A DNA stretch of 64,000 nucleotides. Origin: Winogradskyella psychrotolerans (GTDB lineage Bacteria; Bacteroidota; Bacteroidia; Flavobacteriales; Flavobacteriaceae). The position numbers were made by a program, and so were the translations under genes. The notes beneath the pieces were generated by a model. That model ran no database searches and had not been told where the DNA came from. It saw only the letters and a program-made list of their open reading frames with translations. Positions 1 to 64,000 of the stretch are shown here, in pieces. Every line of letters starts with the position of its first letter. The first letter of the stretch is position 1. Location of the stretch: positions 62,001 to 126,000 of the forward strand of contig NZ_JAHKPS010000018.1 of the NCBI RefSeq assembly GCF_018860565.1. The letters are read 5' to 3'.

Positions 1-737
1 TCGCTAAAGTCTTAAAATTTAGTCTTAAAATCACGAAAAAACAGTTCCTAAATTCAGCACTTGTTGGCTTTTTGTTTTTGGTATATGGTAATGGTGTTTT
101 TGTATGGGCTTTAAAATATGTTGATAGTGGGTTTGGCGCGTTATTAGCCGCTACCCAACCACTGTTTGTGTTATTATTAATGCGATTAATAGATCATAAA
201 AAAATGAGACCAAAATCCTTAATAGGAGTTGGCCTTGGTATTCTTGGCATGTATTTGCTAGTGAGTCAAAAAGAACTGGTAACAAACGAAGAAACCCTAT
301 TAGGTATTTTTATGATTTTTACTTGTGTTTTAAGTTGGAGTTATGGTAGTGTATATGTCGCCAAAGCAGACGTGCCTAAAAATTATTTTGTAAGTACAGG
401 CTACCAAATGGGCATTGCTAGTATTATGCTAGCTTGCGGAAGTCTAACCTTGGGAGAGGATTGGACCTCTCCATTAGTTTGGAGTCCTAAAGTGCAACTC
501 GCTATGTTGGCTCTTATTACATTTGGAAGTATTGCTGCTTTTACGGCTTTTAATTACCTATTAAAACAAGTCTCTACAGAAAAAGTGGCAACTTCAGCTT
601 ATATAAATCCTATTGTTGCTATGATTTTAGGATGGTATGTTTTAGATGAAACCTTGAGTACACAATCTATAATTGCTGCTGTAGTATTACTTACAGGTGT
701 TTATTTTATTACAACTAGAAAGAAAGATATTGTTTAG
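1..737 (+). CDS. EamA/DMT-family transporter (5' end outside window)
   Basis: Drug/metabolite-transporter-type inner-membrane permease; substrate not predictable. The reading frame is open from base 3 with no stop, so the gene starts before the window; the TTG at 72 is internal. The visible part has about eight hydrophobic segments and the second EamA repeat (…SVYVAKADVPKNYF…, and near the C-terminus AYINPIVAMILGWYVLDE, a typical EamA ending). Its stop overlaps by 4 bases the end of the convergent secreted-protein gene. A second, unrelated-looking DMT permease lies at 10829. Family call is firm, the substrate unknown. Confidence 0.85.
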   Translation, partial: AKVLKFSLKITKKQFLNSALVGFLFLVYGNGVFVWALKYVDSGFGALLAATQPLFVLLLMRLIDHKKMRPKSLIGVGLGILGMYLLVSQKELVTNEETLLGIFMIFTCVLSWSYGSVYVAKADVPKNYFVSTGYQMGIASIMLACGSLTLGEDWTSPLVWSPKVQLAMLALITFGSIAAFTAFNYLLKQVSTEKVATSAYINPIVAMILGWYVLDETLSTQSIIAAVVLLTGVYFITTRKKDIV

Positions 738-1336
738 AAATTGCAGAGATCTTCTTTTATATTGATGCTATTTAGTTTTTCCCATACGCGCTCAGTATAA
801 GCTTTGCTTGAAATTTTAAATATGATGATGGATTTTCCTGTGGTATCGCAATGCTCTTGTTGACCTAAAATATAAACTGTTGTTAGTTTGCCAGTATGAA
901 AGCCATCAAAAAAAAACATTTTCCCTTTAAAAATGAATCCGTTTTCTGTTGTTTCAGGCTCAAAGAATTCTACTTTTGGTTCAGGAAACTCATTAGCCCA
1001 ATGATTAGGTTTCATTAATCCATCGAAATAATGTGTAAAATTAAATTGTAGTTCATAAAGAGGTAGCTCTGTCTCGGTTTTTACATTCCAAGACATCACA
1101 AGCGTCCAAAATTCTTCACTTGTTTTATCAGCCCAATTTGGTGCAAATCTGAGTTCCTCATAACCTTCAATAGTTAATTTGGAAGCCCAATCTATCGGGA
1201 ATTCTATAATCTCTTTTCCCCAAGTACTATCAACTCTTACAATACTTAATTCATCTGTGTTTTGGGCAATAGCTGTTGATGAAATACCTAATAGAAACAC
1301 TATTAGAAACATTACTTTTAAATCGAATTTTATCAT
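734..1336 (-). CDS. Secreted protein of unknown function
   Basis: 200 residues. Residues 1-24 form a signal peptide (MIKFDLKVMF…SSTAIA) with likely cleavage before QN, so the product is periplasmic or outside. The mature part is rich in aromatic residues and beta-strand-like (FYFDG, GKMFFFDGFHTGK) and has one or two Cys near the C-terminus. I do not recognise a family. Monocistronic and convergent with the EamA gene. Confidence 0.65.
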   Translation of the reverse strand: MIKFDLKVMFLIVFLLGISSTAIAQNTDELSIVRVDSTWGKEIIEFPIDWASKLTIEGYEELRFAPNWADKTSEEFWTLVMSWNVKTETELPLYELQFNFTHYFDGLMKPNHWANEFPEPKVEFFEPETTENGFIFKGKMFFFDGFHTGKLTTVYILGQQEHCDTTGKSIIIFKISSKAYTERVWEKLNSINIKEDLCNF

Positions 1337-1425
1337 AATTCATTTTCTTGGTACTAAAATTAATTAGCGCATTGGTATGCCGTATCAAAACCATGTCAAA
1401 ATGGTGTAAAATGTTTCCTGAAATA

Positions 1426-2763
1426 CTAGATTTCCATCAAACGTGATCGTAATATCTTCTGAATATCAATACTGTTTTTCTGTGGAATGAGGAAAGCGTT
1501 TAAATCATCAATATGGCTGATTTGTTCTTCCTTATCAACAAATCCGTAGCCTAAATATTCACCACCTTTTATCATTACAAAGGCTTCCTCATTGCTGTGT
1601 CGGCCTTTTTCTCTCATAATAACATCTTCTTTTTGGTTAGACATAGCGTGTATGGCTTCTAAAACTCTATTATTATAAGCTTCTACAGATTCTTCGTCTC
1701 TACAAACACCTTTACAATTTGTGATACTATAATGCGAACACTCAGAGACAGATTCTTGCAAATGACAATATTTTGGACACAAGTTGTATTGTGCACAAAG
1801 CTTTTCCATGTACGTACGCACATCTCTTAGATTAAAAAGCGTAATGATAGGATTTGGTGTCAGTCGTGCTTTATTACTAGCTAAATGTAGAATTCCATTT
1901 CGGTCTTCATAAGAAAAAATGGCAAAGGATTGAATGGTGCGTTTAGCGACTTTATTATACACAGGAAAGTGGTGCTTTATAGCAGCGTCTTCCATGAGTA
2001 ATGCTATTAATTCACTTCCAGAGTTTTCAAAATCGATATCGCGTATTTCTCTTACCATATCTTGTGCCTTTTTAGTCTTGCTATAAAAATGGCTGAGGAC
2101 TCTTTTTTTGATGTTTATGGCTTTGCCCACATAAATGACTGTTCCTTTTTTGTCCTTAAAATAATAGATACCAGCCGTATCTGGCAAGGCTTCAAAAGTT
2201 TCTTTAGGTAGGTTAGGAGGTAAGGTGGCTTCTTTAGAATTCTTGTTTAAAAATTCTTTAAATACTTCTGTCGCTTCTGGTTGTTGTAGTAATAACTCAA
2301 ATAGAATGACTGTAGCTTGTACATCACCTCTGGCTCTGTGTCTATTTTGCAGATCTATATTAAGCGCCTTACATAGCTTTCCTAAACTGTAGGAACGATG
2401 GCCTGGCAATAGCTTTCTAGACAAACGTACTGTACATAGTTTCTTTCTGGTAAACTCTATACCAATACGTTCAAATTCTCCGCTAATCACTTTGTAATCA
2501 AAGTTAACGTTGTGGGCTACAAATATGGTACCTTCTGTAATATTAAGAATGTCTTGTGCTATATCTGCAAAACGTGGAGCATCAGCTACCATATGATCAT
2601 CAATACCTGTAAGTGCTGTGATGTGCTGTGGAATGTAGGTTTCAGGATTTACCAATGATGTAAACTCATCAATTACAGTTTCACCATCGTATTTAAACAC
2701 CGAAATTTCGGTCATACGATTGCTTTGTCCTGTAGTTTCAACATCAATAATAGTATACATCAT
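1426..2763 (-). CDS. DEDDh 3'-5' exonuclease fused to GIY-YIG (UvrC-type) endonuclease domain
   Basis: A DNA polymerase III epsilon-like exonuclease is followed by a UvrC/Cho-like nuclease; a role in DNA repair is inferred. The exonuclease occupies about residues 1-165 and shows the DEDDh motifs DVETTG, HNVNFDYK and HRARGDVQA. The GIY-YIG domain lies at about 195-280 (AGIYYFKDKKG, then VIYVGKAINIKKRVLSHF). The C-terminal region carries a cysteine cluster (CPKYCHL…CSHY…CKGVC) that may bind metal. The frame opens at a TTG at 2793, but the ATG ATG at 2763/2760 directly before the first beta strand (YTIIDVETTG) is the likelier start. This architecture is widespread in Bacteroidota. Confidence 0.88.
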   Translation of the reverse strand: MMYTIIDVETTGQSNRMTEISVFKYDGETVIDEFTSLVNPETYIPQHITALTGIDDHMVADAPRFADIAQDILNITEGTIFVAHNVNFDYKVISGEFERIGIEFTRKKLCTVRLSRKLLPGHRSYSLGKLCKALNIDLQNRHRARGDVQATVILFELLLQQPEATEVFKEFLNKNSKEATLPPNLPKETFEALPDTAGIYYFKDKKGTVIYVGKAINIKKRVLSHFYSKTKKAQDMVREIRDIDFENSGSELIALLMEDAAIKHHFPVYNKVAKRTIQSFAIFSYEDRNGILHLASNKARLTPNPIITLFNLRDVRTYMEKLCAQYNLCPKYCHLQESVSECSHYSITNCKGVCRDEESVEAYNNRVLEAIHAMSNQKEDVIMREKGRHSNEEAFVMIKGGEYLGYGFVDKEEQISHIDDLNAFLIPQKNSIDIQKILRSRLMEI

Positions 2764-2875
2764 GCTTGGTACTTGTACTTTTAGTGCCCACAATTTACAA
2801 TATGTATGTGAGAACTTTTATAGAACCATCAAGATACTGCCTTTTAGTGGGAATTTAAAATCAAGATACAATCAA

Positions 2876-3616
2876 CTATGCTTTTATCTTGATTGGTTTT
2901 AAACGAATAACACCAAAGGCATTAAGTAGTTTTATAATCACATAAGTCATATCTATTTCATACCATTTTACACCAAAATTAGCTCTGCTTGCAAACTTAT
3001 GGTGGTTGTTATGGTAGCCTTCGCCCATCATTAGAAAATCGAAACGAAATAAGTTTTTGCTCGTGTTTTTCATCTTAAAATTAACATAGCCATAAATATG
3101 ACCAAACCAATTAATAATCACGCCATGAATAGGTGCCATTAAAAAGGTTATTGGCAGTAATAGCCATTGCCACCAAGCGGTTACAAAAAGCGCAAAGAAC
3201 AGTACATAGCTAGAAATCCATAAAAGTCTAGACACACGAGAACTTGCAAAAGTATCGAAGCTTTTCCATTGTGGGACATTTTTGGTAAAGCGTTCATCTA
3301 CTGCAATACGTTGTTTGTTTATATCTTGATATATGGTTTTTGTTTTCCACATCATAGCAAAAAGATTGGCATCATAAGATGGAGAATGCGGATCTTTTTC
3401 GGTGTCTGTATAAGCATGATGCATACGATGCATCACTCCGTAACCATAAGCACTTAAATAACTAGAACCTTGAAAAATCCATGTTAAAATAAAGGTGATA
3501 CGTTCCATGGTTTTGGACATTGTAAACACTTGGTGTGCTGCGTAGCGATGCAAAAAGAACGACTGAAAGAATAAGCCTCCATACCAAAGTACCACTACAA
3601 AAATAACTATTGTCAT
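2876..3616 (-). CDS. Membrane acyl-CoA/fatty-acid desaturase
   Basis: Integral-membrane di-iron desaturase that inserts a double bond (delta-9 type) into acyl chains, tuning membrane fluidity. The three histidine boxes are visible: HRYAAH (residues 23-28), HRMHH (63-67) and HNNHH (202-206), plus a conserved His in NWFGHIYG near 173. At 246 residues it is shorter than eukaryotic SCD but usual for Bacteroidota. Hydrophobic segments lie around 1-20, 40-60, 132-165. Upstream is an independent Crp-type regulator gene on the same strand, 65 bases away, which could control it (inference). Confidence 0.88.
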   Translation of the reverse strand: MTIVIFVVVLWYGGLFFQSFFLHRYAAHQVFTMSKTMERITFILTWIFQGSSYLSAYGYGVMHRMHHAYTDTEKDPHSPSYDANLFAMMWKTKTIYQDINKQRIAVDERFTKNVPQWKSFDTFASSRVSRLLWISSYVLFFALFVTAWWQWLLLPITFLMAPIHGVIINWFGHIYGYVNFKMKNTSKNLFRFDFLMMGEGYHNNHHKFASRANFGVKWYEIDMTYVIIKLLNAFGVIRLKPIKIKA

Positions 3617-3680
3617 AATGTTTTTTTACAAAGATAAATTGATAAGAAGCACCAAACAATGAACCTAAATCAATAAAACA

Positions 3681-4253
3681 CTATACCAATCGTTTGCGAA
3701 TTCGGCTTAACGCTTGTGGTGTTACACCAATATATGAGCTCACATATTTTAAAGGAATGACTTTTAAGACTTCAGGTCGTTCTTTAAATAACTTAATATA
3801 ACGTTCTTCTGCTGTGAGGTTTAGTAGGTTTTGTTCGCGCTTAGACTTTATTAAAAACAGACGTTCTGCTGTTAGCCTACCAATAAGATTTCCAATCTGT
3901 GTGGTATTATAAACGGCTTGTAAATCGTTATAGTTAATACTTAAAATGGTTGTTTCTGTTAATGCTTGTAACTCATATGCAGATGGCTGTTGGGTTAAAA
4001 ACGAATCGTAAGCACTGATAAATTGGTCTTTAAAGCTAAAACCAAACGTAATCTCTTTTTCAGGATTATCTTTAGGAATAAACAAACGTACCACACCAGA
4101 CTCTATAAAAGAGATGTGTTTTTCAATATCGTTACGTTTTAAAAAGATTGTTTTTTTTGGAATAACACGTCGTTCTAATTTAGACATAAAGTATTCCCAA
4201 TCCGCATCAGATAATGTCGCAATTTGCTCTATATAAGCTTTAATTTGATCCAC
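3681..4253 (-). CDS. Crp/Fnr-family regulator with cyclic-nucleotide-binding-type domain
   Basis: 190 residues: an N-terminal cNMP-binding-like beta roll (about 20-120, including HISFIESGVVRLFI) and a C-terminal winged helix (about 145-190, ending in YIGVTPQALSRIRKRL). This Crp group is common in Flavobacteria and usually lacks the full cAMP-contact set, so the ligand is unknown. The only in-frame start after the upstream stop is GTG at 4253. It ends 65 bases before the desaturase gene on the same strand. Confidence 0.85.
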   Translation of the reverse strand: MDQIKAYIEQIATLSDADWEYFMSKLERRVIPKKTIFLKRNDIEKHISFIESGVVRLFIPKDNPEKEITFGFSFKDQFISAYDSFLTQQPSAYELQALTETTILSINYNDLQAVYNTTQIGNLIGRLTAERLFLIKSKREQNLLNLTAEERYIKLFKERPEVLKVIPLKYVSSYIGVTPQALSRIRKRLV

Positions 4254-4466
4254 AAGTTTTGCATGTAATTATTGAAATGTAAAGATACATATTCTTCATA
4301 TCTTCACTAATATTTTAAGCGATACCAGCAGACTTATTACATGTTTTTTTATTCGTGTTTGCATTAATATCTTAATGAATAGCGTTAAATAGTCCTTACG
4401 ATTTCAAGTAACTTTATGGTAGTAAATCATAGTGGTTTACGTTGATAACTTAAAACTATAGAAATT

Positions 4467-4667
4467 ATGTCTAAACCATGGCAAGATAAAGTAAAAGGCA
4501 ATTGGAATATTGCAAAAGGAAAATTGAAACAAAAATGGGGAGAACTTACTGATGATGATCTGGATTACCGTGAAGGTAAAGAAGATGAAGTCTTAGGAAG
4601 AATCCAGAAACGCACCGGCGAAACAAAAGAAAGCGTTAATGCGTTTTTGAATGATTTAAAGTTTTAG
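4467..4667 (+). CDS. CsbD-family stress protein
   Basis: 66 residues, matching CsbD (general-stress, YjbJ-like): WQDKVKGNWNIAKGKLKQKW followed by LTDDDLDYREGKEDEVLGRIQKRTG. The protein is small, charged and probably helical and disordered; members are induced by stress in other bacteria but have no known reaction. ATG at 4467, single gene, followed 30 bases later by a strong intrinsic terminator, as expected for a highly expressed small transcript. Confidence 0.93.
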   Translation: MSKPWQDKVKGNWNIAKGKLKQKWGELTDDDLDYREGKEDEVLGRIQKRTGETKESVNAFLNDLKF

Positions 4668-4695
4668 GCTCATATATTTGATTGATTATGTTAAG

Positions 4696-4720
4696 AATCC
4701 CGCAATTGCGGGATTTTTTT
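4696..4720 (+). terminator. Rho-independent terminator of the CsbD gene
   Basis: AATCCCGC / GCGGGATT stem around an AATT centre, a 20-base perfect palindrome at 4696-4715, followed by a T run. It lies 29 bases downstream of the CsbD stop. Confidence 0.85.
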
Positions 4721-4744
4721 ATGTTGGTTACAGATCTATTCGTA

Positions 4745-5710
4745 TTAGGCATTTTTCCATGTATCTTTTATAAACTGCAGATCTTTTTTCATATAATTAA
4801 ACACTTCTTTTTTATCCATTGTGAGTTTGGAACGGCCTTTTTCGGCACCACCTAAATCGTATTCGAGGTGCAATGACACAGGTACATTAATTTTATAAGT
4901 TTTAAGTAACGAGAAATAACGTTTAAAATCTACCATACCTTCGCCAAGTGGTACATTAATAGGTTGCCATTTACCGTCTTTAATTCCCCATTTAAAATCT
5001 TTAATTACTATAGAGTTAATTAATGGTTTTATGCGTTGTAAACCGAGTTCCCAACTGCCACCACCTTCAACAACCGCATGTCTAATGTCGTATTGGCAAC
5101 CTAAAAACTGACCTTTTGTAGCTTCTAAAATGGGTAGTAAATCCCAAACAGGAGCACCAACATGTTTACCCGAATGGTTTTGATAGCCACCAATAAGTCC
5201 GAATGTTTCATTAATGAGTTCTATGGCTTTGGCTTGTTTGGCAAACTGTTTCTGACTTTCTACTATAGATTGGGTTTCGGGATACTTTAACCAATCCGTA
5301 CGGTAGTGGGTAATCCCTAATTGGCTTGCGGTTTTTAAAACATTAATGTTTACAGGATTATTCACATCCCAAACATTGGTAGACATTAGTTTTGGTTGCA
5401 GTCCATGGTTTTTCATAGCTTCTACAGCAATAGGTAAGTCTTGCTCAACGTTTTCTGGTAGTACGTGCCCTTTTCTTCTAACGGTAAGGTCTAAGCCATC
5501 AAAACCTAGGTTTGCTGCAGCATCTGACATGTTGTTATAATCAAGAAACTGTAAGTGTTTTGAGAATAAATGTATCTGCAGCTGCTCTTCTGTTGTTGCT
5601 GTGATTGGCGCTAATGGATTTTGAAATGATAGTAATGGTAATGCAGCAAAACCCATTGCTGAAAGTTTGGCAAAATCTCTTCTCGAATATTTGTTTGGAG
5701 GTTTAGTCAT
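4745..5710 (-). CDS. Tat-exported sugar phosphate isomerase/epimerase-like TIM-barrel protein
   Basis: 321 residues. The N-terminus has a twin-arginine signal (SRRDFAKLSAMGFAALPLLSF, Arg-Arg near residue 10), so the folded protein is exported. The remainder is an AP-endonuclease-2/xylose-isomerase-like TIM barrel: GFDGLDLTVRRKGHV, NHSGKHVG, GCQYDIRHAVVEGGGSW, IVIKDFKWG, VSLHLEYD; His, Asp and Glu in these are the usual metal ligands. Substrate is unknown. Single gene between a convergent terminator and an 11-bp tandem repeat. Confidence 0.85.
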   Translation of the reverse strand: MTKPPNKYSRRDFAKLSAMGFAALPLLSFQNPLAPITATTEEQLQIHLFSKHLQFLDYNNMSDAAANLGFDGLDLTVRRKGHVLPENVEQDLPIAVEAMKNHGLQPKLMSTNVWDVNNPVNINVLKTASQLGITHYRTDWLKYPETQSIVESQKQFAKQAKAIELINETFGLIGGYQNHSGKHVGAPVWDLLPILEATKGQFLGCQYDIRHAVVEGGGSWELGLQRIKPLINSIVIKDFKWGIKDGKWQPINVPLGEGMVDFKRYFSLLKTYKINVPVSLHLEYDLGGAEKGRSKLTMDKKEVFNYMKKDLQFIKDTWKNA

Positions 5711-5837
5711 CTTGTTGTGTACTTGGTGCTAGATTATTGTGTACAACAAGTTACTGTGTTTTAGTGAGATATTGAAATTTGGGTATGGTTACTTTCTTTA
5801 ATAGCTTTTGACTATTTGTAGGAATTTACCATAGCTC

Positions 5838-5903
5838 ACCCGACGCATACCCGACGCATACCCGAAGGAGACCCGACGGAGCTCTGGCTGAGACCCGAAT
5901 AAG
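5838..5903. repeat. 11-bp tandem repeat, six units
   Basis: Units start at 5838, 5849, 5860, 5871, 5882 and 5893. The first two are identical (ACCCGACGCAT), then ACCCGAAGGAG, ACCCGACGGAG, a degenerate CTCTGGCTGAG and ACCCGAATAAG. The tract is GC-rich against an AT-rich background, and sits between the TIM-barrel and deoxyribonucleotidase genes, about 25 bases downstream of the latter's stop. Confidence 0.85.
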
Positions 5904-5927
5904 CACTTTTAGATCTATTATCCGTTT

Positions 5928-6449
5928 TTACAACAAGCGTTCTGCGATTTCTAACCAGTTAGATACTCTTGTGTAGCCTGTGTCATTGACGTTATGAGGC
6001 GAATTGTAAAGCAAAGTATCTCCTTCAAATTTTTCTAAGTTGTAGGTTCTGTCGTCTATTAATAAATCTCCGTTTAAAATAAACTTATCTCCGCACATTA
6101 TACGATGTTGCCATGTTATAAAGGGCATGTGCTCGTCTAACCATTCGCTTTTTTCTAATAAGGAATTAGGAAACTGTGTGGCTGCCGTTGCAATGTACAC
6201 TTCATGTTTGTTGTACAAGGCTTCCATAACTTGTATGGCATCTTTAAACGGTTTTAAGTTTCTGAAAAAGCCTGGCTGTAAAGCGTGATCTTTTATGCTT
6301 TTTTTGTGTATTTCTGGAACGTTATGCCATATTTCACCAGAGGTGATTTGGTTGATATGTAAGTCTTGTTGATGTTCTTTATTATATAATTCTATGTGCT
6401 TACCGTAAGTGTCGGCTAACACATCGTCCATGTCTACAAATATTGTCAT
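5928..6449 (-). CDS. 5'(3')-deoxyribonucleotidase-type HAD phosphatase
   Basis: 173 residues, HAD superfamily, NT5C-like: motif I is DMDDVLAD (Asp6 and Asp8 as nucleophile and acid/base), motif II is in IATAATQFP around residue 92, and the last acidic motif is LIDDRTYNLEKF near 130-141. Members hydrolyse deoxynucleoside monophosphates in the cytoplasm and so affect dNTP pools. Length fits the bacterial family. Single gene. Confidence 0.85.
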   Translation of the reverse strand: MTIFVDMDDVLADTYGKHIELYNKEHQQDLHINQITSGEIWHNVPEIHKKSIKDHALQPGFFRNLKPFKDAIQVMEALYNKHEVYIATAATQFPNSLLEKSEWLDEHMPFITWQHRIMCGDKFILNGDLLIDDRTYNLEKFEGDTLLYNSPHNVNDTGYTRVSNWLEIAERLL

Positions 6450-6601
6450 TGGGTTGTTTTTTTGCGAAGTTCTTGATTATGGATTGAAATGCCAAGGGGT
6501 GATGGGTTATTTAATATTTATTTAATGTTTTGGGTTTTAGTCTTGCTTAGATACTTCATATTGATGTATTAAAATGTGTAATATTCTATATGTTCATTTT
6601 G

Positions 6602-6770
6602 CCTTGATGCAAACTGCGCAGCATATCATGAGTTCCAAAATAAACAATAGATTTAGCCGAATAAACGAACCAAAAAGTACTCAATCTTCTATTTTAATAC
6701 ATTTGATTGCGTGAATCTTCGATTTCAAAACGATTTGTTAGGAAATTACTCATGGGTTTTTATTGTTTAG
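6602..6770. repeat. Intergenic repeat, copy 1 (left of the OYE gene)
   Basis: Within the 487-base gap 6450-6936. The core 6658-6736 (79 bases, starting CGAATAAACGAACC) is identical to 8218-8296. Flanks are also related: CTTGATGCAAACTGC occurs in both, and an ATTACTCAT motif follows the core. No ORF was found; the rest of the gap holds nothing else recognisable. Confidence 0.9.
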
Positions 6771-6936
6771 TCTGTTATTTTATATAACTTATTCCTAACG
6801 GTATTTCTTTCATTATTTATAAATCTATCAAGGCTTTTCTAGTAAAGGTTAAACCTATCTTAATTGATGCTTTTTGGTTCATAGTGGTGTTTGAAAATCG
6901 TAACTTTATACTTCAAATTAATACGAAAAAAACAGC

Positions 6937-8031
6937 ATGAATACACAACCTTTATTAACACCCTATCATAAAAATATAACATTAAAAAACCGTATTGTTA
7001 TGGCACCTATGACGCGTAGTCGTGCGGATAACAAGGAAAAAGTTGCTACTGACGATTTACAAGGCTTGTATTACGAACAGCGTGCTTCGGCAGGTTTAAT
7101 TATCACCGAAGGTTCTCAGGTTTCTAAGGAAGCTGTGGGCTATATTAATACTCCTGGAATTCACTCCAAAGCGCAAGTGGAAGGGTGGAAAACGGTCACC
7201 AAACGTGTACATGATAAAGGAGGTACTATTTTTATTCAGTTATGGCATGTTGGCCGTATTTCGCATCCCGATTTTCATGATGGTGCGTTGCCTGTATCTG
7301 CGTCTGCTATCAATCCGAATGCCCAGTCTTTTACTCCAAATGGTTTTAAGGAGACTGTCACTCCAAAAGCCATGACACTTGGAGATATTAAACGCACCAT
7401 TAACGATTTTAAAAATGCAGCTGCAAATGCTGTGGAAGCTGGCTTTGATGGTATTGAGTTGCATTCGTCTAATGGGTATTTGTTTCAGCAGTTTTTTAAT
7501 GGCTGTTCTAACACCAGAACGGATGCGTATGGTGGCTCTATTGAAAACAGAGCGCGTTTCTTTTTTGAAGTTTTAGACGCTATGAAAACTGTGATTCCAC
7601 AAGAAAAAATTGGAGTACGTTTTAATCCGTCGTTACATGGACTGTTTGGTATTACGGTAGATGAAGATACCATTCCGACCTTTGAATATATTATTAAAAA
7701 ACTGAATGCCTATAATTTGGCTTATGTGCATTTGTCAGAACCGTTTACCGATGTTTCTGAGGTGCCGTTTGCTGTGACTGATATTGCTAAGCATTTTCGT
7801 CCGTTGTATAATGGAACGTTAATGATTAATACTAATTTTGATCAGGAAAAAGGGAATAAGGTGCTTGCTAATGGTGATGCAGATTTAGTGGCTTATGGTA
7901 AGCCTTTTGTTTCTAATCCGGATTTAGTGGAACGTTTTGAAAAGCATTTAGCTTTAGCAGAATGGGATAAGGATACGTTTTATACTCCTGGTAAAAAAGG
8001 GTATACGGATTATCCGTTTGCTTCTGAGTAA
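6937..8031 (+). CDS. Old Yellow Enzyme family alkene reductase (NemA-like)
   Basis: 364 residues, FMN-dependent NAD(P)H reductase of activated alkenes and related electrophiles, cytoplasmic. TIM-barrel motifs: APMTRSRA (23-30), QLWHVGRISH (101-110), the substrate-anchoring His176 and Asn179 in HSSNGY with Tyr181, and RTDAYGGSIENRARF (FMN/phosphate region). The ATG at 6937 precedes the conserved N-terminus. Flanked on both sides by the same intergenic repeat in direct orientation. Confidence 0.92.
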   Translation: MNTQPLLTPYHKNITLKNRIVMAPMTRSRADNKEKVATDDLQGLYYEQRASAGLIITEGSQVSKEAVGYINTPGIHSKAQVEGWKTVTKRVHDKGGTIFIQLWHVGRISHPDFHDGALPVSASAINPNAQSFTPNGFKETVTPKAMTLGDIKRTINDFKNAAANAVEAGFDGIELHSSNGYLFQQFFNGCSNTRTDAYGGSIENRARFFFEVLDAMKTVIPQEKIGVRFNPSLHGLFGITVDEDTIPTFEYIIKKLNAYNLAYVHLSEPFTDVSEVPFAVTDIAKHFRPLYNGTLMINTNFDQEKGNKVLANGDADLVAYGKPFVSNPDLVERFEKHLALAEWDKDTFYTPGKKGYTDYPFASE

Positions 8032-8178
8032 TTTTGGTTTTTTTTGGTATTAGTATTGGCATTGTAGAGCTTTTGTTTTGCGATGCCTTTTTATTTGCTT
8101 TTAATTTATATCTGTTCATTTTAGTTCACTCGATTTCTATTTTATTAAATCGGTGTTCATAAATGCTATCGTATTTGT

Positions 8179-8330
8179 CTTGATGCAAACTGCACAGCGC
8201 ATTATGAGATTCATAGGCGAATAAACGAACCAAAAAGTACTCAATCTTCTATTTTAATACATTTGATTGCGTGAATCTTCGATTTCAAAACGATTTATTA
8301 GAAAATTACTCATAAATTTTTATTGTTTTA
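8179..8330. repeat. Intergenic repeat, copy 2 (right of the OYE gene)
   Basis: Lies in the 585-base gap 8032-8616. Core 8218-8296 is identical to 6658-6736 and in the same orientation. A short echo of its left flank (AATGCTATCG.ATTTGTCT) recurs at 8344-8362. The remaining gap shows only a 5-bp GC-rich palindrome (8468-8480) without a T run. Confidence 0.9.
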
Positions 8331-8616
8331 AGTTTGAATTCGTGAATGCTATCGCATTTGTCTGTGCGCTATTCGCAATAGGTTGTTCTATTTTATAAAA
8401 ATTTATAGATCCTTGATTTGGGTTTTTAACAGTGTTTCTTGCTCATTATTTCTGAAAATCGTTGCTTCCGACGCTGTCGGCATTTGGGTTTTGATGGTTT
8501 ACTTGTGATTTATTTTGATTTCCATTAGTATTTCTATCATATGCGACAATTGATTTAACCGTTTGATTGTAAATTGGGTGTATCTATAATGAAGTATAAT
8601 TTAAAAACAAAACCTT

Positions 8617-9018
8617 ATGAAAGTACAACCATATTTAGCCTTTAAAGGCGATTGTAAAAATGCATTAGAATTCTATAAATCTGTTTTAGGTGGAAGCATT
8701 CAAAACAAACAAACCTATAACGATGTTAAAATTGATATTCCAGCTAACTACAGAGACAAATTACAGCATGCAGAATTGAAAGGAAAAGGGTTTCATATTA
8801 TGGCTTATGATGCCTCACCAGATACACCATTAACCAATGGTACTAATATTAATATGAGTATTGATTTGGATTCTAAGGAAGATGCAGTGTCTATTTTTAA
8901 TCAATTGAGTGCACAAGGAACCGTGCATACACCATTTCAAGAAATGTCTTGGGATGCTTTTTATGGTAGGTGTTCTGACCAATACAATGTGAGCTGGATG
9001 GTGAATTATAAAAAGTAA
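8617..9018 (+). CDS. VOC/glyoxalase-fold protein, PhnB type
   Basis: 133 residues. Matches the PhnB/YjdN-like branch of the VOC superfamily: MKVQPYLAFKGDCKNALEFYKSVLGG at the start, then MSWDAFYGRCSDQYNVSWMVN at the end (usual …WGxxxGxxxDpfGvxWxxN). Metal and substrate are not assigned for this branch. Start ATG with an A-rich leader; terminated by a hairpin at 9065. Confidence 0.88.
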   Translation: MKVQPYLAFKGDCKNALEFYKSVLGGSIQNKQTYNDVKIDIPANYRDKLQHAELKGKGFHIMAYDASPDTPLTNGTNINMSIDLDSKEDAVSIFNQLSAQGTVHTPFQEMSWDAFYGRCSDQYNVSWMVNYKK

Positions 9019-9064
9019 TACACTATTGGGGTGAAAACGTTTATCATAATCGTGTTTACATACA

Positions 9065-9094
9065 AAAAGCACAGTGTAAAAACTGTGCTTTTTT
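9065..9094 (+). terminator. Terminator of the VOC gene
   Basis: Perfect 11-bp stem AAAAGCACAGT / ACTGTGCTTTT with a 6-base loop and T run, 47 bases after the stop. Confidence 0.85.
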
Positions 9095-9209
9095 GATGAA
9101 GAAATGTTCTAAGATTACCTTATGATCTATTAATAATGAGCTTATGATCTTTCATGTTTCAATTGTTTAGATTTATTTTTATTATGAATACGTTCGCTTT
9201 AAATAATAT

Positions 9210-9237
9210 AAAAAAAGCAACGCTTTGAAACGTTGCT
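9210..9237 (-). terminator. Terminator of the leftward HPF/ArsC-like operon
   Basis: On the minus strand AGCAACG…CGTTGCT (7-bp stem, 8-base loop) runs into a T tract (A run at 9210-9216 on plus). Located about 45 bases past the stop of the gene at 9283. Confidence 0.8.
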
Positions 9238-9282
9238 ACACTAGTTGTTTATAGTTTTAGTAAGCCTTTAATTGATGCGATA

Positions 9283-9669
9283 CTATGTTTTATCTATTGC
9301 TGCACTGTCAGGATCTAAAAACTCTAACACATTAGATGGATTTTTAATCTGCTCTGCTTTATTTGTTGTAAATACAATTGCTCCATTTAAAGCATCTGGA
9401 TTTTCACGAAGGATTTTGATACAATCGTCGTCACTAAAGCTTTCTATTGCACCTTCAATTTTTTCGGAATTGATTAACGAATTCAGACTTTTGTTGAGTC
9501 GTGTAGATACTTCTGCCCACTGTGTTCCTGTTAATTTCTGATTGGATATATCGATTGGTGAAAGGCTTTTTTCTGAAGCACTTAAATAACCAAACGTTTG
9601 TTTATCTCTTTTGTCATTGGTATTATAAATAATTGTAATTTCTTTTTTATCGTCGCTTATCACTCCCAT
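9283..9669 (-). CDS. ArsC/Spx-like thioredoxin-fold protein lacking the N-terminal Cys
   Basis: 128 residues. The order beta strand (ITIIYNTND), KQTFGYL, then PIDISNQKLTGTQWAEV and later LRENPDALNGAIVF resembles the arsenate-reductase/Spx fold found in many Flavobacteria, but the position where ArsC has its catalytic Cys reads YNTNDKRDKQ, and the only Cys is in DDCIKIL near residue 83. An arsenate reductase activity is therefore unlikely. It follows the HPF gene by one base, so the two are co-transcribed. Confidence 0.6.
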   Translation of the reverse strand: MGVISDDKKEITIIYNTNDKRDKQTFGYLSASEKSLSPIDISNQKLTGTQWAEVSTRLNKSLNSLINSEKIEGAIESFSDDDCIKILRENPDALNGAIVFTTNKAEQIKNPSNVLEFLDPDSAAIDKT

Positions 9670-9670
9670 T

Positions 9671-9982
9671 TTAATATGTTTTAACTTGTTCTTTTCGTTT
9701 TTGTAATTGTTTTTTTAGTTCATTAATACTTTCTGAAACAGCATCTTGAAAGGTATCGTGTGAAGCTTCTGCAAATAGGCGAGGACCTGGTGCGCTTAAT
9801 CTAATACCGCATTTCTTTCCTGTTTCGTCTGAACTTGTGTTTTCAGTTTTAAAAAATACATCTGCTCGATGTACAAAATCGAATCGTGTAAAAATGGTTT
9901 CTAGTTTTTCTTTTGTGAAATTTTCTAAAGTATCGCTGGCGTTAACATCATGATATTCGAAAATGATTGTGTTATTATCCAT
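9671..9982 (-). CDS. hpf: Ribosome hibernation promoting factor (HPF/RaiA family)
   Basis: 103 residues, short HPF/YfiA type that binds the 30S decoding region in slow growth. Typical pattern: FEYHDVNASDTLENFTKEKLETI, then RADVFFKTE, GIRLSAPGPRLFAEASHDTFQDAVSESINELKKQL. It lacks the long-HPF C-terminal dimerisation domain. First gene of a two-gene operon with the ArsC-like gene (1 base apart), ended by the terminator at 9210. Confidence 0.85.
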   Translation of the reverse strand: MDNNTIIFEYHDVNASDTLENFTKEKLETIFTRFDFVHRADVFFKTENTSSDETGKKCGIRLSAPGPRLFAEASHDTFQDAVSESINELKKQLQKRKEQVKTY

Positions 9983-10276
9983 AATTTTTTTGTGTTTAAG
10001 GTTATACTTAAAATTAAGGCTAATGCTAGTGTTTGCTTAACTTATATGCGATAAATGTTCGCTTGTTTGGTTTGGGACTGTTTTTTCTAAATTCGTATTT
10101 TACAGCTGTTTAAAGTTTTATCGCTTGATGCTGGGGCTAGTTGTTTGTTTATGGATGTGTAGCTTATTTTTATACATTCAATTTTATTCGTAGATATTCA
10201 TTGTATAAGAACTCATGATATACTTCGTAGTGAAGGACCAAAAACGTACCAAAACGTCCTTTGCTGTTGAAGGTAT

Positions 10277-10304
10277 TTTTAATAGCACTTTGGTGCTATT
10301 AAAA
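10277..10304. other. Perfect 12-bp inverted repeat in an otherwise empty gap
   Basis: TTTTAATAGCAC and GTGCTATTAAAA around a TTTG loop. The gap 9983-10416 (434 bases) has no supported gene. The hairpin lies about 110 bases beyond the stop of the minus-strand gene at 10417 and could end its transcript, although a T run outside the stem is short. A diverged AGGACCAAAAACGTACC motif (10224-10240) nearby recalls the repeat near the OYE gene. Confidence 0.5.
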
Positions 10305-10416
10305 CCATAATAAAAATCCTAAATAGCTTCCAAGGCTTCAGTTATTTTTAACGAATTTTGATTGTATATGCTTTTATGGTGGTTGGCCTTGTTTAGATTT
10401 CGGTAAGACTTTTAAA

Positions 10417-10704
10417 CTATTTGCTGTTTTCAATATCTAACTCAAGATTTTCATTATGATCGCTTCCTAGACTGTAATGTTGGTTTTCTTCATCTGCTTT
10501 GTTTAGATTAGGCAGCAATTTTGAATTTTTACTACCAGGTATATCCAAATCTTTAGCAGCAAAATCGGTTTCAGATTTTCGATTTTTTAAGAGTTCGTCA
10601 TCACCATTGTCTTGTCTTAAGTTTCCGGATTTATCTCCTAGAATCTTTTCGTCTTCTTTTGTTATATCTGAATTGTACGGTGTTTTTTTGTCTTCGCTTT
10701 TCAT
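10417..10704 (-). CDS. Small highly charged, probably disordered protein
   Basis: 95 residues, almost no hydrophobic stretches, rich in Asp, Glu, Lys, Asn and Ser (for example NGDDELLKNRKSETDF and GSDHNENLELDIENSK). No Cys or Trp. No family recognised. Similar small acidic proteins are common beside stress genes in Flavobacteria, which fits the neighbouring HPF operon, but this is inference. Start ATG at 10704 with an A-rich leader. Confidence 0.6.
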   Translation of the reverse strand: MKSEDKKTPYNSDITKEDEKILGDKSGNLRQDNGDDELLKNRKSETDFAAKDLDIPGSKNSKLLPNLNKADEENQHYSLGSDHNENLELDIENSK

Positions 10705-10828
10705 ATTTTTTTTATTTTTAAGATGTAATCAAAATTAAAGATTACAAACTCTAGGTGTTAACTGAGAAGAACAAAATCTTAATGGTTTTGCTGTAGTTAA
10801 CAACTTTGCAACTTTGTTGCTTTAAAAA

Positions 10829-11731
10829 TCAATTAGAATACAAAATCAGAAAAACTCCAATCATAATACCTGCTAAAGGCACTAATTTTTTACGTTTGTT
10901 TTGCTCTTTAAAGACTAAACCACCAACAACTACAGCTATTAATATTTGACTTCGTTTAATGGCTGACAATAGCATAATTAAGGCATCAGGATCTTGCAAC
11001 GCTTTAAAATAGAAGTAATCTGCGGCTTGCAATAAAATACCAACTGCAATTATAGACCAACGGAATTTAAAAGCTTTTCGTTTTTCGGCATAGGGAAACC
11101 ATGTGATGCTTAGAATGACGAGTAAAATCAGTATGGTGTATAGACAAAACCAGAATTGAAGGGTTTGTGGGTTAAGGCTTAGGTTTTGGATTAAGAATTT
11201 ATCGTATAAACCACTAGAAGCGCCTAAAAACGTAGCACCAATAATAGCGAAGATCCATTTGTTGCGCTTAAAATTAATGCCTTCTTTCTTTCCAATTTTG
11301 GAGTAAAGCATGACAGAGAATATAATGAGGAAAAAGCCAAGCCATTGTAAAGTGTTTGGTTTTTCTTGGTAGATTAAAATCGCACCAATAAAGGTGAAAA
11401 ACGGTCCTGCGGAACGAATAGGAGTGACAATAGTAATGGGTAAATGCTTCAACGCTTGGTAAGCTAATATCCAAGAACTTGCCATAATTACTGATTTTAT
11501 AAAGATAAAACCATGAGTTTGCAACGAAATATTTTGAAAATTATAACCGTGTTCAAGTGCATAATCTGGATAAAAAACAGAGAAGCCATAAAACGCCGCT
11601 ATAAATAAAAAACCACTTGAAACTGTACCTAAAAGCACAGGAAATACTTCGTTTCCTTGTACGGCATGTTTTTTACATAAGTTGTGTAATCCTAAGAAAA
11701 GAGCAGCTAATAAACCAAGATACATCCACAT
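10829..11731 (-). CDS. EamA/DMT-family transporter
   Basis: 300 residues with about ten transmembrane segments and two EamA repeats. Features include PITIVTPIRSAGPFFTFIGAILIYQEKP in the first repeat and IKRSQILIAVVVGGLVFKEQNKRKK near the C-terminus. The substrate is unknown. Single gene between the acidic-protein gene and the Nudix regulator. Confidence 0.85.
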   Translation of the reverse strand: MWMYLGLLAALFLGLHNLCKKHAVQGNEVFPVLLGTVSSGFLFIAAFYGFSVFYPDYALEHGYNFQNISLQTHGFIFIKSVIMASSWILAYQALKHLPITIVTPIRSAGPFFTFIGAILIYQEKPNTLQWLGFFLIIFSVMLYSKIGKKEGINFKRNKWIFAIIGATFLGASSGLYDKFLIQNLSLNPQTLQFWFCLYTILILLVILSITWFPYAEKRKAFKFRWSIIAVGILLQAADYFYFKALQDPDALIMLLSAIKRSQILIAVVVGGLVFKEQNKRKKLVPLAGIMIGVFLILYSN

Positions 11732-11835
11732 AATGGGCGCGAAGATAGTATTTAGTTTTATTTAAAGACTTCTAATGATACTGCTTTTTTGTTAGGATTA
11801 ATTACTTTGAGCTTTCTGAATATATTAGCCAAATA

Positions 11836-12573
11836 CTAAATGCTGATTAAATAGTTTTTTTGAAATATTTTATCGTAAACATCTTTGCTAAACATATAAA
11901 GTTGTGCGGGTTTTTTAGAAACACCCACTTGCTTTTCATCTAAGGGAATGATGTACTTTTTATTAATTAACTTTCTCCTAAAATTACGATTATCTATTTC
12001 TATACCTAATATAGATTGATACGCGTCTTGTACCTCGTTAATTGTGAATTTATCGGGTAACAATTCAAAAATAATAGGTTCAGCTAAACATTTTATTTTT
12101 AAATCTTCGTATGCTTCTTTTATAATTTGTTTGTGATCAAAACCTAGCTCTGGTAAATCATCTACTGGAAACCATTTCGCTTTAGAAGCATTATCTGTAA
12201 CCTCTACATCTTCAGTTTTTAATAAAAAGTAATACGCTATTGTAATGGTTCTTAAGTTAAATTTCTGACTTTCAATCCATATTAAGTCTTTAGGGTTGGT
12301 TAATCGGTCTGGATCTCCAAAGGCTTTAAATTGTTTTTTGTATAAATTATTTAATCCAGTAAGCTCTTTAAGTACACGTTCCGCTGCCTTATCTAGTGTT
12401 TCATCTTCAAAAACATGATATCCGGTAAGGACATAATCATTGACTAGTACATCCTTTTTATCTTCAGATTCTAAATAACGCTTAATTAATAAAACGTTGA
12501 GCGATTTGGTAATAATATCATACCCAAAGACAACACAATCAACAGATAAATTAGAGATTAATTCAGACTTCAT
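11836..12573 (-). CDS. Nudix-type transcriptional regulator (NrtR/AraR-like) of the mannitol locus
   Basis: An N-terminal Nudix-like domain (about 1-145) is followed by a winged helix (about 150-245: DKFTINEVQDAYQSILGIEIDNRNFRRKLINKKYI, typical of NrtR/AraR). The Nudix box (VFEDETLDKAAERVLKELTG) departs from GX5EX7REUXEEXGU, so this domain probably senses a ligand and does not hydrolyse. In Bacteroidota such proteins control sugar operons from a neighbouring position. The frame opens with TTG at 12579; ATG at 12573 is preferred. It is divergent from the mannitol operon and two related inverted sites lie between them. Confidence 0.85.
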   Translation of the reverse strand: MKSELISNLSVDCVVFGYDIITKSLNVLLIKRYLESEDKKDVLVNDYVLTGYHVFEDETLDKAAERVLKELTGLNNLYKKQFKAFGDPDRLTNPKDLIWIESQKFNLRTITIAYYFLLKTEDVEVTDNASKAKWFPVDDLPELGFDHKQIIKEAYEDLKIKCLAEPIIFELLPDKFTINEVQDAYQSILGIEIDNRNFRRKLINKKYIIPLDEKQVGVSKKPAQLYMFSKDVYDKIFQKNYLISI

Positions 12574-12610
12574 AAGCAAAATTAGATAATAATTAGTATT
12601 AAAATATATT

Positions 12611-12634
12611 AATAAACGTCATTTTGACATCTTT
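12611..12634. promoter_or_regulatory. Candidate Nudix-regulator operator, site 1
   Basis: AATAAACGTCATTTTGACAT… Read on the minus strand it contains AATGACGTTTA, the same 11-mer as in site 2 at 12761, but in opposite orientation. It lies 38 bases upstream of the regulator start. Confidence 0.6.
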
Positions 12635-12760
12635 TAGGTTTTTCTTTAAAACCTTTTGTTTATAGGCTTAAAATATCAATATAGCATATTTTAAAGCTAA
12701 AATAACACATTTTTTTAAGTGAAATAGGAAAAGATATAAAAATAATTTATACATTTGAAA

Positions 12761-12785
12761 AATAAACGTAATAATGACGTTTAAT
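12761..12785. promoter_or_regulatory. Candidate Nudix-regulator operator, site 2
   Basis: AAACGT (12764-12769) and ACGTTT (12777-12782) form an inverted repeat with a 7-base spacer, giving a roughly 21-25-base site as expected for NrtR-type regulators. It ends 24 bases before the ATG of the first operon gene, so binding would block transcription or translation initiation (inference). Confidence 0.65.
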
Positions 12786-12809
12786 AAAAGTAACTGATAA
12801 ACTATAAAA

Positions 12810-13703
12810 ATGGCAACGTACAAAACACTCTATTTCGTAAGGTTTGTTTTTAGAAGTATCACTTCTAAATATTTTGAGTTTCAAAACGTTAAACTACCTA
12901 AGGCCACGAGAAGCATCAGCGTAATTATTCTTATTTTTATTGCACAAGGCGGGGTCTTTGCCCAAGAGACAAAAGATGATTATACCCCTTTTGTGGTTCA
13001 TGGCCATATAAAAAACATGCATACATGGCATGGCTTTTTAGTGCACCCTGGAGCTGTGTTTGCTACCAGTTTGGAATATAATTCTCGAAACACAAAGTTT
13101 ACATTTGGTGTTTGGGGTGGTGCTAGTTTTTCAAGCATTGATGTAAAAAATTATAACACAGGAGAATTAACAAGCGCCAACTATAAAGAGTTTTCTATAT
13201 ATACTAAGTACAAATTTAACGAACGCTTTTTTATAGAAGCGGTTTCTCATAATAATTACACAGGAGTAGAGGAGCGCGGAGATAAATTACACTATTGGAG
13301 TTACGATAAAACACAAGGCTACAATTTTGTTGATCTTAATTTTGGTTACAATGTCACACCTAAGACCTTATTGTATTTTGCTACAATATTAGGAGGTGGT
13401 TCTGGGGATTATGAAGTACAAGCGGATGGCACTTTAAAAAACTCATGGACTCATTATTTTGAAGTTAAGCATAAAGTTTGGGAAAAAGACGCGACTAGCT
13501 TATCGTTATTTACAGGAGGGGCTTGGTCTTTTATTACAGATAAAACCTTTTATACAGCTGGAGTTGGAAACATTATTAATGTAGGTGCTACACTTAATAA
13601 AGAGCTTAAAATTGGTAATTACAGTGTTCCTGTAGAAGTTATGGCTATGTGGAATCCGGAACAGGAGAGAACCGTACTACAGCTAGATATAAGACTTTTT
13701 TAA
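12810..13703 (+). CDS. Outer-membrane beta-barrel protein, first gene of the mannitol operon
   Basis: 297 residues. A hydrophobic signal core (VIILIFIAQGGVFAQ, about 38-52) comes after an unusually long basic N-region of about 35 residues; no other ATG exists in frame before it. The mature protein alternates aromatic and small residues (FGVWGGASFSS, FVDLNFGYNV) and ends in Phe, as outer-membrane barrels do. Position at the head of the ABC/mannitol operon suggests a diffusion channel or receptor for the polyol (inference). Spacing to the binding-protein gene is 40 bases. Confidence 0.75.
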   Translation: MATYKTLYFVRFVFRSITSKYFEFQNVKLPKATRSISVIILIFIAQGGVFAQETKDDYTPFVVHGHIKNMHTWHGFLVHPGAVFATSLEYNSRNTKFTFGVWGGASFSSIDVKNYNTGELTSANYKEFSIYTKYKFNERFFIEAVSHNNYTGVEERGDKLHYWSYDKTQGYNFVDLNFGYNVTPKTLLYFATILGGGSGDYEVQADGTLKNSWTHYFEVKHKVWEKDATSLSLFTGGAWSFITDKTFYTAGVGNIINVGATLNKELKIGNYSVPVEVMAMWNPEQERTVLQLDIRLF

Positions 13704-13743
13704 ATTGAGACAAAACACGATTTAACTACTAAATAATAAGACT

Positions 13744-14805
13744 ATGAACTTTAAACACCTTGCTACCGTTTTCAATTACCGTATAGGGATTATTGCCCTT
13801 ATCTTAGGTATTAATTTAATGAGTTGTGTAGAAGAATTAAACACTGTACAAGCTAACACTAATAATAGTGATGCTGCTGGAGAACTCATAGAAAGTAAAA
13901 TAGACCTTACAGGAAAAAAAATAGGTTATTGTACTCCTTCGTTAAATGCTCCGTATTACCAGGCTTTGTTTCAAAGTATAAAAAGTACAACTGAAGCAAA
14001 TGGCATGCAGTTTTTATCAGCAGATGGTCAAAATGACATTACAAAACAAGTCGCCGCAGTTGAGGATTTAATTACAAAAGGTATTGATGTTTTATTATTA
14101 AACCCTTTAGATCCGGATGCCTTAGTTGGAGCAACCAAAGCTGCAAAAGTAGCAAATATCCCTGTGTTTATTATTGATAGCGCTATTAATCCTTCTGCAG
14201 ATTTTGTGACCATTATACAGTCTAATAATCTAGCAAATGGTGAGTTAGCGGGAGAATGGCTGGCTAAAAAATTTGGAAGATCCAATATGAATATTGCATT
14301 ATTGAGCGGAAATGCAGGTAATCCTGTTGGCCGTACACGTAAACAAGGTTTATTGCAAGGCATTACTGAAGAACAGTTGAGAAGTTTAGGATATATTAAT
14401 CTTAATATAAAAACACAAGCCTATACCAATTGGTCGTATGCTGGAGGATTAAAAGCTATGGAAGACATATTAGTAGCACATCCAGATATTAATGTAGTAA
14501 TTACAGAATCTGATGTCTGCGTATTAGGTGCCATTAAAGCAATTGCACAAGCTGGTAAAACTGATGATATTTTAATTGTAGCGGCAGCAGATGGCCAAAA
14601 AGAAGCTATAAAATACATCATGGAAACAGATTTTTATGGATGTACAGCAATGAATAGTCCTGTGCAAATAGGAAGAAAAGCAATTAAACATGCGGTAGAA
14701 TATTTAAACGGTAAGCGAGAATTTTCTAAAACTACATATACGCCACCTTTACTTATTACCAAAGAAAATGCTGCTAAGTATTATAACCCGAACGCCTTGT
14801 TTTAA
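13744..14805 (+). CDS. Sugar/polyol ABC transporter substrate-binding lipoprotein (RbsB type)
   Basis: 353 residues, type-I periplasmic binding fold. Signal with lipobox LMSC (Cys28). Typical segments: IGYCTPSLNAPYYQALFQSI, DLITKGIDVLLLNPLDPDALVGA, VFIIDSAINPS, GEWLAKKF, ESDVCVLGAIKAIAQAGK and IVAAADGQKEAIKYI. It sits upstream of ATPase and permease genes and a mannitol dehydrogenase, which points to mannitol as ligand (inference from context; Z. galactanivorans has the same order). Confidence 0.9.
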   Translation: MNFKHLATVFNYRIGIIALILGINLMSCVEELNTVQANTNNSDAAGELIESKIDLTGKKIGYCTPSLNAPYYQALFQSIKSTTEANGMQFLSADGQNDITKQVAAVEDLITKGIDVLLLNPLDPDALVGATKAAKVANIPVFIIDSAINPSADFVTIIQSNNLANGELAGEWLAKKFGRSNMNIALLSGNAGNPVGRTRKQGLLQGITEEQLRSLGYINLNIKTQAYTNWSYAGGLKAMEDILVAHPDINVVITESDVCVLGAIKAIAQAGKTDDILIVAAADGQKEAIKYIMETDFYGCTAMNSPVQIGRKAIKHAVEYLNGKREFSKTTYTPPLLITKENAAKYYNPNALF

Positions 14806-14824
14806 AATTAATACCCGAGCAAAT

Positions 14825-16357
14825 ATGAAAGATACAGCGAACAACTACCGATTAGAAATGACTGGAATTGAAAAAAGTTTTGGTTTAGTTTCAGTATTAA
14901 AAGGGGTTAATTTAAAGGTAAAGCCAGGTGAAATACACGCATTACTTGGAGAAAATGGAGCAGGAAAGTCTACCCTAATAAAAATATTAAGTGGTGTTCA
15001 TCAAAAAGATGCAGGTAACGTGCTTTTGGACGGCGAAACCATACAACCCAAAAATACACACGAAGGCCAAATGTTAGGCATTAATGTGGTATATCAGGAG
15101 TTGTCTTTAGTTAATGATTTGTCAGTTGCTGAAAATATTTATTTGCACAAACTAGGTGCTAATAAAGTTTGGATGAATTGGAAAAAGCTTATCTCTGAAG
15201 CTAAAGCGCTAGTAGATTCTTTAGGGTTTTCAATAGATGTCACTGCTAAAGTGAGAAATTTAAGTATCGTTCAGAAACAAGTGGTAGAAATTGCTAAAGC
15301 TATCGCTGAAGATACAAAGGTTTTAGTCTTAGATGAACCTACAACCGTTTTTGATCCTAATGACATTAAGAAGCTATTCAACAATCTAAGACGTTTAAAA
15401 CAAGATGGAGTTTCTATCATATACATCTCTCATCATTTGGATGAAATATTTGAAATAGCAGATACCATTACGGTTTTAAGAGATGGAGTAGATACAGGTA
15501 GTGTAGCAGTTTCTGAGACTAATACCGATGCCGTAATTCATTTAATGATTGGCAGAGCCTTAGAAGATTTATATCCAATTCGTACCATAGAAATAGGAAA
15601 AAAACCAGTGCTCGTTGTTAAAAATTTAGAAGGCAAACGAGGCATTGTAAAAGATGTGTCTTTTTCGGTAAATGCAGGAGAAGTTTTAGGCATTGCAGGT
15701 TTGGGAGGAAGTGGTAGAACCGAAACAGGAAAATTAATTTTTGGTGCCCATAGAAAGAAGTCAGGCATTATAACTTTAAATGGAGTTGAAATACACGCTA
15801 AGAGCCCTGTTGATGCTGTAGGATATCAAATTGGATTTGTGTCTGAAGATCGAAAAGAAGAAGGCGTCTTTTTGCCTTTATCAATTCGTAGAAATATTAG
15901 TGTTACAAATTTTGACTCTATATCAAGCAAACTCGGTTTTATAAACACTAAAGATGAATACAAAAATATTTTAGACCTCATACAACGCTTAAATATTAAA
16001 ACACCTCATTCTGAAGTTGATGTTAAGAATTTAAGTGGAGGAAATCAACAAAAAGTCGCCTTAGCCAAATGGTTAAGTATAGACAGTAAAGTTATCATTA
16101 TAGATGAGCCTACACGAGGAGTTGATGTAGGTGCTAAAATTGAAATATACAACCTCATTAATGAAGTCGCTAAAAAAGGAGTTGCTGTTGTAGTCATCTC
16201 TTCAGATATGCCTGAGATTATGGGAATATCAGACCGTATTTTAGTCATGCATGAAGGTCGTAATTATGGTGAACTTTCTAAAAAAGAATTCTCAGAAGAA
16301 AATATTTTACGCTATGCCATTGGCAAACCTCTAAAACAAGAAACATTAATCTCTTAA
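14825..16357 (+). CDS. Sugar/polyol ABC transporter ATP-binding protein (RbsA/MglA type)
   Basis: 510 residues, two ABC domains in one chain. Domain 1: Walker A GENGAGKST (42-50), signature region LSIVQKQVVEIAKA, Walker B VLVLDEPT. Domain 2: degenerate Walker A GLGGSGRTETGK, LSGGNQQKVALAKWL, VIIIDEPTRGVDVGAK. The frame is open from 14768 but ATG 14825, 19 bases after the binding-protein stop, precedes the conserved MTGIEKSFG. Energises import at the inner membrane with the permease next door (12 bases downstream). Confidence 0.93.
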   Translation: MKDTANNYRLEMTGIEKSFGLVSVLKGVNLKVKPGEIHALLGENGAGKSTLIKILSGVHQKDAGNVLLDGETIQPKNTHEGQMLGINVVYQELSLVNDLSVAENIYLHKLGANKVWMNWKKLISEAKALVDSLGFSIDVTAKVRNLSIVQKQVVEIAKAIAEDTKVLVLDEPTTVFDPNDIKKLFNNLRRLKQDGVSIIYISHHLDEIFEIADTITVLRDGVDTGSVAVSETNTDAVIHLMIGRALEDLYPIRTIEIGKKPVLVVKNLEGKRGIVKDVSFSVNAGEVLGIAGLGGSGRTETGKLIFGAHRKKSGIITLNGVEIHAKSPVDAVGYQIGFVSEDRKEEGVFLPLSIRRNISVTNFDSISSKLGFINTKDEYKNILDLIQRLNIKTPHSEVDVKNLSGGNQQKVALAKWLSIDSKVIIIDEPTRGVDVGAKIEIYNLINEVAKKGVAVVVISSDMPEIMGISDRILVMHEGRNYGELSKKEFSEENILRYAIGKPLKQETLIS

Positions 16358-16369
16358 AAAAATTAAGTT

Positions 16370-17338
16370 ATGGCTTTATCAATTAAACAGCAACTCAATA
16401 GTCCAGGTGGTTTACTTAAGTTTTTAGTAAAGTACAATACCATATTTATTTTTGTACTACTGGTTATATTTTCAGCTATTATATCTGATGTTTTTTTTAC
16501 ATCTGCTAATCTCTCAAATTTATTAAAACAAGTTTCGGGTATTGGTATTATAAGTATAGGAATGCTTATTGTGATTCTTACAGGAGGTATAGATTTATCC
16601 GTAGGTTCCATGGTCGCGCTTTTAGCGGTGATATTTGCCATGTTAATCAACGTTATTATTTTACCATTAGCCATACTATTTACCATCTGTATTGGTTTTG
16701 GTTTGGGAAGTATATCGGGTTACTTAGTCGCATTTCAAAAAATGGCACCCTTTGTAGCAACCTTAGCTTTAATGACCATTGCCAGAGGATTAGGGTTTAT
16801 TTACTCTAACGGTTCGCCTGTTACATTTAAAACAGCAGGTGGTGTATTTATGTCTGATTTTGCAAACAATTCTACTTTAGGATTACCAAATATTTCCATC
16901 ATATTTTTCTTAGTGGTTATTATCGCCATGATCATGCTAAAATACAATGTGTTTGGTCGACTAGTAATAGCCATTGGTAGTAATGAAGAAGCAGCAAGAT
17001 TATCGGGTATTAAAGTGAATAAATACAAGTTTCTGGTGTATGCCATTTCTGGTGCTTTAGCAGCAGTTGCGGCTATTGTTGTGGCTTCTAGAACCAATTT
17101 AGGCTCGCCAAATATGGGTATGGCTTGGGAACTCGACGCTATTGCAGCTGTAGTTATTGGAGGAGCGAGTTTAAATGGAGGTAGAGGTACCGCTATAAAC
17201 ACATTAATGGGAGTTTTAATTTTAGGTTTAATAGGCAATATTTTAAACCTTTTAAATGTGCCTTCATATCCACAGCAAGTGGTAAAAGGCGCTATTATCA
17301 TTTTTGCAGTATTACTACAACGATTTGAAAGCAAATAA
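16370..17338 (+). CDS. Sugar/polyol ABC transporter permease (RbsC type)
   Basis: 322 residues, about eight to ten transmembrane segments. Carries the family motif GGIDLSVGSMVAL (near residue 70) and the EAA-like loop AIGSNEEAARLSGIKVNKYKF, then GGASLNGGRGTAINTLMGVLIL. Third ABC component; the fructose-generating dehydrogenase follows after 22 bases. Confidence 0.92.
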   Translation: MALSIKQQLNSPGGLLKFLVKYNTIFIFVLLVIFSAIISDVFFTSANLSNLLKQVSGIGIISIGMLIVILTGGIDLSVGSMVALLAVIFAMLINVIILPLAILFTICIGFGLGSISGYLVAFQKMAPFVATLALMTIARGLGFIYSNGSPVTFKTAGGVFMSDFANNSTLGLPNISIIFFLVVIIAMIMLKYNVFGRLVIAIGSNEEAARLSGIKVNKYKFLVYAISGALAAVAAIVVASRTNLGSPNMGMAWELDAIAAVVIGGASLNGGRGTAINTLMGVLILGLIGNILNLLNVPSYPQQVVKGAIIIFAVLLQRFESK

Positions 17339-17360
17339 CACAACTAAAGCATAAAAAATC

Positions 17361-18860
17361 ATGACAACATATACACTGAATCAAGAAAATTTAAATGCTA
17401 TTTCAGAACGTGTTTCTACACCTAAATACAATAGAACGCAATTAACAACAGGTATTGTACATATTGGTATTGGTGGGTTTCATCGCGCTCATGAGGCATT
17501 TTATACGGATCAATTATTACACGACACATCCATAACTAATTGGGCTATTTGTGGAGTGGCTTTATTACCGCACGACACCAAAATATACCAAACTCTTAAA
17601 GCTCAAGATGGCTTGTACACCCTTATGGTTAAGGAATTTGACGGTTCTTTAAGTAAGCGTGTTATAGGCGCAATTACAGAATTACTTTTTGCTCCAGAAG
17701 ATCCTTCCAAAGTGATAGAAAAGATAGCGAGTCCAGAAGTTAAAATCGTTACTTTAACTATTACTGAAGGCGGATATAACTACAATGAAGCTACAGGTGC
17801 TTTTGATGATAAAAATCCATCTATTTTATATGATATCGCACATCCAACACAACCTAAAACGGTGTTTGGGTATTTAACTCAAGCTTTAAAGCTAAGACAG
17901 CAAAAAGGTTTAAAAGGCATCACAATTCAATCTTGTGATAATATTCAAGGTAATGGTGATATGACTAAGCAAATGTTATTGAGCTACGTAAAACTAGCAG
18001 ATCCAGCATTAATCCCATGGATAGAACAGCGTGTTGCATTTCCAAATAGCATGGTAGATCGTATAACACCAGCAACAACAGCTGCAGATATAGAACAACT
18101 AAAAACAGAAGAAGGTATTGTAGATGCTTGGCCTGTTGTATGCGAACCTTTTAAGCAATGGGTTATAGAAGACCAATTTAGTAATGGAAGACCTCTTTGG
18201 GAAGTTGTAGGCGCACAATTTGTAAAAGATGTCGAACCTTATGAGAAAATGAAGTTAAGCCTTTTAAATGCAGGACATTCGGTTTTAGGGATTTTAGGAG
18301 CTTTAGTTGGATATATAACTATTGACGAAGCCGTAAATGATAAGAATATCAACGCGTTTTTAGAACATTATTTAAAACAAGAGGTCGTTCCAACGCTTAG
18401 TGATTTAGAAAATGTTGACTTAGAAGCCTATATAGCATCATTATTACAGCGTTTTGGAAATGTTAGTATTAAAGACCAAATAGATCGCATTTGTTCAGAA
18501 AGTTCTGCTAAGTTTCCAATATTTATTTTGCCTACCGTTAAAGCTAATTTAAAGTTATCTAGACAAACTGAATTAGCTGCTTTTGTTGTAGCTGCTTGGG
18601 CTATTTATAGCTTAGGTACTAATGAAAAAGATGAACATTTAAATATTAAAGATGCTCTAAAAGATACCTTGCATAAACAGGCAGAGTTGGCATCCCAAAA
18701 TCATCCCGAGTATTTTCTAGAAATTGAATCTGTTTTTGGAAACTTAAAAACGTATAAACCTTTTGTAGATGCTTATGTTAAAGCGTATAAAACAATTACA
18801 AAAGAAGGTGTAATTATAGCTGTTCAAAACATTAACCTTAGCCAAATTAATTCTATATAA
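17361..18860 (+). CDS. Mannitol 2-dehydrogenase (long-chain polyol dehydrogenase family)
   Basis: 499 residues, the length of mannitol 2-dehydrogenases; oxidises D-mannitol to D-fructose with NAD. N-terminal Rossmann GIGGFHRAHEAFYTDQ (36-51). The catalytic triad spacing of the family is present: Lys298, Asn303 and His306 (KLSLLNAGH). Fructuronate or tagaturonate reductases are related alternatives, but the fructokinase placed immediately after (stop directly followed by ATG) supports mannitol. No metal site is expected. Confidence 0.9.
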   Translation: MTTYTLNQENLNAISERVSTPKYNRTQLTTGIVHIGIGGFHRAHEAFYTDQLLHDTSITNWAICGVALLPHDTKIYQTLKAQDGLYTLMVKEFDGSLSKRVIGAITELLFAPEDPSKVIEKIASPEVKIVTLTITEGGYNYNEATGAFDDKNPSILYDIAHPTQPKTVFGYLTQALKLRQQKGLKGITIQSCDNIQGNGDMTKQMLLSYVKLADPALIPWIEQRVAFPNSMVDRITPATTAADIEQLKTEEGIVDAWPVVCEPFKQWVIEDQFSNGRPLWEVVGAQFVKDVEPYEKMKLSLLNAGHSVLGILGALVGYITIDEAVNDKNINAFLEHYLKQEVVPTLSDLENVDLEAYIASLLQRFGNVSIKDQIDRICSESSAKFPIFILPTVKANLKLSRQTELAAFVVAAWAIYSLGTNEKDEHLNIKDALKDTLHKQAELASQNHPEYFLEIESVFGNLKTYKPFVDAYVKAYKTITKEGVIIAVQNINLSQINSI

Positions 18861-19745
18861 ATGAAAAATATTGTTTGTTTTGGAGAAGTGTTATGGGATG
18901 TGTTTCCTAACCATAAAACCATTGGAGGTGCTCCATTAAATGTGGCATTGCGGCTACAGTCTTTTGGACATAAAGTGGCTATGATAACCAAAATTGGAAA
19001 AGATGCATTGGGGGAAACCATTTTTGAATACATTAAAACAAATGGAGTTGAAGTCGATTATATTCAAAAAGACGACCATTTAAAGACTGGTGAAGTTGAA
19101 GTCTCATTAAATGAAGAAGGTTCTGCAACCTATGTCATACATGCACCAAGAGCTTGGGATGCTATTGAACTAACAGAAGCGGCAAAACAAATAACTGCGA
19201 CGTCAGATGCCTTTATTTTTGGAAGCTTGGTGGTAAGAACAGCAGTTTCTAAAGCAACGTTATATCGTCTTATTGATTGTGCTCCATATAAAATATTTGA
19301 TGTTAATCTTAGAGCCCCTTATTACAGCTTAGAAGAATTGAATTATTTGATGCATGCTGCTGATTTTATAAAATTTAATGACGATGAAATCTTTGAAATT
19401 TGTAACAGTTTATATGGAAAAAGCATTGCTTTAGAAGAATGTATTCGACTCATATCAAAACAAACCTCAACAGCATCAATCTGCGTGACCTTGGGTGCTA
19501 AAGGAGCTGTGTTATTTGTGGATAATGAGTTCTATTATAATGCTGGTTATATCGTAAACGTCATAGATACTGTTGGAGCAGGAGATGCTTTTCTCGCTAC
19601 ACTAACACATAAATTATTAACAGGAAGTACACCACAGAATGCCATAAATTATGCTTGTGCAGTAGGAGCTTATGTCGCAAGCCAAGCAGGTGCAAACCCA
19701 AAATTTGAAAAAGAAGATATTGAAAAATTAATGCTTAGCATTTAA
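18861..19745 (+). CDS. PfkB-family fructokinase
   Basis: 294 residues, ribokinase fold. N-terminal GEVLWDVFPNHKTIGGAPLNVALRL substrate motif and the C-terminal signature DTVGAGDAF (236-244), Asp242 being the catalytic base. Phosphorylates fructose produced by the preceding dehydrogenase to fructose 6-phosphate. Start ATG abuts the previous stop, so the pair is translationally linked. Ends the mannitol operon; a terminator follows at 19788. Confidence 0.92.
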   Translation: MKNIVCFGEVLWDVFPNHKTIGGAPLNVALRLQSFGHKVAMITKIGKDALGETIFEYIKTNGVEVDYIQKDDHLKTGEVEVSLNEEGSATYVIHAPRAWDAIELTEAAKQITATSDAFIFGSLVVRTAVSKATLYRLIDCAPYKIFDVNLRAPYYSLEELNYLMHAADFIKFNDDEIFEICNSLYGKSIALEECIRLISKQTSTASICVTLGAKGAVLFVDNEFYYNAGYIVNVIDTVGAGDAFLATLTHKLLTGSTPQNAINYACAVGAYVASQAGANPKFEKEDIEKLMLSI

Positions 19746-19787
19746 ACGGAAACGCTAAGTTTACTTGGTTGTTTAATAGCACTTAAG

Positions 19788-19815
19788 AGCTTCACAAAAA
19801 TGGTGAGGCTTTTTT
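19788..19815 (+). terminator. Terminator of the mannitol operon
   Basis: AGCTTCAC / GTGAGGCT stem (one G-T pair), 7-base loop, T run; 42 bases after the fructokinase stop. Confidence 0.8.
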
Positions 19816-19874
19816 GTAGTATAAGGTCTGTGTAGAGACTTAAAAGTAATCAATATCCTCATTGTTTTAAGCAA

Positions 19875-19910
19875 TAAAAAAGCCTGCATACATATTATGT
19901 TATACAGGCT
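19875..19910 (-). terminator. Terminator of the leftward redox genes
   Basis: On the minus strand AGCCTGTAT / ATGCAGGCT (one wobble) followed by six T. About 38 bases after the DJ-1 gene stop, back to back with the mannitol terminator. Confidence 0.8.
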
Positions 19911-19947
19911 CTCTCGCTATCAATCAAATCAAAATCAAATCATTATA

Positions 19948-20631
19948 CTAAGCCTTTTTAAGCGCTTCTATTAATTTCTCTGCAACCAAAGTTGAAGATG
20001 CAGGGTTTTGCCCTGTTATAAGGTTGCCGTCTTGCACAGCATAAGCTGCCCATTTATCAGCATTAGAATAATGTGCTCCATTTTCAATAAGCATATCTTC
20101 TAATAGTAATGGTACAACTTCAGTTAAGCCCACAGCTGCTTCTTCTAAATTTGAAAAACCAGTTACTTTCTTACCTTTTACCAATGCTGTTCCGTCTTCA
20201 TTTTTTACATCTTTTAATACAGCTGGTGCATGACATACAAAAGCAATTGGTTTTTCTTGGCGATCAAACTTTTCAATCAATGCCACTGAATTAGCATCAT
20301 TGGTTAAATCCCATAAAGGGCCATGTCCGCCTGGATAAAACACAGCATCAAAATCATCTGGATTTATATCTGCTAATACTTTAGTGTTTGCAATTTTATC
20401 TTTGGCTTGGGCATCTTTGTTAAAGCGCTCAGTAGCCTCGGTTGCTGCATCTGGCGAATCGCTACTTGGATCTATTGGCGCAGCACCACCTTTTGGTGTC
20501 GCAATAGTAATAGTTGCTCCTTTATCTAATAAGGTGTAATATGGACTTGCGAATTCTTCAACCCAAAATCCTGTTTTCTTTCCTGTATCTCCTAATTTAT
20601 CGTGAGATGTTAATACGAATAATACGTTCAT
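19948..20631 (-). CDS. DJ-1/PfpI-family protein (Hsp31-like)
   Basis: 227 residues, class I glutamine-amidotransferase-like fold. Nucleophile elbow AFVCHAPAVL with Cys133-His134, acidic region near PGGHGPLWDLTND and the N-terminal KTGFWVEEF. Members act as glyoxalase III, holdase or amidase; which one is not decidable here. The gene lies 100 bases beyond the alcohol dehydrogenase gene, so it may be co-transcribed or have its own promoter. Confidence 0.87.
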   Translation of the reverse strand: MNVLFVLTSHDKLGDTGKKTGFWVEEFASPYYTLLDKGATITIATPKGGAAPIDPSSDSPDAATEATERFNKDAQAKDKIANTKVLADINPDDFDAVFYPGGHGPLWDLTNDANSVALIEKFDRQEKPIAFVCHAPAVLKDVKNEDGTALVKGKKVTGFSNLEEAAVGLTEVVPLLLEDMLIENGAHYSNADKWAAYAVQDGNLITGQNPASSTLVAEKLIEALKKA

Positions 20632-20731
20632 TTTCTTTTTTAATTTTTTTTATACTTCTGAAATGGTTTCAGAAGGTATGCTTACTTTTAAATCTGGTCT
20701 CAAAATCAATTGTACTGACCTTCAGTTTAAA

Positions 20732-21892
20732 TTAATACGCCATTTTTACAATTTTCTCTACCTTATCTGGTGACAGTGATTGGTGTTCACCTAATCCCAA
20801 CCATCCACGATCAGTAAAACGTTTTGCTATTTTTTCAGCAGTACCTTCATAATCTTTAGTGTAATCAGATAACTTAGTATCGATACCTAATTGATGAAAG
20901 AAAGCTGTTGTTCTTTCAATGGCTGCATAGGCCTTATCGTCTGTGCTACCTTCCGTAATATTCCAAACACGCTCTGCGTATTGTGCTAATTTTTCTTTCT
21001 TCGCTTCAAAATTAAACTTGTAATGGCTTGGTGCAATTACCGCTAAAGTACGTGCGTGGTCAATACCAAACATGGCTGTTAATTCGTGTCCCATAGCATG
21101 AACGGCCCAGTCTGAAGGTACTCCTTTTTGTATTAATCCGTTTAAGGCCATAGTACAACTCCACATAAAGTTAGATGCCGCTTGATAGTCTGTAGGATCC
21201 TCTAATACTTTTGGTGCTACCTCAATTAAGGTTTGTAGAATACTTTCCGCAAAACGATCTTGTAACAAGGCTCCAATAGGATAGGTCATGTATTGTTCTA
21301 AAACATGTGTAAACGCATCTGTTAATCCGTTTGCCAATTGACGTTGAGGAATAGACGTAATCACTTGAGGATCTAATATGGAGAACTCAGGAAATAAACC
21401 AGGTCCACCCATAGCTAATTTCTCTTGGGTTTCAGCTCTTGTAATTACAGCTCCAGAATTCATTTCAGATCCTGTAGCAGGAAGGGTTAAAACGGTTCCG
21501 AAAGGCATTCCTTTTTCAGTTCTAATATTTTGGGTTAAAATATCCCAAGGAGTCTCACCATCATACACTGCTGCAGCTGATAAAAATTTAGTGCCATCAA
21601 TTACAGATCCACCACCAACGGCTAATAAATACGTAATGTTTTCGTCTTTAATTATTTTTAAAGCCTCCATTAACTTAGCGTATTCTGGATTTGCAGGAAT
21701 TCCGCCAAATTCAATAACCTCTACTTTAGCTAAAGCCGTTTTTACTTGATCGTAAATACCATTTTTTTTAATGCTTCCACCACCATAAAGCATTAGTACT
21801 TTGGCGTCTTTAGGGATTTCGTTTTCTAGTTTTTCTATAGTGTCTTTACCAAATATGATTTTGGTAGGATTTTTAAATTCAAAATTATTCAT
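20732..21892 (-). CDS. Iron-containing alcohol dehydrogenase (YqhD/BdhA-like)
   Basis: 386 residues; NAD(P)H-dependent reduction of aldehydes. Motifs: GGGSVIDGTKFLSAA (nucleotide binding, with the Gly-Gly-Gly-Ser characteristic of group III), metal ligands in GLTDAFTHVLEQYM (Asp/His) and GHELTAMFGIDHARTLA (two His). The scaffold NNFEFKNPTKIIFGK start matches YqhD, which detoxifies short aldehydes. Part of the leftward cluster with reductase and nitroreductase genes. Confidence 0.9.
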   Translation of the reverse strand: MNNFEFKNPTKIIFGKDTIEKLENEIPKDAKVLMLYGGGSIKKNGIYDQVKTALAKVEVIEFGGIPANPEYAKLMEALKIIKDENITYLLAVGGGSVIDGTKFLSAAAVYDGETPWDILTQNIRTEKGMPFGTVLTLPATGSEMNSGAVITRAETQEKLAMGGPGLFPEFSILDPQVITSIPQRQLANGLTDAFTHVLEQYMTYPIGALLQDRFAESILQTLIEVAPKVLEDPTDYQAASNFMWSCTMALNGLIQKGVPSDWAVHAMGHELTAMFGIDHARTLAVIAPSHYKFNFEAKKEKLAQYAERVWNITEGSTDDKAYAAIERTTAFFHQLGIDTKLSDYTKDYEGTAEKIAKRFTDRGWLGLGEHQSLSPDKVEKIVKMAY

Positions 21893-21993
21893 CTTCTTTT
21901 CTTTTTAATTATTAATTCTTGTTATTCAACCACGCTCAATATTCCTTTAGATAGTATACACTCTAAATAGGACGATTAGAGAGCAGTATTGTC

Positions 21994-22992
21994 TTAAATT
22001 TTAACAACCATTTTTCCTTTATTCTTACCTTCAAATAAGTCTATAAAAGCTTGAGGTATATTATCAAAACCTTCAACTATGGTTTCAGAATAGGTGAGTT
22101 TACCTTCTGCTAACCAAGACGTTAATTGTGTCATTGCTTCTGGAAATTTCTCAGCATAATTAGAAACAATAAACCCTTGCATTAAGGCACTGTTTTTTAC
22201 TAAGAACGGTTGTACGCTTAAACTTTTTGGTGCTTCTGTATTATTATAAACCGAAATAGCACCACAAACTATAATTCTGGCCAATCGGTTAATATTAACT
22301 AATACCGCATCTGAAATAGGGCCACCTACATTATCAAAATAGATATCCACTCCGTTAGGAGCCGCTTCAGCGATAGCCGCTGTCATATCTTTAGTAGTGT
22401 TGTAATTAATACCAGCATCGAAACCAAATTTCGATTTTAAGAGCTCAATTTTTTCATCTGAACCTGCAATTCCAATAACTCTTAGGCCTAATATTTTACC
22501 TATTTGTCCTACAACAGATCCTACAGCACCAGCAGCACCAGAAACCACTAAAGTTTCACCTTTTTTTGGTTGCCCTATTTCTGTTAATCCGCAATAAGCT
22601 GTTAGGCCTGTCATACCTAGAATTCCTAAATAAGCACTTAATGGAGCTTTAGAAGGATCTACTTTATTTAAGCCTTCACCATTAGACACTTGTTGTGTTT
22701 TCCAACTGAGCATACCAGAAACATAATCTCCTTCTTTAAAATTATCGTTTTTAGATGAGATAACTTTAGCAATAATTCCGGATTGTACAGGTTGGTTTAA
22801 TTCAAAAGGTGGTACGTATGATTTAGCATTACTCATACGCCCTCTTAAATACGGGTCAACCGATACATATTCTGTCTCTAAGAGCAGTTCGCCCTCTTTA
22901 ATTGTTAGTTCTATATCTTCAGTTTTAAATTCAAAATTAGATACAGAGGGTTTTCCTTCAGGTCTACTATTTAATAAAATGGTCTTAATCAT
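21994..22992 (-). CDS. Zinc-free MDR NADP-dependent oxidoreductase (LTB4-dehydrogenase/CurA-like)
   Basis: 332 residues. N-terminal LLETEYVSVDPYLRGRMSNAKSY and the Rossmann motif VSGAAGAVGSVVGQIGK identify the leukotriene-B4-dehydrogenase-like branch that reduces alpha,beta-unsaturated ketones and aldehydes. No zinc ligands. It is 14 bases downstream of the nitroreductase gene, so co-transcribed. Confidence 0.88.
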   Translation of the reverse strand: MIKTILLNSRPEGKPSVSNFEFKTEDIELTIKEGELLLETEYVSVDPYLRGRMSNAKSYVPPFELNQPVQSGIIAKVISSKNDNFKEGDYVSGMLSWKTQQVSNGEGLNKVDPSKAPLSAYLGILGMTGLTAYCGLTEIGQPKKGETLVVSGAAGAVGSVVGQIGKILGLRVIGIAGSDEKIELLKSKFGFDAGINYNTTKDMTAAIAEAAPNGVDIYFDNVGGPISDAVLVNINRLARIIVCGAISVYNNTEAPKSLSVQPFLVKNSALMQGFIVSNYAEKFPEAMTQLTSWLAEGKLTYSETIVEGFDNIPQAFIDLFEGKNKGKMVVKI

Positions 22993-23006
22993 AATGTTTT
23001 GTTTTT

Positions 23007-23639
23007 TTACTTCATTACAGTTACCAAATCTTCCATAGGTTTTCTTACCTTAACTAGATTTACTAACCAATCTTCATTTTCTTTTCTATAACCAATAGGC
23101 ATTAAAACAGCACTGCGTAATCCTTTTTCGCGTAATCCAAGAATTTTATCTACAGCATCTGGATCAAAACCTTCAATAGGAGTGGCGTCTACACCTTCAA
23201 AAGCCGCTGCTGCTAAAGCTTGTGAGAATGCAATATAAGCTTGTTTTGCAGCGTGGTTAAAGTTCTCTTCAGCATCTTTCTGTGGATAAGAGCTCAATAA
23301 CATTTGTCTATAATTTTCCCAACCTTCATTTTTAAAACCACGAATATCATTGGTTAAATCGAACATGTAATTTATACGTTCCTCGGTATAAGTATCCCAA
23401 GCCGCAAAAACGAGTAGGTGAGAGCAGTCTGTAATTACCGATTGATTCCAAGCTACTGGTTTAATCTGTTCTTTTAATTCCTTATTTTCAATAACAATAA
23501 TTTCAAAAGGTTGTAAACCACTTGATGTAGGCGCCAAACGTGCTGCTTCTAAAATATTTTGAAGTTTTTCATCAGGAACAGTGTCACCATTCATTGCTTT
23601 TGCAGCGTATCTCCAATTTAATTTATCTAATAATTCCAT
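23007..23639 (-). CDS. Nitroreductase-family NAD(P)H oxidoreductase (NfsB-like)
   Basis: 210 residues, FMN-dependent. MELLDKLNWRYAAKAMNGD start, AARLAPTSSGLQPFEIIVI (FMN phosphate region) and GVDATPIEGFDPDAVDKILGLREKGL are NfsB/dihydropteridine-reductase motifs. Reduces nitro compounds or quinones. Spacing of 14-15 bases on both sides marks it as internal to the operon. A paralogue with the same motifs is at 36723. Confidence 0.9.
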   Translation of the reverse strand: MELLDKLNWRYAAKAMNGDTVPDEKLQNILEAARLAPTSSGLQPFEIIVIENKELKEQIKPVAWNQSVITDCSHLLVFAAWDTYTEERINYMFDLTNDIRGFKNEGWENYRQMLLSSYPQKDAEENFNHAAKQAYIAFSQALAAAAFEGVDATPIEGFDPDAVDKILGLREKGLRSAVLMPIGYRKENEDWLVNLVKVRKPMEDLVTVMK

Positions 23640-23654
23640 AATTCTATTTTCTTT

Positions 23655-24317
23655 TTAAGCGTTGTTTCCTAATTTGTTTATGTGTTCTGAAGTGATAATC
23701 ACTTCTGAATATTTGGTATTAGCTAAGCCTATCATAGCTTGCGCTATGGTCTCTGCATTCACTATTTTATACTTTTTTAGTTTCCCGATAAATAGGGGCT
23801 GAATGACTTTGAAGATCACTAATCCTATTTTTTCTAATAATCGAGTTTCTTGTCTATCACCACCAATTAAAGATGGTCTTAAAACATATGTATTTTTAAT
23901 CTGCTGCTTTAAGACGCTGTTTTCCATTTCGCCTTTGGTCTTGTTGTAAAATACCGTGCTATTTTTATTCGCTCCCATTGCAGAAATGACTAAAAATGTA
24001 TCAATATGGTTTTCTTTTGAAAGTTTAGCAGCCGCAACCGGAATTCCGAAATCTATTTTTTTATAAAGCGTTTTGTCTGGTGTCTTTTTCGCTGTGGTAC
24101 CAATACAGCAATACACGTCGTCTGCTGTAAAATCAGTTTTAAACTGGTTAAGCTCTAAAAGATCACCAATAAACTGTTGGACTTTATCAGGTAGACCTTC
24201 AATTTTAGAGCGTGAAAACAATTTTATAGTGTCGTAACGCTCATCTTCAATTAATTTTTGAAGTACAAAACCACCCGTTAAACCAGATGCACCTAATATG
24301 ATTGCTGTCTTTTTCAT
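23655..24317 (-). CDS. NAD(P)H-binding Rossmann protein (atypical SDR, HTATIP2-like)
   Basis: 220 residues. N-terminal GASGLTGGFVLQKL nucleotide-binding motif, CCIGTTAKKTPDKTLYKKIDF and TKGEMENSV, the features of SDR_a5-type oxidoreductases. The catalytic role is unassigned. The gene starts one base from the TetR stop and ends 15 bases before the nitroreductase. Confidence 0.85.
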   Translation of the reverse strand: MKKTAIILGASGLTGGFVLQKLIEDERYDTIKLFSRSKIEGLPDKVQQFIGDLLELNQFKTDFTADDVYCCIGTTAKKTPDKTLYKKIDFGIPVAAAKLSKENHIDTFLVISAMGANKNSTVFYNKTKGEMENSVLKQQIKNTYVLRPSLIGGDRQETRLLEKIGLVIFKVIQPLFIGKLKKYKIVNAETIAQAMIGLANTKYSEVIITSEHINKLGNNA

Positions 24318-24318
24318 A

Positions 24319-24903
24319 TTATTGACACATTTTTATACTGCTCCAAGCAGATTGATAAGCTTCTTCTAAATGTGTTTTATCTAATGTAAATGCGCCTCGT
24401 TTTTGAGTCATCATTAAAAACGATAAAGGGTTGATAGCATAAGCATACAATAGGTAATCTGAAATCGGTTTTATAATCCCTTCTTTTTTGCCACGTTCCC
24501 AAAGATCGAGTAGAGGCTGTAAGTGCTTAATACCTTCTTGTCTACTTTCCTCGTCAATCATTGGAGTATTATCACACTGTGCTAAAAACATGGCATGTTC
24601 ACTTTCTTTCAGTTTAAAATCTGCAATACGTTTCCAAATCATTTTAAATCCTTCTTCAATAGGCGTAGTGGGATCATAATTAGCAAATGCATACTTGGTG
24701 TATTCTGCCTTCACATCTATGTATGTTTGATTCACTAAATCTTGTTTGTTTTCAAAGTATAAATAAATAGTTGCAGGTGATACATTAGCCATTTTAGCAA
24801 TTTTACTCATAGGCGTTGCATGAAACCCATTATTGTTAACCAACTCTATAGTTGCTTTAACAAGTGCATTACGTTTATCTATACTTTTTTGAAGTTTTGC
24901 CAT
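24319..24903 (-). CDS. TetR/AcrR-family regulator of the leftward redox operon
   Basis: About 194 residues from ATG 24903 (the frame continues to a TTG at 24924, which would add seven residues before MAKLQKS). N-terminal HTH: MSKIAKMANVSPATIYLYFENKQDLVNQTY. Ligand domain: residues 50-194, no family call. It is the promoter-proximal gene of the operon, and a perfect 14-base palindrome lies 34 bases upstream, so autoregulation plus control of the oxidoreductases is expected. Confidence 0.9.
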   Translation of the reverse strand: MAKLQKSIDKRNALVKATIELVNNNGFHATPMSKIAKMANVSPATIYLYFENKQDLVNQTYIDVKAEYTKYAFANYDPTTPIEEGFKMIWKRIADFKLKESEHAMFLAQCDNTPMIDEESRQEGIKHLQPLLDLWERGKKEGIIKPISDYLLYAYAINPLSFLMMTQKRGAFTLDKTHLEEAYQSAWSSIKMCQ

Positions 24904-24936
24904 CGTGTTTAAATTCTGATACAAATATACATTAAA

Positions 24937-24950
24937 AATGAACGTTCATT
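24937..24950. promoter_or_regulatory. TetR operator candidate
   Basis: Perfect palindrome AATGAACGTTCATT centred at 24943.5, just upstream of the TetR gene start. The ATGAACG half-site with CG centre is typical of TetR/AcrR operators. Confidence 0.75.
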
Positions 24951-25031
24951 CTTTTTTTAACAAAGGTTTAAACATTCAAATAAAAAAATGGTAGGGAATA
25001 ACAAGAGTTAGATTGATTGGTTGATGTGTAG

Positions 25032-25068
25032 AAAAGGAGCGTTGTTTTTAAAAACGATGCTCCTTTTT
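25032..25068. terminator. Orphan hairpin-terminator in a divergent intergenic region
   Basis: AAAAGGAGCGTTGT / ACGATGCTCCTTTT stem (one G/A mismatch) followed by a T run, in the 335-base gap 24904-25238 between two divergent genes. No plus-strand gene ends nearby. It is preceded at 25011 by GATTGATTGGTT, which also precedes the terminator at 38299. Apart from the TetR palindrome nothing else is seen in the gap. Confidence 0.65.
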
Positions 25069-25238
25069 GAATTTTATAAATAGCACTCAAAAAAAATAGC
25101 TTAAATAATCATAAAATAAAGACATAAAAAACAATAGAAATGGAAATGTATTTACCTTTGTAACTCGTAAGTAAAAAAAAGCGACTAAAGCAGTCTTAAC
25201 ACACTTACTTAGACCCCAATTATACAATTGATAACGTT

Positions 25239-26243
25239 ATGAGCACTAAACATACATCATATTCTATATTAGATCTGGCTTTAGTATCAGAAGACCATAC
25301 ATTACAAGAAACCTATACTAACGTATTAAAACTAGCGCAACATGCAGAGGCTTATGGTTATTCACGCTATTGGTTAGCAGAACACCATAACGCAGCTAAT
25401 ATTGCTAGTAGTGCAACTTCTATATTAATTGGTTATGTAGCGCAAGGCACTAAAACCTTAAGAGTAGGTTCTGGTGGTATTATGTTACCTAATCATTCAC
25501 CTTTAATTATTGCCGAGCAGTTCGGGACTTTAGGAACCATATATCCCAATAGAATAGATTTAGGATTAGGCAGAGCTCCTGGCACAGACAGAGAAACGGC
25601 TGAAGCTATTCGTACCGATTTTATGCAAGCCGCACACTCATTTCCAACTGAAGTAGACAAAATACAAACCTATTTTTCATCCGAAAATGACGAATCTCAA
25701 GTAAGAGCTACTGTTGCCGAAGGCGTCAACGTACCATTGTATATCTTGGGATCTAGCACAGATAGTGCGCATTTAGCAGCTAAAAAAGGACTGCCTTATG
25801 CCTTTGCAAGTCATTTTGCAACCACACATCTATGGGATGCTATAGCTATATATCGTAAAGAATTTAAACCGTCGGAAGCCTTACAAGAACCATATTTTAT
25901 GGCAGGTGTTAACATCATTATTGCTGATACAGACGAAGAAGCAGAACGCTTAGCTACCTCATTAATCCGAATGATTGTTGGCATATTTACAGGAAGACGG
26001 TCTAACGTGCAACCACCAACAGAAATGACCGAAGATTTAAAGGATATCATGCGTAATCCGCAAGTCCACCAAATGCTGAAGTACAGTTTTATTGGTAGCA
26101 AAGCTACAGTTAAAGCACAGGTTAAAGAATTTTTAGCGCAATCAAACGCAGACGAACTCATTGCAGTAACGCATCTGTATGATATCAATGCCAGAATTAG
26201 ATCTTACGAATTATTTTCAGAAATTATGAATGAGTTAAACTAA
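25239..26243 (+). CDS. Luciferase-like (LLM class) flavin-dependent oxidoreductase
   Basis: 334 residues, TIM-barrel flavin monooxygenase. SRYWLAEHHNAANIASSATSILIGY (25-55 region), SGGIMLPNHSPLIIAEQFGTLGTIYPNRIDLGLGRAPG is the MsnO8/luxA-like hallmark; FIGSKATVKAQVKEF near 290. Uses reduced flavin and O2; substrate unknown. Single gene, divergent from the TetR operon and convergent with the barrel gene at 26274. Confidence 0.9.
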   Translation: MSTKHTSYSILDLALVSEDHTLQETYTNVLKLAQHAEAYGYSRYWLAEHHNAANIASSATSILIGYVAQGTKTLRVGSGGIMLPNHSPLIIAEQFGTLGTIYPNRIDLGLGRAPGTDRETAEAIRTDFMQAAHSFPTEVDKIQTYFSSENDESQVRATVAEGVNVPLYILGSSTDSAHLAAKKGLPYAFASHFATTHLWDAIAIYRKEFKPSEALQEPYFMAGVNIIIADTDEEAERLATSLIRMIVGIFTGRRSNVQPPTEMTEDLKDIMRNPQVHQMLKYSFIGSKATVKAQVKEFLAQSNADELIAVTHLYDINARIRSYELFSEIMNELN

Positions 26244-26273
26244 AAGCAAAACATATAATGCTTGCCTAAATAT

Positions 26274-27140
26274 TTATTTAGTTTCCGAATTCGAACGCTT
26301 AAACTTATAAATTATACCAAAGTTAACACCAAAGGAAGAATACGGTACTTTTACGGCTAATTTTTTTGACGAATCGGTATTTCCACTAGGTAACTCATCA
26401 ACATAAGTTGTGGTTTTATTTATACCTGCAGGTAAATTATCTAAAGAATAAAGCCCCTTTACAGCAACCGTTCCGTCAGGTAAAACAACATTAGTATTAA
26501 ACTCCGTGATTTCAGAATCTTTTCGTTTTAAACTGATACCGTAATACTCAGCTTCTACAAAAACACTAAACGATGTGCTTAAGTCATGTCTATAACCTAT
26601 AGCAGCAACAAAGCCTAAAGGAAACTGACCGTGAAAGTCTTCTACGTAATTGGTTTCAGAGTACGATCCTAATGGGACACCAAAAGCATCTGCTTCTGCT
26701 TGCGAAAAATTAACTTTCTGATGTACAACAGCTTCTGTTTTACCTCCTAATTTAACAAGCGCACCAATACGACCATATACATTATCGTTAAACCTGTAAA
26801 CTAATGAAGCAGAAGCACCATAAGCACGAGCTCTTGCAATAGCATCTACTTCATAACCTGGCAAACGAACTTCAGAGACCGTTTGATCAGAACCATGTAA
26901 ATACCCTAAACTCAAATCTGCACCAAAGCGCTCATTAAAAAAATATGTACCACGTAATTGTGTGTTAAATCCTTCTCCATAACTACCATAGGTGTTTTCG
27001 GTACCACCAGTCGTTTGTTTTTCTCCTATTTTCATTCCAGCGCTTCCAATGGCGTAACCACCACTTACCGAAATTTCAAATTGTGCATAAGATGTTGTGC
27101 TTAATAATAAGGCTGTAAATACGATAAATATCTGTTTCAT
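26274..27140 (-). CDS. Outer-membrane beta-barrel protein
   Basis: 288 residues. Signal peptide MKQIFIVFTALLLSTTSYA (1-19) with QFEISVSGGYAIGSAG as first strand. Alternating strand patterns (YGRIGALVKLGGK, FSVFVEAEYYGIS) and the end FGVNFGIIYKFKRS suggest an OmpA/OmpW-like eight-strand barrel. Function unknown. Single gene with start ATG at 27140. Confidence 0.8.
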   Translation of the reverse strand: MKQIFIVFTALLLSTTSYAQFEISVSGGYAIGSAGMKIGEKQTTGGTENTYGSYGEGFNTQLRGTYFFNERFGADLSLGYLHGSDQTVSEVRLPGYEVDAIARARAYGASASLVYRFNDNVYGRIGALVKLGGKTEAVVHQKVNFSQAEADAFGVPLGSYSETNYVEDFHGQFPLGFVAAIGYRHDLSTSFSVFVEAEYYGISLKRKDSEITEFNTNVVLPDGTVAVKGLYSLDNLPAGINKTTTYVDELPSGNTDSSKKLAVKVPYSSFGVNFGIIYKFKRSNSETK

Positions 27141-27275
27141 AATTGAAGATTTTATAAAAATAAATTGAAGATTTGGACTTCAAATGACAATGGTTACAAA
27201 GGTACTTGTTTTTAAGTTTTATTCTGTTAACCTTAACATAATTTAAGAACCATATTATACATCAAATACAAGTGA

Positions 27276-27482
27276 ATGCAACCAAAATTATATAGTATAT
27301 TTGAAGCTGTTATAATTCCTACTCAGCTATTGAAAACGTCTTCCATCAAAAGCCTCAGCATAAGTGATATTATTCAAATTCTTGGAGATTTAGACCAAGG
27401 TGATGGGCTTTATATTCATATTTCAGAAAATAGATTTAAGCAAATCCCTAATTATGATTTTACATATTTAATAAACCATTAA
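27276..27482 (+). CDS. Possible small protein upstream of the regulator
   Basis: 68 codons, ATG at 27276, stop 97 bases before the TolB/TPR/AraC gene. Predicted MQPKLYSIFEAVIIPTQ… then GDLDQGDGLYIHISENRFKQIPNY; no family recognised. No homology statement can be made; the frame could be chance in AT-rich DNA. The remainder of 27141-27579 holds the promoter box at 27554. Confidence 0.3.
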   Translation: MQPKLYSIFEAVIIPTQLLKTSSIKSLSISDIIQILGDLDQGDGLYIHISENRFKQIPNYDFTYLINH

Positions 27483-27553
27483 ATATAGAGAGAAATGATT
27501 GTTTAAATCACTGACTCTAAAAAAATGCTAAGATAATCTTCATTAACTTTTTA

Positions 27554-27561
27554 TACATTTG
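27554..27561 (+). promoter_or_regulatory. -7 box of regulator A
   Basis: TACATTTG, matching the Bacteroidota -7 consensus TAnnTTTG, 18 bases before the TTG start. The surrounding TTTATACATTTGTG is repeated at the same distance before the paralogue (49718). Confidence 0.6.
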
Positions 27562-27579
27562 TGCATGTAAACCAATACT

Positions 27580-29367
27580 TTGATTAACCAAAAATCTATA
27601 GCTGTATTACCCTTTGTCAATATGAGTAATAATATTGACAACGATTATTTCTGTGATGGAATTACAGAAGAAATCATTAACGCACTAACTAAAGTAAAAG
27701 GTCTTAAAGTTATAGCAAGAACGTCTTCATTTTCGTTTAAGAATAATAATGTCGATGTACGCCATATAGGCAATCAATTAGGTGTGTCCACAATTTTGGA
27801 AGGGAGTATTAGAATATTTAAAGATAGGATTCGAATTAATATTCAATTAATCAGAACAAATGATGGCTTTCAGGTATGGTCTCAAAATTTTAATCGCAAA
27901 TTGGACGATATTTTTGAGCTTCAAGATGAGATAAGTTTAATAATTGCAGAACAGATAAGAGAAAATTTCGGTCACTTTGATATTTCTAATAACATTTCTA
28001 TCATTGGAACCAAAAATATTAATGCCTACAAGCTCTATTTAAAAGGGAGAGCATATCAACTTAACTGGGTTTTAGAAGATTACATTGAAGCCATCAATTA
28101 CTACAAACAAAGTATCGCCATAGATAAAGATTTTTATGATGCCTATTTTGCCTTATCTAGGTCTTACAGTATTTTATCGGGTTGGGGATGTATTGAAAGA
28201 AAGACCGGAGAGTATCATACGAGACAGTTTTTAAATCAAGGTTTAAAGATTAACTCTAAATCTTATTTGAGTTATTTTTCTCAATCATCACTAAGTTTTT
28301 GGCTGAATTGGAATTATACAAAAGGGATAGAATTTTTAAAAAAAACACTTTTAATAAATCCAAGTTACGCTATTGCTTATGAAGGAATAGCAGAAGTTTA
28401 CATGGCTACAAATCAATTAGATAAAGCATTGCTAAATATTAATAAAGCCATAGAAATAAGCCCTTTATCACCTAATCATCTTTTTACCAAAGGCAATATT
28501 TACTTTTTAGATAAGGCGTATAATAAAGCCATAACGTATTTAGAGGAATGTTTAAGAATTGATCCTAATTTCACCTTAGCAATCGAGACAAAGTTAGCTT
28601 GTTATATGCTTCTAAATGACTCCTATAATTTTAGAGATTACATTGCTAAAATGCCTCAACTTATTGCCCCTGAGGTGTGTGAAATACTATTCTGTCTTAT
28701 TAATAAAAAACCATTATCTAATCCGATTGAATCCATCACAATTAATATTGAAGAAAGTTTTAAAAGTATTTATCCTTGGCATTTCTATTTCCTTATACAT
28801 ATTGGAAAAACAGACCAGGCCTTACAACTATTTGAAGACAAAATAAATTTAAAAATAGGACAATTAGTTAATTTCCAATTAGATCCTTTTTTAAATCCAT
28901 TACGAGAGTATAAACATTTTCAGCTAATTGAACAACAAGTTATATCGTCTGGCTTAGTAACTGTAAACAAAGGCACTGCTTATAATATACCCAAGGAAAA
29001 TTCAAAACCTCTAAATACAGCCGAAATAGCTAAATATAAGTTAATTTTAGAAAATTTCATAAATAGCAGTGAACCTTATTTAAATCCAAACCTTTCTTTA
29101 AAAGATCTCGCCAAAAACATTGCTTTGCATTCTAATAAATTGTCTTGGTTATTAAATGCTGAATTCAATAAGAACTTTAACGATTATATAAATCAATTTA
29201 GATTAAACCATTTTAAAACCATCGCATTAAACCCAGATTTTAAACACATTACCATTTTAGGATTGGCTTACGATAGCGGTTTTAATTCCAAAAGTGTCTT
29301 TAATACCTACTTCAAAAAAACAGAAGGTATAACTCCTAGCCAATGGGTAAAACAAAACAGCAACTAA
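27580..29367 (+). CDS. Regulator A: TolB-like domain, TPR repeats, AraC-type HTH
   Basis: 595 residues, no signal peptide, so cytoplasmic. Order: FlgO/TolB-like domain about 1-130 (SIAVLPFVNMSN, YFCDGITEEIINAL, LGVSTILEGSI, FQVWSQNF), TPR repeats about 145-360, and a variable acidic linker to about 490. A C-terminal AraC-type HTH lies at about 500-590 (…LGLAYDSGFNSKSVF, KKTEGITPSQW). The start is TTG: three codons separate it from an upstream stop, and the next Met (codon 11) would cut the first TolB strand. The paralogue at 49744 uses the same TTG, and their HTH residues 556-587 / 552-583 are identical. Predicted target is the gene at 29607, whose promoter carries the shared operator. Ligand unknown. 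Confidence 0.85.
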   Translation: MINQKSIAVLPFVNMSNNIDNDYFCDGITEEIINALTKVKGLKVIARTSSFSFKNNNVDVRHIGNQLGVSTILEGSIRIFKDRIRINIQLIRTNDGFQVWSQNFNRKLDDIFELQDEISLIIAEQIRENFGHFDISNNISIIGTKNINAYKLYLKGRAYQLNWVLEDYIEAINYYKQSIAIDKDFYDAYFALSRSYSILSGWGCIERKTGEYHTRQFLNQGLKINSKSYLSYFSQSSLSFWLNWNYTKGIEFLKKTLLINPSYAIAYEGIAEVYMATNQLDKALLNINKAIEISPLSPNHLFTKGNIYFLDKAYNKAITYLEECLRIDPNFTLAIETKLACYMLLNDSYNFRDYIAKMPQLIAPEVCEILFCLINKKPLSNPIESITINIEESFKSIYPWHFYFLIHIGKTDQALQLFEDKINLKIGQLVNFQLDPFLNPLREYKHFQLIEQQVISSGLVTVNKGTAYNIPKENSKPLNTAEIAKYKLILENFINSSEPYLNPNLSLKDLAKNIALHSNKLSWLLNAEFNKNFNDYINQFRLNHFKTIALNPDFKHITILGLAYDSGFNSKSVFNTYFKKTEGITPSQWVKQNSN

Positions 29368-29508
29368 CTGTTTTATAGCTCATTTTTTCTTTTACAATAA
29401 ATAACACTTTATAGACTGCTATTCCTACCTAGCAGAACATAGCGTATCTTAAATTCAGAGGAAAGCACTAATCAATAAGAGCTTAAAAAAAACTTCAAAA
29501 CCGTAATT

Positions 29509-29568
29509 CCGAACGTCCTAATTTATAATCTCGGACGATTGAAATCCTTTTATACAGGAACTTTGCAC
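29509..29568 (+). promoter_or_regulatory. Shared promoter-operator of the serine-hydrolase gene
   Basis: CCGAACGTCC…TCGGACG (inverted CGTCC/GGACG) at 29509-29537, then after exactly 24 bases TTTGCAC (29562-29568). From 29523 to the gene's leader it aligns without gaps to 51694 onward, about 50 of 65 bases being identical. Confidence 0.7.
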
Positions 29569-29606
29569 TATCCAATAATTATATATCAATCAAAAAATAA
29601 ACAGTC

Positions 29607-30734
29607 ATGAATACTTTTCATCCCACATCCAAAAAAGACAACTCTAGTAAACTCAAAACTATCGGTAACGGTGTTGTATTTATCTTTTTTCTAGGTATCA
29701 CCACCTTAATATCCTCCTGTTCTAGTGACGATGATACTAATGCACCAAGCACTAACTATACAACTGCTGAACAACTATTAACCGATATCGACTTTCAAGG
29801 GTATGCTATTATCACTGAAAACGGAAATGATCTCGTGCGTCAGGGCTTCGGATTAGCTAATGAAAGTACAACATTGGCTCAAGATGATAATTTAGCCTAC
29901 AGAATAGGATCTGTAACCAAAACCTTAACGGCAGCTGCAATTGTACAGTTAAAACGCGATGGATTAATTACAAGCTTTAATCAAACCTTAAGTGAGTTTG
30001 ATGATACATTTCCTAATGGAGATCTAATTACAATTAAGCAATTATTGTCGCATCAATCTGGTATTCCTGATTATCAATTTGTAGTTGAAGATGCTTACGA
30101 ACAAGGAGAAACTCTAGATGAAGCAGATATCTATGAGGTAATTATGGAAATAATTTCAGAAAACGGCCTCAATTTTACACCCGGTTCTAGTAAACAATAT
30201 AGCAATTCCAACTTTCTTATCGCAGCATTATTGATTGAAGAATTAGCTCAGGTGTCTTACCACGATTATATACAACAACACATTTTAACGCCTTTAAACA
30301 TGACAAACACGTACAAAGGCACCAATGTTATCGATACCAATATACATGCCGAAGGCTATAACAATGGTAGCAGTAATAGTACCTATCCTATGACTATTGC
30401 ATTTGGAGTGGGTGATTTTAGTAGCACACCTAACGATATGGAAATTTGGACAAAGGCTGTTAAAAATAATTGGTTTACTGCGTCTGAAAAAGCTGAAATA
30501 TTTGCCGAAGACGTCCCAAGCGGCTACGTTGATTTTGGTCTCGGTTGGTTTACCACACAAGAAGGAAACACCACAATGTATTGGCATGGAGGCGACATAA
30601 ACGGCTATTGGAGCATGATTGGGTTTATACCAGAATACAATGCTACAATCGTACTATTAAGTAACCAGCAAGACGATAGTGGTGCACAACGTAGTACCAT
30701 TATTCAACAATTATTAACCAATGAATTCAATTAA
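29607..30734 (+). CDS. Serine hydrolase lipoprotein (class C beta-lactamase / DD-peptidase fold)
   Basis: 375 residues. Lipobox SSC at Cys38. Active-site motifs: SVTK (Ser102, Lys105), YSN (Tyr198-Asn200) and HGG near 327-329, corresponding to the KTG position. Natural substrate unknown; D-Ala-D-Ala peptides, esters or beta-lactams are alternatives. First gene of the predicted regulator-A target unit; overlaps the next frame by 14 bases if that starts at 30721, but the following gene probably starts at 30766. Confidence 0.88.
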   Translation: MNTFHPTSKKDNSSKLKTIGNGVVFIFFLGITTLISSCSSDDDTNAPSTNYTTAEQLLTDIDFQGYAIITENGNDLVRQGFGLANESTTLAQDDNLAYRIGSVTKTLTAAAIVQLKRDGLITSFNQTLSEFDDTFPNGDLITIKQLLSHQSGIPDYQFVVEDAYEQGETLDEADIYEVIMEIISENGLNFTPGSSKQYSNSNFLIAALLIEELAQVSYHDYIQQHILTPLNMTNTYKGTNVIDTNIHAEGYNNGSSNSTYPMTIAFGVGDFSSTPNDMEIWTKAVKNNWFTASEKAEIFAEDVPSGYVDFGLGWFTTQEGNTTMYWHGGDINGYWSMIGFIPEYNATIVLLSNQQDDSGAQRSTIIQQLLTNEFN

Positions 30735-30765
30735 ACATATAAACCAAACATTAAAACTTGTACAC

Positions 30766-31416
30766 ATGAAACAGTTATCAACTATACTCATTCTATTCTC
30801 ACTATTAACAAATGCTGTGTTTGCACAAAGTCAGCAAGAACATCTCAAAGATCAAACACCAAATCACAAATACAGAGTTAGTTTTCCTGCTATAATTCTA
30901 GGTAATATTGGTGATGGTGGCAAAAGAACAAATACTAAACACATCGAATTGCATGTGAAGCGCGAATTAGACGCTAAAAATATTATAGGTATAAAATTTG
31001 CCACCTGGCGATTATTTCAACCTATGGGCATTCAGTGGTGGGACGGACTTTTAGACAAAATAGATTCTGAAAGTGAGTTCTATCCTGGCTACCTAAAGGA
31101 AACCGGAATAGGGGTGTCCTATCAGCGTATGTTATGGAAAGGGCTATTTGCGTCTGTAGAAGTGTTGCCACAATATAAAACCTATGTAGATCTTGATAAT
31201 AAAGAAATAGCCAATGGCTTTAAATTATATACCTCTTACCATGTGGGCTATCATTTCGCTTTTGGAAAAAAGAAACAATTCTTTATAGAACCCCAATTTC
31301 ATTGTCAAAATTGGATGATTGATACCAATACTCCTGATGAATTTAAACAACTAGACAATAAATGGAAATCTCATTTTCTATTTGAACCCAACCTTTATAT
31401 TGGTATTAAGTTTTAA
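30766..31416 (+). CDS. Predicted outer-membrane or periplasmic barrel protein
   Basis: About 216 residues from ATG 30766 (MKQLSTILILFSLLTNAVFAQ), a clear signal peptide; the frame's first ATG at 30721 would add 15 residues without a role. Strand-like segments and aromatic residues (GIKFATWRLFQPMGIQWW, YHVGYHFAFGKKKQFFIEPQFHCQNW) and the C-terminal …NLYIGIKF suggest a barrel with terminal Phe. No family recognised. 32 bases after the serine hydrolase and 35 before the next. Confidence 0.7.
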   Translation: MKQLSTILILFSLLTNAVFAQSQQEHLKDQTPNHKYRVSFPAIILGNIGDGGKRTNTKHIELHVKRELDAKNIIGIKFATWRLFQPMGIQWWDGLLDKIDSESEFYPGYLKETGIGVSYQRMLWKGLFASVEVLPQYKTYVDLDNKEIANGFKLYTSYHVGYHFAFGKKKQFFIEPQFHCQNWMIDTNTPDEFKQLDNKWKSHFLFEPNLYIGIKF

Positions 31417-31451
31417 GGAAACTTATGATTTAACTAAAGCAGTCTATTATT

Positions 31452-32582
31452 ATGAAAATCATTATTTTAACAACAGTACTAATTATTACCGGATGTCTCG
31501 GGTTTAGTCAACAAACTATAGATGAGAACATACAGAAGCTATTTACAACTGCATTAGAAACAGAACATATTAAAAGTAGCATGCTGCACGTGTATTCTGA
31601 ATCTCGAGGAATTGATATACAACTGGCCAAAAGTAAAGAAGATAGTATTAATAACAACAGCCCATTTTACACCGCTAGTGTTACCAAGATGCTCACAGCA
31701 ACAGCTATAGGAATTTTAAAGGATGATAATAAACTGAAGTTTGAAGACAAAATTGCTCAGTATTTACCTAAATCCTTACTGAATAATATCCATGTTTTAG
31801 ATGGTGTCAAATATTCAAAAGACATTACCATTGCACACCTGTTGCAACATACTTCAGGTTTACCAGATTATTTTACCGACCACACCACAGATGGAAGTCC
31901 TAATATTATTAATCAGTTATTATTAAACCCTCACAAATCATGGTCTGCTGAGGAAATGATTGCCTTTACTAAACAAAAAATGACACCACATTTTAGCCCT
32001 GGTATAAGCTATCATTACACAGATACAGAATATGTGCTCTTAGCATTGATAATAGAAAACATAAGTGGTTTATCTTACCATCAGTTCTTGCTGCAGCATA
32101 TTTTTCAGCCGTTACAAATGAATAACTCTTATATCAACTTAAAATCAGCGCCTATAGAAAATACATTTTCAATGACTGAGTTTTATGCAGGCGATATAAA
32201 GTTAGCATCGCTTAAAAGCTTAAGCGCTGATTGGGGTGGTGGCGGATTAGTTTCAACAACTAAAGACTTAATCACATTTCTTAAAGCTTTTAATACTAAT
32301 CAAATTGTAACCAAAGCAACCCGTTTAGCCATGCAAAGTTGGACACACGAAACAAAAGGTATGACCTACGGATTTGGAATAAGAAAGGTTTCAATTAAAG
32401 ATTTAACGGATACTAACTCAGACGTACAACTGATTGGACATCCAGGAAGTACAGCATCTTTTTTATGGTATTGCCCACAGTTAGACACCTACATATCTGG
32501 TACTTTAAATCAATTAGAAGCTTCCAAAAGCGCATTAATATTAGTTTACGACGTACTCCAAATCATAGAAAATAAAAATTAG
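31452..32582 (+). CDS. Serine hydrolase (class C beta-lactamase fold)
   Basis: 376 residues. N-terminus MKIIILTTVLIITGC (possible lipobox ITGC, Cys15). SVTK at Ser76/Lys79, YTD at 189-191, and HPG (third-motif position) in LIGHPGSTASF. Second such enzyme in the same transcription unit. The overall length is typical. Gap to the next gene is 152 bases. Confidence 0.87.
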   Translation: MKIIILTTVLIITGCLGFSQQTIDENIQKLFTTALETEHIKSSMLHVYSESRGIDIQLAKSKEDSINNNSPFYTASVTKMLTATAIGILKDDNKLKFEDKIAQYLPKSLLNNIHVLDGVKYSKDITIAHLLQHTSGLPDYFTDHTTDGSPNIINQLLLNPHKSWSAEEMIAFTKQKMTPHFSPGISYHYTDTEYVLLALIIENISGLSYHQFLLQHIFQPLQMNNSYINLKSAPIENTFSMTEFYAGDIKLASLKSLSADWGGGGLVSTTKDLITFLKAFNTNQIVTKATRLAMQSWTHETKGMTYGFGIRKVSIKDLTDTNSDVQLIGHPGSTASFLWYCPQLDTYISGTLNQLEASKSALILVYDVLQIIENKN

Positions 32583-32734
32583 TATAGTCTTAATTTTCAT
32601 GTTAAACGTGTCGCACTAAGGCTCTATCTAAACGCTATTTTAGAGCGGCATGTTTTACAAATGATTTCTATCGTCATAAATAAACCATTCTTACGGGATT
32701 ATTTCCTTTAATTATAATTTAAAATAGATGTATA

Positions 32735-33607
32735 ATGAATATAACAAATACTCAAACCGTTTTACTTGCTGGATCTACAGGCTATTTAGGTGGTCATATA
32801 GCTAAAGCTTTAGTAGAAAATCAATATAACGCTAAACTTATCGCAAGATCAGTTCAAAAACTACAAGATTTAGAACGTAAAACTGTTAAAATTATTAAAG
32901 CAGAAGTGACACAACCCGAAACTTTAAAAGGTATTTGTGAAGGGGTCACTACTGTCATTTCTACGGTTGGCATTACAAGACAAAAAGAAGATTTAACTTA
33001 TATGGATGTCGATTATCAAGCGAATCTAAACCTATTAAGAGAATCCCAAAAAGCGGGTGTAAAAAAGTTTATTTACATCTCTGCAATTAATGGTCATAAA
33101 TATAGACATCTTAAAATATTTGAAGCCAAAGAGAAGTTTGTAGATGCTGTAAAAAACTCTGGATTAGATTATACCATTATTAGACCAAATGGTTTTTTTT
33201 CTGATATGAAAGACTTTTTAGACATGGCAAAACGAGGTAAAATATACCTTTTTGGTAATGGTGAGCAAAAGTTTAATCCCATTCATGGAGAGGATTTGGC
33301 AATTGTGTGTCTGCAAGCTATTAGTACAAAAAATACAGAAATAGTAGTTGGTGGTCCGGATATTTTAACATTAAATGAAATAGGTGAGATGGCTTTAGAT
33401 GCTTGGCAAAAACCGTTAAAAATAATGCACCTACCAGATTGGATAAGGCGATTTGCTATATCGAGCTTACGCACCTTTACGTCGTCTAAGGTATATGGTC
33501 CAATTGAGTTCTTTTTAACCTTAATGGCAGAAGATAATATTGCACCAAGATTTGGCACAAAACGCTTGCATACGTTTTTTAAAGATGAAGTTTCATCGTT
33601 ACAATAA
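32735..33607 (+). CDS. NAD(P)-binding epimerase-like SDR (NmrA-like)
   Basis: 290 residues. LLAGSTGYLGGHIAKALVE (nucleotide binding, residues 10-28), FIYISAINGHKY (catalytic-position Ser-Ala) and KAREKF-like KEKFVDAVKNSGLDYTIIRPNGFFSDM are typical of atypical extended SDRs acting on membrane or sugar substrates. Specific reaction unknown. Own promoter region possible (152-base gap), 38 bases to the DJ-1 gene. Confidence 0.85.
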   Translation: MNITNTQTVLLAGSTGYLGGHIAKALVENQYNAKLIARSVQKLQDLERKTVKIIKAEVTQPETLKGICEGVTTVISTVGITRQKEDLTYMDVDYQANLNLLRESQKAGVKKFIYISAINGHKYRHLKIFEAKEKFVDAVKNSGLDYTIIRPNGFFSDMKDFLDMAKRGKIYLFGNGEQKFNPIHGEDLAIVCLQAISTKNTEIVVGGPDILTLNEIGEMALDAWQKPLKIMHLPDWIRRFAISSLRTFTSSKVYGPIEFFLTLMAEDNIAPRFGTKRLHTFFKDEVSSLQ

Positions 33608-33645
33608 TAACCTACAACCGTCTAAAACAAATTAATACACATCAC

Positions 33646-34746
33646 ATGTTTAAAAAGTATAAAATTTTAAAATGGCTTTTATCAAGTTTAGGTATCATTA
33701 TTGTACTTATAGTCGCATTAGGTCTATATATTGCAAGCCTTTTACCAGAAGAAAATACCAATATTAAAAATAGTCAAGCCAGTGACATCGCCTATATCAA
33801 TGACACCATGCCATCGTATCGTGGAAAAATATTAGTAGTAGTTACCAGTACGGACACTATGGGTTTAAGTGGAAAAGCGACAGGCTTCGAGCTTACCGAA
33901 TTAGCGCGAGCCTACTACGTCTTTAAAGCTAATGGTTTTGATGTCGATGTGGCAAGCCCTTTGGGAGGAAAGCCTCCTATGGTTCTAGACGATGACGATA
34001 TGGGGGTATTTGATTATGCCTTTTTAAATGATAATATACCTCGTCGTAAACTTAAGCATACAATTGCATTGCAAGAGGTTAAGTCCGAAACATATGAAGC
34101 GGTCTATTTTGTTGGCGGAAAAGGAGCCATGTTCGATTTTCCAAATAACAAACACATACAGATTTTAATACAAGACTTTCATAAATCTAATAAAGTAATT
34201 GGAGCTGTCTGCCACGGACCAGCGGCATTGGTTAATGCAACCTTAGATAATGGAGAATCGTTTTTAAAAAACAAACAAGTCAGTGGATTTACCAATAAAG
34301 AAGAGCTATTGCTCATTCCTGATGCAAAATCAATTTTTCCATTCTTGTTGCAAGACAAATTAACAGAACAAGGAGCCCGATTTAATGAAGGTATTATCTA
34401 TTTAGAAAAGATAAGTCATGATAATAATTTAATCACAGGTCAAAATCCATGGTCGGTTTGGGCATTAGCTGAAGCTATGGTAAAACAAATGGGCTATACA
34501 CCTAAAGCACGTACCATAACAGCCGAGGAAAATGCAGTTAAAATTCTATATGCTTATGAAACGCAAGGAATTAATAAGGCTAAGGCCTTAATTAAAGAAC
34601 GTATTCAAAAGAAACAAAATATCTCTAGAAGCTTATTTATAGATCATAGTGCCATCGCTGTACTTACTGGTAAATTGAATAAATTTTATGATATGTTACG
34701 TTTGGCAGCTTATACAAAAGAAATCGAAGAACATCATACGGCTTAG
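33646..34746 (+). CDS. Membrane-anchored DJ-1/PfpI-family protein with C-terminal extension
   Basis: 366 residues. A transmembrane segment at about 10-32 is followed by the DJ-1 core about 58-265 (KILVVVTSTDTMGLSGKATGFE, EAVYFVGGKGAMFDFP, AVCHGPAAL with Cys189-His190). Residues about 280-366 are an extra charged region not present in the paralogue at 19948. The core is likely periplasmic. Enzyme type undetermined. Coupled to the SDR gene (38-base gap) and followed by the S41 gene (37-base gap). Confidence 0.85.
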   Translation: MFKKYKILKWLLSSLGIIIVLIVALGLYIASLLPEENTNIKNSQASDIAYINDTMPSYRGKILVVVTSTDTMGLSGKATGFELTELARAYYVFKANGFDVDVASPLGGKPPMVLDDDDMGVFDYAFLNDNIPRRKLKHTIALQEVKSETYEAVYFVGGKGAMFDFPNNKHIQILIQDFHKSNKVIGAVCHGPAALVNATLDNGESFLKNKQVSGFTNKEELLLIPDAKSIFPFLLQDKLTEQGARFNEGIIYLEKISHDNNLITGQNPWSVWALAEAMVKQMGYTPKARTITAEENAVKILYAYETQGINKAKALIKERIQKKQNISRSLFIDHSAIAVLTGKLNKFYDMLRLAAYTKEIEEHHTA

Positions 34747-34783
34747 GTACTTATATGTAAGTTAATGAAAATGATAAACTAAA

Positions 34784-36046
34784 ATGAAATACTTAATTGT
34801 TTCCATAATATACATCGTTGTTTTTGGATGCTTTTGTAATGCTCAAAATAGAAAGGAATGGCTAGAAGATATTGCGTATTATCAAAAGACATTAGAAGAA
34901 AAGCATATTAACCTGTATCATACAATTTCAAAAAAGGAATTGAATTCTGAAATTGAAAACTTGAAGCGTAAATTATCTAGCTTAAATGATTTTCAAGTTA
35001 TAGTTGAACTCATGCGAATTACGCAAAAAGTGGGTGGAGGAAAAGGAGATGGACATACCTCAGTGCCTTTATGGAATAAGGAGCTCACAAGATATCCAAT
35101 AGAGCTTTTTAATTATGATGGAGATATAAGAGTGATTAGTATTACAAAAGCACATCAACAGTTTCTTGGTAAAAAACTAAAAAGTATTAATGGTATACCT
35201 ATTGAAGATATTTATAAAAAAGTCTTAAAACTAACACCATTTACCGAAAATAAGTATTCAGCAATGGATAGAACTTGTAGTTATATGCTTGTTTCTGAAA
35301 TATTAAAAGCATTAAATATCATAACAAATTTAGAACAAACAGCATTTACATTTACAGATGCGCAAGGTATAGATAAGTCCATCAAATTAAAATCATACCA
35401 TAAAGATGCATTGGCTAGTATTAACTATGAAAAATTAAAATATACACACCCAAATATTACTCCGCCTCAAGATGCAAAGAATAAAAACCTTTGGTTTTCT
35501 TCATTAAACGATTCCAAGACTATTTATATAAACTTTAAAGCATATCCTTCAGAAGATGAAATGAATAATTTCTCAAAACAAATTTATCAATTCATCGAAG
35601 AAAACAAGTCGGAACATCTCATCATAGATTTACGAGATAATTATGGTGGAGACTTTTTTAAAGGATTAATTCTTACTAGCTATTTAAACACTTGCGACTC
35701 TATTAATTGGAATGCTAATGTTTATGTACTAATCAATAGAAAAACATACTCTGCGGCAATGGTAAATGCGATGCAATTTAAACAAATCTTAAATGCCAAA
35801 CTTGTAGGCGAAACTACAGGCGCAAACCCTAATGGATATCAAGATTTAGGTCAATTTAGTCTTCCAAATTCTAAATTATTAATAACATATTCTAAGCGTC
35901 TCTTTCGTTTTCAAGAGCCAAAAAACAAAGGGGTTCAACCAGATATAGCCATTTCTTCAAAATGGACGAATCAAAAAAACAGCATAGATGCAGTTTTAAA
36001 TTGGGTTTTAAAAGACATTTCTAATGTAGATGTTACAAGAGATTAA
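34784..36046 (+). CDS. S41-family (C-terminal processing-type) peptidase
   Basis: 420 residues; signal peptide 1-20 (…IVVFGCFCNAQ). The core LIIDLRDNYGGDFFKGLIL and NRKTYSAAMVNAMQ holds the expected nucleophile Ser323, then VGETTGANPNGY and RLFRFQEPKNKGVQPDI, the classic S41 ending. The PDZ domain seems absent or very short. Periplasmic or secreted; substrates unknown. Confidence 0.85.
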   Translation: MKYLIVSIIYIVVFGCFCNAQNRKEWLEDIAYYQKTLEEKHINLYHTISKKELNSEIENLKRKLSSLNDFQVIVELMRITQKVGGGKGDGHTSVPLWNKELTRYPIELFNYDGDIRVISITKAHQQFLGKKLKSINGIPIEDIYKKVLKLTPFTENKYSAMDRTCSYMLVSEILKALNIITNLEQTAFTFTDAQGIDKSIKLKSYHKDALASINYEKLKYTHPNITPPQDAKNKNLWFSSLNDSKTIYINFKAYPSEDEMNNFSKQIYQFIEENKSEHLIIDLRDNYGGDFFKGLILTSYLNTCDSINWNANVYVLINRKTYSAAMVNAMQFKQILNAKLVGETTGANPNGYQDLGQFSLPNSKLLITYSKRLFRFQEPKNKGVQPDIAISSKWTNQKNSIDAVLNWVLKDISNVDVTRD

Positions 36047-36130
36047 GGTCAACATTATTGTAAAGCGTCTTCATTGCATACCATTTCTGTATACGATAAA
36101 CACAATATAATCACAAATAAAAACCAACTC

Positions 36131-36475
36131 TTACACCGTAGGGCCGCCTTGTTCTTCAACAACAAAAACACCCCAATCTGCAATAGATTGTACTACAGGC
36201 TTTAAGGTCTTACCTAAATCGGTTAAAGAATACTCCACTTTTAAAGGTGGTTTAGGAGTATAAACCTTACGTTTTATAATCCCATCATCCTCTAATGTTT
36301 TAAGTTGAAGGCTTAAAGTACGCTCAGTAACTGTTGGCATTTTTTTTCTCAACTCGCTATATCTCAAAGCCTTATCTCTTAGGTGAAATAATATCACGGT
36401 TTTCCACTTCCCACCAATAATTCCCATAGTTAAACTGGCGCAACAGGGATATTCTTTTCCTTTAAATTGATACAT
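36131..36475 (-). CDS. HxlR-family winged-helix regulator
   Basis: 114 residues, full-length HxlR: CCASLTMGIIGGKWKTVILFHL, LRYSELRKKMPTVTERTLSLQLKTLEDDGIIKRKVY, PPLKVEYSLTDLG. Cys12-Cys13 near the N-terminus resemble redox- or electrophile-sensing cysteines of other members. Divergent from the nitroreductase gene with two ACTATA-N5-TATAGT sites in between. Confidence 0.9.
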   Translation of the reverse strand: MYQFKGKEYPCCASLTMGIIGGKWKTVILFHLRDKALRYSELRKKMPTVTERTLSLQLKTLEDDGIIKRKVYTPKPPLKVEYSLTDLGKTLKPVVQSIADWGVFVVEEQGGPTV

Positions 36476-36533
36476 ATAGCGGCTATTAAATTTTAGTTCT
36501 TAGACAAAAGTAGAATACTATACTAAGTTATAC

Positions 36534-36552
36534 AACTATATTTTTTATAGTT
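36534..36552. promoter_or_regulatory. HxlR operator candidate, site 1
   Basis: AACTATA-N5-TATAGTT, perfect 7-bp arms, 58 bases upstream of the HxlR gene. Confidence 0.7.
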
Positions 36553-36673
36553 ATTTTAACTTTTCACAAAAAGTCTTGAATACATTGACTTTAACCTTCA
36601 AATAGGTGGTTAAATTATATACTATCCTTTTTGACCGTTATTGTCAGGAATATACACTATATATATATTTGTC

Positions 36674-36690
36674 ACTATACTTTTTATAGT
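36674..36690. promoter_or_regulatory. HxlR operator candidate, site 2
   Basis: ACTATA-N5-TATAGT, same core and spacing as site 1, 32 bases upstream of the nitroreductase ATG. Confidence 0.7.
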
Positions 36691-36722
36691 ATTATATAAT
36701 CAATTAAAAAAAAGACATACAA

Positions 36723-37382
36723 ATGAATTTAAAAGACATTTTAAACAGGAGATACACAACTAAGGAATACGATGCAACCAAAAAAATATCTGATGCAGAT
36801 ATGGCTGATATCAAAAACTTGTTAAGAATGAGTCCTTCAAGCGTCAACCTACAACCTTGGCACTTTATAGTTGCAGAAACTACAGAAGGCAAAGCACGTA
36901 TGGCAAAAGGAACACAAGGCTTTTTCAGTTTTAATGAGCCAAAAGTAACCAATGCTTCAGCTGTGGTACTTTTTTGTGCAAAAACTGATGCAGATGATGC
37001 ATATTACCAACATATTGCAGATACGGAAGATAAAGACGGAAGATTCCCAAATGAAGATATAAAAAACGGATTTCTCGGTGCTGTTAAAGCATTTGCAGGA
37101 ATTCATAAATACGATTTAAAAGATTTACAACACTGGATGGAGAAGCAAGTATATCTTAATATTGGTAGCTTTTTATTAGGTGTTGCTAGTTTAGGAATTG
37201 ATGCTACACCAATGGAGGGTATTGATGTGAAAGCTTTAGACGAAGAATTCGGATTAAGAGAAAAAGGATACACATCTTTAGTAGCTGTGTCTTTAGGATA
37301 TCATGCAGAATCTGATTTTAATTCAACTGATAAAACACCAAAATCTAGATTACCAGTAAGTGAATTATTCACTGAAATATAA
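36723..37382 (+). CDS. Nitroreductase-family NAD(P)H oxidoreductase (NfsB-like)
   Basis: 219 residues. MNLKDILNRRYTTKEYD, LLRMSPSSVNLQPWHFIVA, GIDATPMEGIDVKALDEEFGLREKGY: FMN-dependent NfsB type. Divergent from HxlR with shared operators, so induced by electrophiles or oxidants (inference). Followed after 27 bases by the DUF4437 cupin gene. Confidence 0.92.
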   Translation: MNLKDILNRRYTTKEYDATKKISDADMADIKNLLRMSPSSVNLQPWHFIVAETTEGKARMAKGTQGFFSFNEPKVTNASAVVLFCAKTDADDAYYQHIADTEDKDGRFPNEDIKNGFLGAVKAFAGIHKYDLKDLQHWMEKQVYLNIGSFLLGVASLGIDATPMEGIDVKALDEEFGLREKGYTSLVAVSLGYHAESDFNSTDKTPKSRLPVSELFTEI

Positions 37383-37409
37383 ATTGAATCAGGTATTAAA
37401 ATCAGAGTG

Positions 37410-38240
37410 ATGAAAAAAATTATAAAGGTTGTTTTGCTACTAGCAGTAATTGGAGTCAATGCACAAACACCAACAACAGATACTATTAAGTCTGTAAACG
37501 AAGTTGTAACAGCTGACGATGTAGAATGGGGTTGGTTGAATCCATTACGAGGCGATAAAAGTCCAGCTGCCGGAAAACTTTGGGGCGACAGAACCAAAAA
37601 TGAACCTGCTGGATTCCTAGTTAAATTTAAAAAAGGATTTTCTTCACCACCTCACATTCACAACATTACGTATCGTGGTGTAGTCATTAAAGGTTTATTA
37701 CATAATGATGATGAAAATGCTGAAAAACAATGGTTAACACCAGGCTCTTACTGGCAACAACCTGCTGGCGAAGCGCATATTACTGCTGCTAATGCCGATG
37801 ATAATTTAGCGTTTTTAGACATTCAAGAAGGGCCTTATTTGGTACAACCAACTTCTGAAGCATTTGATAATGGCGAAAGACCAATTAATGTTGATAAAAC
37901 CAATTTAGTGTGGTTAAACGCTAGTGATATGGCATGGGTTTCAGAAAAAAGTAATGTAGAAACTGCTTTTTTATGGGGAAGTCACGAAAAAAATCAACTT
38001 AGTGCGTCATTAATAAAATTACCTGCCGGATTTAAAGGAAAAATAAAAAACTTAAGTCCAAACTTTAGAGCTGTGGTTATCTCTGGTAAAGTAACCCATC
38101 AATTTTCTAAAAAAGATGACGAAAATGTGTTAGAACCAGGTTCTTATTTTGGTGTAGAAGAAGGTGCTTCACCACGTTTGAAAACAGATGTTGAAACGGT
38201 TATTTACATCCGTTCTAATGGTGTATTCAAAATAAAATGA
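37410..38240 (+). CDS. Secreted bicupin protein, DUF4437 type
   Basis: 276 residues from ATG 37410 (a GTG at 37407 is also in frame). Signal peptide [19 protein letters not shown]. Two cupin modules: first about 55-150 ([23 protein letters not shown], two His in motif 1), second about 165-270. Reads as the DUF4437 family (no known reaction). Operon with the nitroreductase, terminated at 38299. Confidence 0.85.
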
Positions 38241-38298
38241 AGCTGAAACCTAATGAAATATTTAATTAAAGTTTAGTTTGATTGATTGGTTAATAGCA

Positions 38299-38345
38299 GA
38301 AAAAGCCACCAAATGTAATATGCATTCTGTGTGGCTTTTTCATTT
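38299..38345 (+). terminator. Terminator of the nitroreductase-cupin operon
   Basis: GAAAAAGCCAC / GTGGCTTTTTC, perfect 11-bp stem with a long loop of 21 bases, then CATTTTTA; 58 bases after the stop. Preceded by GATTGATTGGTT at 38280. Confidence 0.8.
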
Positions 38346-38370
38346 TTAAAAGGTTAAATTAGTTATAATT

Positions 38371-39231
38371 ATGGCAAGAACAATTCTTGAAAATATCGTC
38401 ATTCAGCAGTACAAAGACCAAACGTTTTTTTCGTTTTGTGAATATACCAACATCCGCTTTTTCGAGATTTTATATTTTGAAAAAGGCAACGGACGCATTA
38501 AAATAAACGGGAAAACAGTTAACTATTCATCAAATAGCATTTTTGTATTTGTTCCAGATGATATTTACATCGTTGAAGCCGAAACTGCCACAAGTAGTAT
38601 TGCTATTAAATTTTTGAAGAGTTTTTTCAGAAATACCAGTTTACATCACCAAGAATTACCAGTAAACGATTGGTTTCGTAAAATTGAAGAAATTTTAAAT
38701 AGCGAAAGTCATCAATTGCGTGAAATGCAGTTTGAAACAACTTCAGATAGGTCGCATTTAGTGTCTTTAGTAAATATAGTCGCTACCGAATATCTAAATA
38801 AACATTCTCACGATATTTTCATCATTCAAAATTCGTTATCAATAATTCTTCATTTAATTGCCCGCAATATTCAGTTTATAAACACATCAGAAGTTAAAGA
38901 GATTAAGTCCTCTAAAATTCAGCAAATTATAAATTACATTCATTCTAATATTTATAATACTGAATTATTGACAACCAAAAGTTTAGCCAATGAATTTTAC
39001 ATGGCAGATAATTACATAAGTGAATATTTTAAAAAGCATACCGATGTACCCTTAAAGAAGTACATTATTAACTACAAATTAAAGTTGGTAGAAACACGCT
39101 TAAAGTACACAGATGCACAAGATTCAGAAATTGCTTTAGAGCTTGGTTTTACCGATTCTAGTCATTTAAACAAGACGTTTAAAACCTATAAAGGCATCAG
39201 TTTAAGTGTCTATAAAGCTGGTTTAGCCTAG
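38371..39231 (+). CDS. AraC-family regulator
   Basis: 286 residues: an N-terminal cupin-like effector domain (FFEILYFEKGNGRIKINGKTVNYSSNSIFVFVPDDIYIVE, about 25-80) and C-terminal double HTH (about 190-285: ELLTTKSLANEFYMADNYISEYFKKHTDVPLKKYI … SEIALELGFTDSSHLNKTFKTYKGISLSVYK). It precedes and points toward the oxygenase/SDR/Kef gene row and is its likely local regulator (inference). The gap to 39344 is 112 bases. Confidence 0.88.
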   Translation: MARTILENIVIQQYKDQTFFSFCEYTNIRFFEILYFEKGNGRIKINGKTVNYSSNSIFVFVPDDIYIVEAETATSSIAIKFLKSFFRNTSLHHQELPVNDWFRKIEEILNSESHQLREMQFETTSDRSHLVSLVNIVATEYLNKHSHDIFIIQNSLSIILHLIARNIQFINTSEVKEIKSSKIQQIINYIHSNIYNTELLTTKSLANEFYMADNYISEYFKKHTDVPLKKYIINYKLKLVETRLKYTDAQDSEIALELGFTDSSHLNKTFKTYKGISLSVYKAGLA

Positions 39232-39343
39232 TTTTTTATCAGAAACCTTATTTTTTACCAATACCACATTGTTTTTTACCAAAAAATAGCTTCTTATCTG
39301 GAATACCTTTGTATTGTAAATAAGAAACAATAAAAAATTTATT

Positions 39344-40309
39344 ATGAAAACAATAGAATATACCAATGCACTGCTAGAAGCTCGTGCTTTAGAAGTGCCA
39401 TCAAGAGAATTATCATTAAGACGCGACGCATCGGTTTCAAAATTTTGGAATGATAACCGAAAATTATTAGAAGAGGCTTGGGCTGAGTGGGAATTAGAGA
39501 ACAAAGACAATTTACTATTGCCAAACGAATCTTTACTTGACCCTAAATTACGTAAAGCCATAAACGACGCTTGGGAAAATCCAGAAAAAGAAAATGCTGT
39601 AGCCGATTTATGGGAAGAAATTATTCCTGGCGTTTACGAAACACAGTTTTTTGATTTGGAGCGTTTAGCCGATTTTCGTCAGTATTTAGAAGACGTAGTA
39701 AATTCTGAAATTCCAAAACGTGCACCTTACGGTATTCAATTAAATCGTTACGGAATGATGCTAGATCCACGATCTGAAGGTCATTTGGCTGCACCAAGCT
39801 TTCAAGCATTTTATAACGCTATTATGGACCGTTATATGCGACCAATTTCTCGACTATTATTGGGAACTTACGGTTATGACAATCAAACTTTCGGGTTTTC
39901 AATACAGTACAATCCAGATAAAGACAAAGATTTACACGCGCATACCGATGCATCATCAGCAACCTTAAATATCAATACTAATTTACCTGATGAAACATTT
40001 ACAGGCTCAGTAGTAGATTTTTATGATAAAGCTTCAGGTAAAACCGTGCAAACCAAGTTTGAACCGGGTAAAGCTATAATTCACCGTGGTAATGTCCCGC
40101 ACGCAACGCACCCAATTATTAGCGGACAACGTAGTAATTTAGTAGTTTGGTTGTATGGTGATAATATGCAAATACCACGTGGAAACACAAGTAGCTACGG
40201 AAATATCAGTAGTAGCAGTAGTATTAAAGATGTTGCATTAGAAAATGTTACCGCTCGCCAACGTTGGAGTCTGCCTGATGGGCCAAAAGATACTGTTGCA
40301 CCATTTTAA
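39344..40309 (+). CDS. 2-oxoglutarate/Fe(II)-dependent dioxygenase
   Basis: 321 residues. The DSBH core shows HAHTD (His200, Asp202), VPHATHP (His253) and GQRSNLVVW (Arg263 for 2OG). Order and spacing match the prolyl-4-hydroxylase-type branch. Substrate unknown. N-terminal 100 residues precede the domain without recognisable features. Confidence 0.82.
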   Translation: MKTIEYTNALLEARALEVPSRELSLRRDASVSKFWNDNRKLLEEAWAEWELENKDNLLLPNESLLDPKLRKAINDAWENPEKENAVADLWEEIIPGVYETQFFDLERLADFRQYLEDVVNSEIPKRAPYGIQLNRYGMMLDPRSEGHLAAPSFQAFYNAIMDRYMRPISRLLLGTYGYDNQTFGFSIQYNPDKDKDLHAHTDASSATLNINTNLPDETFTGSVVDFYDKASGKTVQTKFEPGKAIIHRGNVPHATHPIISGQRSNLVVWLYGDNMQIPRGNTSSYGNISSSSSIKDVALENVTARQRWSLPDGPKDTVAPF

Positions 40310-40339
40310 TTATTAGAATATATTACAAATGAAGATGAA

Positions 40340-40445
40340 CGTCAGTTCGAGTGATTAAAACGATAAGAAATTAAAAATAAAACAAATGTCACCTTGAGCG
40401 CAGTCGAAAGGTCTTAATAGTTATCGACTGTGTTCGAACTGACAT
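40340..40445. repeat. REP-like palindromic intergenic element
   Basis: GTCAGTTCGA (40341-40350) and its reverse complement TTCGAACTGAC (40433-40443) bracket CACCTTGAGCGCAGTCGAAAGG (40390-40411), a sequence type that recurs between genes in many Flavobacteria. No gene in this stretch. Confidence 0.6.
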
Positions 40446-40469
40446 ATTTCAACTAAATAGCACAAAAAA

Positions 40470-41267
40470 ATGAAAACCATATTAATTACAGGAAGTACCG
40501 ACGGTATCGGGAAACTTACGGCTTTAAAACTAGCCAAAGAAGGACACGATATATACCTTCACGGTAGAAGTGAAGAAAAATTAAATGCAGTCATTAACGA
40601 ACTAAAAGAAGTTTCAAACAACCCAAACATCAAAGGTTTTGTAGCTGATTTTTCAGATTTGAAAGCAGTAACACAAATGGCTAAAAACATTAAAAATGAC
40701 GTTAAAAAACTAGATGTTCTTATCAATAATGCTGGTATTTATAAAACGTCATCAAGCAAAACTATAGACGGTTTAGATATAAGAATGGCTGTAAATTATT
40801 TGGCGCCATTTATCTTAACAGAAAATATTATTTCCGTTTTAGAAAAAGGATCAGAACCTAGGATTGTAAATTTAAGTTCGGCAGCACAATCTACAGTTCA
40901 AAAAGGAGTATTAACAGGCAATGCAACTGTAAACGCCAGTGAAAGCTACGCACAAAGTAAGTTGGCATTAACCATGTGGTCGTTTCATTTTGCGAAACAA
41001 CACCCCAGTATTACAACCATTGCTGTAAATCCAGGGTCGTTATTAAACACCAAAATGGCTAAAGAAGCCTACGGACAACACTGGTCGCCTGCAGAAAAAG
41101 GGGTAGACATTCTTTACGATTTGGCAATGTCAGAACCACATAAAAACCAATCAGGTACATATTTTGACAACGATAAAGGAAGTTATAATAATGCACATCC
41201 CGATGCTTATAATGATGATAAAATTAAATTATTACTAACTTTAACCAAAACCATTATAAGCAATTAA
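40470..41267 (+). CDS. SDR-family NAD(P)-dependent oxidoreductase
   Basis: 265 residues, classical SDR. TGSTDGIG cofactor motif (7-14), NNAG (86-89), catalytic Ser near 136, Tyr160 and Lys164 (YAQSK). Substrate unknown. Short 27-base gap to the KefG-like gene. Confidence 0.9.
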   Translation: MKTILITGSTDGIGKLTALKLAKEGHDIYLHGRSEEKLNAVINELKEVSNNPNIKGFVADFSDLKAVTQMAKNIKNDVKKLDVLINNAGIYKTSSSKTIDGLDIRMAVNYLAPFILTENIISVLEKGSEPRIVNLSSAAQSTVQKGVLTGNATVNASESYAQSKLALTMWSFHFAKQHPSITTIAVNPGSLLNTKMAKEAYGQHWSPAEKGVDILYDLAMSEPHKNQSGTYFDNDKGSYNNAHPDAYNDDKIKLLLTLTKTIISN

Positions 41268-41294
41268 CGTTTTTAATACCAACCAAAAAAGCTC

Positions 41295-41888
41295 ATGAAA
41301 AAAGTACTGATACTTTTTGCACATCCAAAGTTTGAAAAATCGAGAGTTAATGCAACACTTATAAAGCGTTTAACAAGTAAAAATCACGTGACCTTTCATG
41401 ATTTATATGAAGAATATCCCAACTTTCATATAAACGTGCAGCGCGAACAAGAATTATTACTTCAGCATGATATTGTAATTTGGCACCACCCAATGTATTG
41501 GTATAGCTGTCCTGCAATTTTAAAACAGTGGAAAGATTTGGTGTTAGAATTTAATTGGGCCTATGGTCCAAACGGAAAAGTACTTCGAAACAAAACCATT
41601 TTTAACGTAATAACCACAGGTGGTTCACGTGAAGTGTATTGTAGCGAAGGTTATAACACCTACACAATTAATGAGTTTTTAAGACCATTTGAACAAACAG
41701 CGAATTTATGCGGTATGAATTATTTACCGCCATTTGCCGTCATGGGAACCCATAGTTTATCTAACGACGATTTACTAAATTACGCCAACCAATACGAACA
41801 ATTAATTGATTTACTTCAAGGCAATTTTAAAGCTACGCAGTTATCCAATTGCTTTTTTCTTAACGATTTAGAAATTTTAACCGCTTAA
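41295..41888 (+). CDS. KefF/KefG-like flavodoxin-fold quinone oxidoreductase
   Basis: 197 residues; NQO-type FMN fold: LILFAHPKFEKSRVN, DIVIWHHPMYWYSCPAILKQWKDLVLEFNWAYG, VITTGGS. In enterobacteria such proteins are cytosolic subunits that activate Kef K+/H+ antiporters. Here the stop is 2 bases from the antiporter start, strongly supporting that pairing. Confidence 0.88.
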   Translation: MKKVLILFAHPKFEKSRVNATLIKRLTSKNHVTFHDLYEEYPNFHINVQREQELLLQHDIVIWHHPMYWYSCPAILKQWKDLVLEFNWAYGPNGKVLRNKTIFNVITTGGSREVYCSEGYNTYTINEFLRPFEQTANLCGMNYLPPFAVMGTHSLSNDDLLNYANQYEQLIDLLQGNFKATQLSNCFFLNDLEILTA

Positions 41889-41890
41889 TT

Positions 41891-43783
41891 ATGTCTGGAA
41901 GTTTATTATTCGATGCGATTGTTTTTCTTGCTGGTGCCATTATTTGTGTATCAATAGCAAAACGACTAGGATTAAGTTCGGTGATTGGTTATTTATTAGC
42001 TGGTGTACTAATTGGTCCTTATGTTTTAGGATTTATTGGAGAAGAAGGTGAGGACATTCTGCATTTTGCAGAGTTTGGTGTTGTAGTGATGTTATTTTTA
42101 ATCGGATTAGAAATCGAGCCCAAAAACTTCTGGAACATGCGAAAATCTATCCTGGGTATGGGAGGCATTCAAGTCGCATTAACTGTTGGTTTCACCTATG
42201 TGTTATTCGCATTTTTAGGATACGAATGGTATGTAGCATTAGCGATAGGTATGGCTGTATCGCTATCATCTACGGCTATTGCGTTGCAAACCATTAAAGA
42301 AAAAGGTTTGATGAACACCACCTTTGGTTCAAGTGCTTTTTCAATCTTATTGTTTCAGGATATTATTGTGATATTTATGATTGGTGCATTGCCACTTTTA
42401 AGTAATTCCGAAGAACAAGTAAGTAGTACAGAGTTAGAGGCCTCGGCAACTTTAATTGAAACTTTGCCCATAGGCTTACAAACCTTAGCAATTATATTGT
42501 CGGTAGTTTTAATTATTGTAACAGGTAGATTTGTGGTGATACCAATGCTTCGAAAAGTGGCTAAAACAGGCGTTAGAGAATTATTAATTGCAGCAGCGTT
42601 TTTAATCGTTTTCGGAATTTCATACCTCATGGAATTTGTTGGTTTAAGTCCTGCATTAGGCGCTTTTTTAGGCGGAGTAGTATTATCAACGAGTGAGTTT
42701 AAACACGAACTAGAAAGCACTTTAGAACCCTTTAAAAACTTATTATTAGGGCTCTTTTTTATGGCCGTTGGTGCATCTATTAATTTTGTGGTGATTGCGA
42801 ATAATCCGTTAACTATTGGCGGTATTTTACTCGCCATTATTATCATAAAAGCCTTGGTGTTGTTCATTACCGGTCGCATATTCAAATTGAAATTAGACCA
42901 AAATGTATTGCTAACCTTCAGTTTAGCCCAGGTTGGAGAATTTGCTTTTGTATTGCTGTCGTTCGCATTTCAGCTTAATATTTTAGAACAAGAACAAATG
43001 GATATGATGCTGGTAGTTACCGCTGTTTCCATGTCCTTAACACCAATTTTGGCTTTGGTAAATGAGCGCTTAATTCTTCCTAGTATTGGCACTAAAGAAT
43101 CTATTAAACGACCGATGGATCATATTGCGAAATCGCAAAAAGTAATTTTGGTTGGTTTTGGTCATTTTGGTAGTACAGTAGGCCGATTTTTACGTTCTCA
43201 TGGTGTTGAAGCTACGATTTTGGATTTCGATTCTAACCGTGTAGATTTTCTTCGTAAAATGGGATTTGAAGTGTATTATGGTGATGCCACGCGTGAAGAT
43301 TTACTAGAATCTGCGGGTATTGCCGAAGCTAAATTATTGATTTGTGCTACCAATAAAGTATCGGTTGCCAAAGCCATTAGTAAAATTGTTAAAGAAAAAC
43401 ACCCACATGTTGAGCTTTTGGTACGTACCAAAAACAGATATGATGCCTATGAATTGTTAAACCTTAATGTAACTCATATTTATCGTGAAACATTAGATAC
43501 TTCGTTGGCCTTAGCAAGCGATGCCTTACATAAATTAGGCTTTAGAAAATACACACTAAATCGTCAGGTTCAGAATTTTATTAAGTATGATGAGGCAAGT
43601 TTAAAACGATTGGCTGCAGAGCCAAAACGAGACGAAGACTATGTATTTATAGCTAGAAAAGAAATAGAACAACAAGAAAAATTACTCGAAAATGATTTTA
43701 AACGCGGCATTGTAACTTACGACAATCATTGGGATAGTGAGCATATTAGAAAAGTATTGAAAAATTCTAATACAAAGATGTAA
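41891..43783 (+). CDS. CPA2-family cation:proton antiporter with RCK/TrkA-N domain (KefB/KefC-like)
   Basis: 630 residues. About 12 transmembrane segments (1-395), with VVMLFLIGLEIEPKNFW and GLSPALGAFLGGVVLS; then a cytosolic Rossmann RCK domain (VILVGFGHFGSTVGRFL, YGDATREDLLESAGI, LVRTKNRYDAYELLNLNVTHIY). Expected K+ efflux for proton entry, acidifying the cell to protect from electrophiles. It is translationally coupled to the KefG-like gene. Confidence 0.9.
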   Translation: MSGSLLFDAIVFLAGAIICVSIAKRLGLSSVIGYLLAGVLIGPYVLGFIGEEGEDILHFAEFGVVVMLFLIGLEIEPKNFWNMRKSILGMGGIQVALTVGFTYVLFAFLGYEWYVALAIGMAVSLSSTAIALQTIKEKGLMNTTFGSSAFSILLFQDIIVIFMIGALPLLSNSEEQVSSTELEASATLIETLPIGLQTLAIILSVVLIIVTGRFVVIPMLRKVAKTGVRELLIAAAFLIVFGISYLMEFVGLSPALGAFLGGVVLSTSEFKHELESTLEPFKNLLLGLFFMAVGASINFVVIANNPLTIGGILLAIIIIKALVLFITGRIFKLKLDQNVLLTFSLAQVGEFAFVLLSFAFQLNILEQEQMDMMLVVTAVSMSLTPILALVNERLILPSIGTKESIKRPMDHIAKSQKVILVGFGHFGSTVGRFLRSHGVEATILDFDSNRVDFLRKMGFEVYYGDATREDLLESAGIAEAKLLICATNKVSVAKAISKIVKEKHPHVELLVRTKNRYDAYELLNLNVTHIYRETLDTSLALASDALHKLGFRKYTLNRQVQNFIKYDEASLKRLAAEPKRDEDYVFIARKEIEQQEKLLENDFKRGIVTYDNHWDSEHIRKVLKNSNTKM

Positions 43784-43819
43784 CACTAACGAAAACAAAT
43801 AATAAAAAAAGTAAATCTT

Positions 43820-44197
43820 ATGAATTTAGAACAAAATAAACAAAATGCCATTGCCTTTTATAAAATGGCTTACGGAGGAAATCCTGAAAAAGCCATAGCA
43901 CTTTATGTAGGTGATACCTATATTCAGCATAACCCGGCAGTTGCAGATGGCACACAAGGATTTATTGATTATTTTGAGCGTATGCAAACAGAATTCCCTA
44001 ATAAGTCCATAAACTTTGTACGCAGCATTGCCCAAGGAGATTTAGTCGCCTTGCACACCCATCAAATTTGGCCTGATGATGATCAATATATCACCATGGA
44101 TTTTTTCAGATTTGATGAGAACGGAAAAATAGTTGAACATTGGGACGCTATCCAACAGATTCCTAAAACAGCAGCGAATGAAAACACGATGTATTAA
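43820..44197 (+). CDS. NTF2-like / SnoaL-fold protein
   Basis: 125 residues: QNAIAFYKMAYGGNPEKAI, YIQHNPAVADGTQGFIDYFERM, DQYITMDFFRFDENGKIVEHWDAIQ, typical of SnoaL-like cone-fold proteins in which His/Asp in HNP and HWD line the pocket. Activity unknown. Last gene before a 149-base gap, 36 bases after the antiporter. Confidence 0.85.
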   Translation: MNLEQNKQNAIAFYKMAYGGNPEKAIALYVGDTYIQHNPAVADGTQGFIDYFERMQTEFPNKSINFVRSIAQGDLVALHTHQIWPDDDQYITMDFFRFDENGKIVEHWDAIQQIPKTAANENTMY

Positions 44198-44346
44198 GTT
44201 TTAAAATGTTTTATTTTTGGAGAAACTAATCGGTGCAAACGATTCTAATAAAACAAGCCGTTTTGTAAATCTTATTTTTGTAATAAGCATAGAAATAGTA
44301 TATTCGAAAAAGGAATGATACACCATCTTAAATTACGCTCTGTCCC

Positions 44347-45654
44347 ATGAAAAAAGAAAGCCTGCCGAATTCAAAACACGGTTTTAACCAATCAAAAAAA
44401 GATAAAATCATTGAAAGACAGCTGCGGTTTCAAGACTTATTAATTAGTGTATCTACAACCTATATCAATTCAGACTTATCGGATATCGATAAACTCATCA
44501 AAGAATCATTACAACAAATTGGAGAGTTTGTAGAGTGCGATCGCAGTTATATTTTCAATTACGATTTTATAAACAATACCACTTCCAATACTTATGAGTG
44601 GTGTGCTAAAGGCATAGAGCCAGAAATAAAAAACCTACAAAACATTCCTATAGATTATATCCCTCAATGGATAGCAGCGCATAAAAACGGAGAGGCTTTT
44701 TACGTAGAAGATGTCAGTGAGCTACCAAATGATGGTGAAATGGGCTTACGTGCTGTTTTAGAACCACAAGGCATTAAGAGTTTAATCACCATTCCAAAAA
44801 TTAAAAACAACGAATTAATTGGATTTATAGGCTTCGATGCGGTTAAAAAAATAAACAAGTACACCGAAAACGAAAAAGATATCCTCTTTGTTTTTGCTAA
44901 TATGCTGGTTAACGTGATTCAAAGAAAGGAATATGAAGAACGTATCAAAGCTCAGAAAAAGAAAAAAGAAGAACTTCTTCAAAGTTTATACCTTCAAAAC
45001 GAAGAACTCAACGAATATGCACATGTGGTGTCGCACGACTTAAAAGCTCCACTCATCAATATTCACACCTTAATCGGCTGGTTTATGGAAGATCATAAAA
45101 ATACCTTAAACGAAACCGATCTTAAACCATTACATCAAGTCTTATTTAACGTCGAGAAAATGGATTTTCTCATCAAAGGTATTTTAGATTATTCCACCAT
45201 TGATAAATTAGAGGCAGAAGACAAACAAGTCAATTTTAATACACTTGTCGATGAGGTCTTACAAACACTTCTCGTACCAGATCATATTAGCATCACCGTA
45301 CAAGACAACCTACCAAGTATTTTCGGGAATCCTTGGCGCTTTAAGCAGGTCTTTCAAAACCTCATTCAAAATGCTATTAACTATAGCGATAAAGACAAAG
45401 GCCTTATTGAAGTCGGCTACACAGAGCATAACAATCATTACGAATTCTTTATCAAAGACAACGGAGTGGGCATTAAACCTGAGTACTTCGAAAGAATCTT
45501 TAAAGTCTTTACCAAATTAGAAAGCACCAGTTCCTCATCTGGTATCGGACTCTCCATTGTAAAAAAAATCATTACCTATTACAAAGGCAATATCTGGTTA
45601 GAAAGCCAAGAAGGTAGTGGTACGACGTTCTATTTTACCTTGTTGAAGGCCTAA
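44347..45654 (+). CDS. GAF-domain sensor histidine kinase
   Basis: 435 residues, no transmembrane segment. A GAF domain covers about 30-195, followed by a coiled-coil, then HisKA (H-box VVSHDLKAPLINI) and HATPase_c (NAINYS, DNGVGIKPEYFERIF, SGIGLSIVKKI). Cytosolic sensor; no response regulator gene adjacent. ATG at 44347. Confidence 0.92.
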   Translation: MKKESLPNSKHGFNQSKKDKIIERQLRFQDLLISVSTTYINSDLSDIDKLIKESLQQIGEFVECDRSYIFNYDFINNTTSNTYEWCAKGIEPEIKNLQNIPIDYIPQWIAAHKNGEAFYVEDVSELPNDGEMGLRAVLEPQGIKSLITIPKIKNNELIGFIGFDAVKKINKYTENEKDILFVFANMLVNVIQRKEYEERIKAQKKKKEELLQSLYLQNEELNEYAHVVSHDLKAPLINIHTLIGWFMEDHKNTLNETDLKPLHQVLFNVEKMDFLIKGILDYSTIDKLEAEDKQVNFNTLVDEVLQTLLVPDHISITVQDNLPSIFGNPWRFKQVFQNLIQNAINYSDKDKGLIEVGYTEHNNHYEFFIKDNGVGIKPEYFERIFKVFTKLESTSSSSGIGLSIVKKIITYYKGNIWLESQEGSGTTFYFTLLKA

Positions 45655-45845
45655 TCCCTATCAAAATCCAAATGCCAATTCTAATGTTTCTTAATATGAA
45701 CTAAAACACAGAATTAAGAAATGTATCCCAAACCATAGTCATACAATCTCCCTCATTTTTTTTCCTAAAAAAATGTTATTTATAAAACAAGGTTGAATTT
45801 TAGGCGTTATCATTACAACATCATAACCTTATCAATCAATCATCC

Positions 45846-48800
45846 ATGCCAACTAAACCACTATCTCTTTTGTTATGCTTAATAATATCATTTGCAAAAG
45901 CCCAAAACAATCAAACAAACACCACGTCATCAGAAACTATCAAAGGTACCGTTGTAGATAAAACCGATGGCACTCCATTACCTTATGCTTATTTAAAAAT
46001 AGATAAAGTAGGTTTAGGTACTGTAACAGAAGGTGATGGTAAATTTCAAATCACCATTCCCAAAAGATACGATACCTACACCATTAGCATCAGCTACTTA
46101 GGCTTTGAAGATTTAAAACTTAACATCTCAGATTTTAAGGCCCTTAATGGCACCACCTTTAATATGACGCCAGAATCTGTCTCTCTAGATGAAGTCTTTG
46201 TAGAAGAGAAAAAAGAGAAACTGCCTAGCGCCAAGGCTTTACTTAGAAAAGTGATTAAAAACATACCCTCTAATTACTCCAATGCTCCAAGCCTCGTTAC
46301 AGGTTACTACCGAGAAACCATGAAAGAAAATGGGGTATACATCAAATACACTGATGCTGTTTGTGAGTATTACGAAGCTCCATACCGTAAAAAGAAATAC
46401 AAATGGAGAGACTACCAAAGTCCTTACGACTTTTCCGCAAGTGTGGGCACCTTTAGTTTCGATGCTAGCTCTTTACATCGCCTTCACTTTCATTATCAAA
46501 CCTTAAAAGAAGAGCAGGTCAACATTATAGATTCTAGATCTAGTGCTAGTTTGAGCAAACGCGATTTTAACGGTAATATTGAAGGTGGTCCTTTAGGGTT
46601 ATTCGGCCGAAATCGCGTGAAATACCAAGAGAGTTTTTTAGGTAAAAAAGCAACACGCGATTTCAACTACACCATTTCTGAAGAACTAGACGACTCAGGC
46701 AATTGGGTATATGTCTTAGAATTTCAGACCAAAACCACTAAAGACGAACTTGATGATTTAGCGTCTCCAAACCCAAGAAATAGAAAACAATGGCGCAAGG
46801 CCAATAACCGTAAACTACTCAAAGGTAAAATCTATATCAATCCAGAAAATTACGCTGTGGTTCGTTACGAGTGTATGGTGCCTAACCAACTTAAAGAATA
46901 CTTCTGCGGCTACAAATACAACCATGTCAAGCATTTTGATTACAAACTCGATGTACGCTTCAAGAAAAAAGGTGCAAAATATTACATTGATAATATGCGA
47001 CATGAAGACGAATTCATCTATAAAGACAGCACCAACCAAACCACAACTTATTATTCGGCAATATCCGAATTTAAGACGTCTAAAATCAACACCACCAAAG
47101 TCAAGAAATTCCCAAGAGAAGACAATTTCGCCAATACCATGTCTAATCACTTATACGAGTTTCCATTAGACTACGATACGGCATACTGGCAAAATTACAC
47201 CCTCAAGAATCCAGTAGCCATCATCGATACCATTATTAGAAAGGATATGGAATTCGAAAAACCTTTAGAACAACAATTTAGAGATAAACACATTCGTAAT
47301 GATTCAATGCCACAGCCTAAAGCTGATATCATAAGCTCTAGTTTTAAAATCCATGGCGAAACCTATACCGATAATTACGCTTGGCTAAAAGATACCAAAG
47401 CTCCACAACATAATAAAGCCGTTATGGAATATCTGCGCCAAGAAAACAAATACACCGAAAACTATAACATTCCGCTCAAAAAAGCACAACGTATTATTTA
47501 CAAAAATTTGGTACAAACTGTCGAGAAAAATACCAGTTCACTACCTGTTGAAAAAAATGGTTACAGCTATTACAGCAGCTACACCGAAGATGACGAATAT
47601 CCCGTCTATTACAGAAAAAGTATCGACAAAGATACCCTTACAGAAGTCTTATTAGATGTCAATGCAATGGGTAAAGAGAAAGACTACTATACCGCAAGTC
47701 TCGGTTCTGTAAGTCCCAACAACCAATTCATCACCGTTTATGAAAACACCACAGGTACAGATGCCTACATGCTCAAAATAAAAGACCTTAGCAACAAAAC
47801 GTTTTTAAACGATTCTATTAATAGCGTAGGTGGCACCGTTTGGTTAGATAACACCTCTTTTTTATATGTAGATGTAGAAAAAGGCACCTACCGTTCATCT
47901 CAAGTAAAACGCCACATCTTAGGCACCAATCCAAATACCGATGCCATCATCTACGTAGAAAAAGATCCAAAATTTAGTGTCTCTATCGCTAAATCAAAAT
48001 CTAAAGACTATATTTTCTTAAACACATCAAGTAGCACCTCTTCCGAAAATTGGTATCTAAAAACAGATAACCCAATGGGCGAATTTAAAATCATTCGTCC
48101 ACGCGAAAAGAATCATATCTATGCCATAGCACATCATAAGAACCTATTCTATATCCTCACCAATAAAAACGCGCTCAACTATAAAATAGCCACTGTGCCT
48201 GTTAATGACGTCGAATCTGGAACATGGACCGATATCATACCGCATCAAAAAGGCGTACTGATTCAGAATTTTGCGGTCTTCGATAAGTATGTCGTCATTA
48301 ATGAAAAAGAAAACGCACAAGCACGACTCAAAATCATTGATCAAACCACACAAAAAAGCCATATTATTAAATTCAAAGAAGACTTTTACAACATTGGTAT
48401 GGGTTATAATCCAGAGTTTGCCACAGATAGTTTACAGTTTACATACAGTTCCTTTGAAACGCCAGCAACCACCTATAAATACCACATGGCCACCAAAAAG
48501 AAACGCCTGGTAAAACAACACAGCAAACCCCTTACGCATCCGTATTACAAATATGTGGTAGAACGCAAATGGGTAACCGCTAAAGACGGACAACTAATTC
48601 CCTTAACGCTCATCAGACACAAATGGCGAACCAACAAAGGAAAAAACCACAAAGTCTACCTCACGTCGTATGGTTCTTATGGTTCTGGACAAGGTATTCC
48701 TGGTGGCGCATCCGTTCATCATTTGGTTAACGCAGGTTACGTCTATGCCATTGCACATGTTAGAGGTGGCAATGATAAGGGGAACGAATGGTACGAAGAT

Positions 48801-49364
48801 GGTAAACTATTCAATAAGAAAAATACCTTTACCGATTTTATAGCCTGTGCAGACTACCTCATTGCAGAAAATTATGCCGCCAAAGGTAGCATAGTAGCCC
48901 AAGGTGGAAGCGCAGGCGGTTTACTCATGGGAGCCGTAATTAATGAGCGACCAGAACTTTTTAATACTGTTATCTTAGACGTCCCCTTTGTAGATGTCAT
49001 TAACACCATGTTAGATGAAAACCTACCGCTTACCGTTGGCGAATTTGAAGAATGGGGTAACCCAAAAGACAAAAAAACTTACCAATACATCAAGTCTTAC
49101 AGTCCTTATGATAACGTCAAAGCACAAGACTATCCTAATCTGCTATTCTTCACCGGACTCAACGATACCAGAGTAGGGTATTGGGAACCTGCTAAAATGG
49201 TCGCTAAACTAAGAGCAATAAAAACCGATGATAACATCCTCTTACTAAAAACTGATTTTGCAAATGGTCATGGTGGTGGATCCGGACGCTTTGCAGGTTT
49301 TAGAGATAGTGCTTATAAATTAGCTTTGATTTTTGAATTAGATCGTTTAAGACGCGCTGAGTAA
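45846..49364 (+). CDS. CarboxypepD_reg-type secreted protein fused to oligopeptidase B (S9)
   Basis: 1172 residues. Signal peptide about 1-18 (…FAKAQ). The first part (about 20-480) has a CarboxypepD_reg-like domain (GTVVDKTDGTPLPYAYLKI, LNGTTFNMTPESVSLDEVFV) and a beta-rich domain seen alone in other Flavobacteria. From about 485 a complete S9 peptidase follows: propeller, then the catalytic domain with Ser1022 (GGSAGG), Asp1107 (GLNDTRVGYW) and His1142 (NGHGGGSG), ordered as in oligopeptidase B. No internal stop. Exported because of the signal; hydrolyses peptides after basic residues in the family (known), substrate here unknown. Confidence 0.85.
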   Translation: MPTKPLSLLLCLIISFAKAQNNQTNTTSSETIKGTVVDKTDGTPLPYAYLKIDKVGLGTVTEGDGKFQITIPKRYDTYTISISYLGFEDLKLNISDFKALNGTTFNMTPESVSLDEVFVEEKKEKLPSAKALLRKVIKNIPSNYSNAPSLVTGYYRETMKENGVYIKYTDAVCEYYEAPYRKKKYKWRDYQSPYDFSASVGTFSFDASSLHRLHFHYQTLKEEQVNIIDSRSSASLSKRDFNGNIEGGPLGLFGRNRVKYQESFLGKKATRDFNYTISEELDDSGNWVYVLEFQTKTTKDELDDLASPNPRNRKQWRKANNRKLLKGKIYINPENYAVVRYECMVPNQLKEYFCGYKYNHVKHFDYKLDVRFKKKGAKYYIDNMRHEDEFIYKDSTNQTTTYYSAISEFKTSKINTTKVKKFPREDNFANTMSNHLYEFPLDYDTAYWQNYTLKNPVAIIDTIIRKDMEFEKPLEQQFRDKHIRNDSMPQPKADIISSSFKIHGETYTDNYAWLKDTKAPQHNKAVMEYLRQENKYTENYNIPLKKAQRIIYKNLVQTVEKNTSSLPVEKNGYSYYSSYTEDDEYPVYYRKSIDKDTLTEVLLDVNAMGKEKDYYTASLGSVSPNNQFITVYENTTGTDAYMLKIKDLSNKTFLNDSINSVGGTVWLDNTSFLYVDVEKGTYRSSQVKRHILGTNPNTDAIIYVEKDPKFSVSIAKSKSKDYIFLNTSSSTSSENWYLKTDNPMGEFKIIRPREKNHIYAIAHHKNLFYILTNKNALNYKIATVPVNDVESGTWTDIIPHQKGVLIQNFAVFDKYVVINEKENAQARLKIIDQTTQKSHIIKFKEDFYNIGMGYNPEFATDSLQFTYSSFETPATTYKYHMATKKKRLVKQHSKPLTHPYYKYVVERKWVTAKDGQLIPLTLIRHKWRTNKGKNHKVYLTSYGSYGSGQGIPGGASVHHLVNAGYVYAIAHVRGGNDKGNEWYEDGKLFNKKNTFTDFIACADYLIAENYAAKGSIVAQGGSAGGLLMGAVINERPELFNTVILDVPFVDVINTMLDENLPLTVGEFEEWGNPKDKKTYQYIKSYSPYDNVKAQDYPNLLFFTGLNDTRVGYWEPAKMVAKLRAIKTDDNILLLKTDFANGHGGGSGRFAGFRDSAYKLALIFELDRLRRAE

Positions 49365-49717
49365 GTTAAAGGTGCCGAAGCCTTAAAACTAATTCATCCA
49401 TAATAAATCACAGTTCAGTAAGTAAGTCCCTATGTAATGCTAACCTAAATTACAATATATTTGTTTTTTTATAACAATCTAAACATGTGTCTAGTGTAGT
49501 AAATTTCAAAATTATAGAAGACACCACTATAACGGCATTTAGACCAAACTAAAAATACAGTATTAAGGTAAACATTAATCACAAGATTTCTATTTTAAAT
49601 AATCGATTTTTATACCTCTTCAATTTGTTTATAGCCCTATTTTTCTTTTATTTCTAAACTTAGTTAATGATCTGCGCAACAATCTTTGGATCCCATAGTT
49701 CTAAAGTTTTAATTTTA

Positions 49718-49725
49718 TACATTTG
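49718..49725 (+). promoter_or_regulatory. -7 box of regulator B
   Basis: TACATTTG, 18 bases before the TTG start, in TTTATACATTTGTG as for regulator A. In the 379-base gap 49365-49743 nothing else is recognised. Confidence 0.6.
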
Positions 49726-49743
49726 TGTGATTAATTCAACACT

Positions 49744-51519
49744 TTGATTAACGAGAAATCTATTGCTGTCCTACCTTTTGTCAATATGAGTAATGATATT
49801 GATAACGAATCTTTCTGTGATGGTATTACTGAAGAAATAATTAATGCCTTATCAAAAATAAAAGGCTTAAAGGTTATTGCAAGACGGTCTTCGTTTGCGT
49901 TTAAAAATAAAAATATTGATGTTCGACATATAGGCAATCAATTAGGTGTGGCTACTGTTTTAGAAGGAAGCGTTAGAAAATCAAACAATAGCATTCGCAT
50001 AACAGGCCAATTGATAGATACAAAATACGGTACACAATATTGGTATAAAAAATTCGATAGAGAATTAATAGATATCTTCGAATTGGAAGATGTAGTGAGT
50101 CTTGCCATAGCAGATGAAGTCCGAAACAATTTTGGGCATTTTGAAGTGCAGGACCATTTAATTAAGCAACCAACAAATAATGTCGAGGCTTATCAATTAT
50201 TTTTAAAAGGGCGTTCATTGCAATTAAAATGGACACCTGAAAGTCTAAATCAAGCAATATCATACTATAATCAAGCTATTAACTTAGATAAAAATTACGC
50301 TAAAGCTTATTATGCCAATTTACAATGCTATGGGTTATTGGCCATTTGGGGTTATATGCCTTACCAAGAAGCTATGGATTTAGCTGTTGGCAATCTGTTA
50401 ATAGCCAAAGAAATAGAAACAGCACTACCCGAATATCCGTTATCTTTTGTAGGGAAGTTTCTTTGGGGTGAATGGGATTTTAAAAATGCATATATACATA
50501 TAGAAAAAGCTTTAGATATTAATCCTAATTATATTGATGGATTAGAAGCTATGACAGAGCTTTCTATAGCGCTTGGCTTTTTTGATAAGGCTTTAACGTA
50601 TGCAAACAAATTATTAGAAGTAGATCCGCTATCCGCAAATAATCATTACACATTAGCTAGCATTTACTACTACCAACGTAAGTTTAAAAAAGCATTAGAA
50701 AATGTAAACTACGCTCTAACACTTAATACTGATTTAGCATTAGCGCATCATTTGAAATGTTTCTGTTTAATATGGCTAAACAGAAGTCAACAGTTTCAAT
50801 ATTGTATTCAGGATACTACCTTAAAAGAGGAGAAAAATTTATTATTTCAACTTATCAACAATAAGGATGTTGAAGTTCCGGAACAAATGATGACAAAATG
50901 GTCACAATTTCAAAACGAAAAAACGATGCCAGTACCCTATGATGTGTTTATTTTAAGCAATTCAAGTTATATAGACCAAGGGTTTACACGTTTAAAAGAA
51001 ATGATTGAGCAAAGACGTGGGCAAGTGATAAACTATAGGCAAGAACCTTTTTTACAACCCTTACATAATACCAAAGCATTTTCAGAGCTACACAAGTCCA
51101 ATTTGTCCATTGAAGACGTTAATTACCATCAAATAGACGAAGAAAAACCATCGTCAATCATTTTAGATGCTCAACAAATAGAAACGCTTAAAGAGGAATT
51201 GTGTTCTTATTTTGAAGAGGACGAACCTTTCTTAAATCCGCAATTGAGTTTAAAATTCGTGGCTGATGTGTTTGAATTAAATACCAATAAAATGTCCTAC
51301 GCAATTAATAAAGCTTTTCATCTTAATTTTAATGACTTTGTGAATTCGTATCGCTTAAATTATTTTAAATCATTAGCCATAGACCCAAAAAATTCGCATA
51401 TAACTATTCTTGGCTTAGCTTATGACAGTGGTTTTAATTCTAAAAGTGTATTTAACACCTACTTCAAAAAAACAGAGGGCATTACACCTAGTAAATGGGT
51501 GAAATCTAATACTAAATAA
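49744..51519 (+). CDS. Regulator B: TolB-like domain, TPR repeats, AraC-type HTH
   Basis: 591 residues, paralogue of 27580. Domain order is the same: TolB-like about 1-130 (SIAVLPFVNMSN, FCDGITEEIINALSK, LGVATVLEGSVRKS), TPR about 145-350 (NLDKNYAKAYYANLQCYG, INPNYIDGLEAM), HTH about 500-585 with residues 552-583 identical to regulator A. The TPR and linker regions differ, so the signal should differ. TTG start with the same upstream stop, spacing and -7 box as the paralogue. Its likely target is the barrel gene at 51766. Confidence 0.85.
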   Translation: MINEKSIAVLPFVNMSNDIDNESFCDGITEEIINALSKIKGLKVIARRSSFAFKNKNIDVRHIGNQLGVATVLEGSVRKSNNSIRITGQLIDTKYGTQYWYKKFDRELIDIFELEDVVSLAIADEVRNNFGHFEVQDHLIKQPTNNVEAYQLFLKGRSLQLKWTPESLNQAISYYNQAINLDKNYAKAYYANLQCYGLLAIWGYMPYQEAMDLAVGNLLIAKEIETALPEYPLSFVGKFLWGEWDFKNAYIHIEKALDINPNYIDGLEAMTELSIALGFFDKALTYANKLLEVDPLSANNHYTLASIYYYQRKFKKALENVNYALTLNTDLALAHHLKCFCLIWLNRSQQFQYCIQDTTLKEEKNLLFQLINNKDVEVPEQMMTKWSQFQNEKTMPVPYDVFILSNSSYIDQGFTRLKEMIEQRRGQVINYRQEPFLQPLHNTKAFSELHKSNLSIEDVNYHQIDEEKPSSIILDAQQIETLKEELCSYFEEDEPFLNPQLSLKFVADVFELNTNKMSYAINKAFHLNFNDFVNSYRLNYFKSLAIDPKNSHITILGLAYDSGFNSKSVFNTYFKKTEGITPSKWVKSNTK

Positions 51520-51686
51520 AGAAAAGTCATAGGTCTTTTATCTCAGTAAAACTCGCTAAATTAATTTTTAGACGCTTTCCCCTTTCTTAATATTTAGATT
51601 TAAAAATTATTTTATTCCTATACGCTACTAGAGTTAGCCTAACAAATTGAAAATTCAAAAAGTTTTCATTTTAATACTTGAATTGG

Positions 51687-51739
51687 TTCGAGATTATAAT
51701 TTCGGACGTTTACAGTCTTCTTATACCTCAAATTTGCAC
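51687..51739 (+). promoter_or_regulatory. Shared promoter-operator of barrel gene A
   Basis: TTCGAGATTATAATTTCGGACG (partial palindrome CGAGATTATAATTTCGG), then 24 bases, then TTTGCAC (51733-51739). Aligns without gaps to 29523 onward. Confidence 0.7.
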
Positions 51740-51765
51740 CATCAAATAATTATAAATCAATTAAA

Positions 51766-52368
51766 ATGAAAACAATCAAAAAACAAATTTTATCAATACT
51801 GGCTTGTGTAGCCTTTGCATTAGTATCTGGTATGGCATACGCACAAAATACAAATTCAGAAACCACAACCCAAAGAAAAGGATTCATATTTGAATTTGTA
51901 GTTGGAGGAGGCATTATCAGTATAGAAGATAGTGCTGGTATTCAAACCTTTGACAAATCTCAGGGAACCTTTGTTTTTCCAGATCTAAAGTTTGGCTATA
52001 TGTTAAACGAAAGACTTGCTATTACTGCCTCTTTGCCAGGAAATATCTACGAATTTCAGGATAATGACAGAAATTTTGGAGCGTTTATTCCGTCTTTACA
52101 ATATTGGGTAAAAGACCGTTGGTGGATTCATGGCGGAATTGGTTTAGCCATAGATTCGCCTGCACTATATGATATTAAAGACGATGTCAATGACGATTGG
52201 AACTTTGGTTGTGCTGTTATGGCAAGTACAGGTTACGAGATTTATAAAAAGAAAAATTTCGCACTTAATGTTCAGTCTAAGTTAGTTTTGGGTCGTACGT
52301 CTTTAGATGGAGATGCCCATAGAGATGCAGTAATTTTTAATGTAGGGTTAGGATTTAGCTGGTTATAA
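51766..52368 (+). CDS. Outer-membrane beta-barrel protein A (copy 1)
   Basis: 200 residues. Signal peptide (ILACVAFALVSGMAYAQ). Mature part FIFEFVVGGGIISIEDSAG, FGYMLNERLAITAS, WWIHGGIGLAID, NVGLGFSWL: small barrel with a terminal aromatic-Leu. Near-identical to the gene at 53130. Preceded by the shared operator, so probably the target of regulator B. Function unknown. Confidence 0.82.
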   Translation: MKTIKKQILSILACVAFALVSGMAYAQNTNSETTTQRKGFIFEFVVGGGIISIEDSAGIQTFDKSQGTFVFPDLKFGYMLNERLAITASLPGNIYEFQDNDRNFGAFIPSLQYWVKDRWWIHGGIGLAIDSPALYDIKDDVNDDWNFGCAVMASTGYEIYKKKNFALNVQSKLVLGRTSLDGDAHRDAVIFNVGLGFSWL

Positions 52369-52408
52369 GATTGAATTTATAAATTCACTTAAATCTAAAA
52401 TTATTATC

Positions 52409-52632
52409 ATGAAAAAAACTTTAATAACCTTGTTTTTTTTGTGGACTAACATTAATCGCGAAATGTCAAAATACAAGTGTAGAAAAATCAATATTCGGAT
52501 TACAAACTGGAGTTTTAGGAATCTGGGCATATAATGAAGCAAAACTATCAAATACCATAGCACTGAGAACAGAACATGGTTTTTAATTTTGGTATTTGGG
52601 AATCTACTTTTTATGATGATTATGATTCACCA
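52409..52632 (+). pseudogene. Decayed copy of barrel gene B
   Basis: The ATG and following about 220 bases closely match the intact gene at 56499, including ACAAGTGTAGAAAAATCAAT and a stretch around GATTATGATTC. Two single-base insertions break the frame (in the T run after codon 7 and near 52578), and homology stops at 52632. So this is a remnant of a gene B partner of copy 1. No supported gene occupies the rest of 52369-53129; its AT-rich remainder shows nothing else recognisable. Confidence 0.85.
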
Positions 52633-53129
52633 AAATGCTAAGTCAAAAAGCAGAATACCAATGTAAACTTGTTAAACCCTGCAATAAATAGGTGATCTGT
52701 CTTTTATATTAATTACAAAACATTAAACGGTATAAATTTGTCTATTAATATAAAAATGAATCATCATGAACTAGTTATGCCCAAGATTTTACACGACAGA
52801 CTGATAGTTTAAAAAATAAAAGATGCTGATGCCTGCATTATAAAAATATTATGCAGCCTTATCACAAAAACCCTCAAAAGATACGTCCTATGAGATATTG
52901 ATTCAAGTTACGCTCTTTTATGAACTGCTCAAGCTCGGGACTCTGCATTTGTTCATTTAGTAATTGCGCTCAAAAAATAATACTACCTTAAAAGCTCTCT
53001 CTATGACTCAAAATTTTTAAGTAAATGTGTAATATTTCTAATATTATGACACTATCCATTAAAAACAGAAAGAGCTAAAGTCTAATTTAGAAATAGTAAC
53101 ATCAATTAAAACAATCAAAAAGAACACTC

Positions 53130-53744
53130 ATGAAATCAATTAAAATGAAAAAAATCAAACAAACTTTAATAAAAATGGCTTGTGTAGCCTTTGCATTAGT
53201 GTCTGGTATAGCATACGCACAAAACACAAATTCAGAAACCACAACCCAAAGAAAAGGATTCATATTTGAATTTGTAGTTGGAGGAGGCATTATCAGTATA
53301 GAAGATAGTGCTGGTATTCAAACCTTTGACAAATCTCAGGGAACCTTTGTTTTTCCAGATCTAAAGTTTGGCTATATGTTAAACGAAAGACTCGCTATTA
53401 CTGCCTCTTTGCCAGGAAACATTTATGAATTTCAGGATAATGACAGACATTTCGGAGGTTTTATTCCATCGTTACAATATTGGGTAAAAGACCGTTGGTG
53501 GATTCATGGCGGAATTGGTTTAGCCATAGATTCGCCTGCACTATATGATATTAAAGACGATGTCAATGACGATTGGAACTTTGGTTGCGCTGTTATGGCA
53601 AGTACAGGTTACGAGATTTATAAAAAGAAAAATTTCGCACTTAATGTTCAGTCTAAATTAGTTTTAGGTCGTACGTCTTTAGATGGAGATGCCCATAGAG
53701 ATGCAGTAATTTTTAATGTAGGGTTAGGGCTTAGCTGGTTATAA
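53130..53744 (+). CDS. Outer-membrane beta-barrel protein A (copy 2)
   Basis: 204 residues; differs from copy 1 mainly in the first 17 residues (MKSIKMKKIKQTLIKMAC…), with about five other substitutions (for example RH for RN, GF for AF, LSWL for FSWL). The DNA match is well above 95 percent, so the copies are recent or under gene conversion. The upstream match to copy 1 is limited to the bases around the start, so the operator is missing. Confidence 0.82.
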   Translation: MKSIKMKKIKQTLIKMACVAFALVSGIAYAQNTNSETTTQRKGFIFEFVVGGGIISIEDSAGIQTFDKSQGTFVFPDLKFGYMLNERLAITASLPGNIYEFQDNDRHFGGFIPSLQYWVKDRWWIHGGIGLAIDSPALYDIKDDVNDDWNFGCAVMASTGYEIYKKKNFALNVQSKLVLGRTSLDGDAHRDAVIFNVGLGLSWL

Positions 53745-53841
53745 TGAATACCACAAATCATCATTTAAAATCTGTTATGGAGCCTTATGAATTCTATATT
53801 TTTTAGGGTACCACAAGCGAAAATTTATAAAAAAATCAAAA

Positions 53842-53940
53842 ATGAGATATCTTTTATCATTGTGTTTAGTATTGCTGCTCAATTGCACGAATAAGACCAA
53901 TTTTAAAGAGTTATCGTCACTACAAACGTGGTTTGGGTAG
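53842..53940 (+). pseudogene. Truncated lipoprotein remnant
   Basis: ATG at 53842 codes MRYLLSLCLVLLLNCTNKTNF… with a lipobox LLNC and then a stop at 53938 after 32 codons. Only the N-terminus of a lipoprotein survives, joined to the CPBP remnant. Confidence 0.5.
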
Positions 53941-54161
53941 GTATAATTATTACAGCAATATGTTTTGGTGTAATCCACTTACCATTATCAAAAAACTTTT
54001 CAAATCTCACTTTTGTAACTTTTAGCGCTACTATAGTTGGCAATCTTATTACAGAATCTTTCTTTGGTTGGGTATATTGGAGACGTGGTTTATTAGTTGC
54101 TATAATTGTTCATGTTGTTTGGGATTGGGTTTTTCATGTGGTTGGCTCACCATATTTATAG
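53928..54161 (+). pseudogene. C-terminal fragment of a CPBP intramembrane protease gene
   Basis: 77 codons from a GTG: VWVGIIITAICFGVIHLP… and WVYWRRGLLVAIIVHVVWDW are the last two motifs of the CPBP/Abi family (GxxHxP and HxxxD). The EExxxR motif-bearing N-terminal part is absent, so the gene is truncated at about 53925, where it meets the lipoprotein remnant. Start codon not credible. Confidence 0.75.
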
Positions 54162-54235
54162 AAATTGTGTCCGCTTATAAAACACAAACCTTTATTAATT
54201 TAATTAAAATCAACTTTGCTAAAAATACAATAATT

Positions 54236-55198
54236 ATGAAAGCAGCAATTTATACAAAATACGGTTCGCCAGAGGTTATTCAGATAATTGATGTTGAAAT
54301 TCCCACACCCAAACCCAATGAGGTTTTAATAAAAATTAAAGCCTCTTCTGTAACTAGAGCAGATACAATGATGCGCCAAGGTATACCGAAATTTGGTAGA
54401 TTGTTTTTAGGTTTATTTAAGCCCAAAAACACAGCTTTAGGAACTGGTTTTTCAGGTGTTGTAAAAGCTATAGGTTCGCAAATCACAAAATTTAAAGTAG
54501 GTGATGAAGTTTTTGGAGAAAAACTATTTAGTACTGGTAGTAATTCGGATTTCCTATGTATGAGCGAAAATGAACTTCTAGAAAATAAACCAAAGAATAT
54601 TTCTCATATAGAAGCAGCACCAATTTGTGATGGTTTTTTAACCTCATATAACTTCTTAAAGGAGCATGCCAAACTTAAAAAAGGTCAGCATGTTTTAATT
54701 AATGGAGCTTCTGGTAGTTTAGGTTCAGCTGCAGTACAATTGGCAAAAATAATGGGTGCAAAAGTTACAGGTGTTTGCAGCACTAAAAATATTGATTTTG
54801 TACTATCGTTAGGTGCAGACGAGGTATTAGATTATACTATAATAAAAGTGAATGAGCTGCAAAGTAAATATGATGTAGTATACGATACTGTTGGTAAGCT
54901 TTCTTATAGCAACACTAAAAATGTATTAAAAGCAAATGGTATTTTTATGACACCTGTATTACGTGTTGGAGTACTATGGCAAATGTTACGGCATCCAAAA
55001 AAAGTAAAGTTTGAGGCTACTGGTATAAAGAAGACCGAAGATTTAAAACGTTTATTAAACGATTTAGTAAATTTCTTTAAACAAGGAAAATTGCATACAC
55101 ATATCGACAAAAAATATCACCTTATGGATATGAGATATGCACATCAACATCTTGATACAGGTCGTAAAGTAGGTAATGTAGTTATCATCAATCCATAA
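54236..55198 (+). CDS. MDR-family NAD(P)H oxidoreductase (quinone reductase-like)
   Basis: 320 residues from ATG 54236 (the frame runs back to 54068 through DNA of the remnant, which is rejected as start). N-terminal MKAAIYTKYGSPEVIQIIDVEIP, Rossmann INGASGSLGSAAVQLAK, zinc ligands absent. Reduces quinones or enones (family). Followed 15 bases later by the TrpRS gene. Confidence 0.88.
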   Translation: MKAAIYTKYGSPEVIQIIDVEIPTPKPNEVLIKIKASSVTRADTMMRQGIPKFGRLFLGLFKPKNTALGTGFSGVVKAIGSQITKFKVGDEVFGEKLFSTGSNSDFLCMSENELLENKPKNISHIEAAPICDGFLTSYNFLKEHAKLKKGQHVLINGASGSLGSAAVQLAKIMGAKVTGVCSTKNIDFVLSLGADEVLDYTIIKVNELQSKYDVVYDTVGKLSYSNTKNVLKANGIFMTPVLRVGVLWQMLRHPKKVKFEATGIKKTEDLKRLLNDLVNFFKQGKLHTHIDKKYHLMDMRYAHQHLDTGRKVGNVVIINP

Positions 55199-55213
55199 AT
55201 CATTAATCTATAC

Positions 55214-56275
55214 ATGAAAAATAAAAGTTTTGAAAAAGCAAAAGAGCAAAGCAAGTTATTAGAAAATGATTTGTATAAGAATCCTCAAAAGTACCGCGTA
55301 TTAACAGGAGATAGACCTACAGGTAATTTGCATCTTGGACACTATTTTGGCTCAATTATAAACCGATTAAAATTACAAAGCTTGGGAATTGAGACTTATA
55401 TTTTAATTGCTGATTATCAAGTGTTGACAGATAGAAATGTTTTTAATGAAATTTCAAAATTCACCTATGAACTAACTTTGGACTATTTAGCCTGTGGATT
55501 AGACCCTGAAAATTATAAAACTCATATTTTTCCACATAGTCATATTCCTGAATTAAATCAACTAACTATTCCATTTCTGACATTAGTTTCCAGTTCAGAA
55601 TTAAACAAAAATCCAACTGTTAAAGAAGAAATTACTGCTTCAGGACTGAGTAATATTAATGCAGGAATGTATATCTATCCAGTTCATCAAGCTGCTGACA
55701 TTTTGTTTTGTAAAAGTAATGTGGTTCCTGTTGGAAAAGATCAATTGCCTCATATAGAATTAACTCGGAAAATTGCAAAGCGCTTTAATACCAAATTCAA
55801 TAAAAATATTTTTACCGAACCTGTTGCATTTTTTACTGATACCCCTACTATTCTTGGGTTAGACGGTATTCAAAAAATGAGTAAAAGTCGTAACAATTCA
55901 ATTATGATAAAGTCAACAGCAGACGAAACAGCAAAACTAATAAAATCTGCCAAAACTGATTCAAGTCGTTACATATCTTACGACCCCGAAAACAGACCAG
56001 AGGTTTCCAACTTACTTAAGTTAGCTTCCTTATGTTCAGATAAAAGTCCAACAGATATTGCTGATCAAATTGGCGACCAAGGTTCAGGAAAACTTAAACA
56101 GCTAACAGAAGAAGCCATAAACACATATTTTGAGCCTATTAGAAAAAAAAGAATAGAGCTTGAAAAAAATAAAGATTATGTCAGAGATATTTTGCTTAAA
56201 GGTATAAGTAAAGCGAGAGAAACAGCTATTGAAACGTTGAGTGAAGTCACTGAGGCAATGAATATGAAAATATAA
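55214..56275 (+). CDS. trpS: Tryptophan--tRNA ligase, accessory type
   Basis: 353 residues. Class I motifs: GDRPTGNLHLGHYFGSI (HIGH form HLGH at 40-43) and KMSKS (221-225); tryptophan pocket strand GMYIYPVHQAADILF. The RPTG…LGHYxGS form belongs to the branch that holds known antibiotic-resistant auxiliary enzymes in actinomycetes; Flavobacteria usually have a housekeeping TrpRS of another form (knowledge from family). An accessory, possibly resistance-related role is inferred; a housekeeping copy should exist elsewhere. Confidence 0.88.
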   Translation: MKNKSFEKAKEQSKLLENDLYKNPQKYRVLTGDRPTGNLHLGHYFGSIINRLKLQSLGIETYILIADYQVLTDRNVFNEISKFTYELTLDYLACGLDPENYKTHIFPHSHIPELNQLTIPFLTLVSSSELNKNPTVKEEITASGLSNINAGMYIYPVHQAADILFCKSNVVPVGKDQLPHIELTRKIAKRFNTKFNKNIFTEPVAFFTDTPTILGLDGIQKMSKSRNNSIMIKSTADETAKLIKSAKTDSSRYISYDPENRPEVSNLLKLASLCSDKSPTDIADQIGDQGSGKLKQLTEEAINTYFEPIRKKRIELEKNKDYVRDILLKGISKARETAIETLSEVTEAMNMKI

Positions 56276-56428
56276 TAGGACTACATCCAGCAAAGAACTA
56301 AAATCGGACTCGATTCAATCTTTTTATTTTGAAAGAACAGATTTGATTTTAAATGGAATCTCGAAGAACAAATAAAGCGAACGGAAGCATTTCAAAAAAA
56401 AGAAAATAACTAAAACTATTATTTAATT

Positions 56429-56473
56429 CTACTTTTTCAAGAAGGTAAACTTCATACAAATATCAATCAATAA
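56429..56473 (+). pseudogene. Tail remnant of another MDR reductase gene
   Basis: Translates as LLFQEGKLHTNINQ then stop, matching the MDR C-terminal segment FFKQGKLHTHIDKKY (about 55073-55117). Only 15 codons survive, right before gene B. The rest of 56276-56498 shows nothing. Confidence 0.4.
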
Positions 56474-56498
56474 TCATCATTAATCAAAAAACATCATC

Positions 56499-57065
56499 AT
56501 GAAAAAAACTTTAATTACTATGACTTTGTGCGGACTAACATTAATCGCCAAAGCTCAAAACACAAGTGTAGAAAAATCAATATTCGGATTACAAACTGGA
56601 GTTCTAGGAGTCTGGGCATATAATGAAACAAAACTATCAAATTCTATAGCATTAAGAACAGAAATTGGTTTTGATTTTGGTATTTGGGAATCTACGTTTT
56701 ATGATGATTATGATTCTCCATTTCTACTCACACCTGTAATAGTTGTGGAGCCAAGATTCTATTACAACCTTAAAAAACGGTCAGAGAACTCAAAACCAAT
56801 TGATGGAAATAGTGGCAATTTTATTGCTTTAAAGATGGGTTATCATCCAGAATTGGCACTGTTCAATACTGACGATGCGCCTGTAGTAAGTGACTTTTCC
56901 ATTATACCCACTTGGGGAATTAGGCGACATTTAGGGAAGCACTTTAATTTTGAAGCAGGTCTTGGCGCAGGATATAGTTACACATTTGCTAAACGTGCTG
57001 GTTATTTAAAGAATAAAAGTGAACTGGAATTAAATATGCACTTACGAATAGGGTATAGACTTTAA
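56499..57065 (+). CDS. Outer-membrane beta-barrel protein B
   Basis: 188 residues, signal peptide MKKTLITMTLCGLTLIAKAQ. Strand segments LSNSIALRTEIGFDFGIWES, FEAGLGAGYSY and …MHLRIGYRL end suggest a barrel. Intact partner of the decayed copy at 52409. It sits close to an alpha/beta hydrolase (44 bases). Function unknown. Confidence 0.8.
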   Translation: MKKTLITMTLCGLTLIAKAQNTSVEKSIFGLQTGVLGVWAYNETKLSNSIALRTEIGFDFGIWESTFYDDYDSPFLLTPVIVVEPRFYYNLKKRSENSKPIDGNSGNFIALKMGYHPELALFNTDDAPVVSDFSIIPTWGIRRHLGKHFNFEAGLGAGYSYTFAKRAGYLKNKSELELNMHLRIGYRL

Positions 57066-57108
57066 CATAAAAAAACAATTTCAATATCAATCAAAAAACG
57101 AACAGTAT

Positions 57109-57969
57109 ATGTTTTTCAAATCAAAAGAAGGAAAAGACAAAATTTTATCCCTTTACAACCAGAAGTTAAATGAGCTCAATATTGAATATTCCGAGGAATC
57201 GGTGGAAACAAAGTTTGGCGTTACAAATGTTATTATTACAGGAAACGTAAAAAAAACACCACTACTCCTTATTCATGGCACAGGTGGTTGCTCCCCTCTA
57301 ATTTTAGAATCATTCCCTAATTTATCCTCAACATACTGTGTTTACGCCATAGACGTGCTTGCGCAACCTAATAAAAGTGCTGAAAACAGGTTAGATATGA
57401 AGTCTTTAGATTATGGAGAATGGTTAACTGAAGTTATTATTTTACTAGGCTTAAAAGACGTTACTTTAGTTGGATTTTCATTTGGAGGCTTTATTTCTCT
57501 CAAGACTTTAGAATTTAACCAAAGACTCATAAAGCACGTTTTTTTAATAGCGCCAGTTTACATCGTAAATGGTAATCCTTTTGTAGGCTTATTTAAGATG
57601 TTTATGCCTTTAAAGAAATTCATAAAAACGGGTAATGATAATTATCTACAAAAAGTCATTAAAGCTCTTTTTAGTGAAGCTGATAATTTTGCCATCCAAT
57701 TTATGGGAACCACTTTTCAAAATTGTAATATGGACTTTTCACCATTACCTGTAATAGCTAAAAAATCTGCTCAACAAATTGAAACACCTATTACTATTTT
57801 CGCCTGTGAAAACGATATTATGTTTCCTGGTAGAAAATTGATTAAAAGAGCCAAACGAATATTTTCTTCTATAGAAGACGTTGTTATGATTGAAGATGCT
57901 AAACACGTACCAAGTTCAAAGAATTTCAAAAAAATAGAGGATTTAATTATTGATAAAAACAGATACTAA
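57109..57969 (+). CDS. Alpha/beta hydrolase
   Basis: 286 residues, cytoplasmic. LLLIHGTGG oxyanion region (53-60), nucleophile Ser124 in VGFSFGG, Asp in ACENDIMFPG and His in DAKHVPSS. Ester or amide hydrolase; substrate unknown. One base before the next hydrolase gene. Confidence 0.85.
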   Translation: MFFKSKEGKDKILSLYNQKLNELNIEYSEESVETKFGVTNVIITGNVKKTPLLLIHGTGGCSPLILESFPNLSSTYCVYAIDVLAQPNKSAENRLDMKSLDYGEWLTEVIILLGLKDVTLVGFSFGGFISLKTLEFNQRLIKHVFLIAPVYIVNGNPFVGLFKMFMPLKKFIKTGNDNYLQKVIKALFSEADNFAIQFMGTTFQNCNMDFSPLPVIAKKSAQQIETPITIFACENDIMFPGRKLIKRAKRIFSSIEDVVMIEDAKHVPSSKNFKKIEDLIIDKNRY

Positions 57970-57970
57970 A

Positions 57971-58921
57971 ATGATAGCAGAAATAAAATCTTTAGAATTC
58001 CCTAGTCCTAATATAATTTCAATAAATGGAATTGAGTTAGAAGTATTTGAAGCAGGTAAAGAAAATATGGGCAATCCAATTGTCCTTTGCCATGGTTTTC
58101 CCGAACATGCCTTTTCATGGCGTCATCAAATCCCAGCACTTGCTAAAGCTGGTTATCATGTCATTGTTCCAAATCAAAGAGGATATGGTAATTCGTCATG
58201 CCCTAAAGACGTAACAGCATATGATATCACCCATTTAACAAGTGATTTGGTGGCTTTACTTGATTATTACAACTACAAAGATGCTGTTTTTGTAGGGCAT
58301 GACTGGGGTGCAAATGTAGTTTGGAACCTTGCACTCTTATATCCAGAGCGTGTCAATAAAATTATAAATCTTGCATTACCTTATCAAGAACGCGGTGAAA
58401 AACCATGGATTGAGTTGATGGAAGCGTTTTTTGGAGACGATTTCTATTTTGTTCATTTTAATAAAAAACCAGGAGTTGCAGATGCTGTGTTAGAGAACCA
58501 AACAGAAAACTTTCTTCGTAATTTATTTCGTAAGAATGTACCTCTTGCACCACCAGAGCCAGGAATGTTAATGATAAATCTTGCAAAAGCAGTAAAGCCT
58601 CTTGGTGACCCTATTATGAACGACGATGATTTGTCTGTTTTTGTAAAGGCCTTTAACAATTCCGGATTTAATGGCGCTATTAATTGGTATAGAAACCTCG
58701 ACCGGAACTGGCACTTATTAGCAGATATTAACCCAATCATCAAACAGCCTACACTTATGATCTATGGTAATCTAGATATGATACCAAAATTTGAAAGACT
58801 ACAGGATTTTGTTCCGAATTTAGATGTGATTAGTTTAGATTGTGGCCATCACATTCAACAGGAATTACCACAAGAAACAAATGAATCGATTTTAAAATGG
58901 TTGGCAGAATTTAATAGTTAA
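57971..58921 (+). CDS. Epoxide hydrolase-like alpha/beta hydrolase
   Basis: 316 residues from ATG 57971 (the frame extends to TTG 57950 inside the previous gene; rejected). HGFPE (41-45), Asp111 in GHDWG as nucleophile, a Tyr in INWYRN for the lid, and Asp/His in GNLDMIPKF and DCGHHIQQE: the pattern of soluble epoxide hydrolases and haloalkane dehalogenases; HGFPE favours epoxide hydrolase. One base after the preceding hydrolase, so co-transcribed. Confidence 0.88.
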   Translation: MIAEIKSLEFPSPNIISINGIELEVFEAGKENMGNPIVLCHGFPEHAFSWRHQIPALAKAGYHVIVPNQRGYGNSSCPKDVTAYDITHLTSDLVALLDYYNYKDAVFVGHDWGANVVWNLALLYPERVNKIINLALPYQERGEKPWIELMEAFFGDDFYFVHFNKKPGVADAVLENQTENFLRNLFRKNVPLAPPEPGMLMINLAKAVKPLGDPIMNDDDLSVFVKAFNNSGFNGAINWYRNLDRNWHLLADINPIIKQPTLMIYGNLDMIPKFERLQDFVPNLDVISLDCGHHIQQELPQETNESILKWLAEFNS

Positions 58922-59068
58922 AAAAAGAAGTAGGAACAAGAATGGTAATTTTATAGAGAGGGATCAGAATTTGCTAGAGACTATAAAACAAGCATTAATT
59001 TTTGAATCTATTTTATAAATGTAAACTCATTAATAAGTCTCTCTTCAATAACTTCAATATTTTATATT

Positions 59069-59428
59069 ATGAATATAAACGATCAACTTAAAACCATAAA
59101 AGACTACTATTCTCCAAAAATAATAGGTGAAGTAAATGATGTTTTTATAAAACTTGTAAAAATACAGGGAAACAAAGTGCCTTGGCATCAACATAAAAAT
59201 GAAGATGAATTATTTTATGTGCTTAAAGGAAGTCTTGTTTTTGAAATAGAAAACCAAGAACCATTTACAATGAAAAAAGGGGATTTGTTCATTGTAAAAA
59301 AAGGAATTAATCATAAAGTCAGTTCTAAAAAGGAAAGCCATTTAATGCTTATTGAAAATAAATCAGCTTTGCATACAGGAAATGTAACTCATGAGATTAC
59401 AAAATCTATTAAATATCAATTAGATTGA
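59069..59428 (+). CDS. Single-domain cupin protein
   Basis: 119 residues: VPWHQHKNEDELFYVLKGSLVFEIENQEPFTMKKGDLFIVKKGINHKV, i.e. both cupin motifs with His/His/Glu and the distal His. Possibly a metal-bound mannose-6-phosphate-isomerase-like fold; role unknown. Own short leader, no clear operon partner. Confidence 0.87.
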   Translation: MNINDQLKTIKDYYSPKIIGEVNDVFIKLVKIQGNKVPWHQHKNEDELFYVLKGSLVFEIENQEPFTMKKGDLFIVKKGINHKVSSKKESHLMLIENKSALHTGNVTHEITKSIKYQLD

Positions 59429-59646
59429 TTTTTCAGTTTAATTTGGATTACATAACCCTGAAACACGACTCGACTTACAAGTTAGATATGAGGTATGTTA
59501 TTCAACAAGCTAAAATTGCTGATTCCTTATAAAATTCTGTTATATATCGCTTTTCATATTTTTCAAATCAAAATATGAATATTTTAGCTTTAGGTTTAAC
59601 GTTATGAAAAAAATTAATACATCGCACTAACACATTAATATCAATT

Positions 59647-60936
59647 ATGAAAGCCAAAATAAGAAGGGTTAAAGACAATTACATGACCAAAGGATTAAAA
59701 ATAGTATTGACAATAGGACTCCTTATTGTCTTTCAAGAAATATCGGCACAATCGAAGTTGAATCAATCGAGTGAATTTCAAACAGAAATTATTGATTCTG
59801 TTTATTCAGAGGTATTCAAAGAATATCGAGAGTTTTGGGTTAAACTCCCTGATAATTATAACCCAAATAGTAGTGTAAAATATCCTGTTGTTTATTTGTT
59901 AGATGGATTTTCTCTGAGAGAAAATTTAGAAGAAATTTATGATAATTATTGGGGACATTATTTGCCTCATATGATTCTAATTGGAATTTCTAACAAAACT
60001 AACAGGATACGGGACTTAACTACTTCTCAGATTAAAATGAGGCGTGGGCAGGCAATGAATAAAGAAACTGGTGGTGCGGAAAACTTCACCCAAAGTATTG
60101 AAAAAGAACTAATCCCATACATTGAAAATAAATATCCAACCACGGCCTACCGTACCTTAATTGGGCATTCTTATGCCGGTTTGTTTACGGTAAATATGTT
60201 GGTTAATCATAAGCATCTCTTTCAAAACTATATAGCCATAGATCCAAGTTTGGATTGGGACGACCAAAAATTATTGAAGGAGGCAAAAGAAAAGCTGAGT
60301 TTAGAAAGTTATAAAGGTAAATCTCTTTATGTGTCTTTAGCAGCAGAACAGCTACATATGTGGAATGAAGAAATAACCATGGAGAATATTATGGACGACG
60401 CTTCAGAATTCACTTTGTTTGCACGTTCAATCATTGACTTTTCAACTTTTGCGACCTCTCAAAAACAGAATGGATTAAATTTCTCATGGAAGGTGTACAA
60501 TGAAGATTTACATGGTACTGTTCCGCTCCCAACGATGAGAGATGGATTGATTTTTCTTTTTAAATGGTACCAGTTTAAATCTCCGCAAAAATATAATAAT
60601 CCTGAAACAAAAGTAGAAGAATTGGTTAAGCTATTGGAAAAACAAGAAGAAATCTATTCAACGCATTTCGGTTATCCCTTCCCTCCAATGATTGAGGAAA
60701 TGTTTAGTGGCTATGGCTATATGAATTTAGAAATGGGGCAACCTGAAAAAGCATTTATGTTTTTCAAATCGAATATTGATTATTACCCCAACAGCGCAAG
60801 TGCCTACAATTCAATGGCAGACTATTATGAAACTCAAAATGATATTACTAATGCACTAAGGTTTGTGAAAAAAGCTGCTGAATTAAGTAATGACGAATAC
60901 TATAAAAACAGAATTCAAGAACTAAAAAACAAATAA
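59647..60936 (+). CDS. Secreted esterase-like alpha/beta hydrolase (esterase D / enterochelin-esterase type) with C-terminal TPR
   Basis: 429 residues. Signal peptide to about 34 (…EISAQ); ATG 59647 or 59683 both possible. Core 50-320: YPVVYLLDG, GHSYAGLF with Ser175, GTVPLPTMRDGL with the likely catalytic His near 315. Residues about 355-425 hold TPR-like helices (GYMNLEMGQPEKAFMFFKSNIDYYPNSASAYNSMADYYE). Paralogue at 61904 lacks the TPR. Substrate unknown; siderophore esters are one family option. Confidence 0.82.
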   Translation: MKAKIRRVKDNYMTKGLKIVLTIGLLIVFQEISAQSKLNQSSEFQTEIIDSVYSEVFKEYREFWVKLPDNYNPNSSVKYPVVYLLDGFSLRENLEEIYDNYWGHYLPHMILIGISNKTNRIRDLTTSQIKMRRGQAMNKETGGAENFTQSIEKELIPYIENKYPTTAYRTLIGHSYAGLFTVNMLVNHKHLFQNYIAIDPSLDWDDQKLLKEAKEKLSLESYKGKSLYVSLAAEQLHMWNEEITMENIMDDASEFTLFARSIIDFSTFATSQKQNGLNFSWKVYNEDLHGTVPLPTMRDGLIFLFKWYQFKSPQKYNNPETKVEELVKLLEKQEEIYSTHFGYPFPPMIEEMFSGYGYMNLEMGQPEKAFMFFKSNIDYYPNSASAYNSMADYYETQNDITNALRFVKKAAELSNDEYYKNRIQELKNK

Positions 60937-60954
60937 CAAAGGCTAACATTTTGT

Positions 60955-61095
60955 ATAACCTGCATTATCACAATAAATCAGGATGTTAGATTTGAAAAGC
61001 ATAGCATCGCTATGGTTAGAGAAAATAACGAAACGAAGTGGCTGATTTGCAGTATTTTTGGTTCGTAATAGATTTTCTAATTCATAATGCGGGTT
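60955..61095. repeat. Diverged, inverted relative of the OYE-flanking repeat
   Basis: Ends CCTGCATTAT (60957-60966) and ATAATGCGGG form a long inverted repeat about 130 bases apart. On the minus strand it reads GCATTATGAATTAGAAAATC…ACGAACCAAAAA…, the same order as copies at 6602 and 8179. A hairpin CATAGC-ATC-GCTATG lies at 61000-61014. No credible gene in 60937-61194. Confidence 0.5.
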
Positions 61096-61194
61096 TAAGT
61101 AATACCAAAGTAGAAGTAGAAGTATTATTAGGAAACTACCACGTAATCTACCACTACTCATGCAACTTACCGTTCGCACTTATTTGAGAAAAAA

Positions 61195-61770
61195 ATGAAA
61201 CGATTAAGAAAATTCATAGAAAAGAATATTTCGGGCAAAAAGGTTTTAGGACTTTTTATCTTGACCAATCTGGTTTACACCTTTATGCTCACTGTCACCA
61301 TTCCCAAAACAATGGAATTCTCTAACGGAATGAAATTATTGGATATGATGCCCACAGGATATGATTTGAATTATGTCAATGAATTATTCATTTCGCTTGA
61401 AGAAAATGGCCGTTTGACGTATCTGACCAATCAAATACCTGTTGATATGATTTACCCACTGCTATTTGGACTTTCTTACTGTCTGCTTTTGGGTTATTTC
61501 TTGAAAAAATTAAACAAATTAAATTCCCCATATATTTATCTCTGCGTAATACCTATTATTGCCGGAATTGCAGATTATTTGGAAAATATCGGGATTATCA
61601 CAATGTTAAAAAGCTATCCTGATTTGACAGAGATTTCAGTAGAAACGATTAGCATATTTTCAGTTATAAAAAGCATTTCAACAAGTATATTTTTTATTGC
61701 ATTAATAATAATCTTAATAACACTTGGAATTAAAGTATTAAACAGAAAAAAAACTGCTGACACCGTATAA
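61195..61770 (+). CDS. Predicted integral membrane protein, four helices
   Basis: 191 residues, hydrophobic segments about 17-40, 78-100, 116-140 and 160-184, N-terminus basic (MKRLRKFIEKNISGKKVLGL). Conserved-looking DYLENIGI and PVDMIYPLLFG. No family recognised; small four-helix proteins of this kind are frequent in Flavobacteria. Structured intergenic elements lie on both sides. Confidence 0.7.
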   Translation: MKRLRKFIEKNISGKKVLGLFILTNLVYTFMLTVTIPKTMEFSNGMKLLDMMPTGYDLNYVNELFISLEENGRLTYLTNQIPVDMIYPLLFGLSYCLLLGYFLKKLNKLNSPYIYLCVIPIIAGIADYLENIGIITMLKSYPDLTEISVETISIFSVIKSISTSIFFIALIIILITLGIKVLNRKKTADTV

Positions 61771-61775
61771 AATTA

Positions 61776-61890
61776 ATTGCTTGTTTTAGCCTATTTACGA
61801 AAGTCCTCGCGGACTTTCTACCTGTAATTTATTTGCGAAATTAGTTGCTTAAACCACGCAACTGATCTTATACATAACCGTTACCAAACA
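61776..61890. other. Structured intergenic element with two hairpins
   Basis: GAAAGTCC-TCGC-GGACTTTC (61799-61818, perfect 8-bp stem with tetraloop) and AGTTGC…GCAACT (61843-61863), ending in ATACATAACCGTTACCAA. No T run, so it is not a simple terminator. The element resembles recurring marine Bacteroidota intergenic sequences (recollection, not verified). No gene. Confidence 0.45.
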
Positions 61891-61903
61891 TATAAAGCAA
61901 ACT

Positions 61904-62731
61904 ATGAAAAATTTGACATTTGTAATTTTATATATTCTTCTTTCAGGAGTACAAACCATATTTGGACAGAATGAAACAGATATTATAGTAGGAAGTAAGT
62001 TCGTTATTAAATCTAATATTTTAGATGAAGAAAGAACCTGTTTAATAAGTCTTCCTGATTCATACAATAATTCATCTGAAGTTGGTAAAAAATATCCAAT
62101 TATCATATTATTGGATGGATATACTCATTTTAAAACAGCATCTGGAATAGTACATTTTATGAGTTCTAATAGGAATCGAAACAATTTAATGCCTGAAAGT
62201 ATTATTATAGCCATAGAGAATGTTGACCGAGAACGAGATTTTACAGTTACAAAAATTAAAACCAAACGACCGAATAATATGGGAGGTGGAAGGATTTTTT
62301 TGAATTTCATTGAGAAAGAACTAGTACCTTATATTGATAAAAAGTATAAGACAGAACCGTTTAGAAATCTTGTTGGGCACTCTTTAGGAGGACTACTTAC
62401 ACTAAATTCCTATATGGATGAAAATAGCGTATTCAATGCTTACATTTCTATAGACCCAAGTATTTGGTGGAATGAGGAGATGATGAAAAACAAAGTTGAT
62501 TCTATTTCCTCAATATCATTAGATAAAAAACTTTATATCGCTACTGCCAATCAAGGGGAGGCTAATTACGAAAGGAATAAACAAAGACACGACTCTCTTT
62601 ATACTTTAATAACAAAGAAATCGGATAAACCTCTAAATATCGAAATAGAATATTTTGAAAAAGAAAACCATCGCTCTGTACCATTAGTAGCTTTATACGA
62701 AGGGTTAAAATATATTAATAAAGAGGAATGA
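61904..62731 (+). CDS. Secreted esterase-like alpha/beta hydrolase (esterase D type)
   Basis: 275 residues. Signal peptide MKNLTFVILYILLSGVQTIFG. Core KKYPIIILLDGY (62-73), VGHSLGGLLTLNSY with Ser160, NHRSVPLVALYEGLKYI at the C-terminus (His/Ser site). Same family as the gene at 59647 without TPR; the two share …LVP/IPYIDxKY…GHS. Substrate unknown. Confidence 0.85.
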   Translation: MKNLTFVILYILLSGVQTIFGQNETDIIVGSKFVIKSNILDEERTCLISLPDSYNNSSEVGKKYPIIILLDGYTHFKTASGIVHFMSSNRNRNNLMPESIIIAIENVDRERDFTVTKIKTKRPNNMGGGRIFLNFIEKELVPYIDKKYKTEPFRNLVGHSLGGLLTLNSYMDENSVFNAYISIDPSIWWNEEMMKNKVDSISSISLDKKLYIATANQGEANYERNKQRHDSLYTLITKKSDKPLNIEIEYFEKENHRSVPLVALYEGLKYINKEE

Positions 62732-62817
62732 TTTCGAAACTGGTAATATCAACAAATACATTAATTAAAAACTGCAACAGTTTAATTAATTTATAGTCTT
62801 TCAGTAAAATTTCAAAA

Positions 62818-64000
62818 ATGAATAGAATAAAAACGCTCTTTTTTCTGACATCAATAATCGTTTTCACAAACTGTCAAAATAAAAACAATCCGACGGTAAA
62901 GTATTTGTCTGAAACAACAATAAACCAAATAGACACATTGATGGAGGTGTCATATAAACGTGGATTGTTCAATGGGAACATCCTTGTGGCACAGGGCAAT
63001 AATATTATATATCAAAATGAATTTGGATATTCAGATGCCTCTAGATCAAAAAAACTTAGTAGAAACTCAATATTTAACATTGGTTCTATAGCAAAAGAAT
63101 TCAACGCTGTTGCGATAATGATTTTAAATGAAAGAGGGTTACTTAATCTGGATGATAAAATCTCAAATTTTGAATTGCAATTACCAGAATGGTCAAATAC
63201 CATTAGCATTAGGCATCTACTTCAATATACAAGTGGACTGCCAAGAATCAACTGGAACAATATTAAGAATGACCAAGACATCTATAATGATATAAAGAAT
63301 ATTAAACGTCTAAATTTTGAACCTGGTACAGATTACTTGTACAGCAACAATAATATTTTTCTGCAAAGAAGAATTGTTGAACAAGTATCTGGAATGAGTT
63401 TTAATGATTTCATTCAAAAAAACCTACTTATTCCTGGCGGTATGACAAATGCTATTATTGACGCGGATACTCAAAACCCTGAATTAGTAACCGCATTTAA
63501 TAATACTTTTGTAAATGATAGAGCAATGGATATCGAATTCTCTGGCTGGGTAAACCCTACTGCAAATGATATGTATAAATGGATAATCAACTTACATTCA
63601 GGACAGTTTATATCTAATAAATCGTTAATTACTTTATTTGATTCGCATTCTAAGGAGAGTTCTTCTGCTTTAGGAATTGGGGTCATTGAGAATGACACTT
63701 TGCTAATTCATCAACATCATGGATCATCTTTCAATTATGAATCTTTTATCCATTATAATGTGAAAGAAGATTTATCAATCGTTTTAATGACAAATAATAA
63801 AAACCGCAAGCTTCGAGAAATAACTGATGCAGTCGAAAATATTTTAAAAGGCAATCCCTTTTCAATACCACAGAAGTCTATTTATTTCGCAATTAGAGAA
63901 AAATGTTATGATAATGCTAATGAGGGAATTGAGCTTTATAAAAACTTAAAAAAACAAAATTTTTCTGAATATAATTTTTCGGATGAAAATGAATTAAATC
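62818..64000 (+). CDS. Serine hydrolase lipoprotein, class C beta-lactamase fold (3' end outside window)
   Basis: Open from ATG 62818 to the window end, about 394 codons; stop not reached. Lipobox FTNC at about Cys20. SxxK at Ser90/Lys93 (GSIAKEF), YSN at about 175-177 (LYSNNNIF), and HHG at 300-302 as third motif. Third serine hydrolase of this type in the window. Residues after about 350 belong to a C-terminal domain that continues beyond the edge. Confidence 0.88.
   Translation, partial: MNRIKTLFFLTSIIVFTNCQNKNNPTVKYLSETTINQIDTLMEVSYKRGLFNGNILVAQGNNIIYQNEFGYSDASRSKKLSRNSIFNIGSIAKEFNAVAIMILNERGLLNLDDKISNFELQLPEWSNTISIRHLLQYTSGLPRINWNNIKNDQDIYNDIKNIKRLNFEPGTDYLYSNNNIFLQRRIVEQVSGMSFNDFIQKNLLIPGGMTNAIIDADTQNPELVTAFNNTFVNDRAMDIEFSGWVNPTANDMYKWIINLHSGQFISNKSLITLFDSHSKESSSALGIGVIENDTLLIHQHHGSSFNYESFIHYNVKEDLSIVLMTNNKNRKLREITDAVENILKGNPFSIPQKSIYFAIREKCYDNANEGIELYKNLKKQNFSEYNFSDENELN

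Follow-up and report, generated by a model that had tools for sequence, protein, structure and literature searches.

A putative operator at fixed distance from the promoter accompanies CadC-like, AraC-type regulators of Bacteroidota and precedes many different genes

The window considered here, a stretch of 64,000 nt from Winogradskyella psychrotolerans, contains two related regulator genes, each of which is followed on the same strand by a promoter region and by a gene encoding a protein with a signal-like N-terminus (Table 1). Both promoters lie 148-167 nt 3' of the regulator genes. A serine hydrolase gene stands behind regulator A, and its end is overlapped by 14 nt by the next gene, whereas the gene behind regulator B is small and, judged from its sequence, encodes a probable outer-membrane barrel.

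Table 1. Features of the two regulator loci, in window coordinates
Feature	Position	Strand	Description
Regulator A	27580..29367	+	595 aa if read from TTG (start codon uncertain); Pfam TPR and HTH_18
Extra half-site, TTCCGAAC	29507..29514	+	immediately 5' of dyad A; repeats the dyad's right half in direct orientation, at 22 nt
Operator dyad A (putative), GTCCTAATTTATAATCTCGGAC	29515..29536	+	
-7 box, promoter A	29559..29566	+	A at 29559, TTTGC at 29562-29566; TTTG 25 nt past the dyad
Target A	29607..30734	+	serine hydrolase, beta-lactamase/PBP-like, signal-like N-terminus; PF00144, E 4e-47; cluster 0
Next gene	30721..31416	+	cluster 3; no Pfam match; barrel-like by sequence reading
Regulator B	49744..51519	+	same architecture as A (Pfam); 591 aa from TTG
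Operator dyad B (putative), GTTCGAGATTATAATTTCGGAC	51686..51707	+	
-7 box, promoter B	51730..51737	+	A at 51730, TTTGC at 51733-51737; TTTG 25 nt past the dyad
Target B	51766..52368	+	small, signal-like N-terminus; cluster 2 (9 of 105); no Pfam match
Second copy of target B	53130..53744	+	93.6% identical to target B

The two upstream regions had been described in an earlier note as a gap-free match in front of unrelated genes, and this description is borne out. Anchored on TTTGCAC (29562 and 51733), 54 of 70 bases are identical from 29520 and 51691, and nowhere else in the window does a 70-mer, in either orientation, share more than 37 bases with site A. CGGACG stands 24 nt ahead of TTTGCAC at both sites, as claimed, and the downstream genes are indeed unrelated, one belonging to the Pfam family Beta-lactamase and the other to no Pfam family. 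Absent from that note were two features: the genes immediately preceding the promoters are paralogous to one another, and the shared element is an inverted repeat. CGGACG-N18..30-TTTGCA has three matches in the whole genome (33 contigs, 3.9 Mb), namely the two sites and one on contig C32 with a gap of 26 nt, against two in the reversed control. Nor is the match scattered over many random sites: the dyad pattern with at most two mismatches is found in this genome at these two places alone, and a third mismatch adds six further rows, whereas the reversed control gives as many as 12.

Both regulators begin with a CadC/TolB-like part, continue with TPR repeats and end in an AraC-type helix-turn-helix (HTH), the HTH_18 matches of the two having E values of 1.6e-12 and 6.9e-12 (47.9 and 45.9 bits, cut-off 33.6). 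A structure model of regulator B (mean pLDDT 87, 46 sequences) has as its best Foldseek match in the PDB the periplasmic domain of CadC (E 2e-6; modest TM-scores of 0.34 by query and 0.55 by target), with TolB (E 6e-4) and many TPR proteins further down; the fits to CadC and to TolB are both partial. In NCBIfam the HilA/EilA model covers residues 5-319 of regulator B (E 1.4e-11), with a score of 43.5 bits that is far below the cut-off of 589. On the strength of these structural, NCBIfam and Pfam matches, the sensor part is regarded as CadC-like and the output part as AraC-like. The Pfam scan of the two regulators showed no OmpR-type winged helix at the N-terminus, the frame beginning at the TolB-like part, and no kinase or receiver domain; hydropathy indicated no transmembrane segment, the highest 19-residue value being 1.31 in A and 1.16 in B. 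Lacking the N-terminal winged helix, the regulators are not filed as members of the CadC/HilA group. Among 136 related regulators, ten have frames longer than 700 aa (L100, L113, L191, L092, L096, L102, L110, L177, L194 and L200), and in all three of these that were scanned (L100, L113 and L191) the Pfam domain Guanylate_cyc lies ahead of the TolB-like part, giving a fusion of cyclase, sensor and AraC output.

Regulators A and B are 44% identical, and their similarity is unevenly distributed over the HTH region. At its end (residues 564-593 of regulator A), 28 of 30 residues are identical, and in its first half two 30-residue blocks reach 43% and 60%. Third codon positions agree in 15 of the 28 identical residues, which, together with the overall divergence of the proteins, points to old paralogs under protein constraint; gene conversion between the two regulators finds no support in this comparison. 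A recent copy of the promoter, by duplication or gene conversion and devoid of regulatory meaning, might be thought of since the regulators are paralogs, and is a most improbable origin of the match given the age of the copy and the conservation of the site in other genera and families, including the held-out set described below.

What the two promoters have in common is an inverted repeat of 22 bp resembling GTTCnGAATTATAATTCnGAAC, and exactly 25 nt separate its end from the TTTG of the -7 box. It was followed through two collections of relatives, dyads being chosen without reference to TTTG and the spacing rule being framed after part of the first set had been read. In the first set, 82 loci were tried and 78 counted, after the removal of L030, L077 and L119, in which the regulator was unread by motif, and of L065, a duplicate protein. 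Of these 78 distinct regulators, drawn from relatives and the family, 67 are followed by a dyad, close to ATTATAAT, whose arms read GTnC and GnAC on either side of an A+T core. In 57 of the 67 the distance to TTTG is exactly 25 nt, and any other single offset occurs at most twice. The second collection, which served as the held-out set, comprised 80 loci, of which 7 were unread and 73 read, and 58 remained when 15 near-duplicates had been removed (at least 95% identity to the first set over the last 300 residues, the remaining loci still being related to it). Here 44 of 58 have the dyad and 33 of these 44 have TTTG at 25 nt, with no other offset occurring more than three times. Held-out loci that obey the rule include those of Draconibacterium, Carboxylicivirga, Roseivirga, Cyclobacterium and Saprospiraceae, whereas in two metagenome-assembled genomes labelled Calditrichia and Melioribacteraceae the dyad is present but TTGC or TTTA (behind a third half-site) stands in place of TTTG. 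The pooled sets amount to 136 regulators with 111 dyads, 90 of them with TTTG at 25 nt, and 25 regulators have no dyad by the site test. Two further cases are outside the 136: L119, read later, obeys the rule, and the site of G161, the genome of L077, is among the genome-wide pattern sites considered below.

Some of the 111 dyads may be chance matches, as the loose site test is also passed by 193 of 1160 first-order shuffles (17%) and by 5 of 20 HTH-less TolB/TPR sensor paralogs taken as control genes. TTTG at 25 nt was seen in 1 of the 193 passing shuffles and in none of the 20 control genes. The symmetry of the dyad is clear but partly a product of selection, as the finder itself favours it; covariation between the arms that goes beyond conservation stands out at 3 of 11 pairs, in a count that does not control for relatedness.

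Placing the -7 box at -12 to -5, where the consensus TAnnTTTG sits in Flavobacterium psychrophilum (PMC9723704), puts the dyad at about -55 to -34. Compared with the Bacteroidota sigma-A promoter as given there, AnnTTTG is found at the expected place, with A as the third base before TTTG in 88 of 88 distinct promoters that had been chosen for TTTG and nothing else, whereas the first T, at -12, is present in only 25 of the 90 rule-obeying sites. Neither promoter of the window has this T.

A group of eight sites departs from the simple rule in an orderly way. Here a third GAAC follows the dyad at 16-17 nt, and the exact distance of 25 nt separates the -7 position from this GAAC, with TTTG in six of the eight and TTTA and TTAG in the other two. 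The rule is therefore better put as a half-site followed after 25 nt by TTTG. The partner of that half-site stands 14 nt ahead in inverted orientation (GTTC), and a further one may be present as a direct repeat at 20-22 nt; in 14 of 111 sites, site A of the window among them, the dyad is directly adjoined by GAAC, GGAC or GTAC. Even when third half-sites are counted, 15 of the 111 sites remain off-rule.

The distribution of the element over genomes bears directly on its specificity. A dyad-only pattern that makes no demand on TTTG (at most two mismatches, 100 genomes) returned 13 distinct dyads, 12 of which have TTTG at 25 nt. The pattern of dyad plus -7 box (at most two mismatches, 397 genomes of the family) was found at 38 places in 29 genomes, rows with three mismatches being weak, as the reversed control gives dozens of them. 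Thirty-three of the 38 sites lie within 6 kb of one of 58 full-length regulators (49 genomes of the same draw), neighbourhoods that make up about 0.03% of the sequence if 3.5 Mb per genome is assumed; three candidate regulators were scored per genome, and further regulators may be missed by this listing. The site is directly 3' of the regulator and on the same strand in 24 cases, and in nine more it is on the regulator's contig within 6 kb, one of these being a reverse reading of the adjacent dyad and one divergent. Five sites have no such regulator. Two of them, in G099, are at a contig end, ahead of a serine hydrolase and a barrel-like gene, two are unexplained (G356 and G131), and one, in G130, lies 2.3 kb behind a protein with an AraC-type HTH and a membrane-looking N-terminal part. 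In that protein (L263:698-1858; G130:C1:3451697-3452857) an HTH of the same kind is joined to a hydrophobic N-terminal part, and the output domain may thus be common to regulators with other sensors. By this distribution the site goes with the regulator and hardly occurs elsewhere, as a regulator-specific operator would. The strict rule is obeyed 3' of the regulator in 64 of 136 cases and 5' of it in 1 of 116, where the site faces a divergent gene, and autoregulation was accordingly discarded as a candidate.

Within the genome of W. psychrotolerans itself, a regulon extending beyond the two sites is supported neither by the dyad search nor by a half-site search. GNAC-N25-TTTGC gave 75 matches against 104 in the reversed control, and the best-looking half-site (contig C28, 166831) is without a dyad, lies beside a cobalamin riboswitch and was dropped. 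That riboswitch (L207:1058-1296 in G000, contig C28; Rfam RF00174) stands ahead of a receptor-like gene.

A readable gene stands behind 105 of the 111 sites, and these genes fall into 26 clusters: serine hydrolases (38), zinc-type dehydrogenases or quinone oxidoreductases (15), two barrel-like clusters (9 and 7), sigma-factor-like proteins (6), NmrA-like proteins (4) and others. The target was taken as the longest frame starting at most 420 nt past the site, clusters are single-linkage BLAST groups in which single assignments may be wrong, and their names come from the sequence and the Pfam matches of window members, barrel-like and sigma-like being by sequence reading alone. On a FastTree phylogeny of the 105 regulators at least 42 target changes are needed, where 25 would be enough if each cluster had arisen once; although this tree contains long branches and leaves 29 forks open, the sisters L067 and L132, which have unlike targets, are well supported. 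Some relatives have two operators in one regulator locus, the one preceding a serine hydrolase from the family of target A and the other a small barrel-like protein. Thus, in G143 and G109, the first operator precedes a serine hydrolase and the second, 2.8 and 3.7 kb further on, precedes a cluster-3 barrel-like gene. In 19 of 22 loci chosen for extra sites, the gene behind the extra site belongs to one of these clusters, with 11 cluster-3 barrel-like genes, one of cluster 2 (the family of target B), two serine hydrolases, three dehydrogenases, one amidohydrolase-like and one alpha/beta hydrolase-like gene.

Several of these clusters are also represented downstream of the window operators, by the genes at 30721 (cluster 3), 32735 (NmrA), 34784 (S41 peptidase), 53130, 54068, 56499 and 57109. 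The product of the gene that overlaps target A is 80.6% identical to that of the gene behind the second operator of L123, and target B's second copy has no rule-obeying site ahead of it. The interval that separates the two barrel genes contains, at 52409-52640, a decayed and frameshifted copy of the gene at 56499-57065, read by eye, which suggests that the barrel and its neighbour were probably duplicated together and that one part was then lost. A possible remnant operator with TTTGC in register lies at 54168-54219, ahead of a zinc-type dehydrogenase; it agrees with a relative's site at 32 of 52 positions, the background reaching 30, and is not claimed as a third operator. Pfam matches among the window neighbours further include a nitroreductase, DJ-1 and, at 41295-43783, a flavodoxin-like reductase adjoining a Na/H-exchanger with a TrkA_N domain, a pair that resembles a Kef-type potassium efflux pair. 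These neighbours and the recurrent targets allow the guess that the signal is envelope or electrophile stress.

Taken together, each of the matching promoters is probably an operator site located just behind the gene of its own regulator. In the genomes compared, as far as can be read from their sequences, regulator and site are linked, their spacing to the promoter is fixed, the pairing is specific and the downstream gene is exchanged. From this we infer binding, activation and a signal, and consider it likely that a one-component regulator binds the adjacent dyad and activates the promoter, the cassette persisting while the gene behind it is exchanged. The CadC/TolB-like and TPR part would sense a signal, and the AraC-type HTH would bind at about -55 to -34, to the 22-bp inverted repeat of GAAC half-sites, which are sometimes joined by a third. 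From there the bound regulator would activate RNA polymerase carrying sigma-A at a weak promoter, with exactly 25 nt between the operator and the TTTG of the -7 box. The cassette would then consist of regulator, operator and core promoter, with a changing gene behind it, and the window would contain two of them. An activator fits here because the -7 box is weak and the dyad abuts the -33 region. Proteins of the AraC family often use direct repeats, and the dimer may therefore sit on the dyad in a geometry other than that of an inverted repeat.

The term promoter-operator, used in the earlier note, is supported by the 25-nt spacing to the -7 box in most of the 111 sites, the held-out set included. 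Its proposal that shared control is the simplest reading fared less well. Such a regulon, in which one or both regulators act on both promoters and coordinate the serine hydrolase with outer-membrane barrels, is plausible and falls a little short of an even chance. The HTH ends are nearly identical, the operators are alike, the two-operator loci of G143 and G109 have a serine hydrolase and a cluster-3 barrel-like gene, each behind an operator, in one regulator locus, and the window's own cluster-3 gene overlaps the end of its serine hydrolase gene. Set against this, each operator is adjoined by its own regulator, and the first halves of the HTH regions are clearly unlike. As each operator directly follows its own regulator gene, two paralogous local circuits with a nearly identical recognition sequence are the simplest reading, and cross-talk would follow if the two HTHs, identical in all but two of 30 residues near their end, bind alike.

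With the same operator, the regulator could instead silence its target until a signal comes, and the place of the dyad next to the -33 region would suit a repressor too; the AraC family habitually activates and the -7 box is weak, for which reasons repression appears unlikely. Two readings that assign no regulator site to the dyad have very little to recommend them. A terminator or RNA element of the regulator gene is suggested by the position just past the stop codon, the dyad even starting on the last base of the regulator's TAG stop in one clade (L028, L095, L096, L098-L106, L108, L110, L114 and L121), yet the dyad is continuous and A+T-rich with neither loop nor T-run, keeps a fixed distance to the -7 box, and occurs also in divergent position (G155) and 1-6 kb away, ahead of other genes. 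An extended -33 element of an alternative sigma factor would account for a dyad abutting the -33 region at fixed spacing and is similarly far-fetched, for the -7 box has the sigma-A form except for its first T and the sites co-occur with the regulator, the form with TTTG at 25 nt being absent behind the HTH-less sensor paralogs.

From sequence alone, a family of regulators in marine Bacteroidota emerges that joins a CadC-type sensor to an AraC-type output, together with the site it probably uses and a spacing rule that is exact. The regulator keeps its promoter while the gene behind it changes, and the same site at the same distance from the promoter recurs behind relatives in several groups of Bacteroidota, ahead of many different genes. 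Since the spacing rule held in the held-out set, targets should be readable off genomes. We give an even chance to the wider proposition that the CadC-like sensor, in some cases with a nucleotidyl cyclase, and the AraC output form a plug-in switch behind which the gene has repeatedly been replaced, that the spacing rule alone predicts the target of a regulator not yet characterised, and that the targets make up a single envelope or electrophile response. If this is true, the recurrent members of that response include the serine hydrolase, small barrels, a quinone-type oxidoreductase, an NmrA-like reductase and sigma-factor-like proteins.

A search of the open-access literature by title and start of abstract found no description of this regulator-operator pair, and its parts can be compared with several known systems. 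It resembles the one-component regulators of the AraC/XylS type, such as RhaR/RhaS and AraC, in the C-terminal HTH_18, in the adjoining targets and in an activator-like site that abuts the -33/-35 region, and differs from them in that the main site is a 22-bp inverted repeat with short half-sites and a fixed 25 nt to TTTG, and in that the N-terminal part is without an AraC-type ligand-binding domain. The direct repeats of 20-22 nt at some sites are close to the 21-nt direct repeats predicted for RhaR of Bacteroides, whereas RhaR of E. coli uses 17-bp half-sites with a 17-bp spacer (PMC3870299). With CadC and HilA, which are ToxR-like, the regulators share the sensor part, as seen from the Foldseek matches to CadC and TolB and the HilA/EilA match below cut-off; here, a C-terminal AraC HTH takes the place of the N-terminal winged helix, and no membrane segment is seen. 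In Bacteroides, SusR and the hybrid two-component regulators adjoin their targets, and the hybrid systems carry an AraC HTH; the present regulators likewise stand beside their presumed targets in Bacteroidota, without a kinase or receiver domain. Another known kind combines a class III nucleotidyl cyclase with TolB-like and TPR parts. The scanned long-frame relatives, all three carrying Guanylate_cyc, share this feature, whereas the regulators of the window lack that domain.
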